64,000 bases of DNA from Streptomyces seoulensis (lineage in GTDB: Bacteria > Actinomycetota > Actinomycetes > Streptomycetales > Streptomycetaceae). Where the stretch lies: NCBI RefSeq assembly GCF_004328625.1, contig NZ_CP032229.1:1054001-1118000 (forward strand). The letters are read 5' to 3'. Within the stretch, counting starts at the first letter, position 1, and each line of letters begins with the position of its first letter. Shown piece by piece: positions 1 through 64,000 of the stretch. The position numbers and the translations under genes were made by a program. The notes under the pieces were generated by a model. The model was not told the DNA's origin. It worked only from the letters and a program-made list of their open reading frames with translations, and did no database searches.

Positions 1-366
1 CAGGGTGGCGCTCACCGCGCGGGAGCGGGCGGCCCAGATGCCGAGCGGGATGGATATGACCAGCGCGATGATGGTGGCGACCAGCACCAGCGAGAGCGTG
101 GACATGGCCCGTTCCCACAGGTCCAGGGAGTCCACCAGGGCGAATCCGGCGAAGGCGAGGACGCCGGCGAGCACTCCGCGCAGCCACCAGGCGAGGACGG
201 CGAGGATGCCGGCGAGCAGCAGGGGCTGCGGGGCGGTGAGGACGGCGTCGATGCCGTCGTACATGCCCTCCAGGACGGCGCGGATGGCGTCGAACAGCCA
301 GGAGAGGTGGCCGACCAGCCAGTCGACACCGGAGTCGACCCAGTCGCCGAGCGGAAGCCTAGGCAC
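1..366 (-). CDS. Glycine betaine/proline-type ABC transporter permease, N-terminal part (cut by window edge)
   Basis: This is the membrane permease of an osmoprotectant (ProW/OpuAB-like) importer; only the first 122 codons are inside the window. The GTG start at 366 overlaps the end of the upstream ATPase gene by 8 bases (shared GTGCCTAG), so the two are translationally coupled. The visible part starts with an amphipathic stretch (LPLGDWVDSGVDWL), then hydrophobic helices around residues 45-75 and 90-110, the last leading into IPLGIWAARS, typical of the start of a BPD_transp_1 domain. The ATPase partner with CBS-type regulation supports a quaternary-ammonium or proline substrate. The substrate itself is inferred from family, not seen. 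Confidence 0.85.
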   Translation of the reverse strand, partial: MPRLPLGDWVDSGVDWLVGHLSWLFDAIRAVLEGMYDGIDAVLTAPQPLLLAGILAVLAWWLRGVLAGVLAFAGFALVDSLDLWERAMSTLSLVLVATIIALVISIPLGIWAARSRAVSATL

Positions 367-1444
367 GGGCGGTCACCTTCCTCTCGTCGCGGGGGTGGTC
401 GCAGGCGATCGGGTCTCCCTGCTCGTCGCCGAGGAAGCCGACCAGACGGCTCTCGGGCACGACGCCGACCACGGTGCGGCCGGCGTCGACGACGGCGACC
501 GGGTGGCTCAGGCGGGCGCTGAGCGCGCACAGTTCGGTGAACGGCGTGCCGGGCGCGGCGGTCTCGCAGCCGCAGTCGGCCTCGTCGCCGCGCACCTCGG
601 TGTCCATGACGGCGGACGCGGTGAGCACGCGGGAGCGGTCGACGTCCTGGATGAAGGAGGCGACGTAGTCGTCCGCGGGGCGCAGCAGGATGTCCTCGGC
701 GGTGCCGGTCTGCACGATGCGGCCGTCCCGCATGACGGCGATGCGGTCGCCCAGGCGCATGGCCTCGTTGAGGTCGTGGGTGATGAAGACGATGGTCTTG
801 TGCAGCGTCTTCTGCAGTTCGAGGAGCTGGTCCTGCATGTCGCGGCGGATCAGCGGGTCCAGCGCGCTGAAGGACTCGTCCATCAGCAGCAGGTCGGCGT
901 CGGTGGCGAGCGCGCGGGCGAGGCCGACGCGCTGCTGCATGCCGCCGGAGAGTTCGTCCGGCCAGAAGTCCTCCCAGCCGGCCAGTCCGCACAGGGCGAG
1001 CGCCTCGTCGGCGCGGCGTTCGCGCTCGGCGCGGGGCACGCCCTGCACGGCCAGGCCGTAGGCGGCGTTGTCACGGACGCTGCGGTGCGGGAAGAGCGCG
1101 AAGTGCTGGAACACCATGCTGATCTTGTTCGCCCGGACCTCGCGCAGCTCGCGGTCGCCGAGCGCGGTGAGGTCCTGTCCGTCGAAGCGGACCCGGCCCG
1201 CGGTGGGGGTGAGCAGGCCGTTGAGCGTGCGCAGCAGGGTGGACTTGCCCGAGCCGGACAGGCCCATGACAACAAAGATCTCCCCCGGCGCGACGGCGAA
1301 GGAGGCGTCGATGACGGCGGCGGTGCTGCCCTCCGCGCGCAGCTCGTCGCGGTCAGCGCCCTGTTCGAGCCGTTCCACTGCCTGGTCCGGTCGTCTGCCG
1401 AACACCTTGTAGAGATGTTCCGCTTCGATTCTCGCGGTCGTCAT
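359..1444 (-). CDS. Glycine betaine/proline-type ABC transporter ATP-binding protein (ProV/OpuAA-like) with CBS region
   Basis: ATPase subunit, 361 aa, energising the permease that follows it. It has Walker A GLSGSGKST, the ABC signature LSGGMQQRVGLARAL, Walker B DLLLMDESFSALD and the switch histidine in FITHDLNEA. A long N-terminal region before the P-loop is typical of ProV/OpuAA. About 90 C-terminal residues after the ATPase core look like CBS material (AVVDAGRTVVGVVPESRLVG), which in OpuA senses ionic strength. The ATG at 1444 (MTTARIEAEH) was chosen because GAGGGA lies about 8 bases upstream and homologues begin here; the open frame continues upstream without coding character. It is the first gene of the operon in this window. 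Confidence 0.9.
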   Translation of the reverse strand: MTTARIEAEHLYKVFGRRPDQAVERLEQGADRDELRAEGSTAAVIDASFAVAPGEIFVVMGLSGSGKSTLLRTLNGLLTPTAGRVRFDGQDLTALGDRELREVRANKISMVFQHFALFPHRSVRDNAAYGLAVQGVPRAERERRADEALALCGLAGWEDFWPDELSGGMQQRVGLARALATDADLLLMDESFSALDPLIRRDMQDQLLELQKTLHKTIVFITHDLNEAMRLGDRIAVMRDGRIVQTGTAEDILLRPADDYVASFIQDVDRSRVLTASAVMDTEVRGDEADCGCETAAPGTPFTELCALSARLSHPVAVVDAGRTVVGVVPESRLVGFLGDEQGDPIACDHPRDERKVTARA

Positions 1445-1631
1445 GCATGTCCCTCGGCTAGGCGGCAAGGAGCAGGAGACGAGGGATAGTTGTCGCTTGA
1501 TAAGCAATTGCCTCGTTCCGGCGCGCGGCGCCTGCCCGGTCATATTTGAGCCAAACACAGAAGTGTCCCAGGTCACACCCGGGTGCCCGGCGCGCGGGCC
1601 CGCTGTCGGTGCGGTGCGGCATGATGCGAGC

Positions 1632-2552
1632 GTGACCGGACGACTGATGCTTCTCGACACCGCCTCGCTCTACTTCCGCGCCTACTTCGGCGTGCCGGAC
1701 TCGGTCAGGGCACCGGACGGCACCCCGGTGAACGCGGTGCGCGGACTGCTGGACTTCATCGACCGCCTGGTCAAGGACCACCGCCCGGAGAAGCTGGTGG
1801 CCTGCATGGACGCCGACTGGCGCCCCCAGTGGCGGGTCGACCTGATCCCCTCCTACAAGGCGCACCGGGTGGCCGAGGAGCACGAGGGCGCGCCGGACGC
1901 CGAGGAGGTCCCGGACACCCTCTCCCCGCAGGTCCCGGTGATCGAGGAGGTGCTGGACGCGCTCGGCATCGCCCGCGTGGGCGTGGCCGGATACGAGGCG
2001 GACGACGTGATCGGCACGTTCACCGCCCGCGCGGACGGCCCGGTCGACATCGTCACCGGCGACCGCGACCTGTACCAGCTGGTCGACGACGCCCGTGGCA
2101 TCCGTGTCCTGTATCCGCTCAAGGGCGTCGGCACCCTCCAGCTCACCGACGAGGCGTGGCTGCGCGAGAAGTACGGCGTGGACGGCCGGGGTTACGCGGA
2201 CCTGGCACTGCTGCGCGGCGACCCGAGCGACGGTCTGCCGGGGGTGCCCGGTGTCGGGGAGAAGACGGCGGCCAAGCTGCTGGCCGAATTCGGGGACCTG
2301 GCCGGGATCGTCGCGGCCGTGGACGACCCGAAGGCGAAGCTCACCCCCACCCAGCGCAAGCGCCTGACCGAGGCGGCGCCCTATCTCGCGGTCGCCCCGA
2401 AGGTCGTCCGGGTCGCCGGCGACGTCCCGCTGCCCGCCGTGGACACCACCCTGCCGCACACCCCGCGCGATCCCGCCGCCCTGGACGCGCTCGCGGCCCG
2501 CTGGGGCCTGGGCAGCTCGCTCCAGCGGCTGCTGACCACCCTGGAGGCGTGA
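1632..2552 (+). CDS. 5'-3' exonuclease (FEN/PIN-like, PolA N-terminal domain type)
   Basis: A 306-aa stand-alone relative of the 5' nuclease domain of DNA polymerase I, expected to remove RNA or flap 5' ends during replication and repair. Metal-binding acidic residues sit in LLDTASLYFRAYFG (N-terminus), ACMDADWRPQWR, GYEADDVIGTF and VTGDRDLYQLV, followed by the helix-3-turn-helix DNA-binding motif LRGDPSDGLPGVPGVGEKTAAKLL. The GTG at 1632 (VTGRLMLLDT) fits homologues; an ATG five codons later (1647) is possible and no strong Shine-Dalgarno decides it. It is divergent from the ABC transporter and precedes the siderophore-interaction gene by 113 bases. Confidence 0.9.
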   Translation: MTGRLMLLDTASLYFRAYFGVPDSVRAPDGTPVNAVRGLLDFIDRLVKDHRPEKLVACMDADWRPQWRVDLIPSYKAHRVAEEHEGAPDAEEVPDTLSPQVPVIEEVLDALGIARVGVAGYEADDVIGTFTARADGPVDIVTGDRDLYQLVDDARGIRVLYPLKGVGTLQLTDEAWLREKYGVDGRGYADLALLRGDPSDGLPGVPGVGEKTAAKLLAEFGDLAGIVAAVDDPKAKLTPTQRKRLTEAAPYLAVAPKVVRVAGDVPLPAVDTTLPHTPRDPAALDALAARWGLGSSLQRLLTTLEA

Positions 2553-2630
2553 GTACGACACCCTCCGCGAGGGAAATTCTGAGACGAAGAAAACCCCGGT
2601 GCCGAAGGGATTCCGGCGCGAGGTGCTAGC

Positions 2631-2649
2631 TTAGGTAAACCTAACCAAG
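2631..2649 (+). promoter_or_regulatory. Iron box (DmdR1/IdeR-type operator) upstream of the siderophore-interacting protein
   Basis: TTAGGTAAACCTAACCAAG matches 14 of 19 positions of the actinobacterial iron-box consensus TTAGGTTAGGCTAACCTAA. It lies 17 bases upstream of the ATG at 2666, where Fe(II)-bound DmdR1/IdeR would block expression when iron is plentiful. Its core TTAGGTAAACCTAA is nearly palindromic. The downstream gene encodes a siderophore-interacting protein, which agrees with this role. Binding is inferred. Confidence 0.75.
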
Positions 2650-2665
2650 GCAGCAGGAGGCCGTC

Positions 2666-3508
2666 ATGGCAGAGCGTCCGGGGCGAAAGCCGCGCAAGCT
2701 CCATTCCGCCCAGGTGGTACGCACCGAGCGGCTGACCCCGCACGTCCAGCGGATCGTGCTCGGCGGCGCCGGACTGGCCGACTTCTCGGCCGACACCTGG
2801 ACCGACCACTATGTGAAGCTGCTCTTCGCCCCGGTGGACGGGATGACCTACCCGGAGCCGTTCGACCTGGAGCGGATCCGCGAGGAACTCCCCCGCGAAC
2901 AGTGGCCGGTGACCCGTACGTACACCGTGCGCGCGTGGGACGCCGGGCGCCGGGAGATGACCCTGGACTTCGTCATCCACGGTGACGAGGGCCTCGCCGG
3001 GCCCTGGGCCACCCGCGTCCAGCCGGGCGAGACCCTGCGCTTCTTCGGCCCCGGCGGCGCCTACACCCCCGATGTGACGGCCGACTGGCAGCTGTTCGTC
3101 GGGGACGAGAGCGCGCTGCCCGCCATCGCCCGCTCCCTGGAGACCCTGCCGCCGGGCACGCCAGCGCACGCCTTCGTGGAGGTGGCCGGGCCCGAGGAGG
3201 AGCAGAAGATCGACTCCGATGTGGAGGTCGTCTGGCTGCACCGGGGGAACCGCCCGGTCGGCGAGGCCCTGCTGGAGGCCGTACGGGCGCTGGAGTTCCC
3301 CGAGGGCCGTCCGCACGCCTTCGTGCACGGCGAGGCGTCCTTCGTGAAGGAGCTGCGCCGGATGCTGCGGGTCGAGGCGCAGATCCCCCGCGAGGACCTG
3401 TCCATCTCCGGCTACTGGCGCCTGGGCCACAACGAGGACGGCTGGCAGGCCAGCAAGCCGGAGTGGAACGCGCGCATCGAGGCCGAGCAGGAGGACGCGG
3501 CCGCGTGA
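2666..3508 (+). CDS. Siderophore-interacting protein (FAD-dependent ferric-siderophore reductase, ViuB/SIP family)
   Basis: A 280-aa cytoplasmic flavoprotein expected to reduce ferric siderophores and release iron. The N-terminal FAD-binding barrel carries RTYTVRAWD (the RxYTxR flavin motif, about residues 93-101) and later DFVIHGDEGLAGPWATRVQPGE; the C-terminal NAD(P)H-binding part has LFVGDESALPAIARSLETL and ends with the family motif GYWRLGHNEDGW. ATG at 2666 is preceded by AGGAGG (2655-2660). It appears to be a single-gene unit under the iron box just upstream. Length and motifs are typical and nothing is missing. Confidence 0.93.
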   Translation: MAERPGRKPRKLHSAQVVRTERLTPHVQRIVLGGAGLADFSADTWTDHYVKLLFAPVDGMTYPEPFDLERIREELPREQWPVTRTYTVRAWDAGRREMTLDFVIHGDEGLAGPWATRVQPGETLRFFGPGGAYTPDVTADWQLFVGDESALPAIARSLETLPPGTPAHAFVEVAGPEEEQKIDSDVEVVWLHRGNRPVGEALLEAVRALEFPEGRPHAFVHGEASFVKELRRMLRVEAQIPREDLSISGYWRLGHNEDGWQASKPEWNARIEAEQEDAAA

Positions 3509-3526
3509 ACGGCCGGGGGCGGCCGG

Positions 3527-4108
3527 TCAGTCGCCCTTGAGCCGGGCGTGCAGATGCATGTCGTGCCAGCCGTCGGGGTGCAGCAGCGCCCGGCGCCGGG
3601 TGCCCTCCACCGCGAACCCGGCCTTGGTGGCGACCCGGCAGGACGCCGTGTTGGCGGTGGCGTGCATCAGCTCCAGCCGGTTGAAGCCGATCTCGTCGAA
3701 CGACCAGCGCACCAGCGCGTCCGTGGCGTGCCGGGCCACACCCTGCCCGCGCGCCGACGCCACCGTCCAGTACGCGACCTCGGCCACGCCGTCCCGCAGC
3801 CGGATCTGCCGCAGCGCGGCCCGGCCGCGCAGTTCGCCGGTGTCCGCGTGCACCACGGCCCACTGGGCGTCGCACTCGCGCGCCCACTGTCCGTGCCAGC
3901 TCTCGATCCAGCCGGCGGCCTCCTCGGGGGAGTCGCAGGACTTGGCGTGCCACTGGTTGAGCGTGGGGTCCTGGAAGGCGGCGTGGACGGCGGGCGCGTC
4001 CTCGGTCCGCCAGGGGCGCAGGCGCAGCCCGGCACCGGCCGGGATCTCGGGCTGCGGCCGGCCGGACAGGGTTCCTTCGGGCAGCACCAGGCTGATCAGA
4101 TAGGGCAT
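3527..4108 (-). CDS. GNAT-family N-acetyltransferase (RimJ/RimL-like)
   Basis: A 193-aa acetyl-CoA-dependent acyltransferase of the Acetyltransf_3 (RimJ/RimL) group, whose members modify protein N-termini, antibiotics or small molecules; the substrate cannot be read from sequence. Visible hallmarks are RLRPWRTEDAPAVHAAF (strand 1/helix 1), VAEVAYWTVASARGQGVARHATDALVRW with the pyrophosphate-binding RGQGVA loop, and the family ending FNRLELMHATANTASCRVATKAGF followed by EGTRRRALL. The ATG at 4108 (MPYLIS) is chosen over one at 4117 because AGGA lies 8 bases upstream of it. It is convergent with the siderophore gene and divergent from the pseudouridine synthase, sharing a 72-base intergenic region. 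Confidence 0.88.
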   Translation of the reverse strand: MPYLISLVLPEGTLSGRPQPEIPAGAGLRLRPWRTEDAPAVHAAFQDPTLNQWHAKSCDSPEEAAGWIESWHGQWARECDAQWAVVHADTGELRGRAALRQIRLRDGVAEVAYWTVASARGQGVARHATDALVRWSFDEIGFNRLELMHATANTASCRVATKAGFAVEGTRRRALLHPDGWHDMHLHARLKGD

Positions 4109-4180
4109 GCCCGGCATCCTGCCAAGCGCCGGGCGGCGGGCCAACCGGATCGGGGCCACCGCCGTAACCTGGGACACCTG

Positions 4181-5152
4181 ATGAGACGTCGTACGCAGCC
4201 CCCGCCCGCCCCGCTCCCCCAGCGCCGGGGCGTCGACCCCGTGCGGGTGCGGCTGCCCGTGAACAGGGAGGACGCGGGGGACGGGGCCTGGGCCACGGTG
4301 CGCGAGCATCTGGTGGCGCGGATGACGGGCGCCGGTCCGGGCGTGGTGGAGGCGATGTTCCACGCCGGGGCGGTGGTGGGCGCCGACGGGCTGCCGGTGG
4401 CGCCGGACGCGCCGTACCGGCCGGGGATGTTCGTGTGGTTCCACCGCGAGCTGCCGCCGGAGGTGCCGGTGCCGTTCCCGGTCGAGGTGGTGTACCGGGA
4501 CGAGCACATCGTCGTCGCCGACAAGCCGCACTTCCTGGCCACCACCCCGCGCGGCTCCCACGTCTCCGAGACCCTGCTCGCCCGCCTCCGCCACGACCTC
4601 GGCCTGCCCGAACTCGGCGCCGCGCACCGCCTGGACCGGCTCACGGCCGGACTGGTCCTCTTCACCGTCCGCCCCGGCGAACGCGGCGCCTACCAGGGCC
4701 TGTTCCGCGACCGCCGGGTGCGCAAGGAGTACGAGGCCGTCGCCCCGTACGCCTCGGAGCTGGAGCTGCCCCGGACCGTACGCAGCCGGATTCTGAAGGA
4801 GCGCGGGGTGCTGGCCGCGCGGGAGATCGAGGGCGAGCCCAACGCGGTGACCCGGGTGGAGATCGACGGGCACCGCGAGCGGGACGGCCTGGCCCGGTAC
4901 CGTCTGCTGCCCGCCACCGGCCAGACCCATCAGCTCCGGGTGCATCTGAACGCGCTCGGCGTCCCCATCCTCGGCGACCCCCTCTACCCGGAGGTGACCC
5001 CGGCCACCGCGCCCGGCGACTTCCGCCGCCCCCTCCAACTCCTCGCCCGCAGGCTGGAGTTCACCGACCCGCTGACCGGCGCCCGGCACAGCTTCGTCAG
5101 CGGGCGCACGCTCCAGGCGTGGACCGCGCCCGAGGAGTGGGCGGGCGCCTGA
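4181..5152 (+). CDS. RluA-family RNA pseudouridine synthase
   Basis: A 323-aa enzyme that isomerises uridine in rRNA or tRNA. The catalytic motif is AAHRLDRLTAGLVLFTVRP (HRLDRxTxG with the catalytic Asp, about residue 150). It is followed by the RluA landmarks [59 protein letters not shown]. The N-terminal approximately 95 residues resemble the extension of RluA-like proteins in actinobacteria rather than an S4 domain. ATG 4181 starts MRRRTQPPP. Target position unknown; divergent from the acetyltransferase. Confidence 0.92.
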   Translation: MRRRTQPPPAPLPQRRGVDPVRVRLPVNREDAGDGAWATVREHLVARMTGAGPGVVEAMFHAGAVVGADGLPVAPDAPYRPGMFVWFHRELPPEVPVPFPVEVVYRDEHIVVADKPHFLATTPRGSHVSETLLARLRHDLGLPELGAAHRLDRLTAGLVLFTVRPGERGAYQGLFRDRRVRKEYEAVAPYASELELPRTVRSRILKERGVLAAREIEGEPNAVTRVEIDGHRERDGLARYRLLPATGQTHQLRVHLNALGVPILGDPLYPEVTPATAPGDFRRPLQLLARRLEFTDPLTGARHSFVSGRTLQAWTAPEEWAGA

Positions 5153-5161
5153 CCGCCGGGG

Positions 5162-6652
5162 CTACTCCCCCAGCAGCCACCGCCACATCCGCTGCCAGCG
5201 GCTCGGCGGCGGCGCGCTCCACTCCGGCGCGGGGGCGGACACGGGCGGCTCGGCGGGCGGCGCCGCCACCGGGGCAGGCTTCTCCTCCTCGGTCCACCCG
5301 CGCGGCTGCGGCACCGGCTCCTGCAACCGGTGCGGATGGAGGGAGGACATGCTGGGCGCCCGGTTGACGTCCTGCTTCGGCTTGGGCTCGAACAGCACCG
5401 GCAAGGACACCAGATGCCGGGACGCGATCGAGGACCGCCAGCGCAGGTCCTCCTCGGCGCACTCCAGCCGGACGTCCGGCAGCCGGGTCAGCAGGGCGTC
5501 CACCCCGATGTCGGCGATGGCCCGCCCGATGTCCTGGCCGGGGCACTCGTGCGGGCCGCCGCCGAAGGCGAGATGGGACCGGTTGCCCTTCATGTGCGCG
5601 GTCGGGTCGGGCCGCACCCGAGGGTCGAGGTTGCCCGGGGCGGGCGCGAACAGCAGCCCGTCGCCGCGCCGGATGCGCTGGCCGCCCAGCTCGGTGTCCT
5701 GCTTGGCGTAGTAGCCGAGGACCGTGCTGAACGGCGGCTCGTCCCACAGCGACTGCTCGATCGCCTCCGGCACCGTCATCTGGCCGCCGTTGAGCCGGGC
5801 GCGGAACCCCGGCTCGGTGAGCACCATGCGCAGCGCGTTGGCCAGCAGGTTGGCGGTCGTCTCGTACGCGGCGAACAGCAGCAGCCGCAGATGCTCGCGG
5901 ACCTCGTCGTCGCTGAGCCCCGCCGGGTGCGTGACGAGGTGGCTGGTGACGTCGTCCTCGGGGCGGGCCCGGCGCCGGGCGGTGAGCCCTTGAAGCGCCT
6001 CCATCACGTAGGTGTGGCTCTGGATGGCGGTGTCGGTGCCCTTGAGCGCGTCCCGGGCGGCCTGCACCATCCGGTCGTCGAACTCCTCGGGCATGCCGAG
6101 GATCTCGCACATCACGGCCATGGGCAGATGCTCGGCGAACTGCGAGACCAGATCGGCCCGGCCGCGCCCGCAGAAGCGGTTGACGAGTTCCTGGGTGGAG
6201 CTGTTGATGGAGCGGCGCAGGCCCCGGTGGTCGATGGTGCCCATCGCGGCGGTGACGGCCGCGCGCAGCCGCTGGTGCTCGTCGCCCTCGGCGTGCGCGC
6301 AGATCGGCTGCCGGGCGATGTGCGGCATCAGCGGATGGTCGGGCTTGACCATGCCTTCCAGCAGCGGGGTCCAGCCCCGGCTGTCGCGGGTGTACTGCGA
6401 GGGGCTGCGCACCATGTGCAGGTTCTCGGCGTGCCCGAGGACCACCCACATGGGCACGTCGTCGTGGAGGAGTACGGGGGCCACGGGGCCGTGCTTCTCG
6501 CGCAGCCGCTCGTAGAGGTCGTCCAGGTCGGGCGCGTCCGGGCCGTACAGCCGGTGCAGGCCGCCGGGACCGGTGCCGTGCGCGGGGCAGCCCGGCGGCG
6601 GGCCGGGCGCGGTGTCGGGGGTGCCTGTCGGGGTCTGGGGTTCAGGCGTCAC
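5162..6652 (-). CDS. cvnE: Conservon cytochrome P450, CYP157-like (cvnE)
   Basis: A 496-aa heme monooxygenase homologue, last gene of a cvn conservon. The heme-binding loop FAFGGGPHECPG gives the axial Cys at about residue 370, and the I-helix has LLFAAYETTANLLANAL. The K-helix, where P450s normally carry ExxR, reads EQSLW (about residues 299-303), so the arginine is absent; this is the reported signature of the CYP157 family found in Streptomyces conservons. A Pro-rich tail of about 60 residues follows the heme domain. The GTG start at 6652 is 44 bases downstream of the GTPase stop. The substrate is unknown, and classical oxygenase activity is uncertain. Confidence 0.88.
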   Translation of the reverse strand: MTPEPQTPTGTPDTAPGPPPGCPAHGTGPGGLHRLYGPDAPDLDDLYERLREKHGPVAPVLLHDDVPMWVVLGHAENLHMVRSPSQYTRDSRGWTPLLEGMVKPDHPLMPHIARQPICAHAEGDEHQRLRAAVTAAMGTIDHRGLRRSINSSTQELVNRFCGRGRADLVSQFAEHLPMAVMCEILGMPEEFDDRMVQAARDALKGTDTAIQSHTYVMEALQGLTARRRARPEDDVTSHLVTHPAGLSDDEVREHLRLLLFAAYETTANLLANALRMVLTEPGFRARLNGGQMTVPEAIEQSLWDEPPFSTVLGYYAKQDTELGGQRIRRGDGLLFAPAPGNLDPRVRPDPTAHMKGNRSHLAFGGGPHECPGQDIGRAIADIGVDALLTRLPDVRLECAEEDLRWRSSIASRHLVSLPVLFEPKPKQDVNRAPSMSSLHPHRLQEPVPQPRGWTEEEKPAPVAAPPAEPPVSAPAPEWSAPPPSRWQRMWRWLLGE

Positions 6653-6696
6653 AGTGATCGCTTTCGGGAAACGGCTGGTGGGGTTCGCGCGCCCGC

Positions 6697-7326
6697 TCAG
6701 GTCAGGGCGCCGGACCGGGCGAGGGAGTGCAGGAAGTGCATCAGCGTCAGCAGGGTGTCCCGGCTGGAGGCGCGGCGGCGTACGTCGCACTCGACGATCG
6801 GGATCTCCGGCGCCAGGTCGAGCGCGCCGCGCAGTTCCTCGATGGGGTGCCGGGGAGCGTCCGGGAAGGAGTTGACGGCGACGATGAAGGGCACGCCGCG
6901 TTCCTCCAGCCGGCCCATGACGTCGAAACTGACGTCCAGCCGGCGGGTGTCGACCAGGACGACCGCGCCGAGCGCGCCCTCGAAGAGGCGGTTCCACAGG
7001 AACCAGAAGCGTTCCTGGCCGGGGGTGCCGAAGAGGTAGAGCACCAGTTTCCCGGTGATGCTGATACGGCCGAAGTCCATGGCCACGGTGGTGGCGGTCT
7101 TGGTCTCGGAGCCGTAGTCGTCGTCGATGCCGATACCGGCCTGGGTCATGGTCTCCTCGGTGGTCAGCGGTCTGATCTCGCTGACCGAGCCGACCATGGT
7201 GGTCTTGCCGACGCCGAAGCCGCCCACGATCACGATCTTCACCGCGGCCTGCGCGGTCTGCGGGAGCCGTTCCCCGGTGCGCGGGCCGGGGATCGCGGGG
7301 ACGGCGTCAGAGGCGTTGGAGTCCAT
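6697..7326 (-). CDS. cvnD: Conservon small GTPase (cvnD, MglA/Rab-like ATP/GTP-binding protein)
   Basis: A 209-aa Ras-like GTPase of a conservon signalling complex that is thought to resemble a eukaryotic G-protein/receptor assembly at the membrane. The P-loop is GGFGVGKTT (about residues 35-43), the switch II region is LFGTPGQERFWFLW, and the specificity motif is near FIVAVNSFPD. The Q in GQER is present as in active Ras-like proteins. The ATG at 7326 overlaps the end of cvnC by 20 bases, implying coupled translation. A 20-residue disordered N-terminal leader precedes the fold. Confidence 0.93.
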   Translation of the reverse strand: MDSNASDAVPAIPGPRTGERLPQTAQAAVKIVIVGGFGVGKTTMVGSVSEIRPLTTEETMTQAGIGIDDDYGSETKTATTVAMDFGRISITGKLVLYLFGTPGQERFWFLWNRLFEGALGAVVLVDTRRLDVSFDVMGRLEERGVPFIVAVNSFPDAPRHPIEELRGALDLAPEIPIVECDVRRRASSRDTLLTLMHFLHSLARSGALT

Positions 7327-7717
7327 GCATCACCGCTTCGAGGAGGGTCCGGTCGGGGAGCGCCTGGCGGACGATCGGGGCGCGGGCCTGCACCAGGTCG
7401 GCGCCGATCAGCTCGGTGAGCAGCGCGGTCGTCGCGCTGAACGGCAGGTCGAGGTAGGCCGAGAGTTCGGCCACGGACAGGGGCGAGGAGCAGAGCCGGA
7501 GCACGGCCGCCTGTTCGGGGGCGCTGGTCGGCGGGGGCGCCGAGCGCGCCACGATCAGGGTGACCAGATCGAGCTGCGCCCGGCCGCCCTCGTGCAGTCC
7601 GGTGACGGCGTACAGCCGCTCGGGGCTGCCCTCCTCCGCCTCCTCGCCCGCGTCCGGGGCTACGGGCGGCGGGGAGGGCGCCTCCTGCGGCAGGCGCCGT
7701 TTGCGGCGCGGGGTCAT
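7307..7717 (-). CDS. cvnC: Conservon DUF742 protein (cvnC)
   Basis: A 136-aa DUF742 protein, a winged-helix-like small protein found in cvn operons. The start MTPRRKRRLPQ is basic, followed by a Pro/Glu linker and the DUF742 core LYAVTGLHEGGRAQLDLVTLIV, then AVLRLCSSPLSVAELSAYLDLPFSATTALLTELIGADLV, which reads as a helix-turn-helix type fold. The ATG at 7717 overlaps the cvnB stop (ATGA). The molecular role is unsettled; conservon members are reported to interact with one another. Confidence 0.92.
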   Translation of the reverse strand: MTPRRKRRLPQEAPSPPPVAPDAGEEAEEGSPERLYAVTGLHEGGRAQLDLVTLIVARSAPPPTSAPEQAAVLRLCSSPLSVAELSAYLDLPFSATTALLTELIGADLVQARAPIVRQALPDRTLLEAVMHGLQRL

Positions 7718-8121
7718 ACGGCCTGCCCGCCGCGCCGGGGCGGGGAGGTGAGATGGGCGCCGATCCGGACGACGAGGTCGCGCATCATGCCGCCCATCCG
7801 GCCGGGCTCGCACACCACGTCGGCGAGGACGGCGAGGTAGGCGTTGTCCCCGGCGGCCATCAGATAGAAGTAGCCGCCGTCGATCTCGATGACGACGAGC
7901 TTCATCTCGCCGCTGCTGCCCGGGAGTTCCTGGGCGACCGCAGCCGCCAGGCTCTGTACGCCGGCGCAGGCGGCGGCCACCCGGTCGGCGGCGTCGGGGT
8001 CGCCGCCGTAGCGGGCGATGCGCAGACCGTCCGAGGAGAGCACCACGATCATCTCGATGCCGGGTACGCCGTCGTGCAGTTGCTTGAGCATCCAGTCGAA
8101 GTTGGCACGCTGCTGGATCAC
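7714..8121 (-). CDS. cvnB: Conservon roadblock/LC7 protein (cvnB)
   Basis: A 135-aa roadblock/LC7 domain protein (MglB-like), proposed regulator of the CvnD GTPase. The pattern FDWMLKQLHDGVPGIEMIVVLSSDGLRIA opens the domain and GYFYLMAAGDNAYLAVLAD forms the later strands. GTG at 8121 overlaps the cvnA stop by four bases (GTGA) and its own stop overlaps the cvnC start, so A, B and C are translated as one chain. Roadblock proteins dimerise on the face of small GTPases; here the partner gene is two positions downstream. Confidence 0.93.
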   Translation of the reverse strand: MIQQRANFDWMLKQLHDGVPGIEMIVVLSSDGLRIARYGGDPDAADRVAAACAGVQSLAAAVAQELPGSSGEMKLVVIEIDGGYFYLMAAGDNAYLAVLADVVCEPGRMGGMMRDLVVRIGAHLTSPPRRGGQAV

Positions 8122-9755
8122 TTGGGCTCCCCCTCGTCGCCGGCTCCGGTGTCGGCCGAGTCGTCGATCAGATGCAGGTAGGCGGTCGGATTCCGGGTGA
8201 AGTCGGTGGGGTGGGCGCCTTCGTTGCCCTTCTTCATGCCCTCCCAGAAGGCGTCGACCCACATGCCCGGTTCGCGGTCGAGAAGCTTCTGCCGCTCCGG
8301 GTCGGCCGGGGGCCGGGGCTCGGGTTCGGGCTGGGACCAGATGCTGGGCCGCCCCTCGCGCTCGGCCTGCTCGATGGCGGCCTGTTCGGCGTAGCGCTGG
8401 CTGAGCGGTACGGTCACCCGGCTGCGGCGCTGCGGCAGCCCGTTCGGCGTCCACTCGGTGACCTCGGGGGCGTCGTCCTCCATCGAGGTGGGTGCCGGGA
8501 CGCGCGGTGCGGTGGGGCGGCGGCGCTTGGGCGGCCGCTTGGGACCCTCCAGCGCGCCGAGTTCGGGCATCGGTACGGCGGTGGCGCCGATGCCGTGCGC
8601 GGCGCCGACGCCGGGTTCGGTGGTGAGCATGTCGCGGGGGACGACGAGGATGGCGCGGACGCCGCCGTACGCGGAGGCGCGCAGCGAGACGTCCATGTCG
8701 AAGGCGTTGCAGAGCCGGCCGACCACGGCGAGGCCGAGCCGGGGGCTGTCGCCGAGGTTGTGCGCGTCGTCGTCGGCGCGGGCGTCCAGGATCATCTGCT
8801 CGATCCGGGCCCGGCCCTCCTCGCTGAGGCTGACGCCGGCGTCCTCGATCTCGATGGCGAGGCCGCTCTGCACCTCGAAGGCGGTGACATGCACCTTGGT
8901 CGAGGGCGGCGAGTAGCGGGTGGCGTTGTCGAACAGCTCGGCGGCCGCGTGGATGACCGGCTCGACCGAGGTGCCCTTGATGTTGATGTTGACGATCGAG
9001 GCGAGGTTGATCCGGGGGAACTCCAGGATGCGGGACATCGCGCCCCGCAGCACGCTGTAGAGCGAGACGGGCACCGGCCACTGGCGCCCCGGCCGGCCGC
9101 CGCCGAGGACCGAGATGGAGTCGGCGAGGCGGCCGATCAGCGCGGTGCCGTGGTCGACGCGCAGCAGGTCGTCGAAGACCTCGGCGTTGCGGCCGTGGTC
9201 CTCCTCCATCTCCCGCAGTTCCTTGGCCTGTTGGTGGACGATGGCCTGCACGCGCCGGGCGGTGGTGACGAAGGCCCGCTGAGTGGCGTCCCTCATGTTG
9301 ATCTCGTGCTCGGCACCGCGCAGCGCGACCCGGAGCAACTCGCGCTGGGACGGCGGGAGATGACGCAGCTCGGGGTCCTCGTCGACGACGGTGCGCAGCA
9401 CGTCCCGCAGTCGCTCGCCACCGCGCAGCCGCCCGAGCGCCAGCGGCAGCACCTCGGAGCCGAGGCGGACGATCTCCGCGTCATGCGCGGCGATGCGCTG
9501 CTCCAGATACGCGGTGTGCCGGGCGTTCTCGGCTTCCACGGACCGGAGTTGACGCCCGCGCCGCACCACCTCGCTCGCGGTGGCGAGCAGCAGCGCGGTG
9601 GCCACCAGCCCACAGCAGGCGACGGCGATCCGGGCGGGGCCCGGCACCAGGAACACGGCGGCCGCGGTGATCGCGGCCATCACCAGGGCGGGCGGCAACA
9701 ACACCTGTGCGTACGGTCGTTCACGGACACCGGGAGGTTTCTGAACACTCACCAT
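8118..9755 (-). CDS. cvnA: Conservon sensor-like membrane ATPase (cvnA, atypical histidine kinase)
   Basis: A 545-aa nitrate/sulfonate-sensor-like protein heading the conservon. Two closely spaced hydrophobic segments near residues 18-60 (ALVMAAITAAAVFLV and IAVACCGLVATALLLATA) anchor it, with almost no extracellular loop. A coiled-coil-prone middle section follows, then a HATPase_c domain: N box AAELFDNATRYSPP, G1 IEIEDAGVSL, G2 LGLAVVGRLCNAF. I see no H-box histidine, as usual for CvnA, so autophosphorylation is doubtful. The C-terminal approximately 150 residues are charged and Pro-rich. ATG 9755 (MVSVQKPPG) is preferred to upstream in-frame starts, which add non-conserved residues; a GTG one codon later is also possible. 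Confidence 0.9.
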   Translation of the reverse strand: MVSVQKPPGVRERPYAQVLLPPALVMAAITAAAVFLVPGPARIAVACCGLVATALLLATASEVVRRGRQLRSVEAENARHTAYLEQRIAAHDAEIVRLGSEVLPLALGRLRGGERLRDVLRTVVDEDPELRHLPPSQRELLRVALRGAEHEINMRDATQRAFVTTARRVQAIVHQQAKELREMEEDHGRNAEVFDDLLRVDHGTALIGRLADSISVLGGGRPGRQWPVPVSLYSVLRGAMSRILEFPRINLASIVNINIKGTSVEPVIHAAAELFDNATRYSPPSTKVHVTAFEVQSGLAIEIEDAGVSLSEEGRARIEQMILDARADDDAHNLGDSPRLGLAVVGRLCNAFDMDVSLRASAYGGVRAILVVPRDMLTTEPGVGAAHGIGATAVPMPELGALEGPKRPPKRRRPTAPRVPAPTSMEDDAPEVTEWTPNGLPQRRSRVTVPLSQRYAEQAAIEQAEREGRPSIWSQPEPEPRPPADPERQKLLDREPGMWVDAFWEGMKKGNEGAHPTDFTRNPTAYLHLIDDSADTGAGDEGEPK

Positions 9756-9967
9756 GGATGCCTTCTGGGAAGAACGGTATATAGGGGAACAGGCGCCCGA
9801 ATCCATCTCAACCGGGTCCGCCGCGGGCGAGCCTAATCCGACCGGGACACCCCCGTGTCATATTCGGCAAGCACCTGAAATCCCCCGAGCAACAGGAGTA
9901 CCGTCACCCTATTTACACAGCGAGCACCCAATCGAACACGTTGAGTAATACCGTTCGCGCATACGAA

Positions 9968-9991
9968 AAGGGCCGACCGAAGCCGGCCCTT
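9968..9991 (-). terminator. Hairpin terminator after the helicase gene
   Basis: An 8-bp perfect stem (AAGGGCCG with CGGCCCTT) with an 8-base loop lies just past the helicase stop. On the minus strand the stem is followed by TTTT, the most Rho-independent-like terminator here. The rest of the 247-base gap to cvnA (9756-10002) is unusually AT-rich for this genome and must hold the conservon promoter; I cannot place -10/-35 boxes with confidence. Confidence 0.7.
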
Positions 9992-10002
9992 CCCGAGGTC
10001 CC

Positions 10003-12810
10003 TCATCCCACGGACGAGTAGGCCACCACTCCCCGCAGCAGCTGATCAACAGCCTTGCGCGCGTTCTTGGCGACCGTCGAGCCCTCCGCAGGAGCAGCCG
10101 CCGCGACCTGACCGAGAACGTCGATCACCTGCTTCGTCCACCGCACGAAGTCCCCCGCGGGCATCTCCGCCTCGCGCAGCACCTCGTCGAGCCCCTTGCC
10201 GGAAGCCCACTGGTGGACGATCCAGGCGAACCCGAGATCCGGCTCCCGCTGCCCGACCCCCTCGGTCTGGCTGATCCGGAAGTCCTCCTCCAGCGCGTCC
10301 AGCCGCCCCCAGATCCGCACCATCTCGCCGAGCGCGGACTGGGCCGGCCCGGAGGGCAGCTTGGGGGTCATGGCGTCGTCGCTGACCCGCGACTCGTACA
10401 CCAACGCCGAGACGCAGGCGGCGAGTTCGGCGGGGCCGAGCCCCTCCCACACGCCCTCGCGCAGGCATTCGCTGGCCAGCAGGTCCAACTCGCCGTAGAG
10501 CCGGGCGAGCCGCTTGCCGTTGGCGGTGACCTCGTCGCCCCGGAGGTAGTCCAGTTCGGTCAGCAGGGCCACGATCCGGTCGAAGGTCCGCGCGATGGTG
10601 TTGGTGCGGCCCTCGATGCGCCGCTCCAGCTGCGAGGTGTCGCGCTGGAGCCGGTGGTAGCGCTCGGCCCAGCGGGCGTGGTCCTCGCGGTCGTCGCAGC
10701 CGTGGCAGGGGTGCGCGCGGATGGCGGTGCGCAGCCGGGCGATCTCCCGGTCGTCGGCGGCCTGCGCACGCTTCTTGCGGGCCCGCTCCGGCGGGATGTG
10801 CCCGGCCTTGGTGCGCAGCGCGGAGGCGAGGTCCCGACGGGACTGCGGGGAGCGGGCGTTGAACGTCTTCGGGATGCGCATCCGGTCCAGCGCCTCCACC
10901 GGGACCGGGAAGTCCATCGACGCCAGCCGCTTGACCTGCCGTTCGGCGGTGAGCACCAGCGGGCGGGGCCCGTCGTGGTGGTCGAAGCCCCGCTGGCCGC
11001 CGGTCCGCCCGGCGGGCACGCCCGGGTCGAGCACGAGGGCGAGGCCCGCGTACTTGCCGGTGGGCACGTGGATGATGTCGCCCGGCTTGAGCTTCTCCAG
11101 GGCGACTGCGGCCTCGGCGCGCCGCTGGTTGGCGCCCTGCCGGGCCAGCTCGGTCTCCCGGTCCTTGAGTTCGCGGCGCAGCCGCGCGTACTCGTCGAAG
11201 TCGCCGAGGTGGCAGGTCATGGAGTCCTTGTAGCCCTCCAGGCCCTCCTCGTTGCGCTGCACCTGCCGGGAGATCCCGACGACCGACTTGTCGGCCTGGA
11301 ACTGCGCGAACGACGTCTCCAGCAGCTCCCGCGAGCGGTGCCGCCCGAACTGCTCGACCAGGTTGACCGCCATGTTGTACGACGGCTTGAAGCTGGAGCG
11401 CAGCGGATAGGTGCGGGTGCCCGCGAGCCCGGCGAGGTGCTCGGGGCTCATCCCCCGCTGCCACAGCACCACGGCGTGGCCCTCGACGTCGATGCCCCGG
11501 CGGCCGGCCCGGCCGGTGAGCTGGGTGTACTCGCCGGGGGTGATGTCGGCGTGCTGTTCGCCGTTCCACTTGACGAGCTTCTCCAGCACCACCGAGCGGG
11601 CTGGCATGTTGATGCCGAGCGCGAGGGTCTCGGTGGCGAACACGGCCTTGACCAGGCCGCGTACGAACAGCTCCTCCACGACCTCCTTGAAGGTCGGCAG
11701 CATGCCGGCGTGGTGGGCGGCGATGCCGCGCTCCAGGCCCTCCAGCCATTCGTAGTAGCCGAGGACGTGCAGGTCCTCGGGCGGGATGTTCGCGGTGCGC
11801 TCCTCGACCAGGGCGCGGACCTGCTCCCGCTCCTCCTCGTCGTTGAGCCTGAGCCCCGCGTACATGCACTGCTGGACGGCGGCCTCGCAGGCGGCGCGGC
11901 TGAAGATGAAGGTGATGGCGGGCAGCAGGCCCTCGGCGTCCAGGCGCTCGATGACCTCGGGGCGGCCCGGTGTCCAGGCGCGCTGGCGCTGCCGGCGCTC
12001 CCGCTCCCGGTCGGCCTCGCGCATGGCGCGGCCGCGCCTGCGGTCCTGGTAGGAGGGCCGGGTGGCCTCCATCCGGGCGAGCCGGGCGAGGTCGGGGTTG
12101 ACGGCCTTCTTGGCTCCCTCGCCCTCCTCGAACAGGTCGTACATCCGCCGCCCGGCGAGCACGTGCTGGAACAGCGGTACGGGGCGGTGCTCGGAGACGA
12201 TCACCTCGGTGTCGCCGCGCACGGTGTCCAGCCAGTCGCCGAACTCCTCGGCGTTGGACACGGTGGCCGACAGCGACACCAGGGTCACCGACTCGGGCAG
12301 GTGGATGATCACCTCTTCCCAGACGGCGCCCCGGAAGCGGTCGGAGAGGTAGTGCACCTCGTCCATGACCACGTAGCCGAGGCCCAGAAGGGTCTGGGAG
12401 CCCGCGTACAGCATGTTGCGCAGCACCTCGGTCGTCATGACGACGATCGGGGCGTCGGAGTTGACGCTGTTGTCACCGGTGAGGAGGCCGACCTTGTCGG
12501 CTCCGTAGCGGCGGCACAGGTCGGCGTACTTCTGGTTCGACAGGGCCTTGATGGGCGTCGTGTAGAAGCATTTCTTGCCCTGCTCCAGGGCGAGCTGGAC
12601 GGCGAACTCGCCCACGATCGTCTTGCCCGAGCCGGTGGGGGCGGCCACCAGCACGCCCTTGCCGTCCTCGAGTGCGGTGCAGGCTTCCACCTGGAAGTCG
12701 TCGAGGCCGAAGTCGTACATCTCGCGGAAGCCCGCGAGCGCGGTGGCCTGCTCGGCGGCCCGCACTCGGGATGCCGCGTACCGCTCGGCCGGTGAGAGGT
12801 CCTCTGTCAT
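10003..12810 (-). CDS. DEAD/DEAH-box RNA helicase of the Ski2/Mtr4 (Dob10, HelY) family
   Basis: A 935-aa superfamily 2 helicase probably acting in RNA turnover or surveillance. Motif I is AAPTGSGKTIVGEF, motif II VVMDEVHYLSD (DEVH), motif III SLSATVSNAEEF, motif V LALGINMPARSVV and motif VI QLTGRAGRRGID. The C-terminal DSHCT domain (FAWIVHQWASGKGLDEVLREAEMPAGDFVRWTKQVIDVLGQV) defines the Ski2/Mtr4 branch, and a basic KOW-like insert surrounds GKYAGLALVLDPG. ATG 12810 (MTEDLSPAERYA) was chosen because the open frame upstream lacks coding character. In S. coelicolor the same gene, from memory, neighbours tatC. Confidence 0.93.
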   Translation of the reverse strand: MTEDLSPAERYAASRVRAAEQATALAGFREMYDFGLDDFQVEACTALEDGKGVLVAAPTGSGKTIVGEFAVQLALEQGKKCFYTTPIKALSNQKYADLCRRYGADKVGLLTGDNSVNSDAPIVVMTTEVLRNMLYAGSQTLLGLGYVVMDEVHYLSDRFRGAVWEEVIIHLPESVTLVSLSATVSNAEEFGDWLDTVRGDTEVIVSEHRPVPLFQHVLAGRRMYDLFEEGEGAKKAVNPDLARLARMEATRPSYQDRRRGRAMREADRERERRQRQRAWTPGRPEVIERLDAEGLLPAITFIFSRAACEAAVQQCMYAGLRLNDEEEREQVRALVEERTANIPPEDLHVLGYYEWLEGLERGIAAHHAGMLPTFKEVVEELFVRGLVKAVFATETLALGINMPARSVVLEKLVKWNGEQHADITPGEYTQLTGRAGRRGIDVEGHAVVLWQRGMSPEHLAGLAGTRTYPLRSSFKPSYNMAVNLVEQFGRHRSRELLETSFAQFQADKSVVGISRQVQRNEEGLEGYKDSMTCHLGDFDEYARLRRELKDRETELARQGANQRRAEAAVALEKLKPGDIIHVPTGKYAGLALVLDPGVPAGRTGGQRGFDHHDGPRPLVLTAERQVKRLASMDFPVPVEALDRMRIPKTFNARSPQSRRDLASALRTKAGHIPPERARKKRAQAADDREIARLRTAIRAHPCHGCDDREDHARWAERYHRLQRDTSQLERRIEGRTNTIARTFDRIVALLTELDYLRGDEVTANGKRLARLYGELDLLASECLREGVWEGLGPAELAACVSALVYESRVSDDAMTPKLPSGPAQSALGEMVRIWGRLDALEEDFRISQTEGVGQREPDLGFAWIVHQWASGKGLDEVLREAEMPAGDFVRWTKQVIDVLGQVAAAAPAEGSTVAKNARKAVDQLLRGVVAYSSVG

Positions 12811-12928
12811 CGTGCTTTCGAGCGTACCGGCCCGCACCGACAACAGGACGATCATTATCGCTTCCCACGCCCACCTAAACGGAACGACCACCTCCGCCCG
12901 GCCCGCGCGGGCGGCCGGTCACGTGGAG

Positions 12929-12961
12929 GAGGGGCCGGACGGAAGATCCGTCCGGCCCCTC
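12929..12961. terminator. Strong hairpin downstream of tatC
   Basis: A 15-bp perfect inverted repeat (GAGGGGCCGGACGGA ... TCCGTCCGGCCCCTC) with a 3-base loop lies 20 bases past the tatC stop, also upstream of the helicase start. It has no T-run, the common Streptomyces form. It separates tatAC from the helicase. Confidence 0.8.
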
Positions 12962-12981
12962 GCTCGCGGGTACTGGTCCGC

Positions 12982-13923
12982 TCAGGTGACGTCGTCGTAG
13001 CCCTCGTGGCGGCCCGGCGGCAGCGCCTCGGTCTGGCGGCCCTGCTCGGGGACGGCGGCGGTCAGCCGCTCCGGGCCGGTGATCGGCTCCGGCCGGTGAT
13101 CGAGCGGCGAGGCTTCGTCGTCGTCCAGTTCGGCCGCCTCGTCGGCGCGCTCGCGGCGGCGGTCGTTGAGCAGCGCGATGCCGACGGCGATGAAGTACAG
13201 CACCACGATGGGGCCGGCCAGCGCGATCATGCCGAAGGGGTCCGTGGTGGGGGTGGCGACGGCGCCGAAGACGAAGACGCCCATGACCACACCGCGCCAC
13301 CAGCCGGCCATGCGGCGCCCGGTCACCACACCGGCGAAGTTCAGCATGACCAGCAGCAGCGGCAGCTCGAAGGCGCCGCCGAAGATGAGGATCATCCGGA
13401 CGATGAAGTCCAGGACCTTGTCCATCGGCAGGATGTTCGCCGAGCCGTCGGGGGTGATGCCCAGCAGCACCCGCATGCTGATCGGCAGGATCGTGTAGGC
13501 GAGCCAGGCGCCCGCCAGGAACAGCGGCACGGCCGCGGCCACGAACCCGTAGGTGTACTTGCGCTCGTTGCGGTGCAGGCCCGGCGCGATGAACGCCCAG
13601 AGCTGGTAGAGCCACACGGGGCTGGAGAGGACCACGCCCGCCATGAAGCAGACCTTCACCGTGGTGGTGAAGGGCGACAGCAGGTCGGTGTAGGCGATGA
13701 CCGCGCAGGAGCCTCCGGTGGACTCACCCAGGCCACCGGTGCAGCGCGGGACCGGATGCGAGAGGAAGGACATCAGGTTCTGGCTGTAGAAGGCGACCAC
13801 CACGGAGACGACCGTGATCGCCAACATGCCCTTGGCGAGCCGGTTGCGCAGCTCGCGCAGGTGCTCCACGAGGGGCATCCGCCCCTCGGGGTCCTTCTCT
13901 TTCTTGCGGGCAGACTTGAGCAA
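12982..13923 (-). CDS. tatC: Twin-arginine translocase subunit TatC
   Basis: The 313-aa core receptor of the Tat pathway, which exports folded proteins with RR signal peptides across the cytoplasmic membrane. The signature MPLVEHLRELRNRL precedes the first transmembrane helix, and later segments include YQLWAFIAPGLHRNERKY, VAAAVPLFLAGAWLAY and PFGMIALAGPIVVLYFIAVGIAL; six helices are expected and the pattern fits. The start codon appears to be TTG at 13923, with AGGA 7 bases upstream; the internal ATG (M16) would remove a conserved basic leader. A charged tail of about 60 residues follows the last helix. It is 45 bases downstream of tatA. Confidence 0.95.
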   Translation of the reverse strand: MLKSARKKEKDPEGRMPLVEHLRELRNRLAKGMLAITVVSVVVAFYSQNLMSFLSHPVPRCTGGLGESTGGSCAVIAYTDLLSPFTTTVKVCFMAGVVLSSPVWLYQLWAFIAPGLHRNERKYTYGFVAAAVPLFLAGAWLAYTILPISMRVLLGITPDGSANILPMDKVLDFIVRMILIFGGAFELPLLLVMLNFAGVVTGRRMAGWWRGVVMGVFVFGAVATPTTDPFGMIALAGPIVVLYFIAVGIALLNDRRRERADEAAELDDDEASPLDHRPEPITGPERLTAAVPEQGRQTEALPPGRHEGYDDVT

Positions 13924-13968
13924 CCCACGTCCTCATCTCGTGCGGCAGGCCGGTGATGCGGCCGCGGG

Positions 13969-14244
13969 TCAGCGCTGGGTGGTGTCCGTGGGCTCGTTGA
14001 CCGGGCGGGCGCTGTGCACGTCGCCGGGGGCCGACTGGATGGTGCGCTGGGCGGGCGGCTGCTCGCCGGGGGCGGGCGTGGTGGAGGTGCTGCCCTCCTC
14101 CTTCATCGCCTTCGCCTCGCTCTTGAGGATGCGCGCGGACTTGCCCAGCGAGCGGGCCATGTCCGGAAGCTTCTTCGCGCCGAAGAGCAGGAAGACGACG
14201 ACGAGAATGAGAATGATCTCGGTAGGACCGAGCCTTCCGATCAT
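13969..14244 (-). CDS. tatA: Twin-arginine translocase subunit TatA
   Basis: The 91-aa pore-forming Tat component: a single N-terminal membrane helix ([21 protein letters not shown]) containing the conserved FGxKKLP hinge, then an amphipathic helix ([23 protein letters not shown]) and a short disordered tail. The tatA-tatC pair is in the normal order; tatB is not in the window, as is usual in Streptomyces where it lies elsewhere. The 257 bases upstream (14245-14501) must hold the promoter, but I see no clear motif there. Confidence 0.95.
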
Positions 14245-14501
14245 GAGTTAGTACCTTCTCACCGAGGCGGGGGTGGGGGTGCTGTCCGACCGCTCGGACA
14301 AGCGTCCGGATGGTCGTGCCGGCAGCGATCGTAACGCTCCGGGGTAAACGAGAGGCAATCCCCGTGCGTACTCCCGGTCCGCGGCACGCGCCTCGTTCGC
14401 CGCACCGCGACCAGCAGCGTACCCGTACGTCCGTCCCGCATGACAGGGCGAAGTGACGCAAACCGCTTGTGGCGTTTCCGTGGCTGTGGAAGGCGCGCAG
14501 G

Positions 14502-14696
14502 TCAGAGTGTGTCGGCGGCGCGGGCGGTGTGCACCGCGGCCCGCTCCAGGTCCTCGGCGGCGCGGCTGATGCGCCGCCCGGAGTCGGCGACCTGGAGGCC
14601 GAGTTGCCGCGCGGCAACGAAGACGCGGACGGCGAGCACCCCCAGCACGGCGAGGCCCAGAAATCCCATGGCTACCGCGAACATCGGCCAGAACAT
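14502..14696 (-). CDS. Small single-pass membrane protein, unknown function
   Basis: A 64-aa protein with one hydrophobic segment (MFAVAMGFLGLAVLGVLAVRVFVAARQLG) followed by a basic and Ala-rich helical tail (ADSGRRISRAAEDLERAAVHTARAADTL) that could form a coiled coil. From memory it is kept in Streptomyces between tatA and the WYL regulators (SCO1634-like). ATG 14696 was chosen; a GTG two codons upstream is possible and no strong ribosome site decides. It lies 32 bases after the zinc-ribbon gene in the same direction. Function unknown. Confidence 0.7.
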   Translation of the reverse strand: MFWPMFAVAMGFLGLAVLGVLAVRVFVAARQLGLQVADSGRRISRAAEDLERAAVHTARAADTL

Positions 14697-14728
14697 GAGC
14701 ACGAGCCTAGACCGTCCCGGAGCCGGCT

Positions 14729-15025
14729 TCAGACGGTGGAGTGCAGCCGCAGGGTCCGCACGCCGGCCCCGCTGAGCAGTTGCACGATCCGGTCCCCGGC
14801 GGGTTTGCGCACCGCCGTGCCGCACCCGGGGCAGGTGAAGGAGTAGAACGTGGTCCGGCTGGAGCCGCCGATGGCCAGCCGCAGCGCGTTCGCGAGGAGT
14901 TCGAACCGGCCTCGGCAGTCGGGGCAGGCCGCCTTGAACACCACGGGGACGGCGCGCCGCATCCCGGCGAAGGCGGCGGCCGCCGTCACCTCGCGCGCCG
15001 GCCCGGACACCGGGGTCTCGTTCAC
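14729..15025 (-). CDS. Small zinc-ribbon protein, unknown function
   Basis: A 98-aa protein with two CxxC knuckles, CPDC (about residues 34-37) and CPGC (about 65-68), which would bind one Zn ion. The middle section NALRLAIGGSSRTTFYSF is conserved-looking. The GTG start at 15025 shares four bases (GTGA) with the pafC stop, so it is coupled to the pafB-pafC transcript. A zinc ribbon produced with a DNA-damage regulator pair might be a transcription or RNA-binding accessory, but nothing in the sequence proves that. Confidence 0.78.
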   Translation of the reverse strand: MNETPVSGPAREVTAAAAFAGMRRAVPVVFKAACPDCRGRFELLANALRLAIGGSSRTTFYSFTCPGCGTAVRKPAGDRIVQLLSGAGVRTLRLHSTV

Positions 15026-16035
15026 GGCGTGTGCTCCCGCTCGTCGTGCACCTCGTGCTCCTCGTATGCGGCCAGCGCCTCGCGGGCGGCCCGGCGGGCG
15101 CGGTCGGCCAGGTCCGACGGCGACACGATCCGGCCGTCCGGACCGAGCCGCAGGGCGAGCCGGCGCAGCGAGGCCGGGTCGGGGGTGCGCAGCGTGATGC
15201 GCAGGCCGCCGTCGGGCAGTTCCTCGGCCGTGTCGTGCGGGTAGTACTCGGCGACCCAGCGCCCGCCGGGGCCGACCTCGACCACCACCTCGGGGTCCTC
15301 GGCGGCGGGCTGCACCAGCCCCTCGGACAGATCGCGCGGCTCTATCTCGGGCGGCGCGGCCGGCTCGTCGAGAATCCGGATCTCCGCGACCCGGTCCAGC
15401 CGGAAGGTACGGCGCGCCTCCGAGCGGCGGCACCACGCCTCGACGTAGGTGTGCCCCATGGTGACCAGGCGGATCGGGTCGATCTCCCGCTCGGTCAGCT
15501 CGTCGCGGGCCGGGGAGTAGTAGCGCACCCACAGCCGGCGGCGCTCGGAGATCGCCCGGTCGACGTCGGCGAAGACCCCGCCCTCGGACTCGAAGGTCAC
15601 CGACAGCCGGGAACTGGCCCCGGCCACCTCGCCGGCGGCGGTCTCCACCTTGGCGGTGGCCCGGACCAGTGCCTGCCGGTCGCTCTCGCGCAGGCCGGGC
15701 AGGGTGGCCACCGCGCGGGCGGCCACCAGCAGCGCGGTCGCCTCGTCGGCGGCGAGCCGGAGCGGCTCGGCCGCGTCCTCGCCGAGGGCGGCCGGGTTGT
15801 GCCACCAGATCCGCTCGCCGTCGGTGTCGATGTCCAGCAGGTCCCCGCCCCGGAAAGAGGTGCCGCACATGGGCAGCACGTCCAGGTCGGAGACGAGTTC
15901 GTCCTCGGTGATGCCGAAGGCGCGGGCCACGTCCGCGATCCGGGCGCCGGGGCGCTCACGCAGATACGTGACCAGCGACAGCATCCGCCGGGTCTGGTCG
16001 ATGGCGTTCACGGGCCGCGCCGGTTTGCCTGCCAT
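15022..16035 (-). CDS. pafC: WYL-domain transcriptional regulator PafC
   Basis: The 337-aa second subunit of the PafBC regulator, a transcription activator of the LexA-independent DNA-damage response in actinobacteria. The N-terminal winged helix (RMLSLVTYLRERPGARIADVARAFGITEDELVSDLDVL) is followed by the WYL domain with RLWVRYYSPARDELTEREIDPIRLVTMGHTYVEAWCRRSEARRTFRLDRVAEI, then the WCX extension to the C-terminus. WYL domains are thought to sense single-stranded nucleic acid. The ATG at 16035 follows pafB by 18 bases in one operon, with the zinc ribbon overlapping downstream. Confidence 0.93.
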   Translation of the reverse strand: MAGKPARPVNAIDQTRRMLSLVTYLRERPGARIADVARAFGITEDELVSDLDVLPMCGTSFRGGDLLDIDTDGERIWWHNPAALGEDAAEPLRLAADEATALLVAARAVATLPGLRESDRQALVRATAKVETAAGEVAGASSRLSVTFESEGGVFADVDRAISERRRLWVRYYSPARDELTEREIDPIRLVTMGHTYVEAWCRRSEARRTFRLDRVAEIRILDEPAAPPEIEPRDLSEGLVQPAAEDPEVVVEVGPGGRWVAEYYPHDTAEELPDGGLRITLRTPDPASLRRLALRLGPDGRIVSPSDLADRARRAAREALAAYEEHEVHDEREHTP

Positions 16036-16053
16036 GGTGTTCTCGCTCCGCTC

Positions 16054-17007
16054 TCAGCCCTTGGCCACGGCACGCAGCCGGTCCACCACGTCCGCCCGCA
16101 GTTCGGCCGGTTCCAGCACCACCACGTCCGGCCCGAACTCCACCAGCCAGGCGTCCAGCCCGTGCCCGTACGGGATCTCCAGCTCGTCCCAGCCGTCGCC
16201 CGCCTCGCGCACCTTGGTGGCCTTGGCGCGCAGGGGGTAGCCGGCACCCGTACGCAGCCGGATCAGCGCGGAGCGGTCGGCGGTCTCCCCCGCCCAGCCC
16301 CGTACCGTCTCCCGCACGGTCACCACGTCCGGGACCGGCGCGGTGAAGCCCGTACCGCGGGCGCGGACCTTGCCGGTGATCCTCGACAGCCGGAAGACCC
16401 GCTCCGCGCCGCGCTCGCAATCGAAGCCGGCCAGGTACCAGTGGCCGCGCCAGCACTCCAGCGCCCACGGCTCGACATGCCGGGTCTCGGGACGCGCGGC
16501 GGACGCCTTGCGGTAGTCGAAGACCACCGGGCGGCGGTCCCGGCAGGCCAGCATCAGCGGCTCGAACGCGGCCTCGTGCACCGGGATCCGGGGCTCCAGC
16601 GCGCCGTGCGAGCCGTAGGGGTCGACGTCCTCGGGCAGCCCGGCCGCGCGCAGCTTCTGCAGGGCGCCGCTGGCCGCGCCGGCCAGCCGGGCCTGCTGCC
16701 AGACCTTGGCGGCCAGGCCCAGGGCGGCGGCCTCCTCGGCGTCCAGGGTGATCGCGGGCAGCCGGTTGCTGTCACGGCGGGCGAGATAGCCGACCTCGCC
16801 CTCCAGGTTCTCCACGGTCTCGATGACCAGGCCCAGCTCGCGCAGGTCGTCCTTGTCCCGCTCGAACATGCGGTTGAAGGAGTCGTCCGACCCCGCTTCC
16901 AGGTACGCCTCGATGGACCCGCGCAGCTCGCGCTTGCTGAGCGGCCGCCGTGCGCCGAGCAGGCACAGCGCGAGGTTCATCAACCGCTCGGCCTTGGCAA
17001 TGGCCAT
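16054..17007 (-). CDS. pafB: WYL-domain transcriptional regulator PafB
   Basis: The 317-aa first subunit of the PafBC regulator. The N-terminal winged helix starts MAIAKAERLMNLALCLLGARRPLSKRELRG and includes NRMFERDKDDLRELGL; the WYL core is PVVFDYRKASAARPETRHVEPWALECWRGHWYLAGFDCERGAERVFRLSRI, and the WCX domain closes the protein. In mycobacteria pafB and pafC sit directly beside pafA; here pafA is about 1.8 kb away, separated by two FKBP genes on the same strand. Length is typical and the start ATG at 17007 is conserved. Confidence 0.93.
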   Translation of the reverse strand: MAIAKAERLMNLALCLLGARRPLSKRELRGSIEAYLEAGSDDSFNRMFERDKDDLRELGLVIETVENLEGEVGYLARRDSNRLPAITLDAEEAAALGLAAKVWQQARLAGAASGALQKLRAAGLPEDVDPYGSHGALEPRIPVHEAAFEPLMLACRDRRPVVFDYRKASAARPETRHVEPWALECWRGHWYLAGFDCERGAERVFRLSRITGKVRARGTGFTAPVPDVVTVRETVRGWAGETADRSALIRLRTGAGYPLRAKATKVREAGDGWDELEIPYGHGLDAWLVEFGPDVVVLEPAELRADVVDRLRAVAKG

Positions 17008-17120
17008 CGACGCCCTACGCCTTCCCTCATGTGCTTCCGACCGTCGACCGTACCGCCCCCGGGTGGCGCGGCAAAAGCCGAAGCAAAGAACGAGGGCCGT
17101 CGCGGACGAGAGCGGTCACA

Positions 17121-17157
17121 GAAGAGGGGCCCGCGCACCAGGCGCGGGCCCCTCTTC
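17121..17157 (-). terminator. Strong hairpin between the FKBP gene and pafB
   Basis: A 16-bp perfect stem (GAAGAGGGGCCCGCGC with its complement) and a 5-base loop, 28 bases past the FKBP stop on the minus strand. It should end the FKBP transcript, giving pafBC its own promoter in 17008-17120. No T-run. Confidence 0.8.
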
Positions 17158-17184
17158 GATCAGAACCGATCAGACCGGCTCGGG

Positions 17185-17565
17185 TCAGCGCTTGCCGACG
17201 CCCACGAGGTCGCAGACGAAGATCAGCGTCTCGCCGGGCGCGATCCGGCCACCGGCACCGCGGTCGCCGTACGCGAGGTGCGCGGGGATCACGAGCTGGC
17301 GGCGGCCGCCGACCTTCATGCCCTGCACGCCCTTGTCCCAGCCCTGGATGACCTGGCCGACACCGAGCTGGAAGTCCAGCGGCGTACCGCGGTTCCAGGA
17401 CGCGTCGAACTCCTCACCCGTGGAGAACGCGACGCCCACGTAGTGCACCTTGACGACGTCACCGGCCTCGGCGACCTCGCCGTCGCCCTCCCAGATGTCC
17501 TTGATCTCAAGGTCCTTCGGCGGCTCGCCGCCCGGAAAGTCGACCTCGGGCTTGTCGATGCTCAC
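17185..17565 (-). CDS. Cytoplasmic FKBP-type peptidyl-prolyl isomerase
   Basis: A 126-aa single-domain FKBP that speeds cis-trans isomerisation of Xaa-Pro bonds. Family motifs are VKVHYVGVAFSTGEEFDASWNRGTPLDFQLGVGQVIQGWDKGVQGMKVGGRRQLVIPAHLAYGDRGAGG and TLIFVCDLVGV; the active-site aromatics and Asp of the canonical domain (Y in VHYVG, F and D in EFDAS, W in GWDKG) are present. No signal peptide. GTG at 17565. It is followed by a strong hairpin and preceded by the lipoprotein FKBP gene 74 bases away. Confidence 0.95.
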   Translation of the reverse strand: MSIDKPEVDFPGGEPPKDLEIKDIWEGDGEVAEAGDVVKVHYVGVAFSTGEEFDASWNRGTPLDFQLGVGQVIQGWDKGVQGMKVGGRRQLVIPAHLAYGDRGAGGRIAPGETLIFVCDLVGVGKR

Positions 17566-17639
17566 GTCAAAAGCTCCTGCGTGTGTACGAAACGAAACAT
17601 GGACAGTCTGTCATCCCCGCAGCTCGGGTGCCCCGGGCA

Positions 17640-18641
17640 CTACATCGCCGCGAGGATGTCCACCGTGAAGACCAGCGTGGCGCCCTTCTTGATACCGCTC
17701 CCGCTCGGCGGGTTGTCGCCGTAGCCCAGGTCCGGCGGCACCACGATCAGCACCCGGCTGCCGACCTTCTTCCCCGTGACCCCCTGCGCCAGACCCTTGA
17801 CGACCTGCTCCATCTGCTCCACCGAGAACTGGCTCAGCCGCCCGGAGCCGTACGTCTTCTGGAACGTCCGGCCGCCCTGCCACTCCAGGCCCTGGAACTG
17901 GCACAGGATCGCCTGCTTCTTGGTGACCTCGTCCCCGTCACCCTCCAGGACGTAGTTCGACACCAGCTTCTTCGGCGGGTCCGACTTCGGCAGCGTCACC
18001 TTCGGCAGGCTGCCGTCGGTGTTCGTGGCCACCTTGGGCAGGGCCGCGTCCGTCTGCGGGACCTCCTTGCCCTTCGCCGAGCTCTTGGTGTTGAAGGAGT
18101 CCAGCAGATCGATCACGAACACCAGCGTGTCGGTGCCCTTGATCCCCGCCTGCTCGTTGCCCGACGGCCCGTACCCCCAGGTCGGCGGCACCGCGATCTC
18201 CACCCGGCTGCCGATCTTCTTCCCCGTCAGCGCGTACCGCCAGCCGTCGATGATGCTGCCCTGCGCCAGCTGGAGGACCAGCGGGCTGCGGTCGTAGGAA
18301 CTGTCGAAGACCTTCCCCGAGCTCCAGATCTGGCCCACGTAGTTGGCCTTGATGAAGTCGTTCTCCGCCACCGTGCGGCCGTTGCCCGCGATCACCGTCT
18401 TGACCGCCAGGTCCTTCGACGGGTCCCCCGACCCCTTGGCGACCGTCGGCTTCTCCCCGAACTTCGTCCCCGCCGTGATCGCCGGCAGCGGACCCTCCAC
18501 GATCTTCGGCGGCGGAGGCGACGACGCCGACGGCGAGGGCGACGCGCTCGCCTTGCTCGACTTCGAATCGCCGTCGCCGCAACCGGCGAGCGTGACCAGT
18601 CCAGCGGGAACGGCGGCCATGAGGAGTGAGCGTCGGCGCAC
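17640..18641 (-). CDS. Tandem-domain FKBP lipoprotein (extracytoplasmic peptidyl-prolyl isomerase)
   Basis: A 333-aa lipoprotein with two FKBP domains. The N-terminus has MRRRSLL, a hydrophobic stretch and the lipobox LAGC (Cys about residue 21), then a Ser/Pro linker. Domain 1 (about residues 78-185) keeps NYVGQIWSSGKVFDSSYDR, SIIDGWRYALTGKKIGSRVEIAVPPTWGYG. Domain 2 (about 225-333) has diverged: the VxYxG strand is LCQFQGLEWQGGRTFQKTYGSG and the usual W of VIxGWxxG is replaced by VVKGLAQG, so it may be a chaperone module with weak isomerase activity. It probably helps fold secreted proteins at the outer membrane face. Confidence 0.93.
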   Translation of the reverse strand: MRRRSLLMAAVPAGLVTLAGCGDGDSKSSKASASPSPSASSPPPPKIVEGPLPAITAGTKFGEKPTVAKGSGDPSKDLAVKTVIAGNGRTVAENDFIKANYVGQIWSSGKVFDSSYDRSPLVLQLAQGSIIDGWRYALTGKKIGSRVEIAVPPTWGYGPSGNEQAGIKGTDTLVFVIDLLDSFNTKSSAKGKEVPQTDAALPKVATNTDGSLPKVTLPKSDPPKKLVSNYVLEGDGDEVTKKQAILCQFQGLEWQGGRTFQKTYGSGRLSQFSVEQMEQVVKGLAQGVTGKKVGSRVLIVVPPDLGYGDNPPSGSGIKKGATLVFTVDILAAM

Positions 18642-18703
18642 GGGAGATGCCTCGTAATCGGTCGATCTTGCGGATTGGTGCGCGCAACTCTACGGCGTGA
18701 CAA

Positions 18704-18732
18704 GGGCGCCGTACGGGAAACGTACGGCGCCC
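18704..18732 (-). terminator. Hairpin terminator after pafA
   Basis: A perfect 12-bp stem (GGGCGCCGTACG with CGTACGGCGCCC) and a GGAAA loop, 54 bases past the pafA stop on the minus strand. It separates the MFS-pafA transcript from the FKBP lipoprotein gene, whose promoter must lie between this hairpin and 18641. Confidence 0.78.
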
Positions 18733-18786
18733 GTGTGGCGCTCGAAGGCAATACGGCGCCAAAAGCCGCGACCCGAGGGGCCGCTC

Positions 18787-20148
18787 CTACATTCCGGCGA
18801 TCAGTTTCTCCACCCGGTCGTCAACCGAGCGGAACGGGTCCTTGCACAACACCGTGCGCTGCGCCTGGTCGTTGAGCTTCAGATGCACCCAGTCGACCGT
18901 GAAGTCCCGGCGCTGTTCCTGCGCCCGCCGGATGAAGTCACCGCGCAGCCGCGCCCGAGTCGTCTGCGGCGGCACCGACTTGCCCTCGAAGATCTTCAGG
19001 TCATTGCAGATCCGCGCCGCCTGACCCTTCTTCTCCAGCAGGTAGTACAGCCCACGACGCCGGTGGATGTCGTGATACGCGAGGTCTATCTGCGCGACCC
19101 GCGGATGCGACATCGTCATGTTGTGCTTCTCGCGGTACCGCTCGATGAGCTTGTACTTCATCACCCAGTCGATCTCGGTACCGATCCGGTCCAGGTCCTC
19201 CGTCTCGATCGCGTCCAGCGTCCGGCCCCACAGCTCCAGCACCTGCGCGACCGTGCCCGTACGGATACCCCGGCGGTCGCAGAAGTCCACCGCCTTGTCG
19301 AAGTACTCGCGCTGCACCTCCAGCGCCGACGCCTCCCGGCCACTGGCCAGACGCACCTTGCGCCGGCCGGTGATGTCGTGACTGACCTCGCGGATCGCCC
19401 GGATCGGGTTCTCCAGCGTCAGATCCCGCATCACCGTGCCCGCCTCGATCATGCGCAGCACCAGATCGGTGGCGCCGACCTTCAGCAGCATCGTCGTCTC
19501 AGACATGTTCGAGTCGCCCACGATGACATGCAGCCGCCGGTAGCGCTCGGCGTCCGCGTGCGGCTCGTCGCGGGTGTTGATGATCGGCCTCGAACGTGTC
19601 GTCGCCGACGACACGCCCTCCCAGATGTGCTCCGCCCGCTGGCTCACGCAGTACACCGCACCACGCGGTGTCTGGAGCACCTTGCCCGCCCCGCACAACA
19701 GCTGCCGGGTCACCAGGAACGGGATGAGGATGTCCGCGAGCCGGGAGAACTCCCCGTGCCGCGCCACCAGATAGTTCTCGTGGCAACCATAAGAGTTGCC
19801 CGCCGAGTCGGTGTTGTTCTTGAAGAGGTAGACGTCGCCCGCGATTCCCTCCTCGTGCAGGCGTCGTTCCGCGTCCACCAGGAGTCCCTCGAGAATGCGC
19901 TCGCCGGCCTTGTCGTGAGTGACCAGCTCGGTCACATTGTCACACTCGGGTGTCGCGTATTCCGGATGTGAGCCCACGTCGAGATACAGCCGGGCGCCGT
20001 TCCGCAGAAAGACATTGCTGCTGCGGCCCCATGACACGACACGGCGGAAGAGGTACCGCGCCACCTCGTCAGGAGACAGACGCCGCTGTCCCCTGAACGT
20101 GCACGTGACGCCGTACTCGTTCTCCAGCCCGAAAATGCGGCGGTCCAT
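18787..20148 (-). CDS. pafA: Pup-protein ligase PafA
   Basis: The 453-aa ligase that uses ATP to join the C-terminal glutamate of deamidated Pup to substrate lysines. It opens [15 protein letters not shown] (the catalytic-base and metal-binding Glu region shared with glutamine-synthetase-like ligases), then [25 protein letters not shown] with the conserved Asp, [21 protein letters not shown], and [30 protein letters not shown]. The last two blocks match Dop in this window, showing that the two are paralogues. It starts 9 bases downstream of the MFS exporter stop on the same strand and is probably co-transcribed with it. Confidence 0.97.
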
Positions 20149-20157
20149 GACTGAACA

Positions 20158-21417
20158 TTACGCCCGATCCCCTGAACTGAAACGGGGTTCGGCAGCACGA
20201 TCTGGATCATTTTCCGATGAAGCCGCAACCACACCGCCCCCAGCGGGAGCCGACAGCACCCGTCCCGTGGCCAGCAGCACCAGCAAGGACACACCCCCCG
20301 CCACCCCCGGCAGCGCGAACCCCCACGACGCACCACCCGACTGGACCACCGGCCCCGCGAGCCCCGTCCCCACCGACGCGCCCACCATGAACGTCGTCAC
20401 CAGCCACGAGAACGCCTCCGTCACCGTCCCCGCCGGAGCGTGCCGGTCCACGATGATGAACGCGCACGCGATGCACGGCGCCAGGAACACCCCCGCCACC
20501 ACCGACAGCAGCACCATCGCCACCGGCCCCGGCATCGACAGCAACGGCAGGTAACACACCGCCAGCAGCGCCACCAGCGCCCTGAGCCGCCGCTCCGGCG
20601 CCCCGGACCACCGCCGCGCCCCGTACACCGTCCCACCCGCCAGCGCGCCCAGGCCCAGCCCCGCCATCATCCAGCCGTACACCGCGTCACCGCCGTGCCC
20701 GTCCGCGTACGACACCGACGCCACCGTGATCGACCCCATCGCGATCCCCACGAACAGGAACGCCCCCAGCAGCGCCAGCAGCCCCCGCGACCTGAGCGCG
20801 CCCAGCCAGTGCGCCTCCCGCGGCTCCGAACGCCACGCCCGCGACGGCGCCGACACCACCACCCACAGCGCACCCAGCACCCCCAGCGCGTTCAGCACCA
20901 GCAGCGCGGCCCGCTCCGACCACACCGACACGCACAGCGTCACCAGCAGCGGCCCGACCGTGAACATCACCTCCTGCGCCACCGCGTCCAGCGCGTACGC
21001 CGTGTGCACCTGGTCCCCCCGGCGCAGCACCGACGGCCACAGCGCCCGCAGCCCGCCCTCCAGCGGCGGCGTGCACAGACCCGACAGCGCCACGAGCGCG
21101 TACGCCAGGCCCAGCGGACCGATCCCGCAGAACGCGAACCCCGCCATCGCCAGCGCCGACGCCACCGCCGCCGGCAACTGCACCCGCGGCTGCCCGTACA
21201 GGTCCACCAGCCGGCCCAGCAGCGGCTGGCCCACCGCGTTCGCCACCCCGTACACCGCCGCCAGCGCGCCCGCCAGGCTGTACGTACCGCCCTCCGCGCG
21301 CACGAACAGCACCATGGCGATCGGCGCCACCGCGTTGGGCAGCCGCCCCACCAGCGTGCCCGTCAGCAGGCGCAGCGCGTGCCGCGCCCGCAGGATCTCC
21401 AGATAACCCGTCGCCAT
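20158..21417 (-). CDS. Major facilitator superfamily transporter
   Basis: A 419-aa MFS protein with about 12 hydrophobic segments and the loop motif GRLVDLYGQPRVQ (motif A-like) between helices 2 and 3. The substrate cannot be told; homologues in this position are annotated as exporters. ATG 21417 (MATGYLEIL) is selected because AAGGGG lies 8 bases upstream; the ATG 30 bases further upstream has none. It is divergent from a LacI regulator and runs directly into pafA, so the LacI protein may regulate both, which would link an exporter and Pup ligase expression. That link is inference. Confidence 0.88.
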   Translation of the reverse strand: MATGYLEILRARHALRLLTGTLVGRLPNAVAPIAMVLFVRAEGGTYSLAGALAAVYGVANAVGQPLLGRLVDLYGQPRVQLPAAVASALAMAGFAFCGIGPLGLAYALVALSGLCTPPLEGGLRALWPSVLRRGDQVHTAYALDAVAQEVMFTVGPLLVTLCVSVWSERAALLVLNALGVLGALWVVVSAPSRAWRSEPREAHWLGALRSRGLLALLGAFLFVGIAMGSITVASVSYADGHGGDAVYGWMMAGLGLGALAGGTVYGARRWSGAPERRLRALVALLAVCYLPLLSMPGPVAMVLLSVVAGVFLAPCIACAFIIVDRHAPAGTVTEAFSWLVTTFMVGASVGTGLAGPVVQSGGASWGFALPGVAGGVSLLVLLATGRVLSAPAGGGVVAASSENDPDRAAEPRFSSGDRA

Positions 21418-21481
21418 GTCCCGCCCCTTCAGCGGCCGCTCCGGCACCCCCGACCGCCGTCGCGCGATGTCCCCGAAGTGT

Positions 21482-21508
21482 TACGTATAACTAGCGCTTT
21501 CATACGTA
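21482..21508. promoter_or_regulatory. Putative LacI-family operator between the MFS and lacI-type genes
   Basis: A perfect inverted repeat TACGTAT / ATACGTA with 13 bases between arms. Its centre carries AGCGCT, inside CTAGCGCTTTCAT, which resembles the CG-centred operators of LacI-family proteins. It lies 65 bases upstream of the MFS start and 76 bases upstream of the LacI-type start, in the divergent promoter region. Binding by the adjacent regulator is inferred. Confidence 0.55.
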
Positions 21509-21534
21509 CCATGTGCGCTGTCCGACCGTCCACA

Positions 21535-21566
21535 CAGCACCCCAGCACCCCAGCACCCCAGCACCC
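21535..21566 (+). repeat. Four perfect tandem copies of the 8-mer CAGCACCC
   Basis: CAGCACCC is repeated four times without a mismatch immediately before the Shine-Dalgarno (GAGGAG, 21568 on) of the LacI-type gene. It lies in the 5' untranslated region, between the inverted-repeat operator and the GTG. A short perfect array like this is prone to slippage. Confidence 0.95.
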
Positions 21567-21583
21567 AGAGGAGCACGACCGCG

Positions 21584-22600
21584 GTGGCACGCAGCAGCAC
21601 GCGCCCGACCAGCCGTGACGTCGCCCGCGCGGCCGGAGTCAGCCAGGCCGCCGTCTCACTCGTCCTCGGCGACAAATGGCGCGGCCGCGTCTCCGAGACC
21701 ACCGCCCAGCGCGTCCGCCAGGCCGCCACCGACCTCGGCTACCGCCCCAACCTCGCCGCCCGCAACCTCCGGCTCGGCCACACCCGCACCGTCCTCCTCG
21801 TCGTCCCCGCCCTCACCACCGAGTTCTTCGCCGGCGTCTACACCGGAGCCGCCCGCGTCGCCGCCGAACACGGCTTCGGCGTCGTCCTCTACCCCTCCCC
21901 CGAAGGCGTCGGCCCCGCCCGCGACCCCTTCGCCAGCGCCCAGGCCGCCCTCGACGGCGTCATCGCCTCCTCCATGGCCGCCGACGCCCTCACCGCCATC
22001 AGCGGCGACCAGCTCCCCCTCGTCATGCTCGACAGCGACCCCGCCGGCAGCCTCGGCGCCGCCACCGTCAACCTCGACATCACCGACGGCGTCCGCCAGG
22101 TCACCGAGCACCTCCTCGGCCTCGGCCACCGCCACCTCCTGCACCTCGCCGCCGACGTCCCCTCCTGGACCTTCGAGATCCGCGCCCGCGAACTCGCCGC
22201 CCGCCTCGCCGCCGCCCCCGGCACCCGCCTCACCACCGCCCACGCGCCCATCACCATCGACGCCGCCCGAGCCGCCACCGAGGCCGCCCTCACCACCCCG
22301 GGACCCCGCCCCACCGCCATCGTCTGCGACGACGACAAACTCGCCGCCGGCGCCTACAAGGCCGCCCGCCGCATCGGCCTGCGCATCCCCGACGACCTCT
22401 CCGTCACCGGCCTCGACGACCTCGCCCTCGCCACCGCCCTCGACCCCGAGCTGACCACCGTCCGCCTCGACGCCGAACTCTTCGGCGAACGCGGCATGCA
22501 GGCCCTCCTCGCCGTCCTGGACGGCCGGGAACCCCCACGCGGGGACATCCCCGTACAGCTCATCCCTCGCGCCTCCACGGCCCCGCCACGGCCCTCCTAG
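21584..22600 (+). CDS. LacI-family transcriptional regulator
   Basis: A 338-aa repressor-type regulator. The N-terminal helix-turn-helix and hinge helix read SRDVARAAGVSQAAVSLVLGDKWRGRVSETTAQRVRQAATDLGYRPN, followed by a periplasmic-binding-protein-like sensor domain (TVLLVVPALTTEFFAGVYTGAARVAAEHGFGVVL) and a conserved RIPDDLSVTGLDD near the end. The effector is probably a sugar or small polar ligand by family. GTG 21584 has GAGGAG about 10 bases upstream. Its nearest target is the divergent MFS-pafA operon. Very strong C bias at third positions is normal for this genome. Confidence 0.93.
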   Translation: MARSSTRPTSRDVARAAGVSQAAVSLVLGDKWRGRVSETTAQRVRQAATDLGYRPNLAARNLRLGHTRTVLLVVPALTTEFFAGVYTGAARVAAEHGFGVVLYPSPEGVGPARDPFASAQAALDGVIASSMAADALTAISGDQLPLVMLDSDPAGSLGAATVNLDITDGVRQVTEHLLGLGHRHLLHLAADVPSWTFEIRARELAARLAAAPGTRLTTAHAPITIDAARAATEAALTTPGPRPTAIVCDDDKLAAGAYKAARRIGLRIPDDLSVTGLDDLALATALDPELTTVRLDAELFGERGMQALLAVLDGREPPRGDIPVQLIPRASTAPPRPS

Positions 22601-22628
22601 GGGCCATGTGGCGCCACCGACACAAAGC

Positions 22629-22655
22629 GCCCCCGGCCGGAGACCGGCCGAGGGC
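22629..22655. terminator. Bidirectional hairpin between the lacI-type gene and prcA
   Basis: GCCC, one mismatch, then CGGCCGG paired with CCGGCCG around an AGA loop and closing GGGC. It lies between two convergent stop codons, 28 bases after the regulator and 31 bases after prcA, so it can serve both. Confidence 0.65.
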
Positions 22656-22686
22656 ACCTGGACAACACCGCGCGGGGGCGCCGGCC

Positions 22687-23430
22687 TCACTCCTCCGGGT
22701 CGTCCGCGCTCTCCGCCTCGGTCGTCGCGCCGTTCGCCGCGAGCAGCCGCGAGAGCTGACCGCCCACGATCCGCTTGAACTTCCGCTTCTGCGGCCGCGT
22801 CCGGTCCAGCACCGCCACCTCCAGACGCTCCGCGGGAATCTCCCGCTCGCCGCCGTTGGTGTCCCGCGACAACGCCTGCACCGCCAGCTTCAGCGCCTCC
22901 GCCAGGCTCATCCCGTCCCGGTGCCGCTGGTCCAGGAACGTGCTGATCTGCTCGGAGTTGCCGCCGACCGCCACCGAACCGTGCTCGTCCACGATGGAAC
23001 CGTCGTGCGGCAGCCGGTAGATCTGGTCGCCCTCCGGCGTCTCACCGACCTCCGCCACCACCAGCTCCACCTCGTACGGCTTCTCGGCCGCCGAGGAGAA
23101 GATCGTGCCCAGCGTCTGCGCGTACACGTTCGCCAGACCGCGCGCGGTCACGTCGTCCCGGTCGTAGGTGTAACCGCGCAGGTCCGCGTACCGGACACCG
23201 CCGATGCGCAGGTTCTCGTACTCGTTGTACTTGCCGGCGGCCGCGAAGCCGATCCGGTCGTAGATCTCGCTGAACTTGTGCAGCGCACGGGACGGGTTCT
23301 CACCGACGAACACGATCCCGTCGGCGTACTGCATGACCGCCAGACTGCGGCCGCGTGCGATGCCCTTGCGGGCGTACTCGGCGCGGTCCGCCATGGCCTG
23401 CTGGGGTGAGACATAGAACGGCGTCGACAC
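22687..23430 (-). CDS. prcA: 20S proteasome alpha subunit PrcA
   Basis: The 247-aa non-catalytic outer-ring subunit that gates the 20S core. It begins with the gate-forming tail [29 protein letters not shown], followed by the alpha-type fold ([61 protein letters not shown]). A C-terminal acidic tail of about 20 residues is specific to Streptomyces-like subunits. GTG 23430, 66 bases after prcB in the same direction. The C-terminal ARC residues are expected to insert into pockets formed by this ring. Confidence 0.97.
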
Positions 23431-23496
23431 CGGTTATCCGTCCCTTTCTGTCATGGTCACTGGGATCACCTCACTGCGAAGACCGAGAACGCCCGC

Positions 23497-24342
23497 TCAG
23501 AGCAGGGCGGCCCGCGGGCCGTCCGGCTCCTCCAGCCGCCGCTGGAGCACCGCGCGCGACAGCTCGGACGCCTCCTGCTCGGTCAGCCTGCGGAAACCGT
23601 CGTCGGTGATCACCGTGATGATCGGATAGATCCGGCGCGCGACATCGGGACCACCGGTCGCCGAATCGTCGTCGGCCGCGTCGTACAGCGCCTGCACCAC
23701 CAAGGTGGTGGCCTCTTCCTCGGTCAGGTCGTCGCGGAACAGCTTCTTCATCGCACCGCGCGCGAACACCGAGCCCGAGCCGGTCGCCGCGAAGTTGTGC
23801 TCCTCACTGCGGCCGCCGGTCACGTCGTACGAGAAGATGCGGCCCCTCTCGCGGTCCAGGTCGTACCCCGCGAACAGGGGGACCACGGCCAGGCCCTGCA
23901 TGGCCATGCCGAGGTTGGAGCGGATCATCGTCGACAGGCGGTTCGCCTTGCCCTCCAGGGAGAGCTGCGCGCCTTCGACCTTCTCGAAGTGCTCCAGCTC
24001 CAGCTGGAAGAGCTTGACCATCTCCACGGCCAGGCCCGCGGTGCCGGCGATGCCGACCGCGGAGTGCTCGTCCGCCGGGAACACCTTCTCGATGTCCCGC
24101 TGGGCGATGACGTTGCCCATGGTGGCGCGGCGGTCACCGGCGAGGACGACGCCTCCGGGGAACGTCACGGCCACGATCGTCGTCCCGTGCGGGGCCTCGA
24201 TGACGCCCTGCACCGGAGGGAGCGTCCGCTTGCCCGGCAGCAGCTCCGGCTGGTGGTCCGACAGGAAGTCCATGAAGGAGGACGACCCAGGCGTCAGGAA
24301 GGCAGCTGGTAGACGCCCGGTGCCACGAGTATTGGCTTCCAC
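23497..24342 (-). CDS. prcB: 20S proteasome beta subunit PrcB
   Basis: The 281-aa catalytic inner-ring peptidase. A propeptide of about 53 residues ([21 protein letters not shown]...) precedes the N-terminal-nucleophile Thr in [12 protein letters not shown] (Thr about residue 54), with the conserved [11 protein letters not shown] and the later Lys and Asp of the active site in place. The GTG start at 24342 has GGAAGGAA upstream. Its first 49 bases overlap the end of the endonuclease VII-like gene in another frame, so initiation may depend on ribosomes finishing that gene. Confidence 0.96.
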
Positions 24343-24869
24343 GAGTTTCCTTCCAGATAGGCGGCGGCCCGGCGTACGGCCTCGGGGTCGTCCCCCAGCT
24401 TGCCAATGGCCGAATTGCAGTTGAAGCACAGTACGCCACGGACCCTACCCGTCTTGTGGCAGTGATCCACATGTGCGGCCGGAGCATTCAGACAGATCAC
24501 ACAGAGCCCCCGCTGCGAAGCGACCATGGCGTCACGCTCCGCTTCGGTCAGGCCGTAATTGCGCTTCAGGTGATGGGCACGGCCCTTGGCAGCCCGACAA
24601 GCCTTACAGCTCGTGGACAGGCCGTCAGAGGCCGAGGCGTTGCGATGCCACTCGCTCCACGGCTTGACCGCATTACAGCTCCGGCAGAACTTGAATCCTT
24701 CGGGCGTCTCCACCCGCGGCCTCACGTTCTTCCCATTCGCCAGTTGGCGAGCCTGGTGGTACGCCGACCAGCATTCCCGGCAGTAGGCCTGCAATCCGTC
24801 ACGAGCCGACTTGTTACTGGCGAACGCCGCCCGCGGCTTTGTCGCATTGCACCGCGAGCAGCGCTTCAC
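24294..24869 (-). CDS. Endonuclease VII / HNH-type zinc protein between pup and prcB
   Basis: A 191-aa protein with three cysteine-rich units. Two related N-terminal modules ([15 protein letters not shown]...YCRECW and [15 protein letters not shown]...SCKACR) each carry two CxxC pairs, and the C-terminal part is the recombination endonuclease VII type ([34 protein letters not shown]), with DHCH as the nuclease core. It lies in the pup-prc operon and overlaps the prcB start by 49 bases. GTG 24869 (VKRCSRC) has GAGGAG 7 bases upstream; GTG 24884 is the alternative. GC looks nearer 60 percent in parts, below its neighbours. Its role in the proteasome operon is unknown. Confidence 0.85.
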
Positions 24870-24922
24870 CTCCGCACTCCTCACTTACACCCCCGCACCT
24901 TCGATTCGAAGGCCAAATCGGC

Positions 24923-25141
24923 TTACTGCCCGCCCTTCTGAACGAAGCTTCGTACGAAGTCCTCGGCATTTTCCTCGAGTACGTCGTCGATTTCGTCCAG
25001 GACCGAGTCCACGTCGTCGGTCAGTTTTTCCTGTCGGTCCTTGAGGTCTTCGGAGCCCTGTGCTTCCTGGGTCTGCTCCTCGACCTCTTCGGTGGAGCGT
25101 GTGGCCTTCTGCTGGCCGCCGCCGGTGTCCTTGGTCGCCAT
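24923..25141 (-). CDS. pup: Prokaryotic ubiquitin-like protein Pup
   Basis: A 72-aa, largely disordered protein tag. It begins MATKDTGGGQQKATRSTEEV, then the helical ARC-binding section around residues 30-60 (EDLKDRQEKLTDDVDSVLDEIDDVLEENAEDFVRSF) and ends VQKGGQ. The terminal Gln means Dop must first deamidate it to Glu before PafA can use it. ATG 25141 matches known Pup starts; an open frame three codons longer exists. It lies 53 bases upstream of the endonuclease gene and 167 bases downstream of dop. Confidence 0.98.
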   Translation of the reverse strand: MATKDTGGGQQKATRSTEEVEEQTQEAQGSEDLKDRQEKLTDDVDSVLDEIDDVLEENAEDFVRSFVQKGGQ

Positions 25142-25308
25142 AACCCTCACCCCGCTCAGTTCGCCGTTCGCTGATGATCAGACCCTACAAGCCGGGTCCG
25201 ACATCGGCCCCGTAGTTCCAGGAACGTACGGGGGCCATCTCGATGATTCCCTGACGCCGGGATTTCCACCCTGCGAAGGGAGCCGAATCAATGCCCCGGA
25301 CCGGGGTT

Positions 25309-26820
25309 TCAATTGCCGGAAAGCACCCTGACCAGCTCATCAGCGGTCCGGCACCGGTCCAGCAGCTCCTTGACGTGATTTCGCGTTCCGCGAAGAGGTT
25401 CCAGGGTTGGCACCCGCTGGAGCGAATCGCGGCCGGGAAGGTCGAAGATGACCGAGTCCCAGGAGGCCGCGGCGACGTCGTCCGCGTACTGCTCCAGGCA
25501 CCGCCCGCGGAAGTACGCCCGGGTGTCCTCCGGCGGCTTCGTCCGCGCCCGCTCGACCTCCGCGTCGTCCAGCAGCCGCTTCATGCGGCCCTTGGCGACC
25601 AGGCGGTTGTAGAGCCCCTTGTCGGGCCGCACGTCGGCGTACTGGAGGTCGACCAGGTGCAGCCGGGGCGCGTCCCAGTCGAGGTCGTCGCGGCGGCGGT
25701 AGCCCTCCATGAGCTGCCGCTTGGCGACCCAGTCGAGTTCCGCGGCCAGGCTCATCGGGTCGTTCTCCAGCCGGGTGAGGGTGTCCTCCCAGCGGACGAG
25801 GACGTCCTTGGTCTGGTCGTCGGCGTCGGCCCCGTAGCGCTCCTCGACGTACTTGCGGGCCAGCTCGAAGTACTCCATCTGCAGCTGCACGGCGGTGAGC
25901 GTGCGTCCGCTGCGCAGGGTGACGAGGTGCTGGAGGGTGGGGTCGTGCGAGACCTGGTGGAGGGTGCGCACGGGCTGATCGACCGCGAGGTCCACCGCGA
26001 TGAAGTCGTCCTCGATCATGGAGAGGACCAGTGCGGTGGTGCCCAGCTTGAGGTAGGTGGAGATCTCCGAGAGGTTGGCGTCGCCGATGATCACATGGAG
26101 GCGGCGGTACTTCTCGGCGTCCGCGTGGGGTTCGTCGCGGGTGTTGATGATGGGCCGCTTGAGGGTGGTCTCCAGACCGACCTCGACCTCGAAGTAGTCG
26201 GCGCGCTGGCTGAGCTGGAAGCCGTGTTCGTGGCCGTCCTGCCCGATGCCGACGCGGCCGGCGCCCGCGAAGACCTGGCGGGAGACGAAGAAGGGCGTCA
26301 GGTGGCGCACGATGTCCGAGAAGGCGGTCTCCCGCTTCATCAGGTAGTTCTCGTGCGTGCCGTAGGAGGCGCCCTTGTTGTCGGTGTTGTTCTTGTAGAG
26401 GTGGATGGGCTGGGCGCCGGGGAGCGCGGCGGCGCGTTCGGCGGCCTCGGCCATGATGCGTTCGCCGGCCTTGTCCCAGAGGACGGCGTCGCGCGGGTTG
26501 GTGACCTCGGGGGCGCTGTATTCGGGGTGGGCGTGGTCGACGTAGAGCCGGGCGCCGTTGGTCAGGATGACGTTGGCGAGGCCGATGTCCTCGTCGGTGA
26601 GCTGGCTGGAGTCGGCGGTCTCCCGGGCGAGGTCGAAGCCTCGCGCGTCGCGCAGCGGGTTCTCCTCCTCGAAGTCCCAGCGGGCCCGGCGGGCCCGGTG
26701 CATCGCGGCCGCGTAGGCGTTGACGATCTGGGACGAGGTGAGCATGGCATTGGCATTGGGGTGGCCGGGGACGGAGATGCCGTACTCCGTCTCGATGCCC
26801 ATTACTCGCCGTACGGTCAT
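25309..26820 (-). CDS. dop: Pup deamidase/depupylase Dop
   Basis: A 503-aa paralogue of PafA that deamidates the C-terminal Gln of Pup and also removes Pup from proteins. Motifs are [44 protein letters not shown] (with the Asp nucleophile), [25 protein letters not shown] and [30 protein letters not shown]. The Dop-specific loop near [21 protein letters not shown] distinguishes it from PafA. ATG 26820 (MTVRRVMG) is chosen because homologues begin here. It is separated from arc by a very strong hairpin and so has its own promoter in 26821-27006. Confidence 0.97.
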
Positions 26821-27006
26821 GCGGCCCTCCTTGCCCGGCGGCACCCTCTGTCTTGGGTGTCGCTCGCGTACCGCTGGCGCTCCGGTGCGTGTGCGGTGCC
26901 CGTCCCCGCACTGCGCGACTCGGCGGTAGGAAAGAGCCTAGAACGCCTTTGCACTGGTGGGGAGATCATTTGCGTCATTGACTGCTCCGGTCGTGGCCTG
27001 AAAAGC

Positions 27007-27047
27007 GAGCGGCTGCGGATGCCCGTGGCGGGCATCCGCAGCCGCTC
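27007..27047 (-). terminator. Very strong hairpin with T-run after arc
   Basis: A 19-bp perfect stem (starting GAGCGGCTGCGG, arms 27007-27025 and 27029-27047) with a 3-base loop, 7 bases past the arc stop. On the minus strand it is followed by GCTTTT, making it a convincing intrinsic terminator. It insulates arc from dop. Confidence 0.88.
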
Positions 27048-27053
27048 CGCCTT

Positions 27054-28820
27054 TTACAGGTACTGACCGGTGTTCGCCACCGTGTCGATGGACCGTCCGG
27101 TGTCCGCGCCCTGCTTTCCGGTGATGAGGGTGCGGATGTAGACGATCCGTTCGCCCTTCTTTCCGGAGATGCGGGCCCAGTCGTCGGGGTTGGTGGTGTT
27201 GGGCAGGTCCTCGTTCTCCTTGAACTCGTCCACGCATGCCTGGAGGAGGTGGGAGACGCGGAGGCCCTTCTGGCTCTTGTCGAGGAAGTCCTTGATCGCC
27301 ATCTTCTTGGCGCGGCCGACGATGTTCTCGATCATGGCGCCGGAGTTGAAGTCCTTGAAGTAGAGGACTTCCTTGTCTCCGTTGGCGTAGGTGACTTCCA
27401 GGAAGCGGTTTTCCTCGGATTCGGCGTACATCTGCTCGACCGCCGTCTGGATCATGCTCTGGACGGTGATCTCCTTGTCGCCGCCGTGCTCGCCGAGGTC
27501 GTCGGAGTGCAGCGGGAGGCGCTCGGTGAGGTACTTGCCGAAGATGTCCTTGGCGGCTTCGGCGTCCGGGCGCTCGATCTTGATCTTCACGTCGAGCCGG
27601 CCGGGCCGGAGGATGGCGGGGTCGATCATGTCCTCGCGGTTGGAGGCGCCGATCACGACCACGTTCTGGAGGCCCTCGACACCGTCGATCTCCGCGAGGA
27701 GCTGCGGGACGATGGTGTTCTCGACGTCGGAGCTGACGCCGGAGCCTCGGGTGCGGAAGAGGGATTCCATCTCGTCGAAGAAGACGATGACGGGGGTGCC
27801 CTCGCTGGCCTTCTCACGGGCACGCTGGAAGACGAGGCGGATCTGCCGCTCGGTCTCGCCGACGTACTTGTTGAGCAGCTCGGGGCCCTTGATGTTGAGG
27901 AAGAAGCTCTTGCCCGCGGCGACTCCGGTCACTTCCGCGACCTTCTTGGCGAGCGAGTTGGCGACGGCCTTGGCGATCAGGGTCTTACCGCATCCGGGGG
28001 GGCCGTAGAGGAGGACGCCCTTGGGCGGCCGCAGCTCGTGCTCCTTGAAGAGGTCGGGGTAGAGGTAAGGGAGTTCGACGGCGTCGCGGATGGCCTCGAT
28101 CTGGCCGCCGAGTCCGCCGATCTGTTCGTAGCCGATGTCGGGGACTTCTTCGAGGACGAGTTCCTCGACCTCGCTCTTGGGCACGACCTCGTAGACGTAG
28201 CCGGAGCGGGGTTCGAGGAGGAGTGCGTCGCCGGGGCGGATGGTGATGCCCCTCAGCGGTTCGGCGAGCCGGACCACGCGTTCCTCGTCGGTGTGTCCCA
28301 GTACCAGGGCGCGTTCGCCGTCCTCGAGGATCTCCTTGAGGGTGACGATGTCGCCGACGCTCTCGTACTCCATGGCCTCGACCACGTTGAGCGCCTCGTT
28401 GAGCATGACTTCCTGGCCGCGCCTGAGGCTGTCGAGTTCGACGCTCGGGCTGACGTTGACGCGGAGCTTGCGGCCGCCGGTGAAGATGTCGGCGGTGCCG
28501 TCCTCGTTGGCCTGAAGGAATGCTCCGAAGCCGGCCGGCGGCTGGGCGAGCCGGTCGACTTCCTCCTTGAGGGCCACGATCTGGTCGCGGGCCTCGCGGA
28601 GTGTGCTGGCCAGGCGCTCGTTCTGTGCGGAGACGCCGGCCAGGTTGGTCTGAAGCTCGACGATCCGCTCCTCGAGAATCCTCGTGTGCCGCGGAGAGTC
28701 GGCGAGCTTGCGGCGCAGGACGGCGATCTCCTGCTCAAGATAGGCAATCTGCCCGGCGGGGTCGTCGGACCCTCGTCCCGAGCGGATGCCGCGGTTGATG
28801 TCGTCGTCGTGGGCTGCCAC
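27054..28820 (-). CDS. arc: Proteasome-associated AAA ATPase ARC (Mpa)
   Basis: The 588-aa hexameric unfoldase that binds Pup through N-terminal coiled coils and feeds pupylated proteins to the 20S core. The coiled coil lies at about residues 20-90 ([37 protein letters not shown]), followed by tandem OB domains and one AAA module: Walker [17 protein letters not shown], Walker [13 protein letters not shown], and the second region of homology with RPGRLD. It ends GQYL, the C-terminal motif that opens the proteasome gate. GTG 28820 has GGAGG 8 bases upstream and is preferred to the longer open frame. Confidence 0.97.
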
Positions 28821-29083
28821 GGTCCTCACCTCCTCCAAGGGGAGCTGGACGCTTCCAGACCCTACCTGGGTGGGTGTCGATTGAAACCCCTAGATCAAAA
28901 AGACTGTCAAGGTGTGTCGTCGGTCACCCGGTGCGCTCCCTCTCGCACGGAGGGGATACCCACTGAACGTGATGCGGAAGCCGCTTGTTCCGGGTGATCC
29001 GGTGGGAGGCGGGTGGCGGAGGTAGGGTCGGGGTGTTCGACAGCCGCCGGCCGCGGTGGTCCGGTGATGTGAGGTCAGGAGAG

Positions 29084-29386
29084 ATGAGCGTGCAGCAGGT
29101 GGCCCCGGACGGCGAGGCGCTGGAGGTCTGGATCGACCAGGACCTGTGTACCGGTGACGGGATCTGCGCCCAGTACGCGCCGGAGGTGTTCGAGCTGGAC
29201 ATCGACGGGCTGGCCTATGTGAAGGACGGCGACGACGAGCTGTTGCAGGCGGTGGGGGCGACGGCGCGGGTGCCGCTGCCGTTGCTCACGGATGTGGTGG
29301 ACTCGGCGAAGGAGTGTCCGGGGGCGTGCATCCATGTGCGCCGGGTCTCGGACAAGGTCGAGGTGTTCGGGCCGGAGGCGGACTGA
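29084..29386 (+). CDS. Ferredoxin ([3Fe-4S]/[4Fe-4S] type)
   Basis: A 100-aa electron carrier of the short actinobacterial kind. Cysteines at 22, 28, 78 and 82 occur in DLCTGDGICAQYAPEVF and KECPGACIHV. The first motif is Cx5C instead of CxxCxxC, which resembles [3Fe-4S] ferredoxins that serve P450s; the fourth Cys (82) may be non-ligating. AGGAG lies just upstream of ATG 29084. It diverges from arc across a 263-base gap (28821-29083) that contains both promoters and shows no obvious operator. Confidence 0.9.
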   Translation: MSVQQVAPDGEALEVWIDQDLCTGDGICAQYAPEVFELDIDGLAYVKDGDDELLQAVGATARVPLPLLTDVVDSAKECPGACIHVRRVSDKVEVFGPEAD

Positions 29387-29432
29387 GGCCGGAGCCTTCC
29401 GAGACCGGGGTCTTCTGAGGCCGGGGTCTTCT
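29385..29432 (+). repeat. Three tandem imperfect 16-bp repeats at the end of the ferredoxin gene
   Basis: Copies GAGGCCGGAGCCTTCC (29385-29400), GAGACCGGGGTCTTCT and GAGGCCGGGGTCTTCT follow directly. The first overlaps the ferredoxin stop codon. Each unit is a partial inverted repeat (GACCGGGGTC), so the tract could fold into small stems acting as a terminator between this gene and the convergent secreted-protein gene. Confidence 0.8.
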
Positions 29433-29494
29433 CGGCGGAACGTTTTCGAGGACGCGCGCGTGCGATGGCATGCGCGCGTCTCGTGCGTCCGGGG

Positions 29495-30082
29495 TCAGAC
29501 GCCTCGGGTGTCGGCCGGGGTGGAGCGCAGGAAGGCGTGGCCGTTCCAGCGCCAGGCGGCGGCCTTCTTCACGTCGGGGCAGCAGCTGGGTACGTCGTCG
29601 GTGGAGTAGCCGAGCAGGGTGGCCGTCACGGTGCGGTCCCCGATGGCGAGGTCGGTGGCGGTGAGGCGGTCGGCGGGCTGGACGAGGGTGGCGACGACGC
29701 GGGGTGTGCCGTCGGTGGCGTTGCGGGTGAGGACGTAGACGGCGTCGGGCGGGGTGCCCATGGCGGCGTCGCAGTGGACGACGGCGACCGTTTCGGGTTT
29801 GCCGTCGCCGTCGAGGTCGCCGCTGGTCCTGCGGGCGACGACGGCTTTGACGGGGCCGCAGTCGAGCGGGAAGGCGACGCCGGTGGTGCCGGGCGGGGTG
29901 GTGGCGGTGGGCGCGGGGGCGGGCCTGGCCTCGGTGGCGGTGGTCGGCTGGGCCGCGGTGGCCGGGCCGGGCTGGACGAGGGAGGTCAGTGCGATCACGC
30001 CGGCGACCGCGGTGGCCGTGGCGACCCAGTGGATGGGCCGGGTGTCCGTGCGGGCGAGCTCCGGGACGGCGGATTGCTGCAC
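29495..30082 (-). CDS. Secreted or membrane-anchored protein with a calcium-loop-like motif, unknown function
   Basis: A 195-aa protein. Residues 19-35 (VATATAVAGVIALTSLV) form a signal or anchor segment after a short polar N-terminus; an Ala/Thr/Pro linker follows. The exported domain contains SGDLDGDGKPETVAVVHC, the DxDxDG loop of FG-GAP/VCBS-like Ca-binding repeats, plus three more cysteines (LDCGP and SCCPDV) that could make disulfides. GTG start at 30082. It is conserved in Streptomyces beside trmI as far as I recall, but I do not recognise a function. Confidence 0.75.
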   Translation of the reverse strand: MQQSAVPELARTDTRPIHWVATATAVAGVIALTSLVQPGPATAAQPTTATEARPAPAPTATTPPGTTGVAFPLDCGPVKAVVARRTSGDLDGDGKPETVAVVHCDAAMGTPPDAVYVLTRNATDGTPRVVATLVQPADRLTATDLAIGDRTVTATLLGYSTDDVPSCCPDVKKAAAWRWNGHAFLRSTPADTRGV

Positions 30083-30289
30083 TAGGAGGGTCTCCTGTGG
30101 GGCTGTGCCGGTGAAGGGGTGGCCAGCATGGTGTCACACGTCACGGTGGGTGGGAACGGCGGGGGCGGGTGCGGATTCGGCGGGGTGCGGGGCGTCTTTC
30201 GCGAGGGGGGAACGCGAGGGCGCCGTGCCCCTGGTTCCCGTGGTGGGAGGGGGGCGCGGCGCCCTGGTGTGGTGCGGGGTGGGTGCGGG

Positions 30290-31192
30290 TCAGCGTCCCG
30301 CGCCGCCGTCGGCGTTGGGACCGGCGTAGTCGTCGCCGTAGGCGCCCTTGGCGGGGCGGCGGCGGCGCATGGGCGGCTCGACGCCGTCGGCGAGGCGGCG
30401 GGCGGTGAGCAGGAAGCCGGTGTGGCCGATCATGCGGTGGTCGGGGCGGACGGCCAGGCCCTCGATGTGCCAGTTGCGGATCATCGTCTCCCAGGCGGTC
30501 GGCTCGTTGAAGCAGCCGATCTCGCGGATGGACTCGACGGTCCGGGCGAGCTGGGTGGTGGTGGCGACGTAGGCGCAGAGGATGCCGCCGGGGACGAGGG
30601 CCTTGGAGACGGCCTCGAGGCATTCCCAGGGGGCGAGCATGTCGAGGATGACGCGGTCGACGTCGGTGTCGGACAGGTTGTCCTGGAGGTCGCCGACGGT
30701 GAGCTGCCAGGCGGGGTGTTCGCCGCCGAAGTAGCGTTCGACGTTCTGCTTGGCGATCTCGGCGAAGTCCTCGCGGCGCTCGTAGGAGTGCAGCATGCCC
30801 TGGTCGCCGATGGCGCGCAGCAGGAAGCTGCTCAGCGAGCCGGAGCCGACGCCGGCTTCGACGACGCGGGCGCCGGGGAAGATGTCGGCGAAGGCCAGGA
30901 TCTGCCCCGCGTCCTTGGGGTAGACCACGGCGGCGCCGCGGGGCATGGACAGGACGTAGTCGGGGAGCAGGGGGCGCAGCGCGAGGTAGGCGACGTTGCC
31001 GGTGGTGCGGACAACGCTGCCCTCGGGGGCGCCGATCAGTTCGTCGTGCGGGAAGGAGCCCTTGTGGGTGTGGAAGTTCTTCCCGGCTTCGAGCGTGAAC
31101 GTGTAGTGGCGGCCCTTGGGGTCCGTCAGCTGAACCTGGTCCCCGACCTTGAAGGGCCCGCGCCTGCGGGCGGCACCGGTCGGTTCGGACAT
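30290..31192 (-). CDS. trmI: tRNA (adenine(58)-N1)-methyltransferase TrmI
   Basis: The 300-aa SAM-dependent enzyme making m1A58 in the T-loop of tRNA. After an N-terminal beta domain (FKVGDQVQLTDPKGRHYTFTLEAGKNFHTHKGSF) the Rossmann fold has the SAM-binding motif ARVVEAGVGSGSLSSFLLRAIG, then LHSYERREDFAEIAKQNVERYFG and DRVILDMLAPWECLEAVSKALVPGG, with the catalytic-loop Asp in LDML. In mycobacteria the gene also neighbours the proteasome locus. ATG 31192 lies 53 bases downstream of the site-2 protease, same strand. Confidence 0.95.
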   Translation of the reverse strand: MSEPTGAARRRGPFKVGDQVQLTDPKGRHYTFTLEAGKNFHTHKGSFPHDELIGAPEGSVVRTTGNVAYLALRPLLPDYVLSMPRGAAVVYPKDAGQILAFADIFPGARVVEAGVGSGSLSSFLLRAIGDQGMLHSYERREDFAEIAKQNVERYFGGEHPAWQLTVGDLQDNLSDTDVDRVILDMLAPWECLEAVSKALVPGGILCAYVATTTQLARTVESIREIGCFNEPTAWETMIRNWHIEGLAVRPDHRMIGHTGFLLTARRLADGVEPPMRRRRPAKGAYGDDYAGPNADGGAGR

Positions 31193-31245
31193 GTGACCAG
31201 CTTACCGGCAGCCGCAGAGGGTGAAGACCATGATCCCGGGTGGGT

Positions 31246-32652
31246 TCAGGAGGGGCGGGCCATGGCCTTCACGAAGGCGCGCTCGACGTCCGCCGCGGAG
31301 AGGACGCCGTAGATCTCGCCGGTGTTCTCGACGACGAGGTATTCGGTGGCGGGGGTGGCGCGGAGGGTGTCGAGGAGTTCCTCGCCGGTGAGTTCGGCGG
31401 AGACGCGCATGCCGTCGGTGAGGTCCTGGGCGAGTTCGCTGACGGGGACCCAGGGGCGGCGGTGTTCGGGGATGCCGACGATGGCGGCTTCGCGGACGAG
31501 GGAGAGGGGGGTGCCGTCGGCGTCGACGACGACGAGGGCGCGGGCGCCGGCGGCGTTGGCGCGGCGCAGGCCCTCGGAGAGGGGGGTGTCGCTCTGGACG
31601 GGGACGGCGCGGCGGGTGAGGGTGCGGGCGCGGAGGTCGGGGAGGTGTTCGCGCAGCCGGGCCATGCGGAGGCTGTTGCCGGCGCCGGTCCAGATGATGG
31701 CGGCGAGGATGGCGGCGAGCAGGGCGTCGGTGACGGTGTCCATGCCGCTGACGTCGCGGTCGCCGCCGAGGGCGCCGGACTGGTTGAGCAGGGGCAGTCC
31801 GATGAGGACGGAGACGGCGAGGGCGCGGCCGACCCAGGCGGCGGCGACGGTGCCGGTCATGGGGCGGCCGGTGATCTTCCAGACGACGGCGCGGAGCATG
31901 CGGCCGCCGTCGAGGGGGAGGCCGGGCAGCAGGTTGAAGATCGCGACGATCAGGTTGGAGATCATCAGTCCGGCGAGGAGGACGCCGGGGACGGTGCCGG
32001 GCTCGACGGGTTTGAGGGCGAGGTAGAAGAGTCCGGCGAGGACGAGGGAGAGCAGGGGTCCGACGAAGGCGAGGACGAATTCGCGGCCGGGGGTCTCGGC
32101 TTCCTTCTCGATCTCGGAGACGCCGCCGAAGAACTGGAGCTGGATGCGGCGGACGGGGAGTTTGAAGCGGAGGGCGGCGATGACGTGCGCGAGTTCGTGG
32201 ACGAGCACGGAGGCGTAGAAGACGACCGCGAAGAAGAGGGAGACGAGGTAGCGCAGGGCGCCGAGTTCGGGCAGGACGCGGTCGAGCTGGCCGCCGAAGA
32301 CCCAGGTGATGAGGGCGGCGACGAGGAACCAGCTGGGGGCGACGTAGACGGGTACGCCGAAGGGGCGGCCCATGAGGATGCCGCCGCCGGGTTCCTTGGG
32401 GCGCTCGGGGGGCGGGTCGGTGCGGGAGATGCCGGCGTGGGCGAGGGAGCGGTCGTGCTCGGTGCGCTCGTCGGTGTCGTCGGCTCCGGGCCGGTCGGGA
32501 CGGCCCTGGTCGTGCGGGGACTCGCGCTGCGACTCGTGTTCGGACTTGCGTTCGGGGTCGTGTTCCGGGTTCGGGGTCTCAGGCGCTGGGGGGTGCTCGG
32601 CCGGGTGGTTCTCGTCCGGCCGCGGCTGCCCGTTCCCGCCGGTCACGTCCAC
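31246..32652 (-). CDS. Site-2 protease-type intramembrane metalloprotease (M50) with CBS domains
   Basis: A 468-aa membrane protease of the S2P family, which cleaves transmembrane segments and often releases sigma factors. The zinc site is HELAH (about residues 152-156) with the third ligand in LLPGLPLDGGRML (Asp about 248). Several hydrophobic helices span 100-330, then two CBS motifs (RRAVPVQSDTPLSEGLRRANAAGARALVVVD and GEELLDTLRATPATEYLVVENTGEIYGVLSAADVERAF) suggest nucleotide control. The first 90 residues are charged, low-complexity sequence. GTG 32652 has GAGGGG 5 bases upstream; ATG at residue 94 (MGRPFGVPV) is the alternative start. Confidence 0.9.
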   Translation of the reverse strand: MDVTGGNGQPRPDENHPAEHPPAPETPNPEHDPERKSEHESQRESPHDQGRPDRPGADDTDERTEHDRSLAHAGISRTDPPPERPKEPGGGILMGRPFGVPVYVAPSWFLVAALITWVFGGQLDRVLPELGALRYLVSLFFAVVFYASVLVHELAHVIAALRFKLPVRRIQLQFFGGVSEIEKEAETPGREFVLAFVGPLLSLVLAGLFYLALKPVEPGTVPGVLLAGLMISNLIVAIFNLLPGLPLDGGRMLRAVVWKITGRPMTGTVAAAWVGRALAVSVLIGLPLLNQSGALGGDRDVSGMDTVTDALLAAILAAIIWTGAGNSLRMARLREHLPDLRARTLTRRAVPVQSDTPLSEGLRRANAAGARALVVVDADGTPLSLVREAAIVGIPEHRRPWVPVSELAQDLTDGMRVSAELTGEELLDTLRATPATEYLVVENTGEIYGVLSAADVERAFVKAMARPS

Positions 32653-32817
32653 GGTGTCCCCTCGTTCGAAGCGTCTTCCGCGCGTGGCCGGGCGGAAGGG
32701 TCTCGGGTCGATGGTATGCGGCGCGGGTGGCGCGGTCCGCTCCGGCACCCTGGTGTTCCCGGGGCCAAGGGTGCGCGGCTGGGTCGCTGTCGGTGCCGGA
32801 CCGTATGGTCTTACGTC

Positions 32818-33747
32818 ATGGAGAGCAGTGGTGTGGACAGTGCCCCCGAGGGCGTTTCGGGCGGCGGGGGCGGCGCGGAGGGTGTCGCGCGGGCCGTCGT
32901 GGCGCCGTCGTCGCTGTCTCCGTCGCGGGCGAGCGATTTCATGCGGTGTCCGTTGCTGTACCGCTTCCGGGTGATCGACCGGCTGCCGGAGAAGCCGAGC
33001 GAGGCGGCGACGCGGGGCACGCTGGTGCACGCGGTGCTGGAGCGGCTGTTCGACGTGCCGGCGGCGGAGCGTACGGCGCCGGCGGCGAAGTCGCTGATCC
33101 CGGCGCAGTGGGACCGGTTGCGGGAGAGCCGGCCGGAGGTCTCGGAGCTGTTCGAGGGTGATCCGGAGGGCGAGCGGCTGGCGCGCTGGCTGGGTGAGGC
33201 GGAGCGGCTGGTGGAGCGCTGGTTCTCGCTGGAGGACCCGACGCGGCTGGAGCCGGCCGAGCGTGAGCTGTTCGTGGAGACGGAGCTGGAGTCGGGGCTG
33301 CGGCTGCGCGGGATCATCGACCGGGTGGACGTGGCGCCGACGGGCGAGGTGCGCATCGTCGACTACAAGACGGGGAAGGCGCCGCGCCCGGAGTACGCGG
33401 AAGAGGCGCTGTTCCAGATGAAGTTCTACGCGCTGGTGGTGTGGCGGCTGAAGCGGGTGGTGCCGCGCCGGCTTCAGCTGGTGTATCTCGGCAGCGGTGA
33501 TGTGCTGACATACGACCCGGTGCCGGCGGATCTGGAGCGGGTGGAGCGGAAGCTGCTGGCGCTGTGGGCGGCGATCCGGGAGGCGACGGAGTCGGGGGTG
33601 TGGCGGCCGCGGCCGACGAAGCTGTGCGGCTGGTGCGACCACCAGGCGGTGTGCCCGGAGTTCGGGGGTACTCCCCCGCCGTATCCGCTCCCGGTGAGGG
33701 CGGCGGAGTCGGAGGCGGAGGACGCGGGCAGAATGGGGCCGGTCTAA
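32818..33747 (+). CDS. RecB-family (PD-(D/E)XK) exonuclease with predicted Fe-S cluster
   Basis: A 309-aa single-domain nuclease. The Cas4/AddB-like signature is complete: Cys44 (FMRCPLLYRF), H71 (GTLVHAVLERL), D168 (GIIDRVDV), the EVRIVDYKTG motif with D182 and K184, a following FQMKFYALV, and a C-terminal C270-x2-C273-x5-C279 (LCGWCDHQAVCPEF). The four Cys are placed as in the [4Fe-4S] nuclease modules of Cas4 and AddB. No helicase or cas gene lies nearby. Divergent from the site-2 protease and 15 bases upstream of a response regulator. Confidence 0.92.
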   Translation: MESSGVDSAPEGVSGGGGGAEGVARAVVAPSSLSPSRASDFMRCPLLYRFRVIDRLPEKPSEAATRGTLVHAVLERLFDVPAAERTAPAAKSLIPAQWDRLRESRPEVSELFEGDPEGERLARWLGEAERLVERWFSLEDPTRLEPAERELFVETELESGLRLRGIIDRVDVAPTGEVRIVDYKTGKAPRPEYAEEALFQMKFYALVVWRLKRVVPRRLQLVYLGSGDVLTYDPVPADLERVERKLLALWAAIREATESGVWRPRPTKLCGWCDHQAVCPEFGGTPPPYPLPVRAAESEAEDAGRMGPV

Positions 33748-33762
33748 CGAAGGAGTTCTCAG

Positions 33763-34434
33763 GTGGCCATCCGCGTCCTTCTGGTCGATGACCAGCCGCT
33801 GTTGCGTACCGGTTTCCGGATGATCCTGGAGGCGGAGCCGGATCTCGCGGTCGTCGGTGAGGCCGGTGACGGTCTTCAGGCGCTCGATCAGGTGCGTGCG
33901 CTGCAGCCGGATGTCGTGCTGATGGACATCCGGATGCCCCGGATGGACGGGGTGGAGGCGACCCGGCAGATCACCGGTCCGGAGCGGGACGGTCCGGCGA
34001 AGGTACTGGTGCTGACCACGTTCGATCTGGACGAGTACGTGGTGGAGGCGCTCCGGGCGGGGGCGAGCGGGTTCCTGCTGAAGGACGCTCCGGCGGACGA
34101 GCTGGTGCAGGCGATCCGGGTGGTGGCGCAGGGCGAGGCGATGCTGGCGCCGAGCATCACGCGGCGGCTGCTGGACAAGTACGCGACGCATCTGCCGTCG
34201 GGCGAGGAGCCCGCGCCGAGCACGCTGCACACGCTGACGGACCGTGAGGTGGAGGTGCTGAAGCTGGTGGCGCGGGGTCTGTCGAACGCGGAGATCGCGG
34301 CGGATCTGTTCGTGAGCGAGACGACGGTGAAGACCCATGTGGGGCACGTGCTGACGAAGCTGGGCCTCAGGGACCGGGTGCAGGCGGCGGTGTACGCGTA
34401 CGAGAGCGGTCTGGTGCGGCCGGGCGCGCAGTAG
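33763..34434 (+). CDS. Orphan NarL/LuxR-family response regulator
   Basis: A 223-aa two-component regulator. The receiver domain has the acidic pair DD (9-10), the phosphorylation Asp at 55 (VVLMDIRMPRMDG), T at LTTF and Lys in GFLLKDAP. The C-terminal LuxR helix-turn-helix reads LTDREVEVLKLVARGLSNAEIAADLFVSETTVKTHVGHVLTKLGL. No histidine kinase is adjacent; the partner must be elsewhere. GTG 33763 has AAGGAG 8 bases upstream and follows the nuclease gene by 15 bases, so the two are probably co-transcribed. Confidence 0.94.
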   Translation: MAIRVLLVDDQPLLRTGFRMILEAEPDLAVVGEAGDGLQALDQVRALQPDVVLMDIRMPRMDGVEATRQITGPERDGPAKVLVLTTFDLDEYVVEALRAGASGFLLKDAPADELVQAIRVVAQGEAMLAPSITRRLLDKYATHLPSGEEPAPSTLHTLTDREVEVLKLVARGLSNAEIAADLFVSETTVKTHVGHVLTKLGLRDRVQAAVYAYESGLVRPGAQ

Positions 34435-34449
34435 GCGTTCTCCGGGGGT

Positions 34450-36030
34450 TCAGCTCTTGCTGAGTTCCCAGAAGCGGAAGACGGTGGAGGCGTCGAGGCA
34501 GTACTCGAGGCCGTAGACGCCGTCCCGGACGACGGCGTACTGCTTGGCCTGCCAGACGGGCAGGATGGGCAGTTCGTCGGCGACGATGTCCTGGACCTGG
34601 GCGAAGTCCTTGTCGGTGGCGGCGCGGTCGCTCTGGGCGGCGGTGGCCGGGAGCAGGGTGCCGATGAGGCGCTTGTTGTCGTAGTGGTTGGCGAGCACGT
34701 TGCCCTTGCCGAAGAAGGGCGCGGTGAAGTTGTCGGCGTCCGGGTAGTCGGGCACCCAGCCCTTGACGTAGACGCCGTACTTGCCGGCCGCGATGTCCTT
34801 CTCGTACTGCCCGAAGGGGACGGACCTGACGTCGGCCGCGAAGAGGCCGCTGGCGTTGAGCTGGGCGGCCACGGCGCGCAGTTCGGCGTCGGTGGCGGGG
34901 CCGTAGCGGGCCGGGGTGGACCAGAGGGTCAGTTTCACCTTGCCGGTGATGCCGTCGGCGCGCAGGGCCTGGGCGGCCCTGGCCTTGGAGGGGCGGGCGC
35001 CGTAGGTGTCGAAGAAGGCGGTGTTGTGGCCGACGATGCCGGCCGGGATGATCGAGTACAGCGGGGTGGCGGTGCCCTGGTAGACGTCGTGGATGAGGGC
35101 GTCGCGGTCGAGCAGGTGGGCGATGGCCTTGCGTACGCCGGGCTTTCCCGCGACGGGGTCCTTCATGTTGAAGACGAGGTGCTGGACCTCGGCGCTGCTG
35201 CCCTCGATGACGTCGATGCCCTTGGTTCCTTCCTGGGCGTCGATGCCGGTGATGTCGTGGGCGCTCAGGCCGCGGTAGGCGATGTCGATGCCGCCGCCGA
35301 GGAGGGCCTTCTTCAGGGCCTGCTGGTCGCCGTGGAAGAACCGGAGGGTGACGCCGGAGTTCTTGATGTCGGCGGTGCCCCGGTAGTGGGGGTTGACCGA
35401 GAAGACGGCCTTGCCCTTGTCGAAGGAGTCGAGCTTGTAGGGCCCGGAGCCGACGGCCTTGCTGTCGGTGCGCAGGGCGCCGGCGTCGTACTGGCGGTGG
35501 TCGACGATGGAGCCGGCGCCGGAGGCGATCTTGCTGGGGAAGGTCGCGTCGGAGGCGTTGAGGCGGAAGACGACCGTCTTGGCGTCCGGGGTCTCGACCC
35601 GCTCCAGCGTGGGGAACATGACGGCGGGGCCGGCGGGGTCGTTGATCTTCAGCAGACGGTCGAAGGAGAACTTGACGTCCTCGGAGGTGAGGGGGTCGCC
35701 GTTGCTGAACTTCAGACCGGGCTTCAGCTCGCATCGGAAGAGGGTGGCCCGGGTGTCACCGAAGGCGCAGGACTTGGCGAGTTCGGGTTCGGGCTGGGTG
35801 CCGCCGTTGGGGAAGCTGAGCAGCGACTGGAAGACGTTGTCGAACAGCAGCCAGGAACCGGGGTCGTAGCCGGAGGCCGGGTCGGTCGCCAGGACGTCGT
35901 CGGACATCCCCATCACGACGGCCCGGCCGGTGCCCTCGGCATCGTCGGTCCCGGACCCGCAGCCGGTCAAAAGGCCGCAGGCCAGCCCCGCCACCACGGG
36001 CAGGACCGGCCACTGGACGCTCGTCTTCAC
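34450..36030 (-). CDS. Peptide/nickel-type ABC solute-binding lipoprotein (second of a tandem pair)
   Basis: A 526-aa extracellular solute-binding protein family 5 (SBP_bac_5) lipoprotein. After VKTSVQWPVLPVVAGLACG comes the lipobox LLTGC. Family landmarks are KPGLKFSNGDPLTSEDVKFSFDRLLKI and AVGSGPYKLDSFDKGKAVFSVNPHY, followed by VRKAIAHLLDRDALI. It resembles the upstream gene in architecture and wording (PDYPDADNFTAPF, LPVWQAKQY), so the pair arose by duplication. No permease or ATPase gene is near, so it must share a transporter encoded elsewhere or act as a receptor. GTG 36030 is preceded by AAGGGA. Confidence 0.9.
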   Translation of the reverse strand: MKTSVQWPVLPVVAGLACGLLTGCGSGTDDAEGTGRAVVMGMSDDVLATDPASGYDPGSWLLFDNVFQSLLSFPNGGTQPEPELAKSCAFGDTRATLFRCELKPGLKFSNGDPLTSEDVKFSFDRLLKINDPAGPAVMFPTLERVETPDAKTVVFRLNASDATFPSKIASGAGSIVDHRQYDAGALRTDSKAVGSGPYKLDSFDKGKAVFSVNPHYRGTADIKNSGVTLRFFHGDQQALKKALLGGGIDIAYRGLSAHDITGIDAQEGTKGIDVIEGSSAEVQHLVFNMKDPVAGKPGVRKAIAHLLDRDALIHDVYQGTATPLYSIIPAGIVGHNTAFFDTYGARPSKARAAQALRADGITGKVKLTLWSTPARYGPATDAELRAVAAQLNASGLFAADVRSVPFGQYEKDIAAGKYGVYVKGWVPDYPDADNFTAPFFGKGNVLANHYDNKRLIGTLLPATAAQSDRAATDKDFAQVQDIVADELPILPVWQAKQYAVVRDGVYGLEYCLDASTVFRFWELSKS

Positions 36031-36092
36031 AGCAGTCCCTTGTCGTCGGTCGTGGCCCGGAGCCGCCGTCGCGGCTCCGGGTACGGGAGACG

Positions 36093-37697
36093 TCAGCCGC
36101 TCACACCACGGCCGAGCTCCCACAGCTGAAGCGTCGACGACGAGTTCAGGGCGTACGAGGTGCCCGTGATGTCGTCCCGTGCGGCGACGTACTGCTTGCC
36201 CTGCCAGAGCGGCAGCACGGGGACGTCCTCGGCGACGGTGTCCTGGATGTCGGTGAGGTCCTTGGCGGCGTCGAGGCGGTCGGCCACGCGGCGGGACTCG
36301 GGGATCAGCGTCCGCTGGATCGCCGTGTTGGAGTACGGCGAGCCGAGGAAGTTGTCCTTGTCGAGGAACGGCGCCAGGAAGTTGTCGGCGTCGGGGAAGT
36401 CGGGGAACCAGCCCATGCCGTAGACGTCGTACTGGCCCTTCTGCTCCGCGGGGCGGAACTGGGCCCAGGGGTGGCCCTGGATGGTGACGTCGAACAGGCC
36501 GCTGTCGTTGAGCTGCTTCTGCAGGACCTCGAACTCCTGCTTGGTGGCGGAGCCGTAGTGGTCGGTGGTGTAGTGCAGGGTCAGCTTGACCGGGCCGGTG
36601 ACGCCGGCCTTGGCGAGCAGCAGCTTGGCCTTGGCGGCGCTGGGGTCGCCGTACTTGTTGAAGAACGAGTTGGAGTGGCCGGTCAGGGTGGCGGGCACCA
36701 GGGAGTACAGCGGCTCGGCCTGGGTGCCGTAGACCTTGGAGACCAGTTCGCCGCGGTTGATGAGCTGGGCCATGGCCTGGCGGACGGCCTTGTCCTTGAC
36801 CGTCTGGGCGTTGGTGTTGAAGGCGAGGTAGCGGATCTCGAGACCCGGCATGTCGACGAGGTCGGCGTTGGCGTCGGAGCCGCCGTCGAGCTTCTGGATC
36901 TGGCTCGGCGACATGGTGCGGCTCATCACGTCGATGTCGCCGCGGTCCAGGGCGGCGCCCATCGCGTCGGCGTCGTCGAAGGAGCGGATCTCCACCTTGT
37001 CGTTGTTCAGTTCCGAACTGCCCTTGTACGAGGGGTTCTTGGTGAACGTGGCGCTGACCATGGCGTCGCCCTTGACCTGGGCCTTGAAGGTGTACGGGCC
37101 GGAGCCGTCGACCTCGAAGCCGTCACGCAGCTTGCCCTTGGAGTAGATCTTGGGGTTGACGATGCCCGCGACCGGGGTGGACAGCTTGAAGGGGAACGTG
37201 GCGTCGGCCGTCTTCAGGTGGAAGATGACCTCGCGGTCGCCCTGCGTCTCGACGGTGTCGACGGTGTTGAGCAGGGCGGCGACACCGCTGTCGGCCTGGA
37301 GCTTGATGGCGCGGTCGATGGAGAACTTCACATCGGCGGCGGTGACCGGGTCGCCGGAGGCGAACTTCAGGCCGCTGCGCAGCTTGCAGGCGTAGCGCTC
37401 GTTGCCGGTGTCGGTGAACCCGCAGCTCTCGGCGGCCTCCGGGACGGGGCTGCCCTCGCCCTTGGGCTGGGTCATCAGCGTCTGCACGGTCTGACGCAGG
37501 ATGTTCCAGGTGCCGACGTCGTAGGCGTAGGCGGGGTCGAGGGGCGCGGGGGCGTCGCTCGTGGCCGTGAACCGGTCCGTGGTGCCGACGACGATGGGGT
37601 CGCCGTTCTTGGCCCCACTGTCGGTTCCGCCGCACGCGGCGAGAACCGGCGTGAGCAGGCCGGCCACTGCCGGCAGCACCAGAGTCTTGCGGTTCAT
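36093..37697 (-). CDS. Peptide/nickel-type ABC solute-binding lipoprotein (first of a tandem pair)
   Basis: A 534-aa SBP_bac_5 lipoprotein with MNRKTLVLPAVAGLLTP and lipobox VLAAC. It contains RSGLKFASGDPVTAADVKFSIDRAIKL, VDGSGPYTFKAQVKGDAMV and VRQAMAQLINRGEL. The protein aligns by eye with the next gene over its whole length, including the matching endings LPLWQGKQYVAARDDITG and LQLWELG. ATG 37697 (MNRKTLV) is chosen since it starts the signal peptide directly. The second copy follows 62 bases downstream. Likely ligand oligopeptides, by family only. Confidence 0.9.
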   Translation of the reverse strand: MNRKTLVLPAVAGLLTPVLAACGGTDSGAKNGDPIVVGTTDRFTATSDAPAPLDPAYAYDVGTWNILRQTVQTLMTQPKGEGSPVPEAAESCGFTDTGNERYACKLRSGLKFASGDPVTAADVKFSIDRAIKLQADSGVAALLNTVDTVETQGDREVIFHLKTADATFPFKLSTPVAGIVNPKIYSKGKLRDGFEVDGSGPYTFKAQVKGDAMVSATFTKNPSYKGSSELNNDKVEIRSFDDADAMGAALDRGDIDVMSRTMSPSQIQKLDGGSDANADLVDMPGLEIRYLAFNTNAQTVKDKAVRQAMAQLINRGELVSKVYGTQAEPLYSLVPATLTGHSNSFFNKYGDPSAAKAKLLLAKAGVTGPVKLTLHYTTDHYGSATKQEFEVLQKQLNDSGLFDVTIQGHPWAQFRPAEQKGQYDVYGMGWFPDFPDADNFLAPFLDKDNFLGSPYSNTAIQRTLIPESRRVADRLDAAKDLTDIQDTVAEDVPVLPLWQGKQYVAARDDITGTSYALNSSSTLQLWELGRGVSG

Positions 37698-38132
37698 GCG
37701 GGACGTTCTCCAGAGCTGTTCGATTCCGTGAACCCGGCGAGCTTCGGATGGGCGCGGTGGATCACGGGGGTTGCTGCGATGTTGTCGCGATGACATTAGT
37801 CCGCACCCGCAGGGCGCTTCGCGGTCCCTTGAGTTGAGGGCTCATCACGCAGTGAAACCGGGTGTGGACGCACCGAAAAACCGACAGCGGCAGGATTCGT
37901 ACAACGGTCCATCAATCGGGACACATGGGCGCGTGGACGGGCTGTTCGGCGCCGTTTTCTGCACACGCGGGCAGCGTTGTCGAGACCGGTTCGAGTGGCG
38001 AACGTCACAGTGTCAACTGCGGTCCGGGATACCGGAATTCAGCCGGTTCGGCGGCCGGGGAATTTCCGCCGGGGCGCAACTCCGTTGAATTGCGCCCCTG
38101 GTCAGCATTGTTTTCGCACGCTGGGTGAACGC
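37698..38132. other. 435-base intergenic region upstream of the solute-binding pair
   Basis: No gene is supported here. The side near 38133 holds the HAD-gene terminator at 38071-38098. The rest must contain the promoter for the tandem lipoproteins. Open frames in the interval have no coding bias and no homologous feel. AT content is higher around 37850-37990. I see no clear operator. Confidence 0.6.
38071..38098 (-). terminator. Hairpin terminator after the HAD phosphatase gene
   Basis: A 9-bp perfect stem GGGGCGCAA / TTGCGCCCC with a 10-base loop that can itself pair (CAAC with GTTG). It lies 35 bases past the HAD stop on the minus strand. Confidence 0.7.
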
Positions 38133-38834
38133 CTAGTGCGCGAGCGTCATCAGCCCGCGCAGAAAAGACAGGTCGACCTGTTCCAGCGAGGGTACGACGG
38201 TGCGCCGTTCGGCCGGGACGATGGGGGCGATGGAGGGGACGGCGACCACATGGCAGCCGGCGGCCTCGGCGGCGGCGACCCCGGTGGCGGTGTCCTCGAT
38301 GACGGCGCAGCGGGCCGGGTCGGCGCCGAGTCCGGCGGCGGCCAGCAGATAGGGGTCGGGGTGGGGCTTGGTGCGGGAGACCTCGTCGCCGCCGATGGAG
38401 AGGTTGAAGTGGTGCGGGCCGAGCGCGGTCAGCACCCGGTCGATGATGCGCCGGTGGGAGGCGGAGACCAGGGCGGTCGGGATGTCGTGCTCGTGGAGTT
38501 CGGCGAGCAGCCGGGCGGCGCCGGGCATCAGCGGGAGGTGGCTGCCGATGCGGGCCTCGAAGCCGTCGTTGAGCAGGACGGAGAGTTCGGCGAGGGTGAT
38601 GGCGGCGCCGGTGGCCTCGATGAGGAAGCCGGCGCTGCGGGTCATGGGGCCGCCGACGACGACGTGCCGCCAGGAGTCGTCGAGGGTGTGGCCGAGGGCG
38701 GCGAAGACCTCGACCTCGACGTCCCACCAGAATCCCTCGGTGTCCACCAGGGTGCCGTCCATGTCGAGGAGGACCGCTTGAAGGGCTGAGCCTTCGGCCG
38801 TACGGGTTCCGAGCGCGGGGACCGTGCTGGTCAT
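38133..38834 (-). CDS. HAD-superfamily phosphatase (beta-phosphoglucomutase/phosphatase-like)
   Basis: A 233-aa haloacid dehalogenase family hydrolase. Motif I is VLLDMDGTLVDTEGFWW (DxD nucleophile pair), motif II is TALVSASHRR, motif III the Lys in SRTKPHPDPYLLAA, and motif IV AVIEDTATGVAAAEAAGC. The cap helices between motifs I and II mark a subclass that hydrolyses sugar phosphates or similar. AAGGAGG lies 9 bases upstream of ATG 38834. It follows metH in the same direction, but a hairpin lies between them, so co-transcription is partial at most. Confidence 0.9.
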   Translation of the reverse strand: MTSTVPALGTRTAEGSALQAVLLDMDGTLVDTEGFWWDVEVEVFAALGHTLDDSWRHVVVGGPMTRSAGFLIEATGAAITLAELSVLLNDGFEARIGSHLPLMPGAARLLAELHEHDIPTALVSASHRRIIDRVLTALGPHHFNLSIGGDEVSRTKPHPDPYLLAAAGLGADPARCAVIEDTATGVAAAEAAGCHVVAVPSIAPIVPAERRTVVPSLEQVDLSFLRGLMTLAH

Positions 38835-38860
38835 CCGGGCGCACCTCCTTGAGGGACGAT

Positions 38861-38891
38861 CAGGCCGGTTCCCGTCACGGGAACCGGCCTG
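38861..38891 (-). terminator. Hairpin terminator after metH
   Basis: A 14-bp stem (CAGGCCGGTTCCCG with CGGGAACCGGCCTG, loop TCA), 83 bases past the metH stop and 27 bases before the HAD start. It may also attenuate readthrough from metH into the phosphatase gene. Confidence 0.72.
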
Positions 38892-38973
38892 CGGTGGACC
38901 GACCAGCATACGTCGCTGGCGCGCGAAACGCCTGTTGTGTGCGCGTGTCCCCCGACCGGCCCGGTCGACGCGG

Positions 38974-41900
38974 TCAGCGGGCGTTGAAGTACTTGGCCTC
39001 GGGGTGGTGGATGACGATGGCGTCGGTGGACTGCTCGGGGTGGAGCTGGAACTCCTCGGAGAGGTGGACACCGATCCGCTCCGGCTGGAGCAGGTCCGCG
39101 ATCTTGGCGCGGTCCTCCAGGTCGGGGCAGGCGCCGTAGCCGAGGGAGAAGCGGGCGCCCCGGTACTTCAGGGCGAACATGTCCTCGATGTCGGCGGGGT
39201 CCTCCCCGGCGAAGCCGAGTTCGACGCGGACCCGGGCGTGCCAGTACTCGGCCAGCGCCTCGGCCAACTGGACGGAGAGGCCGTGCAGTTCGAGGTAGTC
39301 CCGGTAGGCGTTGGCCTCGAAGAGCTTGGCGGTCTCCTCGCCGATGCGGGAGCCGACGGTGACGACCTGGAGGCCGACCACGTCCCGCTCGCCGGACTCC
39401 TCCGGGCGGAAGTAGTCCGCGAGGCAGAGCCGGCGGCCCCGGCGCTGGCGGGGGAAGGTGAAGCGGGTGCGTTCGTTGCCGTCCTCGTCGAGGATGATCA
39501 GGTCGTCGTCCTTGGAGACGCAGGGGAAGTAGCCGTGCACGACGGCGGCCTCCAGCAGGTTCTCCGTCTGGAGCCGGTCGAGCAGCCCGCGCAGCCGGGG
39601 GCGGCCCTCGGTCTCGGCCAGTTCCTCGTAGGAGGGGCCGTCGCCGGTGCGGGCCTGCTTCAGGCCCCACTGGCCCTTGAAGAGGGCGCCCTCGTCCAGC
39701 CAGGACGCGTACTCCTTGAGCTGGATGCCCTTGACGACGCGGGTGCCCCAGAACGGCGGGGCGGGCACCGGGTTGTCGGTGCGCACGTCGGAGCGGACGT
39801 GGCCCTCCTCCGGCTTCTCCTCGGGGAGGTCGGCGGCGGGGGTGGCGCGGACCCGGCGCTGCTTCAGCTCGGGGAGCTGGGCGCCGGGCAGGCCGCGCTT
39901 GACGCCGATGAGGGCGTCCATCAGGCGCAGGCCCTCGAAGGCGTCGCGGGCGTAGCGGACCTCGCCCTCGTAGATCTCGTGGAGGTCCTGCTCGACGTAG
40001 GCGCGGGTGAGGGCGGCGCCGCCCAGGATCACCGGGTAGTCGGCGGCCAGGCCGCGCTGGTTCAGCTCCTCCAGGTTCTCCTTCATGATCACCGTGGACT
40101 TGACCAGGAGGCCGGACATGCCGATGACGTCGGCGCGGTGCTCCTCGGCGGCTTCCAGGATCGCGGAGACGGGCTGCTTGATGCCGAGGTTGACGACGTT
40201 GTAGCCGTTGTTGGACAGGATGATGTCGACGAGGTTCTTGCCGATGTCGTGGACGTCGCCGCGCACGGTGGCCAGCACGATGGTGCCCTTGCCGTCGGCG
40301 TCGGACTTCTCCATGTGCGGTTCCAGGTGCGCGACGGCCGTCTTCATGACCTCGGCGGACTGGAGCACGAAGGGAAGCTGCATCTGGCCGGAGCCGAAGA
40401 GTTCACCGACGGTCTTCATGCCGTCGAGCAGGGTGTCGTTGACGATGTCGAGGGCGGGACGGTCCTGGAGGGCCTCGTCCAGGTCGGCCTCCAGGCCGTT
40501 GCGCTCGCCGTCGATGATGCGGCGCTTGAGGCGCTCGTCGAGGGGCAGCGCGGCCAGTTCCTCGGCCTTGCCGGCCCGCAGGGACTTGGCGGTGGCGCCC
40601 TCGAAGAGCGCCATCAGCTTCTGCAGCGGGTCGTAGCCCTCGGCGCGGCGGTCGTGGATGAGGTCGAGGGCGGTCTGCACCTCCTCCTCGCTGAAGCGGG
40701 CGATGGGCAGGATCTTGGAGGCGTGCACGATGGCCGAGTCCAGGCCCGCCTTGACGCATTCGTCGAGGAAGACGGAGTTCAGCAGGATGCGGGCGGCCGG
40801 GTTGAGGCCGAAGGAGATGTTGGACAGGCCGAGTGTGGTCTGGACGTCCGGGTGGCGCCGCTTGAGTTCGCGGATGGCCTCGATGGTGGCGATGCCGTCC
40901 CCGCGGGACTCCTCCTGACCGGTGCAGATGGTGAAGGTCAGGGTGTCGATGAGGATGTCCTCCTCGCGGATGCCCCAGTTCCCGGTGAGGTCGTCGATGA
41001 GCCGTTCGGCGATCTCGACCTTCTTCTCGGGAGTGCGGGCCTGGCCCTCCTCGTCGATGGTGAGCGCGATAAGGGCGGCGCCGTGCTCGCGGGCGAGCCG
41101 GGTGACCTTGGCGAAGCGGGAGTCGGGGCCGTCGCCGTCCTCGTAGTTCACCGAGTTGATCACCGCGCGGCCGCCGAGCTTCTCCAGGCCGGCCTGGATG
41201 ACGTCGACCTCGGTGGAGTCGAGCACGATCGGCAGGGTGGAGGCGGTGGCGAGGCGGCCGGCGAGTTCGGCCATGTCGGTGACGCCGTCGCGGCCGACGT
41301 AGTCCACGCACAGGTCGAGCATGTGCGCGCCCTCGCGGATCTGCTCGCGGGCCAGCTCCACGCAGTCGTCCCAGCGGGCCTCGAGCATGGCCTCGCGGAA
41401 CTTCTTGGAGCCGTTGGCGTTGGTGCGCTCGCCGATGGCGAGGTAGGCGGTGTCCTGGCGGAACGGCACCGACTGGTAGAGCGAGGCGGCGCCCGCCTCG
41501 GGCCGGGGCCGGCGCTCGGAGGGGGTGAGGTCGCGGACCCGCTCGACGACCTGGCGCAGGTGCTCGGGGGTGGTGCCGCAGCAGCCGCCGACCAGCGAGA
41601 GGCCGTACTCGTGGACGAAGGTCTCCTGAGCGTCGGCCAGCTCGGGGGCGGTGAGCGGGTAGTGCGCGCCGTCCTTGCCGAGGACGGGGAGGCCGGCGTT
41701 GGGCATGCAGGCCAGCGGGATGCGGGCGTTGCGGGCGAGGTGGCGCAGGTGCTCGCTCATCTCGGCCGGGCCGGTGGCGCAGTTCAGGCCGATCATGTCG
41801 ATGCCGAGGGGTTCCAGCGCGGTGAGCGCGGCGCCGATCTCGGAGCCGAGCAGCATGGTGCCGGTGGTCTCGACGGTCACCGAGACGATGACCGGCAGGT

Positions 41901-42492
41901 CGATGCCGAGGGCGTCCAGGCCCCGCCGGGCGCCGAGGACGGCGGCCTTGGTCTGGAGGAGGTCCTGGGTCGTCTCGATCAGCAGCGCGTCGGCGCCGCC
42001 GGCGACCAGTCCCTCGGCGTTGCGCTGATAGGCGTCGCGCAGGGTGGTGTACGGGGCGTGGCCGAGGGTGGGCAGCTTGGTGCCGGGGCCCATGGAGCCG
42101 AGCACCCAGCGGGGGCGGCCGTCGCGGGCGGTGAACTCGTCGGCGACCTCGCGGGCGACGCGGGCGCCCGCCTCGGAGAGTTCGTGGACGCGCTCGGGGA
42201 TGTCGTACTCGCCGAGCGCGGAGTGGTTGGCGCCGAAGGTGTTGGTCTCGACGCAGTCGACGCCGACCGCGAAGTACTCCTCGTGCACGGAGCGCACGAT
42301 GTCGGGCCGGGTGAGGTTGAGGATCTCGTTGCAGCCCTCGAGCTGCTGGAAGTCGTCGAGCGTGGGTTCCTGGGCCTGGAGCATGGTGCCCATGGCTCCG
42401 TCGGCGACCACCACACGGGTGGCGAGTGCCTCACGGAGCGCGGACGCACGGGTCCGGCTGTCGGCGGAAGGGGACGTCGGCGACGAGGCCAT
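38974..42492 (-). CDS. metH: Cobalamin-dependent methionine synthase MetH
   Basis: The 1172-aa enzyme that moves a methyl group from methyl-tetrahydrofolate to homocysteine via cobalamin. In order: homocysteine/betaine-type domain with zinc Cys in GLNCATG and GGCCGTT (about residues 235-320); folate-binding domain (AYLAIGERTNANGSKKFREAM); cap and B12-binding domains with VRGDVHDIGKNLVDIILSNNGYNVVNLG (His ligand in DxHxxG, about residue 745); and the C-terminal reactivation domain, with RYAFPRQ-like RFTFPRQRRGRRLCLADYF and LSEEFQLHPEQSTDAIVIHHPEAKYF. ATG 42492 has AAGGGAG upstream. All domains are complete. Confidence 0.97.
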   Translation of the reverse strand: MASSPTSPSADSRTRASALREALATRVVVADGAMGTMLQAQEPTLDDFQQLEGCNEILNLTRPDIVRSVHEEYFAVGVDCVETNTFGANHSALGEYDIPERVHELSEAGARVAREVADEFTARDGRPRWVLGSMGPGTKLPTLGHAPYTTLRDAYQRNAEGLVAGGADALLIETTQDLLQTKAAVLGARRGLDALGIDLPVIVSVTVETTGTMLLGSEIGAALTALEPLGIDMIGLNCATGPAEMSEHLRHLARNARIPLACMPNAGLPVLGKDGAHYPLTAPELADAQETFVHEYGLSLVGGCCGTTPEHLRQVVERVRDLTPSERRPRPEAGAASLYQSVPFRQDTAYLAIGERTNANGSKKFREAMLEARWDDCVELAREQIREGAHMLDLCVDYVGRDGVTDMAELAGRLATASTLPIVLDSTEVDVIQAGLEKLGGRAVINSVNYEDGDGPDSRFAKVTRLAREHGAALIALTIDEEGQARTPEKKVEIAERLIDDLTGNWGIREEDILIDTLTFTICTGQEESRGDGIATIEAIRELKRRHPDVQTTLGLSNISFGLNPAARILLNSVFLDECVKAGLDSAIVHASKILPIARFSEEEVQTALDLIHDRRAEGYDPLQKLMALFEGATAKSLRAGKAEELAALPLDERLKRRIIDGERNGLEADLDEALQDRPALDIVNDTLLDGMKTVGELFGSGQMQLPFVLQSAEVMKTAVAHLEPHMEKSDADGKGTIVLATVRGDVHDIGKNLVDIILSNNGYNVVNLGIKQPVSAILEAAEEHRADVIGMSGLLVKSTVIMKENLEELNQRGLAADYPVILGGAALTRAYVEQDLHEIYEGEVRYARDAFEGLRLMDALIGVKRGLPGAQLPELKQRRVRATPAADLPEEKPEEGHVRSDVRTDNPVPAPPFWGTRVVKGIQLKEYASWLDEGALFKGQWGLKQARTGDGPSYEELAETEGRPRLRGLLDRLQTENLLEAAVVHGYFPCVSKDDDLIILDEDGNERTRFTFPRQRRGRRLCLADYFRPEESGERDVVGLQVVTVGSRIGEETAKLFEANAYRDYLELHGLSVQLAEALAEYWHARVRVELGFAGEDPADIEDMFALKYRGARFSLGYGACPDLEDRAKIADLLQPERIGVHLSEEFQLHPEQSTDAIVIHHPEAKYFNAR

Positions 42493-42719
42493 GAAAGGGG
42501 CTCCCTTGAGTGCGACGGCTGTCGGCTATGCGCCCGCTCCGGCCGGGACCGGGCGTGGGGCACGGCGCCAGGGTAACCGCCCGTGGGCTTGGATGGGCAC
42601 AGGCGTCCACGACACGGACGCGGATGGCGGAGTCCGGCCGGTGGGTGCGGTGGCCGGAACCCGACGGGTGTCCTGGCGCGGCCCCGCTCGTTGGCGGGAG
42701 ATCGGCATGGAACGGTAGT

Positions 42720-42736
42720 GTTCGGCAATGCCGAAC
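42720..42736. promoter_or_regulatory. Probable GylR operator upstream of gylR
   Basis: A perfect inverted repeat GTTCGGCA-A-TGCCGAAC of 8-bp arms, 51 bases before the gylR start. A similar site stands before glpF, sharing TCGGCA...TCGAAC. GylR is known as an autoregulated, glycerol-responsive repressor of the gyl operon in S. coelicolor. This site is the best candidate for autoregulation. Confidence 0.7.
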
Positions 42737-42786
42737 GCGTGTGGGATGGCTCGGCGGTGGCCGATGCGGACGGAGGCAGGACGGCG

Positions 42787-43551
42787 ATGGCACGGAACAT
42801 CCAGTCGCTCGAACGGGCGGCCGCGATGCTGCGCCTGCTCGCGGGCGGCGAGCGGCGGCTCGGTCTCTCCGACATCGCCTCGTCGCTCGACCTGGCCAAG
42901 GGCACCGCGCACGGCATCCTGCGCACCCTCCAGCACGAGGGCTTCGTGGAGCAGGACGAGGCGTCGGGCCGCTACCAGCTGGGCGCGGAGCTGCTGCGCC
43001 TGGGCACCACCTACCTGGACGTGCACGAGCTGCGGGCGCGGGCCCTTGTGTGGACCGACGACCTGGCCCGCTCCAGCGGGGAGAGCGTCTACCTGGGCGT
43101 GCTGCACCAGCAGGGCGTGCTGATCGTGCACCACGTCTTCCGCCCGGACGACAGCCGTCAGGTGCTGGAGATCGGGGCGATGCAGCCCCTGCACTCCACC
43201 GCGCTCGGCAAGGTCCTCTCGGCCTACGACCCGGTCGCCCACAGCGAGGCGCTGGACTCCTCCCGCAAGGCGTTCACCGACCGTACGGTGTGCGCGCCGG
43301 AGGAGTTCGAGCACGTCCTGGACCTCACCCGGGCACGCGGGTACGCGGCCGACCTGGAGGAGACCTGGGAGGGCGTGGCGTCGATCGCCGCGCCGATCCA
43401 CGACCGGCGCCGGATGCCGGTGGGCGCGGTGGGGATCGCCGGCGCGGTGGAGCGGCTGTGCCGGGACGGCGAGCCGCGTCCGGAGCTGGTCGCGGCGGTG
43501 CGGGACTGCGCCCGAGCGGTCTCCCGCGACCTGGGCGCCGCCCGCTTCTGA
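42787..43551 (+). CDS. gylR: IclR-family glycerol operon regulator GylR
   Basis: A 254-aa IclR-type repressor, known in Streptomyces as the substrate-inducible regulator of the glycerol operon. The N-terminal winged helix is [50 protein letters not shown]; the effector domain includes [31 protein letters not shown] and the IclR C-terminal pattern [24 protein letters not shown] 42787 ([11 protein letters not shown]) is chosen because the open frame upstream contains the operator. It lies directly upstream of glpFKD, the established target. Confidence 0.95.
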
Positions 43552-43687
43552 GCACACCCCTGCCCACTCCTGCCCTGTGGCCGGGTCTGCTGTGCCCCCG
43601 TCCGTAACGATCCTGCCTTCTGTGCTTTTTTTCGCCCCCGGAACCCTTGACGCCTGCGCGGGCCGAAAGCAAGACTCCCGTCCATCG

Positions 43688-43703
43688 GTCGGCATTGTCG
43701 AAC
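43688..43703. promoter_or_regulatory. Probable GylR operator upstream of glpF
   Basis: GTCGGCATTGTCGAAC, an imperfect inverted repeat matching 13 of 16 positions of the gylR-proximal site (GTTCGGCAATGCCGAAC, allowing the centre shift). It is 77 bases upstream of the glpF GTG at 43781. A promoter is expected nearby. Inferred from site similarity and position. Confidence 0.55.
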
Positions 43704-43780
43704 ACCTATCGGTATTACGCGTTAGGGTGGGACAGCGCCAAGGGCCGGGTTTCCCTGGACCAATGACAAAGGAGTCGCGG

Positions 43781-44572
43781 GTGTCCAGCTCCGACATCTT
43801 CATCGGCGAGACCATAGGTACCGCCGTACTCATCCTGCTCGGCGGTGGTGTGTGTGCCGCCGTGACACTGAAGGCCTCCAAGGCGCGCGGCGCCGGATGG
43901 CTGGCCATCGCCTTCGGGTGGGGCTTCGCCGTCCTGACGGCCGTCTACACCTCGGCGCCCCTCTCCGGCGCGCACCTCAATCCGGCCGTCACCCTCGCGC
44001 TGGCGATCAAGGACCACGACTACGGCACGCTGCCCGTCTACTGGGGCGGCCAGTTGCTGGGCGCGATGATCGGCGCAACGCTGGTCTGGGTGGCCTACAT
44101 GGGCCAGTTCCGCGCCCACGTGACCGACCGGGAGATCGTCGGCGGGCCCGGCGCGCAGGACACGGTCAAGGCGGTCGAGGCAGAGGAGGCGGCCGCGGGC
44201 CCGGTACTGGGCATCTTCTCCACCGGTCCGGAGATCCGGAACGCGGTGCAGAACCTTCTGACGGAGATCATCGGCACGATCGTGCTGGTGCTGGCGATCC
44301 TCACGCAGGGTCTGAACAACGAGGGCAACGGCCTGGGCCCGGTGGGCGCGCTGATCACGGCCCTGGTGGTCGTGGCGATCGGTCTGTCGCTCGGCGGTCC
44401 GACGGGGTACGCGATCAACCCGGCGCGCGACCTGGGACCGCGCATCGTGCACGCGCTGCTGCCGCTGCCCAACAAGGGCGGCTCCGACTGGTCCTACGCC
44501 TGGGTGCCGGTGGTCGGTCCACTGATCGGCGGCGCGATCGCTGCGGGCATCTACAACGTCGCTTTTGCTTGA
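43781..44572 (+). CDS. glpF: Glycerol uptake facilitator GlpF (aquaglyceroporin; gylC)
   Basis: A 263-aa membrane channel of the MIP family for glycerol diffusion. The two NPA boxes are [13 protein letters not shown] (after helix 2) and [12 protein letters not shown], with the glycerol-type Asp after the second NPA (NPARD). Six membrane segments are evident. GTG 43781 has AAAGGAG 6 bases upstream; an ATG at 43763 has no such site. It heads the glpF-glpK-glpD (gylCAB) operon. Confidence 0.95.
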
Positions 44573-44661
44573 TGAGTAACGATTTGCGCGAAAAGCACCG
44601 ATCATTCGAGTAAGCGCCGTACACACCGCCACCCTCACCTCGGATCTCCCAGGAGCACACA

Positions 44662-46200
<1,539 letters not shown>

Positions 46201-46240
46201 CCCGCCAGGTCGAGCTCCGACGAGGAGTGAAGTACCCGAC

Positions 46241-47860
46241 ATGACCAGTCCCACCACCCTGCAGTCCGTACCTGCCCTGGGCACGCACCCGGCCTCCGGC
46301 TCCAACCCGAGCCGCGCCGAGACCCGGGAGCAGCTCGCACGGGCGTCGTACGACCTCCTAGTGATCGGCGGCGGCATCCTGGGCATCTCCACCGCCTGGC
46401 ACGCCGCGCAGTCCGGGCTCAGGGTGGCGCTGGTCGACGCCGGCGACTTCGCCGGCGCCACCTCCTCCGCCTCCTCCAAGCTGCTGCACGGCGGCCTGCG
46501 CTACCTCCAGACCGGCGCGGTGAAGCTGGTCGCGGAGAACCACTTCGAACGGCGCGCGGTCTCCCGCCAGGTGGCCCCCCACCTGGCGAACCCGCTCACC
46601 TTCTACCTCCCGGTGTACAAGGGCGGTCCGCACAGCGCGGCCAAGCTCGGCGCGGGCGTCTTCGCCTACTCCGCGCTCTCCGCCTTCGGCGACGGCGTGG
46701 GACATCTGCTCTCCCCCGCCAAGGCCGCGCAGGACGTGCCCGAGCTGCGCACCGACAACCTCAAGGCCGTGGCCGTGTACGGCGACGACCAGATGAACGA
46801 CGCCCGCATGGCGCTGATGACAGTCCGCGCGGCCGTCGACGCGGGCGCGGTCGTGCTGAACCACGCCGCGGTCACCGGGCTGCGCACCACGCGCGGCCGG
46901 GTCACCGGCGCCGAGCTGAAGGACCGGCTCACCGGAGAGGAGTTCGGCGTCGACGCCCGCCTGGTGCTGAACGCGACCGGCCCCTGGGTGGACCACCTGC
47001 GCCGGATGGAGGACCCGCACGCGGCGCCCTCGATCCGTCTGTCCAAGGGCGCGCACCTGGTCCTGAAGCGCACCGCCCCCTGGAAGGCGGCGCTGGCCAC
47101 CCCGATCGACAAGTACCGCATCACGTTCGCCCTGCCCTGGGAGGACATGCTGCTGCTCGGCACCACCGACGAGGTGTACGAGGGCGACCCGGCGGACGTG
47201 TCCGTCACCGAGTCGGACATATCCCAGATCCTGGACGAGGCCGCGTTCTCCGTCCGGGACCAGCAGCTCCAGCGGGACCTGATCACCTACTCGTTCGCCG
47301 GGCTGCGGGTGCTGCCGGGCGGGCCCGGTGACACCGCGAAGGCCAAGCGGGAGACCGTGGTCACCGAGGGTCCGGGCGGGATGCTCTCGGTGGCGGGCGG
47401 CAAGTGGACCACCTTCCGGCACATCGGCCGGACCGTGCTGAAGAAGCTGGAGGAGCTGCCGGGCCGGCCGCTCGGCGACGACTTCGAGCCGGTGTCGGAG
47501 CTGCCCAAGCGGCTGCCGCTGCCCGGTGTCGCCAACCCGCGCGCGGTCGAGCACCGGCTGCTGGTGGACCACCCGGCGCCCGGCCCCCGCATGGGCGCCG
47601 ACACCGCCCGCCACCTGGCGACCCACTACGGCTCGCTGGCCTTCGACATCGCCCGCCTGGCCAACGAGCACCCGGAGCTGGCCGAGCGGGTCCACCCCGA
47701 CGCGCCGGAGATCTGGGCGCAGGTCGTCTGGGCCCGCGACCACGAGTGGGCCGAGACGGAGGACGACGTGCTGCGCCGCCGTACCACCCTCACCATCCGC
47801 GGCCTGGCCACGGACGAGGTACGCGCGCAGGTGCGTGAGGTGCTCGACAAGAAGCGGTGA
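46241..47860 (+). CDS. glpD: Aerobic glycerol-3-phosphate dehydrogenase GlpD (gylB)
   Basis: A 539-aa membrane-associated flavoenzyme that oxidises glycerol-3-phosphate to dihydroxyacetone phosphate and passes electrons to quinone. The FAD-binding motif is DLLVIGGGILGISTAWHAAQSGLRVALVDAGDFAGATSSASSKLLHGGLRYLQ (GxGxxG and the GSK-like segment), with the late domain DAO-C region FDIARLANEHPELAERVHPDAPEIWAQVVWA. ATG 46241 is 40 bases after glpK; GAGGAG lies 13 bases upstream, a little long. It ends the operon; a hairpin follows. Confidence 0.96.
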   Translation: MTSPTTLQSVPALGTHPASGSNPSRAETREQLARASYDLLVIGGGILGISTAWHAAQSGLRVALVDAGDFAGATSSASSKLLHGGLRYLQTGAVKLVAENHFERRAVSRQVAPHLANPLTFYLPVYKGGPHSAAKLGAGVFAYSALSAFGDGVGHLLSPAKAAQDVPELRTDNLKAVAVYGDDQMNDARMALMTVRAAVDAGAVVLNHAAVTGLRTTRGRVTGAELKDRLTGEEFGVDARLVLNATGPWVDHLRRMEDPHAAPSIRLSKGAHLVLKRTAPWKAALATPIDKYRITFALPWEDMLLLGTTDEVYEGDPADVSVTESDISQILDEAAFSVRDQQLQRDLITYSFAGLRVLPGGPGDTAKAKRETVVTEGPGGMLSVAGGKWTTFRHIGRTVLKKLEELPGRPLGDDFEPVSELPKRLPLPGVANPRAVEHRLLVDHPAPGPRMGADTARHLATHYGSLAFDIARLANEHPELAERVHPDAPEIWAQVVWARDHEWAETEDDVLRRRTTLTIRGLATDEVRAQVREVLDKKR

Positions 47861-47884
47861 CGGCAGGCCGCGACAGGCGTGCTC

Positions 47885-47916
47885 AGGGGCGGTTCCGCGG
47901 TGGCGGGACCGCCCCT
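47885..47916 (+). terminator. Hairpin terminator after the glycerol operon
   Basis: A 12-bp stem (AGGGGCGGTTCC with GGGACCGCCCCT, one G-T pair) and an 8-base loop, 24 bases past the glpD stop. It separates glpD from the NACHT gene, whose promoter must lie in 47917-48054. Confidence 0.78.
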
Positions 47917-48067
47917 CGCGCGTGTCCGCGCCTCCATCCGCCCCCGAATACTTCCGCGCGCTCCCTCGAACGTGTTTCAAAGTGGGCGTTTACCACCCTG
48001 TCTACGGCTAAAACGGATCTTTCCGACAGCAGGAGCGGGGCGAGGCCCAGGTGCGGGGAGCGGTCAT

Positions 48068-51031
48068 ATGCGAGGCGGTTGGCACACGGCACGGGCGCGG
48101 CGGCGGCTCGGCCTCGGCGCGTGCGGTGTCGCGCTCGTCGCGCTCACGGCGGTTCTGCGGTTCTGGTGGCTGGACGCGGCGGTCGCGGGCGTCCTGATCT
48201 CGGCGATCGGCGCGTTCGTGTCGGTGGTGGCCCTGGTGGCGGACATCCTGCGCGGCGACGCCGACCCGCCGCTGCGCTCGGCGGCCGAGGACCGGTGCCG
48301 GGCGGCGGACGCGCTGGCCGAGGTGGTCCGGGACCAGTGGGCGGCGGAGGCACGGTTCCGGCGGCTGCGGGACCCGATGCCGATCGAGGTGCGCTGGGCC
48401 CCGGCCGACCGGCGGCTGGCGGACCATCCGGAGAACGTCCGCCGCGACCGGCCGCTGCCCGCCCCGCGCGACGCGGCGGTGGAGCACGCCCCCGACGACT
48501 TCCCGGTGCCGCCCGGCCGCCGGGTGGTGGTGCTGGGCGGTCCGGGCTCCGGCAAGAGCGTGCTGGCGCTGCGCTTCGTCCTCGGCCGGCTCGCCGTACG
48601 GGCGCCGGGCGGGCCGGTGCCGGTGATCGTCCCGCTGGCCGGCTGGGACCCCTGGCGCACCCCGCTGCGCGACTGGCTCGCCGGGCGGCTGGCCGCCGAC
48701 TATCCCCCGCTGGCCGCCCCCGACGGCCGGCGCACGCTCGCCCGCGCCCTGCTGGACTCGGGGCTGGTCATGCCGGTGCTGGACGGCTTCGACGAGCTGG
48801 CCCGCCCCGGCCGCGCGGAGGCCGTACGGCGGGTCAACGCCGAGCTGGACGACGACCTGCCGCTGCTGCTGACCAGCCGGAAGGAGGCGTGGGCGACGGC
48901 GGTGGCCGAGGGGGACGTGCTCACCGCCGCCGAGGTGGTCGAGCTGCTCCCGCTGGACCTGGAGCAGGCCGCCGCCCACCTGGAACGCACCGCCCGGCCG
49001 CTGGCGACGGAGGACGGGGAGCGGGCCACGGTGTGGACGCCGGTCCTGCGGGAGCTGCGCGAGCGGCCCGGGTCGGCCCCGGCGCGGGCGCTCACCACTC
49101 CCCTGATGGTCTCGCTGGCCCGCGCGGTCTACGGCGACACCTCCGGCGACCCCTCGGAGCTGCTGGACGTCAAGCGCTTCCCGACGGTGGCCTCGGTCGA
49201 GGAGCATCTGCTCGGGGCGTTCGTACCGGCCGCGTTCGCCGGTTCCGGGCCCGGTGCCGCCTCGGACGCGGAGCGCAGGCTCACCGTGCTGGCGCGGGCG
49301 TTGCAGCACCGCGACACCGGGCGGCTGGCCTGGTGGGAGCTGGAGTCGATGCTGCCGGCCGCGCTCCGGGTGTACACGCCGGGGCTGCTGGCGCTGGCGG
49401 TGCAGGCCCTGCTGGTGCTGCCGGTGATGGTGGCGCGGGTGGTGAGCGGGCTGGCCGGGACGGAGGACGTGGTCTCGGTGGGTGCCACGCTGTTCGGCCA
49501 GACCCTCGGGTTCGCCTTCGGCGCCGCCTGTCTGCTGCCGCGTGACGGGGGCCTGCCGGGCAGACGGTTCATCCTGCGGCAGACGCTGCTGACCGCGCTG
49601 GTGAGCGGGCTGCTGTGGGCGGCGTTCGCCTGCACCGACGACCTCCGGTTCGGCTTCCGGTACGGCACGCTGACCGACGGCTGGATGCCGGACCTGCTCG
49701 GCGGGTGTCTGTTCTCGCTGCTGTTCACCCTGTTCTTCGGCATCGCGGGCCTCCCCCGGCGCCCGGCGCCGCTGAGCCTGCCGTGGAGCGGTGCGGCGGG
49801 CCGGGCGGTCGCCCGGGTGCTGGGCGCGGCCCTGCTGCTGGGCGGCGCGGGTTCGGCGGGCTCGGTGCTGCTGGACTCCTCGCGCGACCCCTGGACCGCG
49901 CTGATCGGCACCACCTGCATGGCGGCGGGCACGGCGCTGCTGGTGAGCGGCACCCACCGGCAGGACGGCCCCCATCCGGGCCGCGCGGGCCGGGTCGGCC
50001 AGCGATTCGCGGCGGGCGCCGTACGCGGCACCGCGGCCGCCCTGCTGATCGGCATCACCGCCTGCACGACCGCCGGACTGGCCGCGGTCGGGGTGACCGT
50101 GCTGAAGTCGGCCGGCGTGGAGGACCTCGCGGGCCGGCGCATCGACGGCTGGCGGTTCGCGTCGCGGGACGGGGTCCGTACGGCGGTCACCACGCGCCCG
50201 GTGCGCGGCAGGATGCTGATCCCGGGCGAAGGCGCCCGCCCCATCGCCTACCCCGGCGACGCGGAGCCGCCCGACTGCACGATCCCGCTGCTGAAGGACC
50301 GTAGGTGCCGCCCCTTCATCTCCCGGCGGACGGCGTTCGAGTCGCGGGACGGGGTCGTGGTGGTGCGGCTGGCCCTCGCCGGGGGCGCGGCCGAGGCGTA
50401 CCCGGCGAATCTGCGCTCGGTGCTGCCCGAGGAAGCCCGTGGCTGGCTCACCCAGGGCCCGGCCACCGGGCTGCTGGTCCGCTGTCTGCCGCCGTTCGTG
50501 GCGAGCGGGGTGCTGATCGGGCTGGTGGGCGGCTGCGTGTGCGGGGTGTACCGGGCGCTGAGCGTGCCGTCGGACATCATGCGGGCGACCGGCCCCGGTT
50601 CGTCGCTGCGTACGGACCGGACGGCGTCGTTCACCCGGGCCGGGGTGGTGGCTCTGCTGGTGGCGCTGGTGTGTGTGCCGGTGATGGTGCTGCCCGGCGA
50701 CTGGGGCGGGCTGGCGCATGTCGGGACCCGGCTGTGGCTGCCGCTGGGGGCCGCGGCGCTGGCGCTGAGCGCGTGGGGGCGGTTCGCGGTGGCGCGGGTG
50801 TGGCTGGCGGCGACCGGACGGCTGCCGTGGCGGCTGATGGCGTTCCTGGAGGACGCCCACCGGCGGGGTGTGCTGCGCAGGTCGGGCGCGTGCTTCGAGT
50901 TCCGGCACCTGCGGCTCCAGTCCCATCTGGCGGGCGGCGGGGCGGAGGTGCGGGGACAGGGCGGTCCGGTGGACGGCGCCTGGGAGCAGGCTCCGCTGCG
51001 GGGTGTTCCGGGCCGGGGTTCGGGGCAGTGA
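48068..51031 (+). CDS. Membrane-embedded NACHT-type NTPase, probable signalling or defence protein
   Basis: A 987-aa STAND-like protein. Two N-terminal helices (about 15-35 and 38-58) are followed by a cytoplasmic NACHT module: Walker A VVVLGGPGSGKSVLAL (157-164), Walker B MPVLDGFDELA (about 234-245), sensor-1 LLLTSRKEAW (266-275) and an Ala/Leu-rich helical part. From about residue 436 to 905 many hydrophobic segments follow, interrupted by an approximately 120-residue soluble section (680-800). It ends RRSGACFEFRHLRLQSHL, a tail seen in other Streptomyces NACHT membrane proteins. ATG 48068 has GGGGAG 7 bases upstream. It lies between glpD and parJ, where S. coelicolor, from memory, has nothing. 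Role inferred; no repeat sensor is seen. Confidence 0.85.
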   Translation: MRGGWHTARARRRLGLGACGVALVALTAVLRFWWLDAAVAGVLISAIGAFVSVVALVADILRGDADPPLRSAAEDRCRAADALAEVVRDQWAAEARFRRLRDPMPIEVRWAPADRRLADHPENVRRDRPLPAPRDAAVEHAPDDFPVPPGRRVVVLGGPGSGKSVLALRFVLGRLAVRAPGGPVPVIVPLAGWDPWRTPLRDWLAGRLAADYPPLAAPDGRRTLARALLDSGLVMPVLDGFDELARPGRAEAVRRVNAELDDDLPLLLTSRKEAWATAVAEGDVLTAAEVVELLPLDLEQAAAHLERTARPLATEDGERATVWTPVLRELRERPGSAPARALTTPLMVSLARAVYGDTSGDPSELLDVKRFPTVASVEEHLLGAFVPAAFAGSGPGAASDAERRLTVLARALQHRDTGRLAWWELESMLPAALRVYTPGLLALAVQALLVLPVMVARVVSGLAGTEDVVSVGATLFGQTLGFAFGAACLLPRDGGLPGRRFILRQTLLTALVSGLLWAAFACTDDLRFGFRYGTLTDGWMPDLLGGCLFSLLFTLFFGIAGLPRRPAPLSLPWSGAAGRAVARVLGAALLLGGAGSAGSVLLDSSRDPWTALIGTTCMAAGTALLVSGTHRQDGPHPGRAGRVGQRFAAGAVRGTAAALLIGITACTTAGLAAVGVTVLKSAGVEDLAGRRIDGWRFASRDGVRTAVTTRPVRGRMLIPGEGARPIAYPGDAEPPDCTIPLLKDRRCRPFISRRTAFESRDGVVVVRLALAGGAAEAYPANLRSVLPEEARGWLTQGPATGLLVRCLPPFVASGVLIGLVGGCVCGVYRALSVPSDIMRATGPGSSLRTDRTASFTRAGVVALLVALVCVPVMVLPGDWGGLAHVGTRLWLPLGAAALALSAWGRFAVARVWLAATGRLPWRLMAFLEDAHRRGVLRRSGACFEFRHLRLQSHLAGGGAEVRGQGGPVDGAWEQAPLRGVPGRGSGQ

Positions 51032-51037
51032 TCCGTT

Positions 51038-51058
51038 CAGCCCCTTGTGAGGGGGCTG
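51038..51058 (+). terminator. Small hairpin after the NACHT gene
   Basis: CAGCCCC paired with GGGGCTG, loop of 7 bases, directly after the stop codon. Together with 47885-47916 it makes the NACHT gene a separate transcription unit. Confidence 0.6.
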
Positions 51059-51125
51059 CTGAGGCTCCTGTCGGACGCCGTAAGGTTGGGTGGTCAGGCG
51101 AGAGCACGTCGGAAGGAGGCACTGG

Positions 51126-52118
51126 GTGATCGAGCTGGAGGGTGTTCCCGAGCTGATCGACCCAGTCATGGTGGCCGCGTTCGAGGGCTGGAACGATGCC
51201 GGTGACGCCGCCTCCACGGCGGTCGCGCATCTGGAACGCGAGTGGAAGGGCGAGGTGTTCGCGGCGCTGGACGCCGAGGACTACTACGACTTCCAGGTGA
51301 ACCGCCCCACGGTCTTCATGGAAGGCGGCGTACGCAAGATCACCTGGCCGACGACCCGGCTGTCGGTGGTCCGCGTCGGCGGGGACAAGCCCCGTGACCT
51401 GGTGCTGGTGCGCGGCATCGAGCCGTCGATGCGCTGGCGCTCGTTCTGCAACGAACTGCTGGGCTTCGCCCATGAGCTGGGCGTGGAGCTGGTGGTGATC
51501 CTGGGCGCGCTGCTCGGCGACACCCCGCACACGCGTCCGGTCCCGGTCAGCGGGGTCACCTCGGACGGTGACCTGGCGCGCCGGATGAACCTGGAGGAGA
51601 CCAAGTACGAGGGCCCGACGGGCATCGTCGGGGTGCTCCAGGAGGCGTGCACGCACGCCGGGGTGCCCGCGGTGTCGCTGTGGGCCGCGGTGCCTCACTA
51701 CGTCTCCCAGCCGCCCAACCCCAAGGCCACGCTGGCGCTGCTGAACCGGCTGGAGGACCTGCTGGACCTGCGGCTGCCGCAGGGCGAGCTGCCCGAGGAC
51801 GCGCGTGCCTGGCAGACGGGCGTGGACCAGCTGGCGGCTGAGGACAGCGAGGTCGCGGAGTACGTGCAGACGCTGGAGGAGGCCCGCGACACCGCCGAAC
51901 TGCCCGAGGCGTCCGGCGAGGCCATCGCGCGGGAGTTCGAGCGGTATCTGCGGCGCCGGGACGTCGGCGGGCCGGGCGGCCACGCCACGGCGGACGGCTC
52001 GGACGGCGGGCCGTACCGGCGGGACGCGCCGAGCGGCCGTACCCGCCCGCCCAAGCCCCCGAAGCCGGAGGCGCCGGGCGCGGCGGAGGGCGACGAGCCG
52101 GAGGGCTCGGAGGACTGA
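51126..52118 (+). CDS. parJ: PAC2-family protein ParJ-like
   Basis: A 330-aa PAC2 (proteasome assembly chaperone 2-like) protein. The family pattern is VIELEGVPELIDPVMVAAFEGWNDAGDAASTAV...DYYDFQVNRP and VVRVGGDKPRDLVLVRGIEPSMRWRSF, then ELLGFAHELGVELVVILGALLGDTPHTRPVPV. By synteny it matches SCO1662, ParJ, reported to bind the ParA chromosome-segregation ATPase and control its polymerisation during sporulation. The last 50 residues are Gly/Pro-rich. GTG 51126 has AAGGAGG 6 bases upstream and is preferred to an upstream in-frame ATG. Convergent with mshC across a strong terminator. Confidence 0.88.
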   Translation: MIELEGVPELIDPVMVAAFEGWNDAGDAASTAVAHLEREWKGEVFAALDAEDYYDFQVNRPTVFMEGGVRKITWPTTRLSVVRVGGDKPRDLVLVRGIEPSMRWRSFCNELLGFAHELGVELVVILGALLGDTPHTRPVPVSGVTSDGDLARRMNLEETKYEGPTGIVGVLQEACTHAGVPAVSLWAAVPHYVSQPPNPKATLALLNRLEDLLDLRLPQGELPEDARAWQTGVDQLAAEDSEVAEYVQTLEEARDTAELPEASGEAIAREFERYLRRRDVGGPGGHATADGSDGGPYRRDAPSGRTRPPKPPKPEAPGAAEGDEPEGSED

Positions 52119-52121
52119 ACG

Positions 52122-52157
52122 AAGTGGGGCGGTACCCGGCCGGATACCGCCCCACTT
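52122..52157. terminator. Bidirectional terminator between parJ and mshC
   Basis: A 13-bp perfect stem (AAGTGGGGCGGTA / TACCGCCCCACTT) with a 10-base loop, 3 bases past the parJ stop; both flanks have short T-runs in the sense of each converging gene (TTTCTT on the plus strand). It serves both genes. Confidence 0.85.
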
Positions 52158-52181
52158 TCTTGGGTCAGCCCTTGTGTCAGC

Positions 52182-53411
52182 TCAGAGGGCCACGCCGAGC
52201 AGCGCGTCCACGGTGCGGCTGACCAGGCCGGGGGCGCCGATGTCGGTGCCGCCCTCGGCCTCCTGGCGGGCCGCCCAGCGGTCCACGGCCGCGAGCGCGG
52301 CGGGCGCGTCGAGGTCGTTCGCCAGGGCCTCGCGGACCTCCTCCACCAGCGCGTCGGCCGACGGGCCGTCCGGGCGGGAGACGGCGGCGCGCCAGCGGCC
52401 GAGGCGGTCCACGGCGTCCTGGAGCACCTGGTCGGTCCACTCCCAGTCGGAGCGGTAGTGGTGGGAGTGCAGGGCGAGCCGGATGGCGGCCGGGTCGACG
52501 CCGTCGCGGCGCAGCGCGGAGACGAAGACGAGGTTGCCCTTCGACTTGGACATCTTCTCGCCGTCGAGGCCGACCATGCCGGCATGTACGTACGCCTTGG
52601 CCATGGGGAACTCGCCGGTGAGCACCTGGGCGTGGGAGGCGCCCATCTCGTGGTGCGGGAAGGCGAGGTCGGAGCCGCCGCCCTGGACGTCGAAGGTCAT
52701 GCCCAGGTGGTCCAGGGCGATGGCGACGCACTCGATGTGCCAGCCGGGGCGGCCCCGGCCGAGCGTGCCGCCGTCCCAGCTCGGCTCGCCCTCGCGGGCC
52801 GCGAGCCACAGCATCGGGTCGAGCGGGTTCTTCTTGCCGGGCCGGTCCGGGTCGCCGCCGCGTTCGGCGGAGAGCACGCGCATGGCGGCGGCGTCCAGGC
52901 GGGAGACCTGGCCGAAGTGCGGGTCGGCGTCGACGGAGAAGTAGACGTCCCCGTCCAGGTCGTAGGCCGCGCCCAGTTCCCGCAGGCGCTCCACGAGCGG
53001 GACGATGCCGGGTATGGCCTCGACGGCGCCTATGTAGTGCTGCGGCGGGAGCATCCGCAGGGCGGTCATGTCCTCGCGGAACAGGGTGGTCTCCTGCACC
53101 GCGAGGTCGGCCCAGTCGACGCCGTCGCGGGTCGCGCGCTCCAGCAGCGGGTCGTCGACGTCGGTGACGTTCTGGACGTAGTGGACCTGCCGCTTGGTGT
53201 CGAGCCACACGCGCTGGACGAGGTCGAACGCGTTGTAGGTCGCCGCGTGACCCATGTGGGTCGCGTCGTACGGCGTGATGCCGCAGACGTAGATCCGGGC
53301 GACGGGACCGGGGGCGAGGGTGACCGGACCGTCGGTCGCGGTGTCGTGAATCCTCAGGTCGCGGCCCTGACCAGGCAGGGCGGGGACCTCGGAAGCGGGC
53401 CAGGCATGCAT
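52182..53411 (-). CDS. mshC: Cysteine--1-D-myo-inosityl 2-amino-2-deoxy-alpha-D-glucopyranoside ligase MshC
   Basis: A 409-aa ligase that joins cysteine to GlcN-inositol in mycothiol synthesis, related to cysteinyl-tRNA synthetase. Class I synthetase signatures are present: [10 protein letters not shown] (HIGH-like) and [10 protein letters not shown] (KMSKS), and zinc-binding context at [25 protein letters not shown] and [10 protein letters not shown] 53411 ([15 protein letters not shown]) matches known MshC; an ATG two codons upstream is also possible. The gene starts about 110 bases downstream of the SCO1664-like gene, in the same orientation. Confidence 0.97.
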
Positions 53412-53522
53412 GTACATGAGCGTAACCGGCCATGAGCTGGGGCTACGAACCGGATCACGCCCAAGGCGGCCGGATGGCCGGATGGGCGCCCTTGCGCGGG
53501 GCGCCCGGCTGTGCCCGCCGGG

Positions 53523-54368
53523 TCAGACCGGGGGCCAGGGGATGGCGGGCCATTCGCCGGTGGGTTCGGGATGGCGGCCGGTGGCGAGGAGGTCCGCGAC
53601 GCGGGCGCGGGTGGCGTCGATCTCGGCCGGGGTGAGCAGCGGGGCCAGCGTCGCGGCCAGGGCGCCGCCCTCGGCGAGGGTGTCGCGCAGGGAGGCGAGG
53701 ACCGTCAGGGCGTCCTCGGTGAGGGTTTCGCCGGCCCAGCCCCACAGCAGGGTGCGCAGCTTGTTCTCGGCGTTGAAGGAGACTCCGTGGTCGATGCCGT
53801 AGAGGTGGCCCGCGACGGTGGGCAGGAGGTGGCCGCCCTTGCGGTCGGCGTTGTTGATCACCGCGTCCAGGACGGCGAGGCGGCGCAGCCGGTCGTCGTC
53901 GGCGTGCACCAGGAGCGCGGTCTGCCCCTCGCCGACCTCGGCGAGGCCGATGGCCTTCCAGCCGTCTCCGGCCTCCTCGCCCTCGGCGAGCGCGAGGAGT
54001 TCGGCGTCGGTGCTGACCTCGATCCAGAGCTGGCACATGCCCTCGCCGTACGGCCCGTCGCGCAGCACGGTCGGCGGGATCAGGTCCCAGCCGGTGGCCT
54101 TGGACACCTCGTAGGCGGCGACCTCGCGGCCGGCCAGGGTGCCGTCGGGGAAGTCCCACAGCGGGCGCTCCCCGGCGACCGGCTTGTAGACGCAGGTCGC
54201 CTCCCGGCCGTCGAGGGCGACGGTGCAGAACAGGGCGGCGTTGGAGGCGTCCCGGATGCGGCCGCGTACGGTCAGCTCGCCGTGGGCGAGCAGTTCGGCG
54301 GCGTCCGCGTCGGTTCCCGTGTCCGCGGCGCTCACGCTCCCCGGCGGTATCCGTTCTGGCGCGGACAT
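53523..54368 (-). CDS. SCO1664-family PI3/4-kinase-like (HipA-fold) protein, unknown substrate
   Basis: A 281-aa protein of the actinobacterial SCO1664 family. Kinase-fold residues are visible: CVYKPVAGE with Lys62 (ATP binding), DAVINNADRKGGHLL with N172/N173, D175, K177 (catalytic-loop type) and GIDHGVSFN with D193 (metal binding). This is the layout of PI3K/PI4K and HipA-like kinases, so phosphotransfer is plausible. ATG 54368 has GGAAGGA 6 bases upstream, and its first 37 bases overlap the DUF3090 gene, so translation is coupled. Substrate unknown. Confidence 0.88.
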   Translation of the reverse strand: MSAPERIPPGSVSAADTGTDADAAELLAHGELTVRGRIRDASNAALFCTVALDGREATCVYKPVAGERPLWDFPDGTLAGREVAAYEVSKATGWDLIPPTVLRDGPYGEGMCQLWIEVSTDAELLALAEGEEAGDGWKAIGLAEVGEGQTALLVHADDDRLRRLAVLDAVINNADRKGGHLLPTVAGHLYGIDHGVSFNAENKLRTLLWGWAGETLTEDALTVLASLRDTLAEGGALAATLAPLLTPAEIDATRARVADLLATGRHPEPTGEWPAIPWPPV

Positions 54369-54922
54369 ACGTGTCCTTCCGGGTCGAGCGGGAGGCTGCA
54401 CAGCGGGCACGGCGGCCGCCCGGCGTTGACGACGTCCAGGGCGCGCTTGGCGAAGGCCCTGGCCTGCGCGCCGGTGAGCCGGACCCGCAGCATCGGGGGC
54501 CCGTTCTCCTCGTCCTGGAGGAGGCGTTCCTCGGCCTCGGCGAGGTCCTCGGCGGTCTCGGCGTCCAGCTCCACCAGGGCCTGCGCCTCGACGACCATGC
54601 GCTGTTCCTCGCCGTCCCAGGCGAGCGCCATGGTGCCGACGCGGAACTCCTCCTCGACGGGGCTGTCCAGCGGGCCGGTGTCGGAGATCTCGACGGGGGC
54701 CACGGCGGGCACCGCCGCGTTGCCGCCGCTGCGCCGCACGACCTCGTCGAGGAGTTCGTCCATGCGTTCGGCGAGCGCGGCGACCTGGGCCTTCTCCAGG
54801 GCCACGCTGGTCACCCGCGGGCCCGCGGTGGCCTGGAGGAAGAACGTACGGCGTCCGGGCAGTCCGACCGTGCCGGCCACGAAGCGGTCCGGCGGGTCGT
54901 AGAGGAACACCTGACGGGACAC
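54332..54922 (-). CDS. DUF3090 (SCO1665-family) zinc-hook protein
   Basis: A 196-aa protein of unknown function, always next to the SCO1664-type gene in actinobacteria. It begins VSRQVFLYDPPDRFVAGTVGLPGRRTFFLQA, has an acidic helical middle, and ends with a short cysteine cluster CPLCSLPLDPEGHVC, likely a Zn site. GTG 54922 is supported by GGAGACAGGAC just upstream. Overlap of 37 bases with the kinase-like gene indicates a stable complex. I recognise no catalytic motif. Confidence 0.88.
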   Translation of the reverse strand: MSRQVFLYDPPDRFVAGTVGLPGRRTFFLQATAGPRVTSVALEKAQVAALAERMDELLDEVVRRSGGNAAVPAVAPVEISDTGPLDSPVEEEFRVGTMALAWDGEEQRMVVEAQALVELDAETAEDLAEAEERLLQDEENGPPMLRVRLTGAQARAFAKRALDVVNAGRPPCPLCSLPLDPEGHVCPRQNGYRRGA

Positions 54923-55027
54923 GTCCTGTCTCCATTGGGTTCGGGATCGTTCGAGCGGTTCAAGCGGTCGGTACGGGCGTGCGGGCACACCGTGCGGCCG
55001 ACCGCCTCACCCTACTGCGGGCGGCGA

Positions 55028-55714
55028 TCACGGTGCGCCCGCACCACCCCCGACCGGTGCGTCGTCGTCGGGGGGCGTCTCGCGGGGGGCCAGTGAGGCG
55101 AGGTCGCCGGTCTCGCCGAGCCGGACGAGGTAGGGCCGCAGCCGGGTGTAGCGGATCGCGGTGACCGAGCAGGGCTCCACCGAGACGCGCTGGAACAGGT
55201 CGAGGTGGAGTCCGAGGGCGTCGGCCACGATCGACTTGATGATGTCGCCGTGCGAGCACATCAGGTACACGGCGTCGGGGCCGTGCTCGGCCTCCACGCG
55301 CGCGTTCCACTCGCGTACGGCGGCGACCGCGCGGGTCTGCATCTCGCGCAGGGACTCGCCGCCGGGGAAGGCGGCGGCGGACGGGTGCGTCTGGACGACC
55401 TCCATGAGGGGTTCGTCCTTCAGCTCGGCCAGTTTGCGGCCCGACCAGTCGCCGTAGTGGCACTCCCCGATCCGGTCGTCGGTGCGGGGGGTGAGGCCGG
55501 GGCGGGCGTCCAGCAGCGGCCGCATGGTCTCCTGGCAGCGCTGGAGGGGGCTGACGACGATCTCGGCCAGCGGCAGGCCGTCGAGACGGCCGGGCAGGGC
55601 GGCGGCCTGCTCGGTGCCGCGTTCGTCGAGGGCGACGCCGGGGGTCCAGCCGGCGAGGAGTCCCGCGGTGTTGGCGGTGGAACGGCCGTGCCTAACGAGG
55701 ATCAGGGTGGGCAT
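55028..55714 (-). CDS. Histidine phosphatase (phosphoglycerate mutase-like, MSMEG_4193 family)
   Basis: A 228-aa branch-1 histidine phosphatase. The catalytic motif is LILVRHGRSTANTAGLL (RHG with His about residue 9), the second His is in VYLMCSHGDIIKSIVA, and the acid is near GECHYGDWSG. The enzyme family usually hydrolyses phosphoesters. The gene stands 105 bases upstream of the DUF3090 and kinase-like genes on the same strand, suggesting a phosphatase paired with a kinase-like protein. ATG 55714; C-terminal tail is Gly/Pro-rich. Substrate unknown. Confidence 0.92.
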   Translation of the reverse strand: MPTLILVRHGRSTANTAGLLAGWTPGVALDERGTEQAAALPGRLDGLPLAEIVVSPLQRCQETMRPLLDARPGLTPRTDDRIGECHYGDWSGRKLAELKDEPLMEVVQTHPSAAAFPGGESLREMQTRAVAAVREWNARVEAEHGPDAVYLMCSHGDIIKSIVADALGLHLDLFQRVSVEPCSVTAIRYTRLRPYLVRLGETGDLASLAPRETPPDDDAPVGGGAGAP

Positions 55715-55804
55715 GCGGCCCAGCGTAGACCGGCGCCGCCGGGTGGTGATCCGGGGCGCACAATGATGGGGCCCCGGGTGCGTCCGGGGCGGGAGGACGG
55801 GAGA

Positions 55805-56812
55805 ATGCACTCCGTGATCTTCGACTGTGCCATCTACCGCGACGGGCATCGCACCGATTCGTCCGACGATCCGGCGAAGGCCCTGCGGGAGGCGCGTGCG
55901 GCCGACGACGCGTTCGTGTGGATCGCGCTGCACGATCCGACGGCGGAGGAGTTCGACGAGGTGCGCAAGGTCTTCGGGCTGCACCCGCTGGCGGTCGAGG
56001 ACGCCCTGAAGGCCCACCAGCGCCCGAAGCTGGAGACGTACGACGACTCGCTGTTCGTGGTGCTGAAGCCGGTGTTCTACGAGTCGGCGCGCGACACCGT
56101 GACCACGGGCGAGGTCATGCTCTTCCTCGGCGACTCCTTCGTGGTGACGGTCCGGCACGGCGAGTCCTCCCCGCTGCCGGAGACCCGGCGGCGGCTGGAG
56201 GCCGACCCCGACAAGCTGCGGCACGGTCCGACCTCGGTGCTGTACGCGGTGGCCGACGCCACGGTGGACCACTATCTGGAGGTAGCGACCGAGCTGGGCA
56301 CGGACCTGGACGAGCTGGAGGCGGAGGTGTTCTCCCCGTCCGACGCCGGGTCGCGGGACACCGCGTCCAGGATCTACCTGTTCAAGCGGCAGGTGCTGGA
56401 GTTCCGCCGGGCGACGGAGCCGCTGACGGTGCCGATGACCCGGCTCGCGGGGATGGGACAGTCCGCCGGCCAGGTGCCCTTCGTGGACGCCTCGGCGCGG
56501 CCGTTCTTCCGGGACGTCAACGACCATCTGACCCGCGTCAACGAGTCGGTGGAGGGCCTGGACCGGCTGGTCTCCGACATCCTCTCCGCGCACCTGGCGC
56601 AGATGGGTGTCCGGCAGAACGACGACATGCGCAAGATCTCGTCCTGGGCGGCGATGGCCGCGATCCCGACGCTGATAGCGGGCGTCTACGGCATGAACTT
56701 CGAGCACATGCCGGAGCTGCGCTGGGTGTGGGGCTACCCCACGGTGGTCGCGGTGATGGTGGTGCTGGAGCTGCTGCTGTACCGGAACTTCAAGCGGCGC
56801 GGCTGGCTGTAG
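55805..56812 (+). CDS. corA: CorA-type magnesium/cobalt transporter
   Basis: A 335-aa pentameric divalent cation channel. The signature YGMNFEHMPE (GMN motif) sits between the two C-terminal membrane helices (AAMAAIPTLIAGVYG and VVAVMVVLELLLYRNF). The cytoplasmic funnel domain carries HPLAVEDALKAHQRPKLETYDDSLFVVLKP. The actual residue order is complete and of usual length. ATG 55805. Its stop and that of the ferritin-like gene on the other strand are only three bases apart, leaving no room for a terminator between them. Confidence 0.95.
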   Translation: MHSVIFDCAIYRDGHRTDSSDDPAKALREARAADDAFVWIALHDPTAEEFDEVRKVFGLHPLAVEDALKAHQRPKLETYDDSLFVVLKPVFYESARDTVTTGEVMLFLGDSFVVTVRHGESSPLPETRRRLEADPDKLRHGPTSVLYAVADATVDHYLEVATELGTDLDELEAEVFSPSDAGSRDTASRIYLFKRQVLEFRRATEPLTVPMTRLAGMGQSAGQVPFVDASARPFFRDVNDHLTRVNESVEGLDRLVSDILSAHLAQMGVRQNDDMRKISSWAAMAAIPTLIAGVYGMNFEHMPELRWVWGYPTVVAVMVVLELLLYRNFKRRGWL

Positions 56813-56815
56813 GGC

Positions 56816-57604
56816 TCACGCGAACTCGGTGGCCCGGGGCGCGGGTCCGCCGAGGGCGTCGCGCCGCTCGGGCATCTCCAGGGTGACCATGCGCCGCCAG
56901 CCGACGGCCCGCTCCCACGCGTACACGGCGTGGATGCCGGCCGCCAGGAGCGTGTTCCGCGCGGCGGACCAGCCGAGGACCCGGCCCATGTGCGCCATGA
57001 CGGCGAGGCTGACGTCCCGGTAGATCCGGATCTCCGCGAGCGCGCTCTCGCGCAGGACCCGCTGGATGGTCCGGCCGTGGCCGGAGTACGCCAGGCGCAG
57101 GAGCTCCTCGTGGCAGTAGGCGAGGTGGTTGTCCTCGTCGTGGGAGATCATGCGCACCGCGCGGCCGACGTCCGGGTGGCCGCCGAAGTGCTTGAGGAGC
57201 ATCCGCATCTGCTCGGAGGCCCGCTGCTCGGTGACCCGGCTGTGCGCGAGGTAGGTGACGATGTCGTCCTCGGTCAGCGGCCGGTCGGCCCGGAGCTTGT
57301 CGTGGGCGAGGCCGATGCCGTGCCGTTCGAGGAGCATCGTGTAGTCGGTGTCGGGCGGGACCTCGACGGGCTTCAGGCCGCGCTTGCGCAGCAGGGCCTC
57401 GAAGATGCGGCCGTGCTTGTCCTCGTCGGCGCCGTGGCGGGCGATCCGGGGGGCCAGCCCGCGCGCGCTCGCGGGGACCAGGGCGGCGATCCTGCCGTTC
57501 TCCCAGCCTCCCTGGGACTCGCCGGCGGCGGCGATGGAGCAGAAGAGCCGGAAGGACGCGTCGTCGTCGAGGATCTCCTGGAACAGGCTCTTGGCCGAAA
57601 GCAT
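56816..57604 (-). CDS. Ferritin-like-fold protein, possibly an iron- or oxidation-related enzyme
   Basis: A 262-aa all-alpha protein. Acidic/His pairs characteristic of di-iron ferritin-like domains appear: ADEDKHGRIFEALLRKRG, EQRASEQMRMLLKHFGG and HDEDNHLAYCHEELL, giving ExxH-type ligands (E and H in EDKH and EDNH). No signal peptide. ATG 57604 (MLSAKSLFQEIL) has AGAGGGG upstream. Whether it stores iron or oxidises a substrate is unknown. It is followed by corA convergently. Confidence 0.85.
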   Translation of the reverse strand: MLSAKSLFQEILDDDASFRLFCSIAAAGESQGGWENGRIAALVPASARGLAPRIARHGADEDKHGRIFEALLRKRGLKPVEVPPDTDYTMLLERHGIGLAHDKLRADRPLTEDDIVTYLAHSRVTEQRASEQMRMLLKHFGGHPDVGRAVRMISHDEDNHLAYCHEELLRLAYSGHGRTIQRVLRESALAEIRIYRDVSLAVMAHMGRVLGWSAARNTLLAAGIHAVYAWERAVGWRRMVTLEMPERRDALGGPAPRATEFA

Positions 57605-57751
57605 CGCGGGCCCCTCTCTGCACACGACTCCGACAGAGAAGCAGTCAAATGCGGGTCAAGGGGGCGCGCAACAGGAGGCCGTCCGCGCTGGGCCGAAGGA
57701 GGGACGGCCGGGGGCGTAACCCCGTCCGGTCCGGCGCGTTGTTCCCCGTGA

Positions 57752-57792
57752 CGGCCGTGGCGGGGAAGACCCCCGAGCCCCCACCACGGCCG
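57752..57792 (-). terminator. Hairpin after the LLM oxidoreductase gene
   Basis: CGGCCGTGG pairs with CCACGGCCG (9 bp), with an inner GGGG-AAGA-CCCC stem. It lies 20 bases past the stop of the oxidoreductase on the minus strand and upstream of the ferritin-like gene. Confidence 0.65.
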
Positions 57793-57811
57793 CGAATCCC
57801 TTCCCGGCCCG

Positions 57812-58867
57812 TCAGGCGAGGCCGGCGCGCTCCAGGGCCTCGGCGCCGCCGCGCAGGGCCGCGAGCCGCTCCTCCAGGGTGAAGCCGGCCGGGGCGAGCG
57901 TGAGGGTGGTGACCCCGACCGCCGCGTAGGCCGCCATCCGGTCGGCGATGCGGTCGACCGAGCCGAGCAGGGTGGTCTTGTCGATGAGGTCGTGCGGGAT
58001 GGCGGCCGCGGCGCCGGCCTTGTCACCGGCCAGGTACTTGTCCTGGATCTCGGCGGCCTCCTTCTCGTACCCCATGCGCTGGGCGAGCCGGTTGTAGAAG
58101 TTCTGCTTCCGGCTGCCCATGCCGCCCACGTAGAGCGCGGTGTACGGGCGGAAGGTGTCCGCGAGCCGGGCCACGTCCGCGTCCTCGCCGAGCGCGAGCG
58201 GCACGGTGGGGCAGATGTCGAAGCCGTCCAGCGTCTTGCCCGCCTTCTCCCGGCCCGCGCGCAGGGAGGAGACGGCGGTGTCCTCCAGGTGCTCGGCGGA
58301 GGGGAAGATCAGCAGGGCGCCGTCGGCGATCTCGCCGGTCTGCTCCAGGTTCTTCGGGCCGATGGCGGCGATGTAGAGCGGGATGTGCTCGCGCTGCGGG
58401 TGCACGGTCAGCTTGAGCGGCTTGCCGGGGCCGCCGGGCAGCGGCAGCGTCCAGTGCTCGCCCTCGTAGGAGAGGCGGTCGCGGGTCATCGCCTTGCGGA
58501 CGATGTCCACGTACTCACGGGTGCGGGCCAGCGGCTTGTCGAACTTGACGCCGTACCAGCCCTCGGAGACCTGCGGTCCGGAGACGCCGAGGCCGAGGCG
58601 GAAGCGGCCGCCGGACAGGGAGTCCAGGGTCGCCGCGGTCATCGCCGTCATGGCGGGCTGGCGGGCCGGGATCTGGAAGATCGCCGAGCCCACGTCGATC
58701 CGCTCCGTCTGCGCGGCGACCCAGCTGAGCACCGTGGCGGCGTCCGAGCCGTACGCCTCGGCGGCCCAGCAGACGCTGTAGCCGAGCCGGTCGGCCTCCT
58801 GCGCCACGGCGAGGTTGTCCCCGTCCATCCCGGCGCCCCAGTAGCCGAGGTTGATCCCGAGCTGCAT
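57812..58867 (-). CDS. LLM-class F420-dependent oxidoreductase
   Basis: A 351-aa TIM-barrel flavin-type enzyme of the luciferase-like monooxygenase class, which in actinobacteria commonly uses coenzyme F420. Hallmarks: MQLGINLGYWG at the start, LAVAQEADRLGYSVCWAAEAYGSDAATVLSW, RIDVGSAIFQIPARQP, LSGGRFRLGLGVSGPQVSEGWYG, and IPLYIAAIGPKNLEQTGEIADG. ATG 58867 has AAGGGG 7 bases upstream. The reaction is not predictable. It is divergent from the aldo/keto reductase, with a palindrome just upstream. Confidence 0.93.
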   Translation of the reverse strand: MQLGINLGYWGAGMDGDNLAVAQEADRLGYSVCWAAEAYGSDAATVLSWVAAQTERIDVGSAIFQIPARQPAMTAMTAATLDSLSGGRFRLGLGVSGPQVSEGWYGVKFDKPLARTREYVDIVRKAMTRDRLSYEGEHWTLPLPGGPGKPLKLTVHPQREHIPLYIAAIGPKNLEQTGEIADGALLIFPSAEHLEDTAVSSLRAGREKAGKTLDGFDICPTVPLALGEDADVARLADTFRPYTALYVGGMGSRKQNFYNRLAQRMGYEKEAAEIQDKYLAGDKAGAAAAIPHDLIDKTTLLGSVDRIADRMAAYAAVGVTTLTLAPAGFTLEERLAALRGGAEALERAGLA

Positions 58868-58877
58868 GCCGATCCCC

Positions 58878-58891
58878 TTACTCGCAAGTAA
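58878..58891. promoter_or_regulatory. Palindrome upstream of the LLM oxidoreductase, TetR-operator-like
   Basis: TTACT-CGCA-AGTAA, perfect 5-bp arms with a 4-base spacer, 11 bases before the LLM start. The pattern resembles operators of TetR-family fatty-acid and oxidoreductase regulators in actinobacteria (TTACTnnnnAGTAA). It overlaps the ribosome-binding region and would block transcription or initiation. The regulator is not in the window. Confidence 0.45.
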
Positions 58892-59038
58892 CGTATCTGC
58901 GGCCGACCTTAGCGACCCATTCCCGCGCGGCCCACCCCGCCCGGGGTGTTCCGGGGGGTGTCGTGGCGGGTGCGGCGGCCGGGTCCCGTTGTCCACAGGC
59001 AACCCACGGCAGCAGCTCTGGCCAGTAATCTCGCGGGC

Positions 59039-60022
59039 ATGGAGCAGAGGCATCTCGGCCGTACCGGCCTGCGCGTGTCCCGGATCGGGCTCGGCACCCT
59101 CACCTGGGGCCGGGACACCGAGGAGCACGACGCCGCGGACATGCTCAAGGCGTTCTGGGAGGCGGGCGGCACCCTCGTCGACACCGCGGACGTGTACGGC
59201 GACGGGGCGGCCGAGTATCTGCTCGGGCGGCTGACGGACTCCCTGGTGCCCCGCGAGGACCTGGTGATCTCCACCAAGGCGGGCAGCGTGCCGGACCCCG
59301 ACCGCCCGGCCGACGGCTCCCGCGGGCATCTGCTCGCCGCGCTCGACGCCTCGCTGGAGCGGCTGGGCACCGACCATGTCGACCTGTGGCACATCCACTG
59401 CCACGACCCCGCCACGCCGCTGGAGGAGACGCTCCAGGCACTCGACCTCGCGGTGAGCAGCGGGCGTGCGCGGTACGCGGGGGTGTCCAACTTCTGTGGC
59501 TGGCAGCTCGCCAAGGCCGCCACCTGGCAGCTCGCGGCGCCCGGCGTGCGCACCCGGCTGGCCGGGACCCAGCTCGAGTACTCCCTGCTCCAGCGGGGCG
59601 TGGAGCGCGAGGTGCTCCCCGCCGCGCTGGACCTCGGCGTCGGCCTGCTGCCCTCCTCGCCGCTGGGCCGGGGTGTGCTGACGGGGAAGTACCGGGGCGG
59701 TGTGCCGTCCGACTCGCGCGGGGCCTCCGAGCACATGGCGCCCTTCGTCGAGCCGTATCTCGACGACACCGCGAGCCGGATCGTGGACGCGGTCACCACG
59801 GCCGCCGACGGGCTCGCCGTCACCCCGCTCCAAGTGGCCCTCGCCTGGGTGCGCGACAGACCCGGCGTCACGGCCCCGGTCGTCGGCGCGCGCAACGCAC
59901 GGCAGCTCGCGGCGGCTTTGTCGGTGGAGGCGCTTAGTCTTCCTGACGAGATCTGCCGGGCGCTGGACGACGTGTCGGCCCCGGTGCACCGCTACCCCGA
60001 TCACGACTGGAGCACCCTGTGA
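59039..60022 (+). CDS. Aldo/keto reductase
   Basis: A 327-aa NADPH-dependent TIM-barrel reductase. MEQRHLGRTGLRVSRIGLGTLTWG opens the fold; the catalytic tetrad is visible as D in VDTADVYGDG, Y in the same motif, K in VISTKAGSVPD and H in DLWHIHCHD. C-terminal coenzyme motif VVGARNARQLAAAL is present. ATG 59039. The final bases overlap the start of the next gene (GTGA at 60019-60022), making a translationally coupled pair. Confidence 0.94.
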   Translation: MEQRHLGRTGLRVSRIGLGTLTWGRDTEEHDAADMLKAFWEAGGTLVDTADVYGDGAAEYLLGRLTDSLVPREDLVISTKAGSVPDPDRPADGSRGHLLAALDASLERLGTDHVDLWHIHCHDPATPLEETLQALDLAVSSGRARYAGVSNFCGWQLAKAATWQLAAPGVRTRLAGTQLEYSLLQRGVEREVLPAALDLGVGLLPSSPLGRGVLTGKYRGGVPSDSRGASEHMAPFVEPYLDDTASRIVDAVTTAADGLAVTPLQVALAWVRDRPGVTAPVVGARNARQLAAALSVEALSLPDEICRALDDVSAPVHRYPDHDWSTL

Positions 60023-62496
60023 CCACGGAGCAGACGCCTGCCGGCGACCCGGAGGAGGCCCCCTCCGGCGGAACGACGGCAGCGGAGTCCGGGGCCGGTG
60101 CCGACCGGGCGCCCTCCGCTGAGGCTGCCGAGGGCGCGGAGGCCGGGGACGGCGGGACCGAGGTGCCGGTGGGCGGCGAACCCGATGGCCGCACGGCCGG
60201 GGCGGCCGAAGACGTCCGGGATGACGCCGGTGCGTCGGCGGCCGAAGGCGCGGAGGCCGGGGACGGCGGGACCGAGGTGCCGGTGGGCGGCGAACCCGAT
60301 GGCCGCACGGCCGGGGCGGCCGAAGACGTCCGGGATGGCCCCGGTGCGTCGGCGGCCGAAGGCGCGGAGGCGGTGCGCGAGACCGGGGACGGTGGCGCGG
60401 GGGTGGACGCCGGTGATGCCGCGAGCGGTGGCCGAACGGACAGCGACGGTGCGGCGGCCCAGCTGCCGCCCGCCGAGGCCACCGAAGGCACGCCCGCGCT
60501 CTCCGAGGCCGAGGCCGAGCTGGCGGCTCAGCGGGTGGAGCGGGAGCGGATCGCCCGGCGCAAGGCCGAGCGGCAGGGGCCCGTGGAGAGCGGGGGGAAG
60601 CTGAGCGGCAGGGCGGCTGACCTGCTGGCCGCCGTGCGGGCCGTGGAGAGCGGGGAGAAGGGGGGCGCGCCCGCCTTCGTGGAGCCCGCCCCCGCGCCCC
60701 GGCGCCCCGCGCCCGAGCCCGTAAGGCGGCCGGAGCCGGTGCCTGCGGTGGCCGCGCCGGACGCGGAGGCCGTCGGAGCCGTGCGCGCGGTGCTCGCCGA
60801 GGGCGGCGCGCCGGAGGCGTTGGCGCCGCGGGTGGCGGCCGCGCTCGGGGACGGCGCCGAGGACACGCTGCGCGCCGACCCCTGGCAGTTGCTGCGGGTC
60901 GCCGGGGTGCGGCCGGAGCAGGCGGACGGTTTCGCGCGGGCCCTGCTGGGCGCGGAGTGCCGTCCGGACGACGAGCGGCGCGGGCGCGCGCTGACGGTGT
61001 GGCTGCTGGAGCAGGCCGCCGTCGCCGGGCACACCGCGCTGGACCTCCCCGCGCTCACCGAGGCCCTCGTCAAGCGGGCGGTGCCGGACCCGGACGAGGC
61101 CGTACAGAGCGCGCTCGCGGAGGGCGACGCCCTGGTCTTCCAGGACGCCCTGGAGGAGCCCGGAGCCCAGCCCGTCGCGGCCGGCGAGGACGCCGAGGAC
61201 GCGCAGGAGGTCCCGGTCCGGGTCCTCGCCGGTCTGGAGCGGTACGCCCTCGCCGAGGAGAGCCTCGCGGACGCGCTGGCCCGGCTGGTGAACTCGGTGC
61301 CCAAGGAGACCGAGGAGCCCTGGGAGACGGCCGTGGCCGCGCTGTCCCGGGGCGCGGCCGACCTGGCCCGCCAGGTCGCCGGGCACGGCCTGGTGCTGCA
61401 CACCGGCGGCGAGGCGGCCCGCGCCGAACCCGCCGCACTGCTCGGCGCCGCCCGTGCGGCGGGCCTGCGCGCGTTCGCCGTCTGCCACACCCCGGACGGC
61501 GCCCGGCGCTTCGCCGCGCACCTGGACGAGGAGCCCGGCGGCGCCGTGGGCACGGTGGCGGGCCTGCTGTCCGGCGCGTCGGGCCCCGGCCGGGACGCGG
61601 AGGGCGCGCTCGCCCTGGACCTGCTGGTCGTGCTGGACGCGCCCCAGCTGGACGTCGAGGCCGCCGCGATGCTGGCCGAGTCGCTCCCCGACGGCGCCCG
61701 CCTCGTGCTCAGCGGTGACCCGGCGGTGCTGTGGTCGGCCGGTCCGGGCCGGGTCTTCGCGGACCTGCTCGCCGTCCCCGCCTGCCCGCAGGTCGCCTCG
61801 CGTGTCCCCGACCCCGGTCCGCTCGGCGAACTGGTCTCGGGCATCGGGGTGGGTGAGCTGGTCCAGGTCGAGGCGCCCGGCAAGGAGATCGTGATCGTCC
61901 CGGTCCGGGACCCGGGCGAGGCGGTGCACCGCACGGTGCAGCTGGTCGCGGACTCGGTGCCGCGCGCATTCGGGGTCCCGCCCGAGGAGACGGTGGTGAT
62001 CACCCCGGGCCACGGCGGCGCCGCCGGCACCCGCGCGCTCAACACCGTTCTGAAGGAGCGGCTCAACCCCGGTCCCGGCCGCTTCGGCGGCTTCGACCCC
62101 GGCGACCGGATCGTGCACTCCCCCGCGCCGGGCCGTACGGTGCCGGGCCGCGTGGTCCGCGCGGACGCGGAGGGGCTGCACCTGGAGTGCGCGGGCGCGC
62201 CCGTGGTCGTCCCCAGGGAGCTGGTGGAGAGCCGGGTCCGGCACGGCTGGGCACTGACCGCGCACCAGGCGGTCGGCGGCCGCTGGCCCGCGGCCGTGGT
62301 GGTCCTGCCCGGTGACGCGGCGGACGTGCTGACCAGGCCGTGGGTGTACACCGCGTTCGGCCGGGCGGAACGGCACCTGTCCGTGGTGCACGGCGTGGAG
62401 CAGGCGCTGCCGAAGGCGGTCGCGGAGAGCGTGGCCAAGCCGCGTACGACCCGGCTGCGGACGCTGCTGCGGGTGCAGCTCCCTCCGGTGGGCTGA
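60019..62496 (+). CDS. Degenerate RecD2-like helix-hairpin-helix protein with disordered N-terminal repeats
   Basis: An 825-aa protein. The first 230 residues are acidic, low-complexity sequence containing two exact-like 38-residue repeats. Next comes a helix-hairpin-helix region (DTLRADPWQLLRVAGVRPEQADGFARALLG, like the RecD2 N-terminal domain). The ATPase fold that follows keeps RecD-like order, but Walker A is gone (HTGGEAARAEPAALL instead of GGPGTGKTT, about 460), motif II reads VVLDAPQLD, motif III SGDPAVLWSAGPGRVF and the C-terminal UvrD-like motif is ALTAHQAVGGRWPAAVV. It is probably a non-hydrolysing DNA-binding protein. GTG 60019 overlaps the aldo/keto reductase stop. Confidence 0.82.
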   Translation: MTTEQTPAGDPEEAPSGGTTAAESGAGADRAPSAEAAEGAEAGDGGTEVPVGGEPDGRTAGAAEDVRDDAGASAAEGAEAGDGGTEVPVGGEPDGRTAGAAEDVRDGPGASAAEGAEAVRETGDGGAGVDAGDAASGGRTDSDGAAAQLPPAEATEGTPALSEAEAELAAQRVERERIARRKAERQGPVESGGKLSGRAADLLAAVRAVESGEKGGAPAFVEPAPAPRRPAPEPVRRPEPVPAVAAPDAEAVGAVRAVLAEGGAPEALAPRVAAALGDGAEDTLRADPWQLLRVAGVRPEQADGFARALLGAECRPDDERRGRALTVWLLEQAAVAGHTALDLPALTEALVKRAVPDPDEAVQSALAEGDALVFQDALEEPGAQPVAAGEDAEDAQEVPVRVLAGLERYALAEESLADALARLVNSVPKETEEPWETAVAALSRGAADLARQVAGHGLVLHTGGEAARAEPAALLGAARAAGLRAFAVCHTPDGARRFAAHLDEEPGGAVGTVAGLLSGASGPGRDAEGALALDLLVVLDAPQLDVEAAAMLAESLPDGARLVLSGDPAVLWSAGPGRVFADLLAVPACPQVASRVPDPGPLGELVSGIGVGELVQVEAPGKEIVIVPVRDPGEAVHRTVQLVADSVPRAFGVPPEETVVITPGHGGAAGTRALNTVLKERLNPGPGRFGGFDPGDRIVHSPAPGRTVPGRVVRADAEGLHLECAGAPVVVPRELVESRVRHGWALTAHQAVGGRWPAAVVVLPGDAADVLTRPWVYTAFGRAERHLSVVHGVEQALPKAVAESVAKPRTTRLRTLLRVQLPPVG
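60127..60372 (+). repeat. 114-bp in-frame tandem duplication inside the RecD-like gene
   Basis: Copy 1 60127-60240 and copy 2 60241-60354 are nearly identical (mainly silent changes near the ends), followed by the start of a third copy (60355-60372). The unit encodes 38 residues (AEGAEAGDGGTEVPVGGEPD and on). Such near-perfect DNA identity suggests a recent duplication. Confidence 0.92.
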
Positions 62497-62508
62497 GCCG
62501 GGGACACG

Positions 62509-62546
62509 GCGATGCCCGTACCGGATCGGTCCGGTACGGGCGTCGC
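62509..62546. terminator. Bidirectional hairpin between the RecD-like gene and the downstream hypothetical
   Basis: A 16-bp stem with one G-T pair (GCGATGCCCGTACCGG / CCGGTACGGGCGTCGC), 6-base loop. It lies between two convergent stops, 12 bases after the RecD-like gene and 8 bases before 62555. Confidence 0.8.
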
Positions 62547-62554
62547 CGCGGGGT

Positions 62555-63244
62555 TCACCGGTCGCGGTCGAGCGGCTCCAGGTCGTCGTCGGCCAGCTCG
62601 TCCAGGACGGTGCCCGGCGTGTCGTCGTCGCTGTCGTCCCGGTCGAAGACCGCGCTGACGTCGAAGCGGCAGATCACATGCTGCGGGTCGGCCTCCTCGA
62701 ACGGGGCCTCCAGCCATTCGCCGGGCTCGGCCGCCTCCTCCGCCGCGCTGACCCAGAGCGTGGAGTCGCCCTCAGCGAGACCGAACTCGCGGTGCCGGGA
62801 GGCGATCTCGTCCGGCTCGAACTCGCCGAACAGGATGCCCAGCGCGCCGGGGACCGTGTTCGCGGTGTCGTCCTCGGTGAGGGCGTCCTCGAACTCGGCG
62901 GCCTCCACCCGCTGGGCCTGGGCCAGCAGCCGCTGGGGCTCGGCCACCGTGTAGTCGCGGCGGATCAGGACGCTGACGGCGTGGGGCTCCTCGGGGCCCG
63001 TGTACGGCGGCAGCGAGTCGTCGGCTCCGGGGATCTCGAAGGGGGTGACCTCGTCGTAGCGGTCGTAGAGCAGCTCGTCGTACACCTCGCCGGCCGCCGC
63101 AAGCTGATTGAACGCCTCGTGGACGGCCGGGTCGTCGTCACCCGTCCTGCGTTCGACGGCCGCCAGGTGGCGGTCGAGCGCGGTCTTGACCGCCTCGGCG
63201 GCGGCGCGTACCTCGGCAGCGGTGGGCTGCGCAGCATCAGACAT
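62555..63244 (-). CDS. Conserved acidic hypothetical protein
   Basis: A 229-aa soluble acidic protein of unknown function. It starts MSDAAQPTAAEVRAAAEAVKTALDRHLAAVERR, contains DPAVHEAFNQLAAAGEVYDELLYDRYDEVTPFEIPG and HAVSVLIRRDYTVAEPQRLLAQAQR, and ends with an Asp-rich tail (VFDRDDSDDDTPGTVLDELADDDLEPLDRDR). The middle looks like a small alpha/beta domain. ATG 63244 begins the well-behaved region; the longer frame upstream lacks a proper ribosome site. It is divergent from the DUF5703 gene. Confidence 0.8.
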   Translation of the reverse strand: MSDAAQPTAAEVRAAAEAVKTALDRHLAAVERRTGDDDPAVHEAFNQLAAAGEVYDELLYDRYDEVTPFEIPGADDSLPPYTGPEEPHAVSVLIRRDYTVAEPQRLLAQAQRVEAAEFEDALTEDDTANTVPGALGILFGEFEPDEIASRHREFGLAEGDSTLWVSAAEEAAEPGEWLEAPFEEADPQHVICRFDVSAVFDRDDSDDDTPGTVLDELADDDLEPLDRDR

Positions 63245-63291
63245 AGTGCAGACGCTATCCGTACCGGGCACCAGCCCGCACAATAGATGCG

Positions 63292-63480
63292 ATGCCGGAA
63301 TACGAATTCATCGACGTGTACGTCCCCCGCGGGGTGTCCCGCAACGAGGCGACGCGTCTCCTCACGGACCATGCCGAGTACGGACACTGGGAGTTGGACC
63401 GACTGAGCCTCATGCGCGACGGCAGCCGCAGGGTGCGGCTGCGCCGGCGGATCATCCGCCAGGTGCGGGCCACGTGGTGA
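63292..63480 (+). CDS. Small DUF5703 protein
   Basis: A 62-aa protein: MPEYEFIDVYVPRGVSRNEATRLLTDHAEYGHWELDRLSLMRDGSRRVRLRRRI, strongly basic at the C-terminus. It matches the DUF5703 family of small actinobacterial proteins. The likely fold is a small beta sheet with one helix. Position beside the acidic hypothetical, on the other strand with a 47-base gap, is conserved as far as I recall. No function known; the basic tail suggests nucleic-acid contact. Confidence 0.85.
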   Translation: MPEYEFIDVYVPRGVSRNEATRLLTDHAEYGHWELDRLSLMRDGSRRVRLRRRIIRQVRATW

Positions 63481-63496
63481 GAGGGAGAACCTGACC

Positions 63497-63535
63497 GGAG
63501 CGGGCCCCGCCGTCTTCTCGGCAGGGGCCCGCTCC
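63497..63535. terminator. Bidirectional hairpin between the DUF5703 gene and the collagen-like gene
   Basis: A 12-bp stem GGAGCGGGCCCC / GGGGCCCGCTCC, extended by GCCG/CGGC past an A bulge, with loop TCTTCT. It lies 17 bases after the DUF5703 stop and 24 bases before the stop of the next gene on the other strand. Confidence 0.82.
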
Positions 63536-63558
63536 GTCTTCCGGGTGGTCCGGTCGGA

Positions 63559-64000
63559 TCAGGCCGCGTTCCGCGCCTTGCGGTACAGGACCGCACCCGC
63601 GAGGACCGCGCCCGCGCCGGCCGACAGCGCGAGGCCGAGGGGCAGGTTGTCACCGGTGTGCGCGAGCTGACCGCCTGCGGCGTGGCTGTAGCCGACCTGC
63701 GAGGTCCCCTGCGGGGTGCTTCCGCCGCCGGTGGAGGGGGTCGCGGGGGTGCTCGGCCGGCCCGGTGTGCTGGGGGTGCCGGGGGTACTGGGCTGACCCG
63801 GGTTGCCCGGAGTGCCGGGGTTTCCGGGTGTACCGGGGTTTCCGGGTGTACCGGGGTTGCCGGGCTGACCCGGGTTACCGGGAGTGCCAGGGTTGCCAGG
63901 CTGTCCAGGGGTGCCGGGGTTACCGGGGTGCCCAGGTGTGCCGGGGGTACCGGGCCGACCAGGAGTGCCGGGATTCCCAGGCTGGCCCGGATGGGCCGGC
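63559..64000 (-). CDS. C-terminal end of a collagen-like, LAHTG sortase-anchored surface protein, probable long chaplin (cut by window edge)
   Basis: Only the last 147 codons are in the window. Reading from the edge, about 80 residues are Gly-Pro-rich triplets ([15 protein letters not shown], collagen-like), then a Ser/Thr/Gly linker and the cell-wall sorting signal [35 protein letters not shown]: motif, hydrophobic helix and basic tail. LAxTG is the signal used by Streptomyces class E sortases for long chaplins. In S. coelicolor the next gene in this order, from memory, is chpC, so this is probably ChpC. The chaplin domains themselves lie outside. Confidence 0.85.

Follow-up and report, generated by a model that had tools for sequence, protein, structure and literature searches.

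A membrane NACHT protein of Streptomyces seoulensis whose winged-helix domain appears to be split by a membrane insertion

Introduction

What is a NACHT NTPase gene with a membrane-heavy C-terminal half doing between glpD and parJ in Streptomyces seoulensis? The general view of NLR-type switches is that they act as cytoplasmic sensors, and NLR or NACHT-WD40 proteins occur in animals, fungi and bacteria. The product of the gene is a bacterial relative of the animal and fungal immune receptors. According to the sections consulted of one paper (PMC12169576), bacterial NACHT proteins protect against phages, and one of them, bNACHT25, has a nuclease at its N-terminus as well as an NCH1 domain. An initial annotation of the locus, within a window of 64,000 nucleotides (the whole stretch analysed), had proposed an undescribed, possibly antiphage system.

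Results

The gene, its neighbors, and its distribution

Translation and a Pfam NACHT match confirmed the intact gene between glpD and parJ (Table 1); the open reading frame lacks internal stops, and GGGGAG (48055-48060) lies upstream of its ATG. It is more than a chance reading frame, since 452 database proteins match its product at E<=1e-3 and since selection on it is purifying, with an overall dN/dS of 0.23 for the comparison with the 83% orthologue and 0.32-0.51 for four other orthologues. The glp/parJ/mshC neighborhood initially described was borne out for the MIP channel, GlpK and MshC, which score above their NCBIfam cut-offs, and less firmly for the other two genes: the matches of glpD to glycerol-3-phosphate dehydrogenase models fell short of the cut-offs, and the product of the gene that we take to be parJ, a name carried over from that annotation, weakly matched proteasome-assembly-chaperone models. 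No Rfam element reached the gathering threshold between 46000 and 52500.

Table 1. Positions in the window of the gene, its predicted parts and the flanking elements
Feature	Residues	Position	Strand	Basis
Terminator-like hairpin 3' of glpD		47886..47915	+	fold; kept in deleted sister locus
NACHT gene, intact, 987 aa	1-987	48068..51031	+	translation, Pfam, alignment
Predicted TM hairpin (TM1 14-32, TM2 40-58), N-terminal module	14-58	48107..48241	+	hydropathy over 73 sequences
Pre-NACHT linker, DPxPLxVRW, common to short forms	59-148	48242..48511	+	alignment, short-form comparison
NACHT NTPase core	149-310	48512..48997	+	Pfam, alignment, profile-profile comparison
Walker A (GGPGSGKS)	157-164	48536-48559	+	within NACHT core
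Walker B (LDGFDEL)	238-244	48779-48799	+	within NACHT core
TSR	269-271	48872-48880	+	within NACHT core
Helical part and probable N-terminal half of winged helix	311-432	48998..49363	+	366-432 assigned by position only
TM3-TM9, opening part of membrane insertion	433-673	49364..50086	+	hydropathy over 73 sequences
Predicted extracytoplasmic domain (136 aa)	674-809	50087..50494	+	hydropathy, conservation
TM10-TM12, conserved, matched by short forms too	810-915	50495..50812	+	hydropathy, conservation
Cytoplasmic tail, read as C-terminal half of winged helix	916-957	50813..50938	+	hhalign, STAND-type profile match, WD40 relatives
FxH motif with invariant H947		50897-50920	+	alignment of 73
Conserved parJ leader DNA		50999..51127	+	fold/leader comparison across loci
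Hairpin within parJ leader, outside any NACHT cassette		51038..51058	+	fold, leader alignment

The proposal that the gene forms a separate unit between two hairpins had to be abandoned, as was a hairpin-bounded cassette. The first hairpin (-33.9 kcal/mol) follows glpD and the second (-14.8 kcal/mol) lies in the parJ leader, which is overlapped by the last ~10 NACHT codons; both are a property of glpD and parJ-leader DNA, and neither belongs to the NACHT gene. Leader DNA reaching from the parJ start back to 51003 or beyond was matched in 44 of 80 parJ loci, at most three of which carry NACHT sequence. A strict pattern for the leader hairpin was found in only 3 of the 15 loci tested.

The gene is far from universal at this position: among the other Streptomyces intervals that were informative (69, i.e. 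the 80 parJ loci minus 11 with no detectable upstream glpD), it was present in two. Its loss is documented by a deletion remnant retained in a sister strain, S. griseoluteus JCM 4765. A similar match in S. bauhiniae was discarded because the matching DNA is the widespread parJ leader, which leaves the sister strain with the sole true remnant.

The family is large, consists mostly of Streptomyces membrane NACHT proteins, and is rare at the glpD-parJ site. Its presence is sporadic, and paralogues exist. Fourteen genomes of a 296-genome sample of the phylum gave matches, eight of them Streptomyces, most of the other matches being short or weak; relatives were also found in 34 plasmid records, none reaching 80% query coverage. 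The protein is repeatedly annotated in databases as 'NACHT domain-containing protein', so that it cannot be called undescribed. No earlier description of the membrane-split architecture discussed below was found in the source sections covered by a limited literature search.

Comparisons were made with an alignment (A1) of the window protein and 72 of 120 listed database matches, and with family ORFs defined by Walker A and B, a tail regular expression more than 350 aa past Walker A and at least four hydrophobic segments. Of 85 ORFs with Walker A and B over most loci, 73 passed, one had fewer than four segments and 11 lacked the tail expression. The set has 74 rows, 73 of them distinct (L140 duplicates L128); L106, with an open 5' end, was omitted from the Pfam scan, and L106 and L140 from the tree and the N-terminal classes (72 rows).

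The NACHT core

Pfam NACHT matched residues 151-307 of the protein with an E-value of 3.9e-5 and 24 bits, slightly below the 26.7-bit cut-off, and exceeded this cut-off (28.4 bits) in a six-frame search of the genome. Among the features of the NACHT clade of STAND NTPases, Walker A, Walker B with DE, the TSR sensor-1 arginine and a conserved post-core P were found. The motifs that the initial annotation had called intact proved to be conserved in relatives as well: G157, G160, G162, D239, G240, D242, E243 and R271 are invariant in the 73 aligned sequences, window protein included, and K163 is conserved in 72 of them. With hhalign, A1 positions 151-365 aligned with positions 287-511 of a canonical NACHT-LRR profile (E 8e-9, probability 96%). 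P345, L346, W422 and W423 are invariant within 311-432; this piece alone did not score against the canonical profile (hhalign, E 0.37), and 366-432 gave no hhalign alignment to the canonical winged-helix domain (WHD).

The N-terminal module is exchanged between relatives

The 'N-terminal helices' of the initial annotation resolve into a predicted TM hairpin and a conserved pre-NACHT linker. In relatives, the same slot is occupied by Xre-type HTH or trypsin-like domains. A Pfam scan of 72 N-termini found HTH_31 in 24 and Trypsin_2 in four; in classes, these 72 comprise 31 TM hairpins, 24 HTH, four trypsin-like and 13 others, hairpin calls being crude, as near-identical L095 and L215 fell in different classes. 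Judged by domain order only, the family thus has a variable N-terminal module, NACHT and a C-terminal sensor-type part.

The hairpin may serve as an effector. It resembles the two-TM SLATT effectors of SMODS/SLOG systems, and one of nine hairpin relatives tested (L242) weakly matched SLATT_1 (22.9 bits, cut-off 26.3). The N-terminus of the window protein differs in having no Pfam match, and a SLATT identity was rejected on this ground. The GPVVM-type pattern of the amyloid (BASS) motif was used for a further search; it was found in two of 74 rows and is absent from the window protein, and was therefore rejected as a family feature.

Topology of the membrane part

Averaged hydropathy predicted 10 TM helices (TM3-TM12) within residues 433-915, in agreement with the membrane-heavy C-terminal half initially noted. 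In the predicted topology, the NACHT ATPase lies in the cytoplasm and K/R-rich loops alternate across all 12 TMs. The short forms (n=19) are predicted to have six TMs, with the tail inside, and NACHT and tail are separated by an even count of segments in 59 of the 73 distinct family ORFs and by an odd one in 14, as judged by a crude rule. Neither the extracytoplasmic domain (674-809) nor the tail and TM pieces had any Pfam match. Between the two long-form subgroups, conservation is 0.74 for the tail, 0.63 for NACHT and 0.26 for the ectodomain; C737 and C747 are present in 34/34 close orthologues and in 10/39 and 11/39 members, respectively, of the second subgroup.

The tail as the end of a split winged helix

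The conserved tail reported initially is confirmed, as E944, F945 and H947 are invariant (73/73). Three lines of evidence (profile comparison, the predicted topology and the relatives with WD40) point to this FEFRHLRLQ tail as the closing segment of the NACHT WHD, with ~480 residues (10 predicted TM helices and the 136-residue outer domain) inserted inside the winged helix. The split WHD is a prediction from sequence.

With hhalign, A1 positions 931-957 aligned with the FxH region of the canonical NACHT-LRR profile (594-621, ~27 residues, probability 28-40%). Tested as a piece, the tail (916-958) gave E 3e-4 and a score of 30.7 against this profile, while control pieces (linker, TM, ectodomain) gave E 0.3-0.5; a slightly longer piece (905-960) scored 30.2, as compared with 23.3 for the best of 100 column shuffles. 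When A1 was run over the 296 actinobacterial genomes, one STAND-type protein matched (22.4 bits, E 4.7e-5 per genome, ~0.014 over 296 genomes); the match covers profile positions 910-958 only and places the YDFSH of that protein in register. Ten family ORFs continue for more than 150 aa past the tail, and five of these carry WD40 there, as in canonical NACHT-WD40 proteins. In all five, a TM is predicted between tail and WD40; the charge pattern was compared over eight aligned.

We consider it very unlikely that the tail is an unrelated conserved cytoplasmic motif and that the protein joins a NACHT ATPase to a membrane domain, its winged helix being absent or degenerate. The modest hhalign probability would fit this, as would the lack of Pfam matches and the finding that, with the insert columns omitted, the NACHT alignment stopped short and the tail was aligned separately, in a second alignment with a probability of 10% and E 0.003. 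It is opposed by the shuffle control, the STAND-type match, the WD40 that follows the tail in five relatives and a conservation at or above that of the NACHT core. In a plain profile search against A1, canonical tails either had negative bit scores or gave no score. For orthologue G109, dN/dS was not lower in the tail (0.34) than in NACHT (0.33), and such contrasts vary between orthologues. Candidate relatives among solved structures were discarded: A1 retrieved only four small-GTPase sequences, via Walker A, and the canonical profile retrieved 110 sequences, mostly LRR proteins among the 60 listed.

Canonical bacterial NACHT proteins (bNACHT, such as bNACHT25, and the NACHT-LRR protein of the same genome, L176) share with the window protein Walker A and B, a helical part, an N-terminal module and, as predicted here, an FxH winged-helix end. 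They have no membrane insertion, and the two aligned blocks lie ~82 residues apart in L176, as compared with ~565 in the window protein. For KAP P-loop NTPases, a 2004 Genome Biology paper reportedly described TM segments placed inside the NTPase domain itself. The window protein is likewise predicted to have TM segments inserted into an NTPase module, but apparently in the winged helix, past an intact NACHT core. Its Pfam matches included no KAP model, and from Walker A to residue 432 the only segments had scores of 0.45-0.59 and were thus weaker than any of the 12 TMs (0.03-0.31), so that a KAP-type insertion was not found.

Antiphage models and defense context

The C-terminal half differs from the antiphage bNACHT proteins described in the sections consulted of PMC12169576, as the initial annotation had anticipated; the antiphage role itself gained no support. 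PADLOC gave only weak Walker-A-type matches for the window gene and none to a family, the NCBIfam antiphage EruA model scored 14 bits against a 1000-bit cut-off, and described antiphage NACHT models in PADLOC or NCBIfam were thus matched no further than at the weak NTPase level. A phage collection yielded no match to the NACHT protein. The 99 genes neighboring 12 family loci gave matches to 14 PADLOC families, each in at most three genes, with single matches including mad1, mad2 and ZorD. A defense island or partner gene was rejected, as none recurred beside family loci, and no conserved neighbor cluster recurred outside the glp set. A single cluster, which Pfam identified in L111 as an ABC-transporter ATPase, lay within four of the loci.

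Discussion

We propose, with nearly as much confidence as doubt, that the protein is a membrane-embedded NLR-like (STAND/NACHT) receptor, in which an envelope-side signal would move the WHD and activate the N-terminal module. The predicted architecture is drawn from sequence comparison, and from it we infer the function; as the membrane domain apparently splits the ATP-driven switch, a link between the cell exterior and the inner switch is suggested. The histidine of STAND WHDs contacts bound ADP. In the resting state, the WHD, fixed by the membrane bundle, would lock ADP. TM10-12 would shift in response to a change perceived at the outer side or inside the membrane; the tail would then leave the nucleotide and ADP would be exchanged for ATP, after which a ring-like assembly could gather the N-terminal modules. 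Because the module is a predicted TM hairpin, the most likely output would be local perturbation or permeabilization of the membrane, of a cell-suicide type, in defense or in self/non-self conflict. The same switch would lead to different outputs in relatives whose module is an HTH or a protease.

The HTH-bearing relatives are also compatible with a regulatory role. A membrane-bound signaling receptor for development or metabolism, converting an envelope or extracellular cue into partner recruitment or expression control rather than death, would account for the concentration of the family in Streptomyces, the Xre-type HTH in a third of the N-termini, the predicted outer WD40 or other domains of relatives and the lack of recurrent defense neighbors. 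We nevertheless consider it unlikely, since HTH is absent from the clade of the window protein, sporadic presence and deletion in a sister strain are unusual for a core regulator, and trypsin-like modules are better suited to the deployment of an effector. Still less likely is a bNACHT/Avs-type antiphage protein that would recognize phage products directly in the cytoplasm and use its membrane part only as effector. The phage protection reported for bacterial NACHT proteins (PMC12169576), the sporadic presence and the plasmid relatives speak for it; the PADLOC and EruA scores speak against it, as do the absence from the window protein of any cytoplasmic repeat domain C-terminal to NACHT and the position of the relatives' WD40 past an extra predicted TM.

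The membrane-embedded receptor that we favor would share with NLR and NACHT-WD40 proteins the variable N-terminal module, NACHT, the winged-helix end and, in one clade of relatives, the WD40 that follows. It would differ in that this WD40 is predicted to be extracytoplasmic, the window protein having an inserted ectodomain and no WD40. With rather more doubt than confidence, we suggest that the family is a Streptomyces radiation of 'inside-out' NLRs, with a bundle-split winged helix, inserted domains or WD40 propellers as sensors facing outward, and effectors on the inside that can be swapped; a split winged helix with outer sensors would couple extracytoplasmic recognition directly to the ADP-sensing histidine. 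K163, D242 and H947, as well as the domain boundaries, lend themselves to testing. If true, the family would provide a natural set of exchanged effectors and sensors on a single core, and would illustrate how a STAND switch can read signals across the membrane, its WHD being physically joined to both the membrane bundle and the outer domain.

The membrane NACHT gene and its locus

The product of the NACHT gene is uninterrupted by stops, and a Pfam search of the protein assigned residues 151-307 to NACHT. The NACHT motif residues were conserved in 73 aligned sequences (this protein and its relatives, 41-92% identity), in agreement with the intact motifs reported in the initial annotation. A family search of the 6.43-Mb genome of the strain found a single copy of the membrane NACHT family. 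The NACHT model matched three other places in this genome: one strongly, a NACHT-LRR protein (L143/L176), and two under the cut-off.

Features of the NACHT locus and of two other loci
Feature	Coordinates	Strand	Remark
IclR-type regulator			upstream of NACHT gene; models below cut-off
MIP channel, GlpK			upstream of NACHT gene
Glycerol-3-phosphate dehydrogenase			upstream of NACHT gene
Hairpin	47886-47915		after glpD
NACHT gene	48068-51031	+	987 aa
Conserved Streptomyces parJ leader	50999-51127		contains NACHT stop codon
Hairpin	51038-51058		in parJ-leader DNA
parJ (name from the initial annotation)			downstream of NACHT gene; product weakly like proteasome-assembly chaperones
mshC		opposite	downstream
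S. griseoluteus JCM 4765 locus (L003)	7556-8011		upstream DNA and NACHT 3' end kept, most of gene gone
ORF of another actinobacterial family (L181)	6811-7458		tail motif past short hydrophobic stretch, NACHT absent from frame

We compared the glpD-parJ interval across the best 80 named Streptomyces parJ loci of a larger set, a sample biased to nearer relatives. glpD was detectable upstream of parJ in 69 of them, and these intervals held a full-length NACHT gene twice (S. zinciresistens and S. humi) and a remnant once (S. griseoluteus JCM 4765). The gene is thus not general at this site. Because the JCM 4765 gene is largely deleted, yet an intact 94% relative (P0003) is listed under S. griseoluteus in the protein database, its presence may vary within this species. 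The largest cluster among the interval ORFs, with 41 members, was typed from NCBIfam matches below cut-off as a GntR/FadR-type regulator, making this the commonest occupant. The regulator is absent from 47861-51126 in the window; the order in S. humi and S. zinciresistens is glpD-NACHT-regulator-parJ. glpD adjoins the NACHT gene in four of six close orthologues (those of the window, G151, G183, G109, S. humi (G084) and S. zinciresistens). No parJ was found in G183 within the ~7 kb fetched past the NACHT gene, and neither glpD nor parJ in the 18-19 kb fetched around it in G151 and G109.

The proposal that two hairpins bound the NACHT unit did not hold. The upstream one, which follows glpD, is still present in the deleted sister locus. 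Among the 80 loci, 68 had alignable DNA reaching forward to the parJ start, and in 44 the match extended back at least as far as 51003, while NACHT sequence is present in only three of the 80. Since the leader matches at loci without NACHT, the final ~10 NACHT codons, the stop and the downstream hairpin are, judging from these alignments, part of parJ-leader DNA. As a strict pattern, this hairpin occurred in 3 of 15 loci tested. The conserved leader (44 sequences aligned, including the window) comprises blocks GGGGCAGTGATCCG and ACGCCGTAAGGTT and is perhaps the parJ promoter/leader.

A putative split winged helix

Hydropathy averaged over the alignment predicted 12 transmembrane helices (TMs) with alternating K/R-rich inner loops, in the order 2 TMs, NACHT, 7 TMs, a 136-residue outer domain, 3 TMs and a cytoplasmic tail. 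With hhalign against the canonical NACHT-LRR profile, residues 151-365 aligned on NACHT and the helical part and residues 931-957 on the winged-helix FxH, these blocks being separated by about 82 residues in the canonical protein versus about 565 in ours. The tail scored 30.2, against 23.3 for the best of 100 column shuffles, with a probability of 28-40%; when insert columns were omitted, it aligned only as a separate second alignment (probability 10%). The linker, TM and ectodomain pieces did not match this profile, and piece 311-432 alone gave no score. When 296 genomes were scanned with the family profile, a STAND-type protein (BTAD/AAA-like by inspection) matched it just at positions 910-958 (E 4.7e-5 per genome, about 0.014 across the sample). 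WD40 repeats follow the tail, after a predicted TM, in 5 of the 10 relatives extending past it; canonical NACHT-WD40 proteins show the same order, to which the relatives add the membrane insertion. Because of the hhalign match, the STAND-type match and the position of WD40, we read the tail as the probable end of a winged-helix domain (WHD).

When the two long-form subgroups were compared, identity averaged 0.74 in the tail (916-957), 0.63 in NACHT and 0.52 in TM10-12, versus 0.33 in TM3-9, 0.26 in the ectodomain and 0.15 over the final 30 residues. dN/dS relative to the 83% orthologue G151 was 0.09 (tail), 0.11 (TM10-12), 0.15 (NACHT), 0.21 (TM3-9) and 0.35 (ectodomain), a trend fainter in other pairs, several of which had TM3-9 as relaxed as the ectodomain; with G109, the tail (0.34) was no lower than NACHT (0.33).

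Diversity and distribution of the family

Family ORFs, defined by Walker A and B, the tail regex >350 aa past Walker A and at least 4 hydrophobic segments, numbered 73 distinct sequences. The segments between NACHT and tail were 6 in 43, 10 in 11, and even in number in 59. The N-termini of 72 were classed as TM hairpin (31), HTH (24; Pfam HTH_31 in 24/72), trypsin-like (4; Trypsin_2 in 4/72) or other (13). The trypsin-like domain precedes the membrane NACHT core in L096 (above the Pfam cut-off) and in L201, L202 and L204 (called via a two-sequence profile). In L241, L244, L245, L246 and L250, the WD40 domain lies past the predicted TM behind the winged-helix-like tail and is predicted to be extracytoplasmic. 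L234 and L238 carry, N-terminal of NACHT, a GTFxGPVVMxGRV motif, which we take to resemble bacterial amyloid signalling motifs. The L181 ORF is possibly a decayed relative. In a quick NACHT-region tree (72 rows, SH-aLRT only), trypsin-like members formed one group and WD40 members another; 13 of the 14 ectodomain-insert members needed 2 changes, all 14 lying inside a 17-row clade. Members with a TM hairpin but no extra domain were scattered over the tree.

A close orthologue (≥67% identity) occurred in only 5 of 199 Streptomyces genomes, the window's own included (4 candidates per genome scored), and a family match at E≤1e-3 in 117. Of 296 actinobacterial genomes, with only 2 candidates scored in each, 14 gave a family match; 8 of these were Streptomyces, and the rest matched mostly through short or weak pieces. 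The 34 plasmid records matched were from Streptomyces (28) and from Streptantibioticus, Embleya, Streptosporangium, Nonomuraea and Kitasatospora (6); the phage collection searched gave no family match. The family is therefore concentrated in Streptomyces, though not confined there.

The available portions of PMC7159879, PMC8195603, PMC12169576, PMC13092281, PMC10907252, PMC7889193, PMC12261475 and PMC3501461 contained no description of a membrane NACHT split at the winged helix, and that of PMC10482375 lacked the terms NACHT, STAND, NLR, Avs and transmembrane. Such a protein may be described elsewhere, as the literature covered lies mostly outside subscription journals.

Possible mode of action

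Sequence evidence supports a protein placed in the membrane, with an intact ATPase core and a WHD-like tail, and a family whose outer and N-terminal modules have been swapped. In STAND proteins, the WHD histidine has an ADP role. In the proposed mechanism, TM10-12 and the tail would shift when the outer domain or the membrane relays a signal, and this movement would free ADP; NACHT could then assemble and cluster the N-terminal hairpin, which may perturb the membrane.
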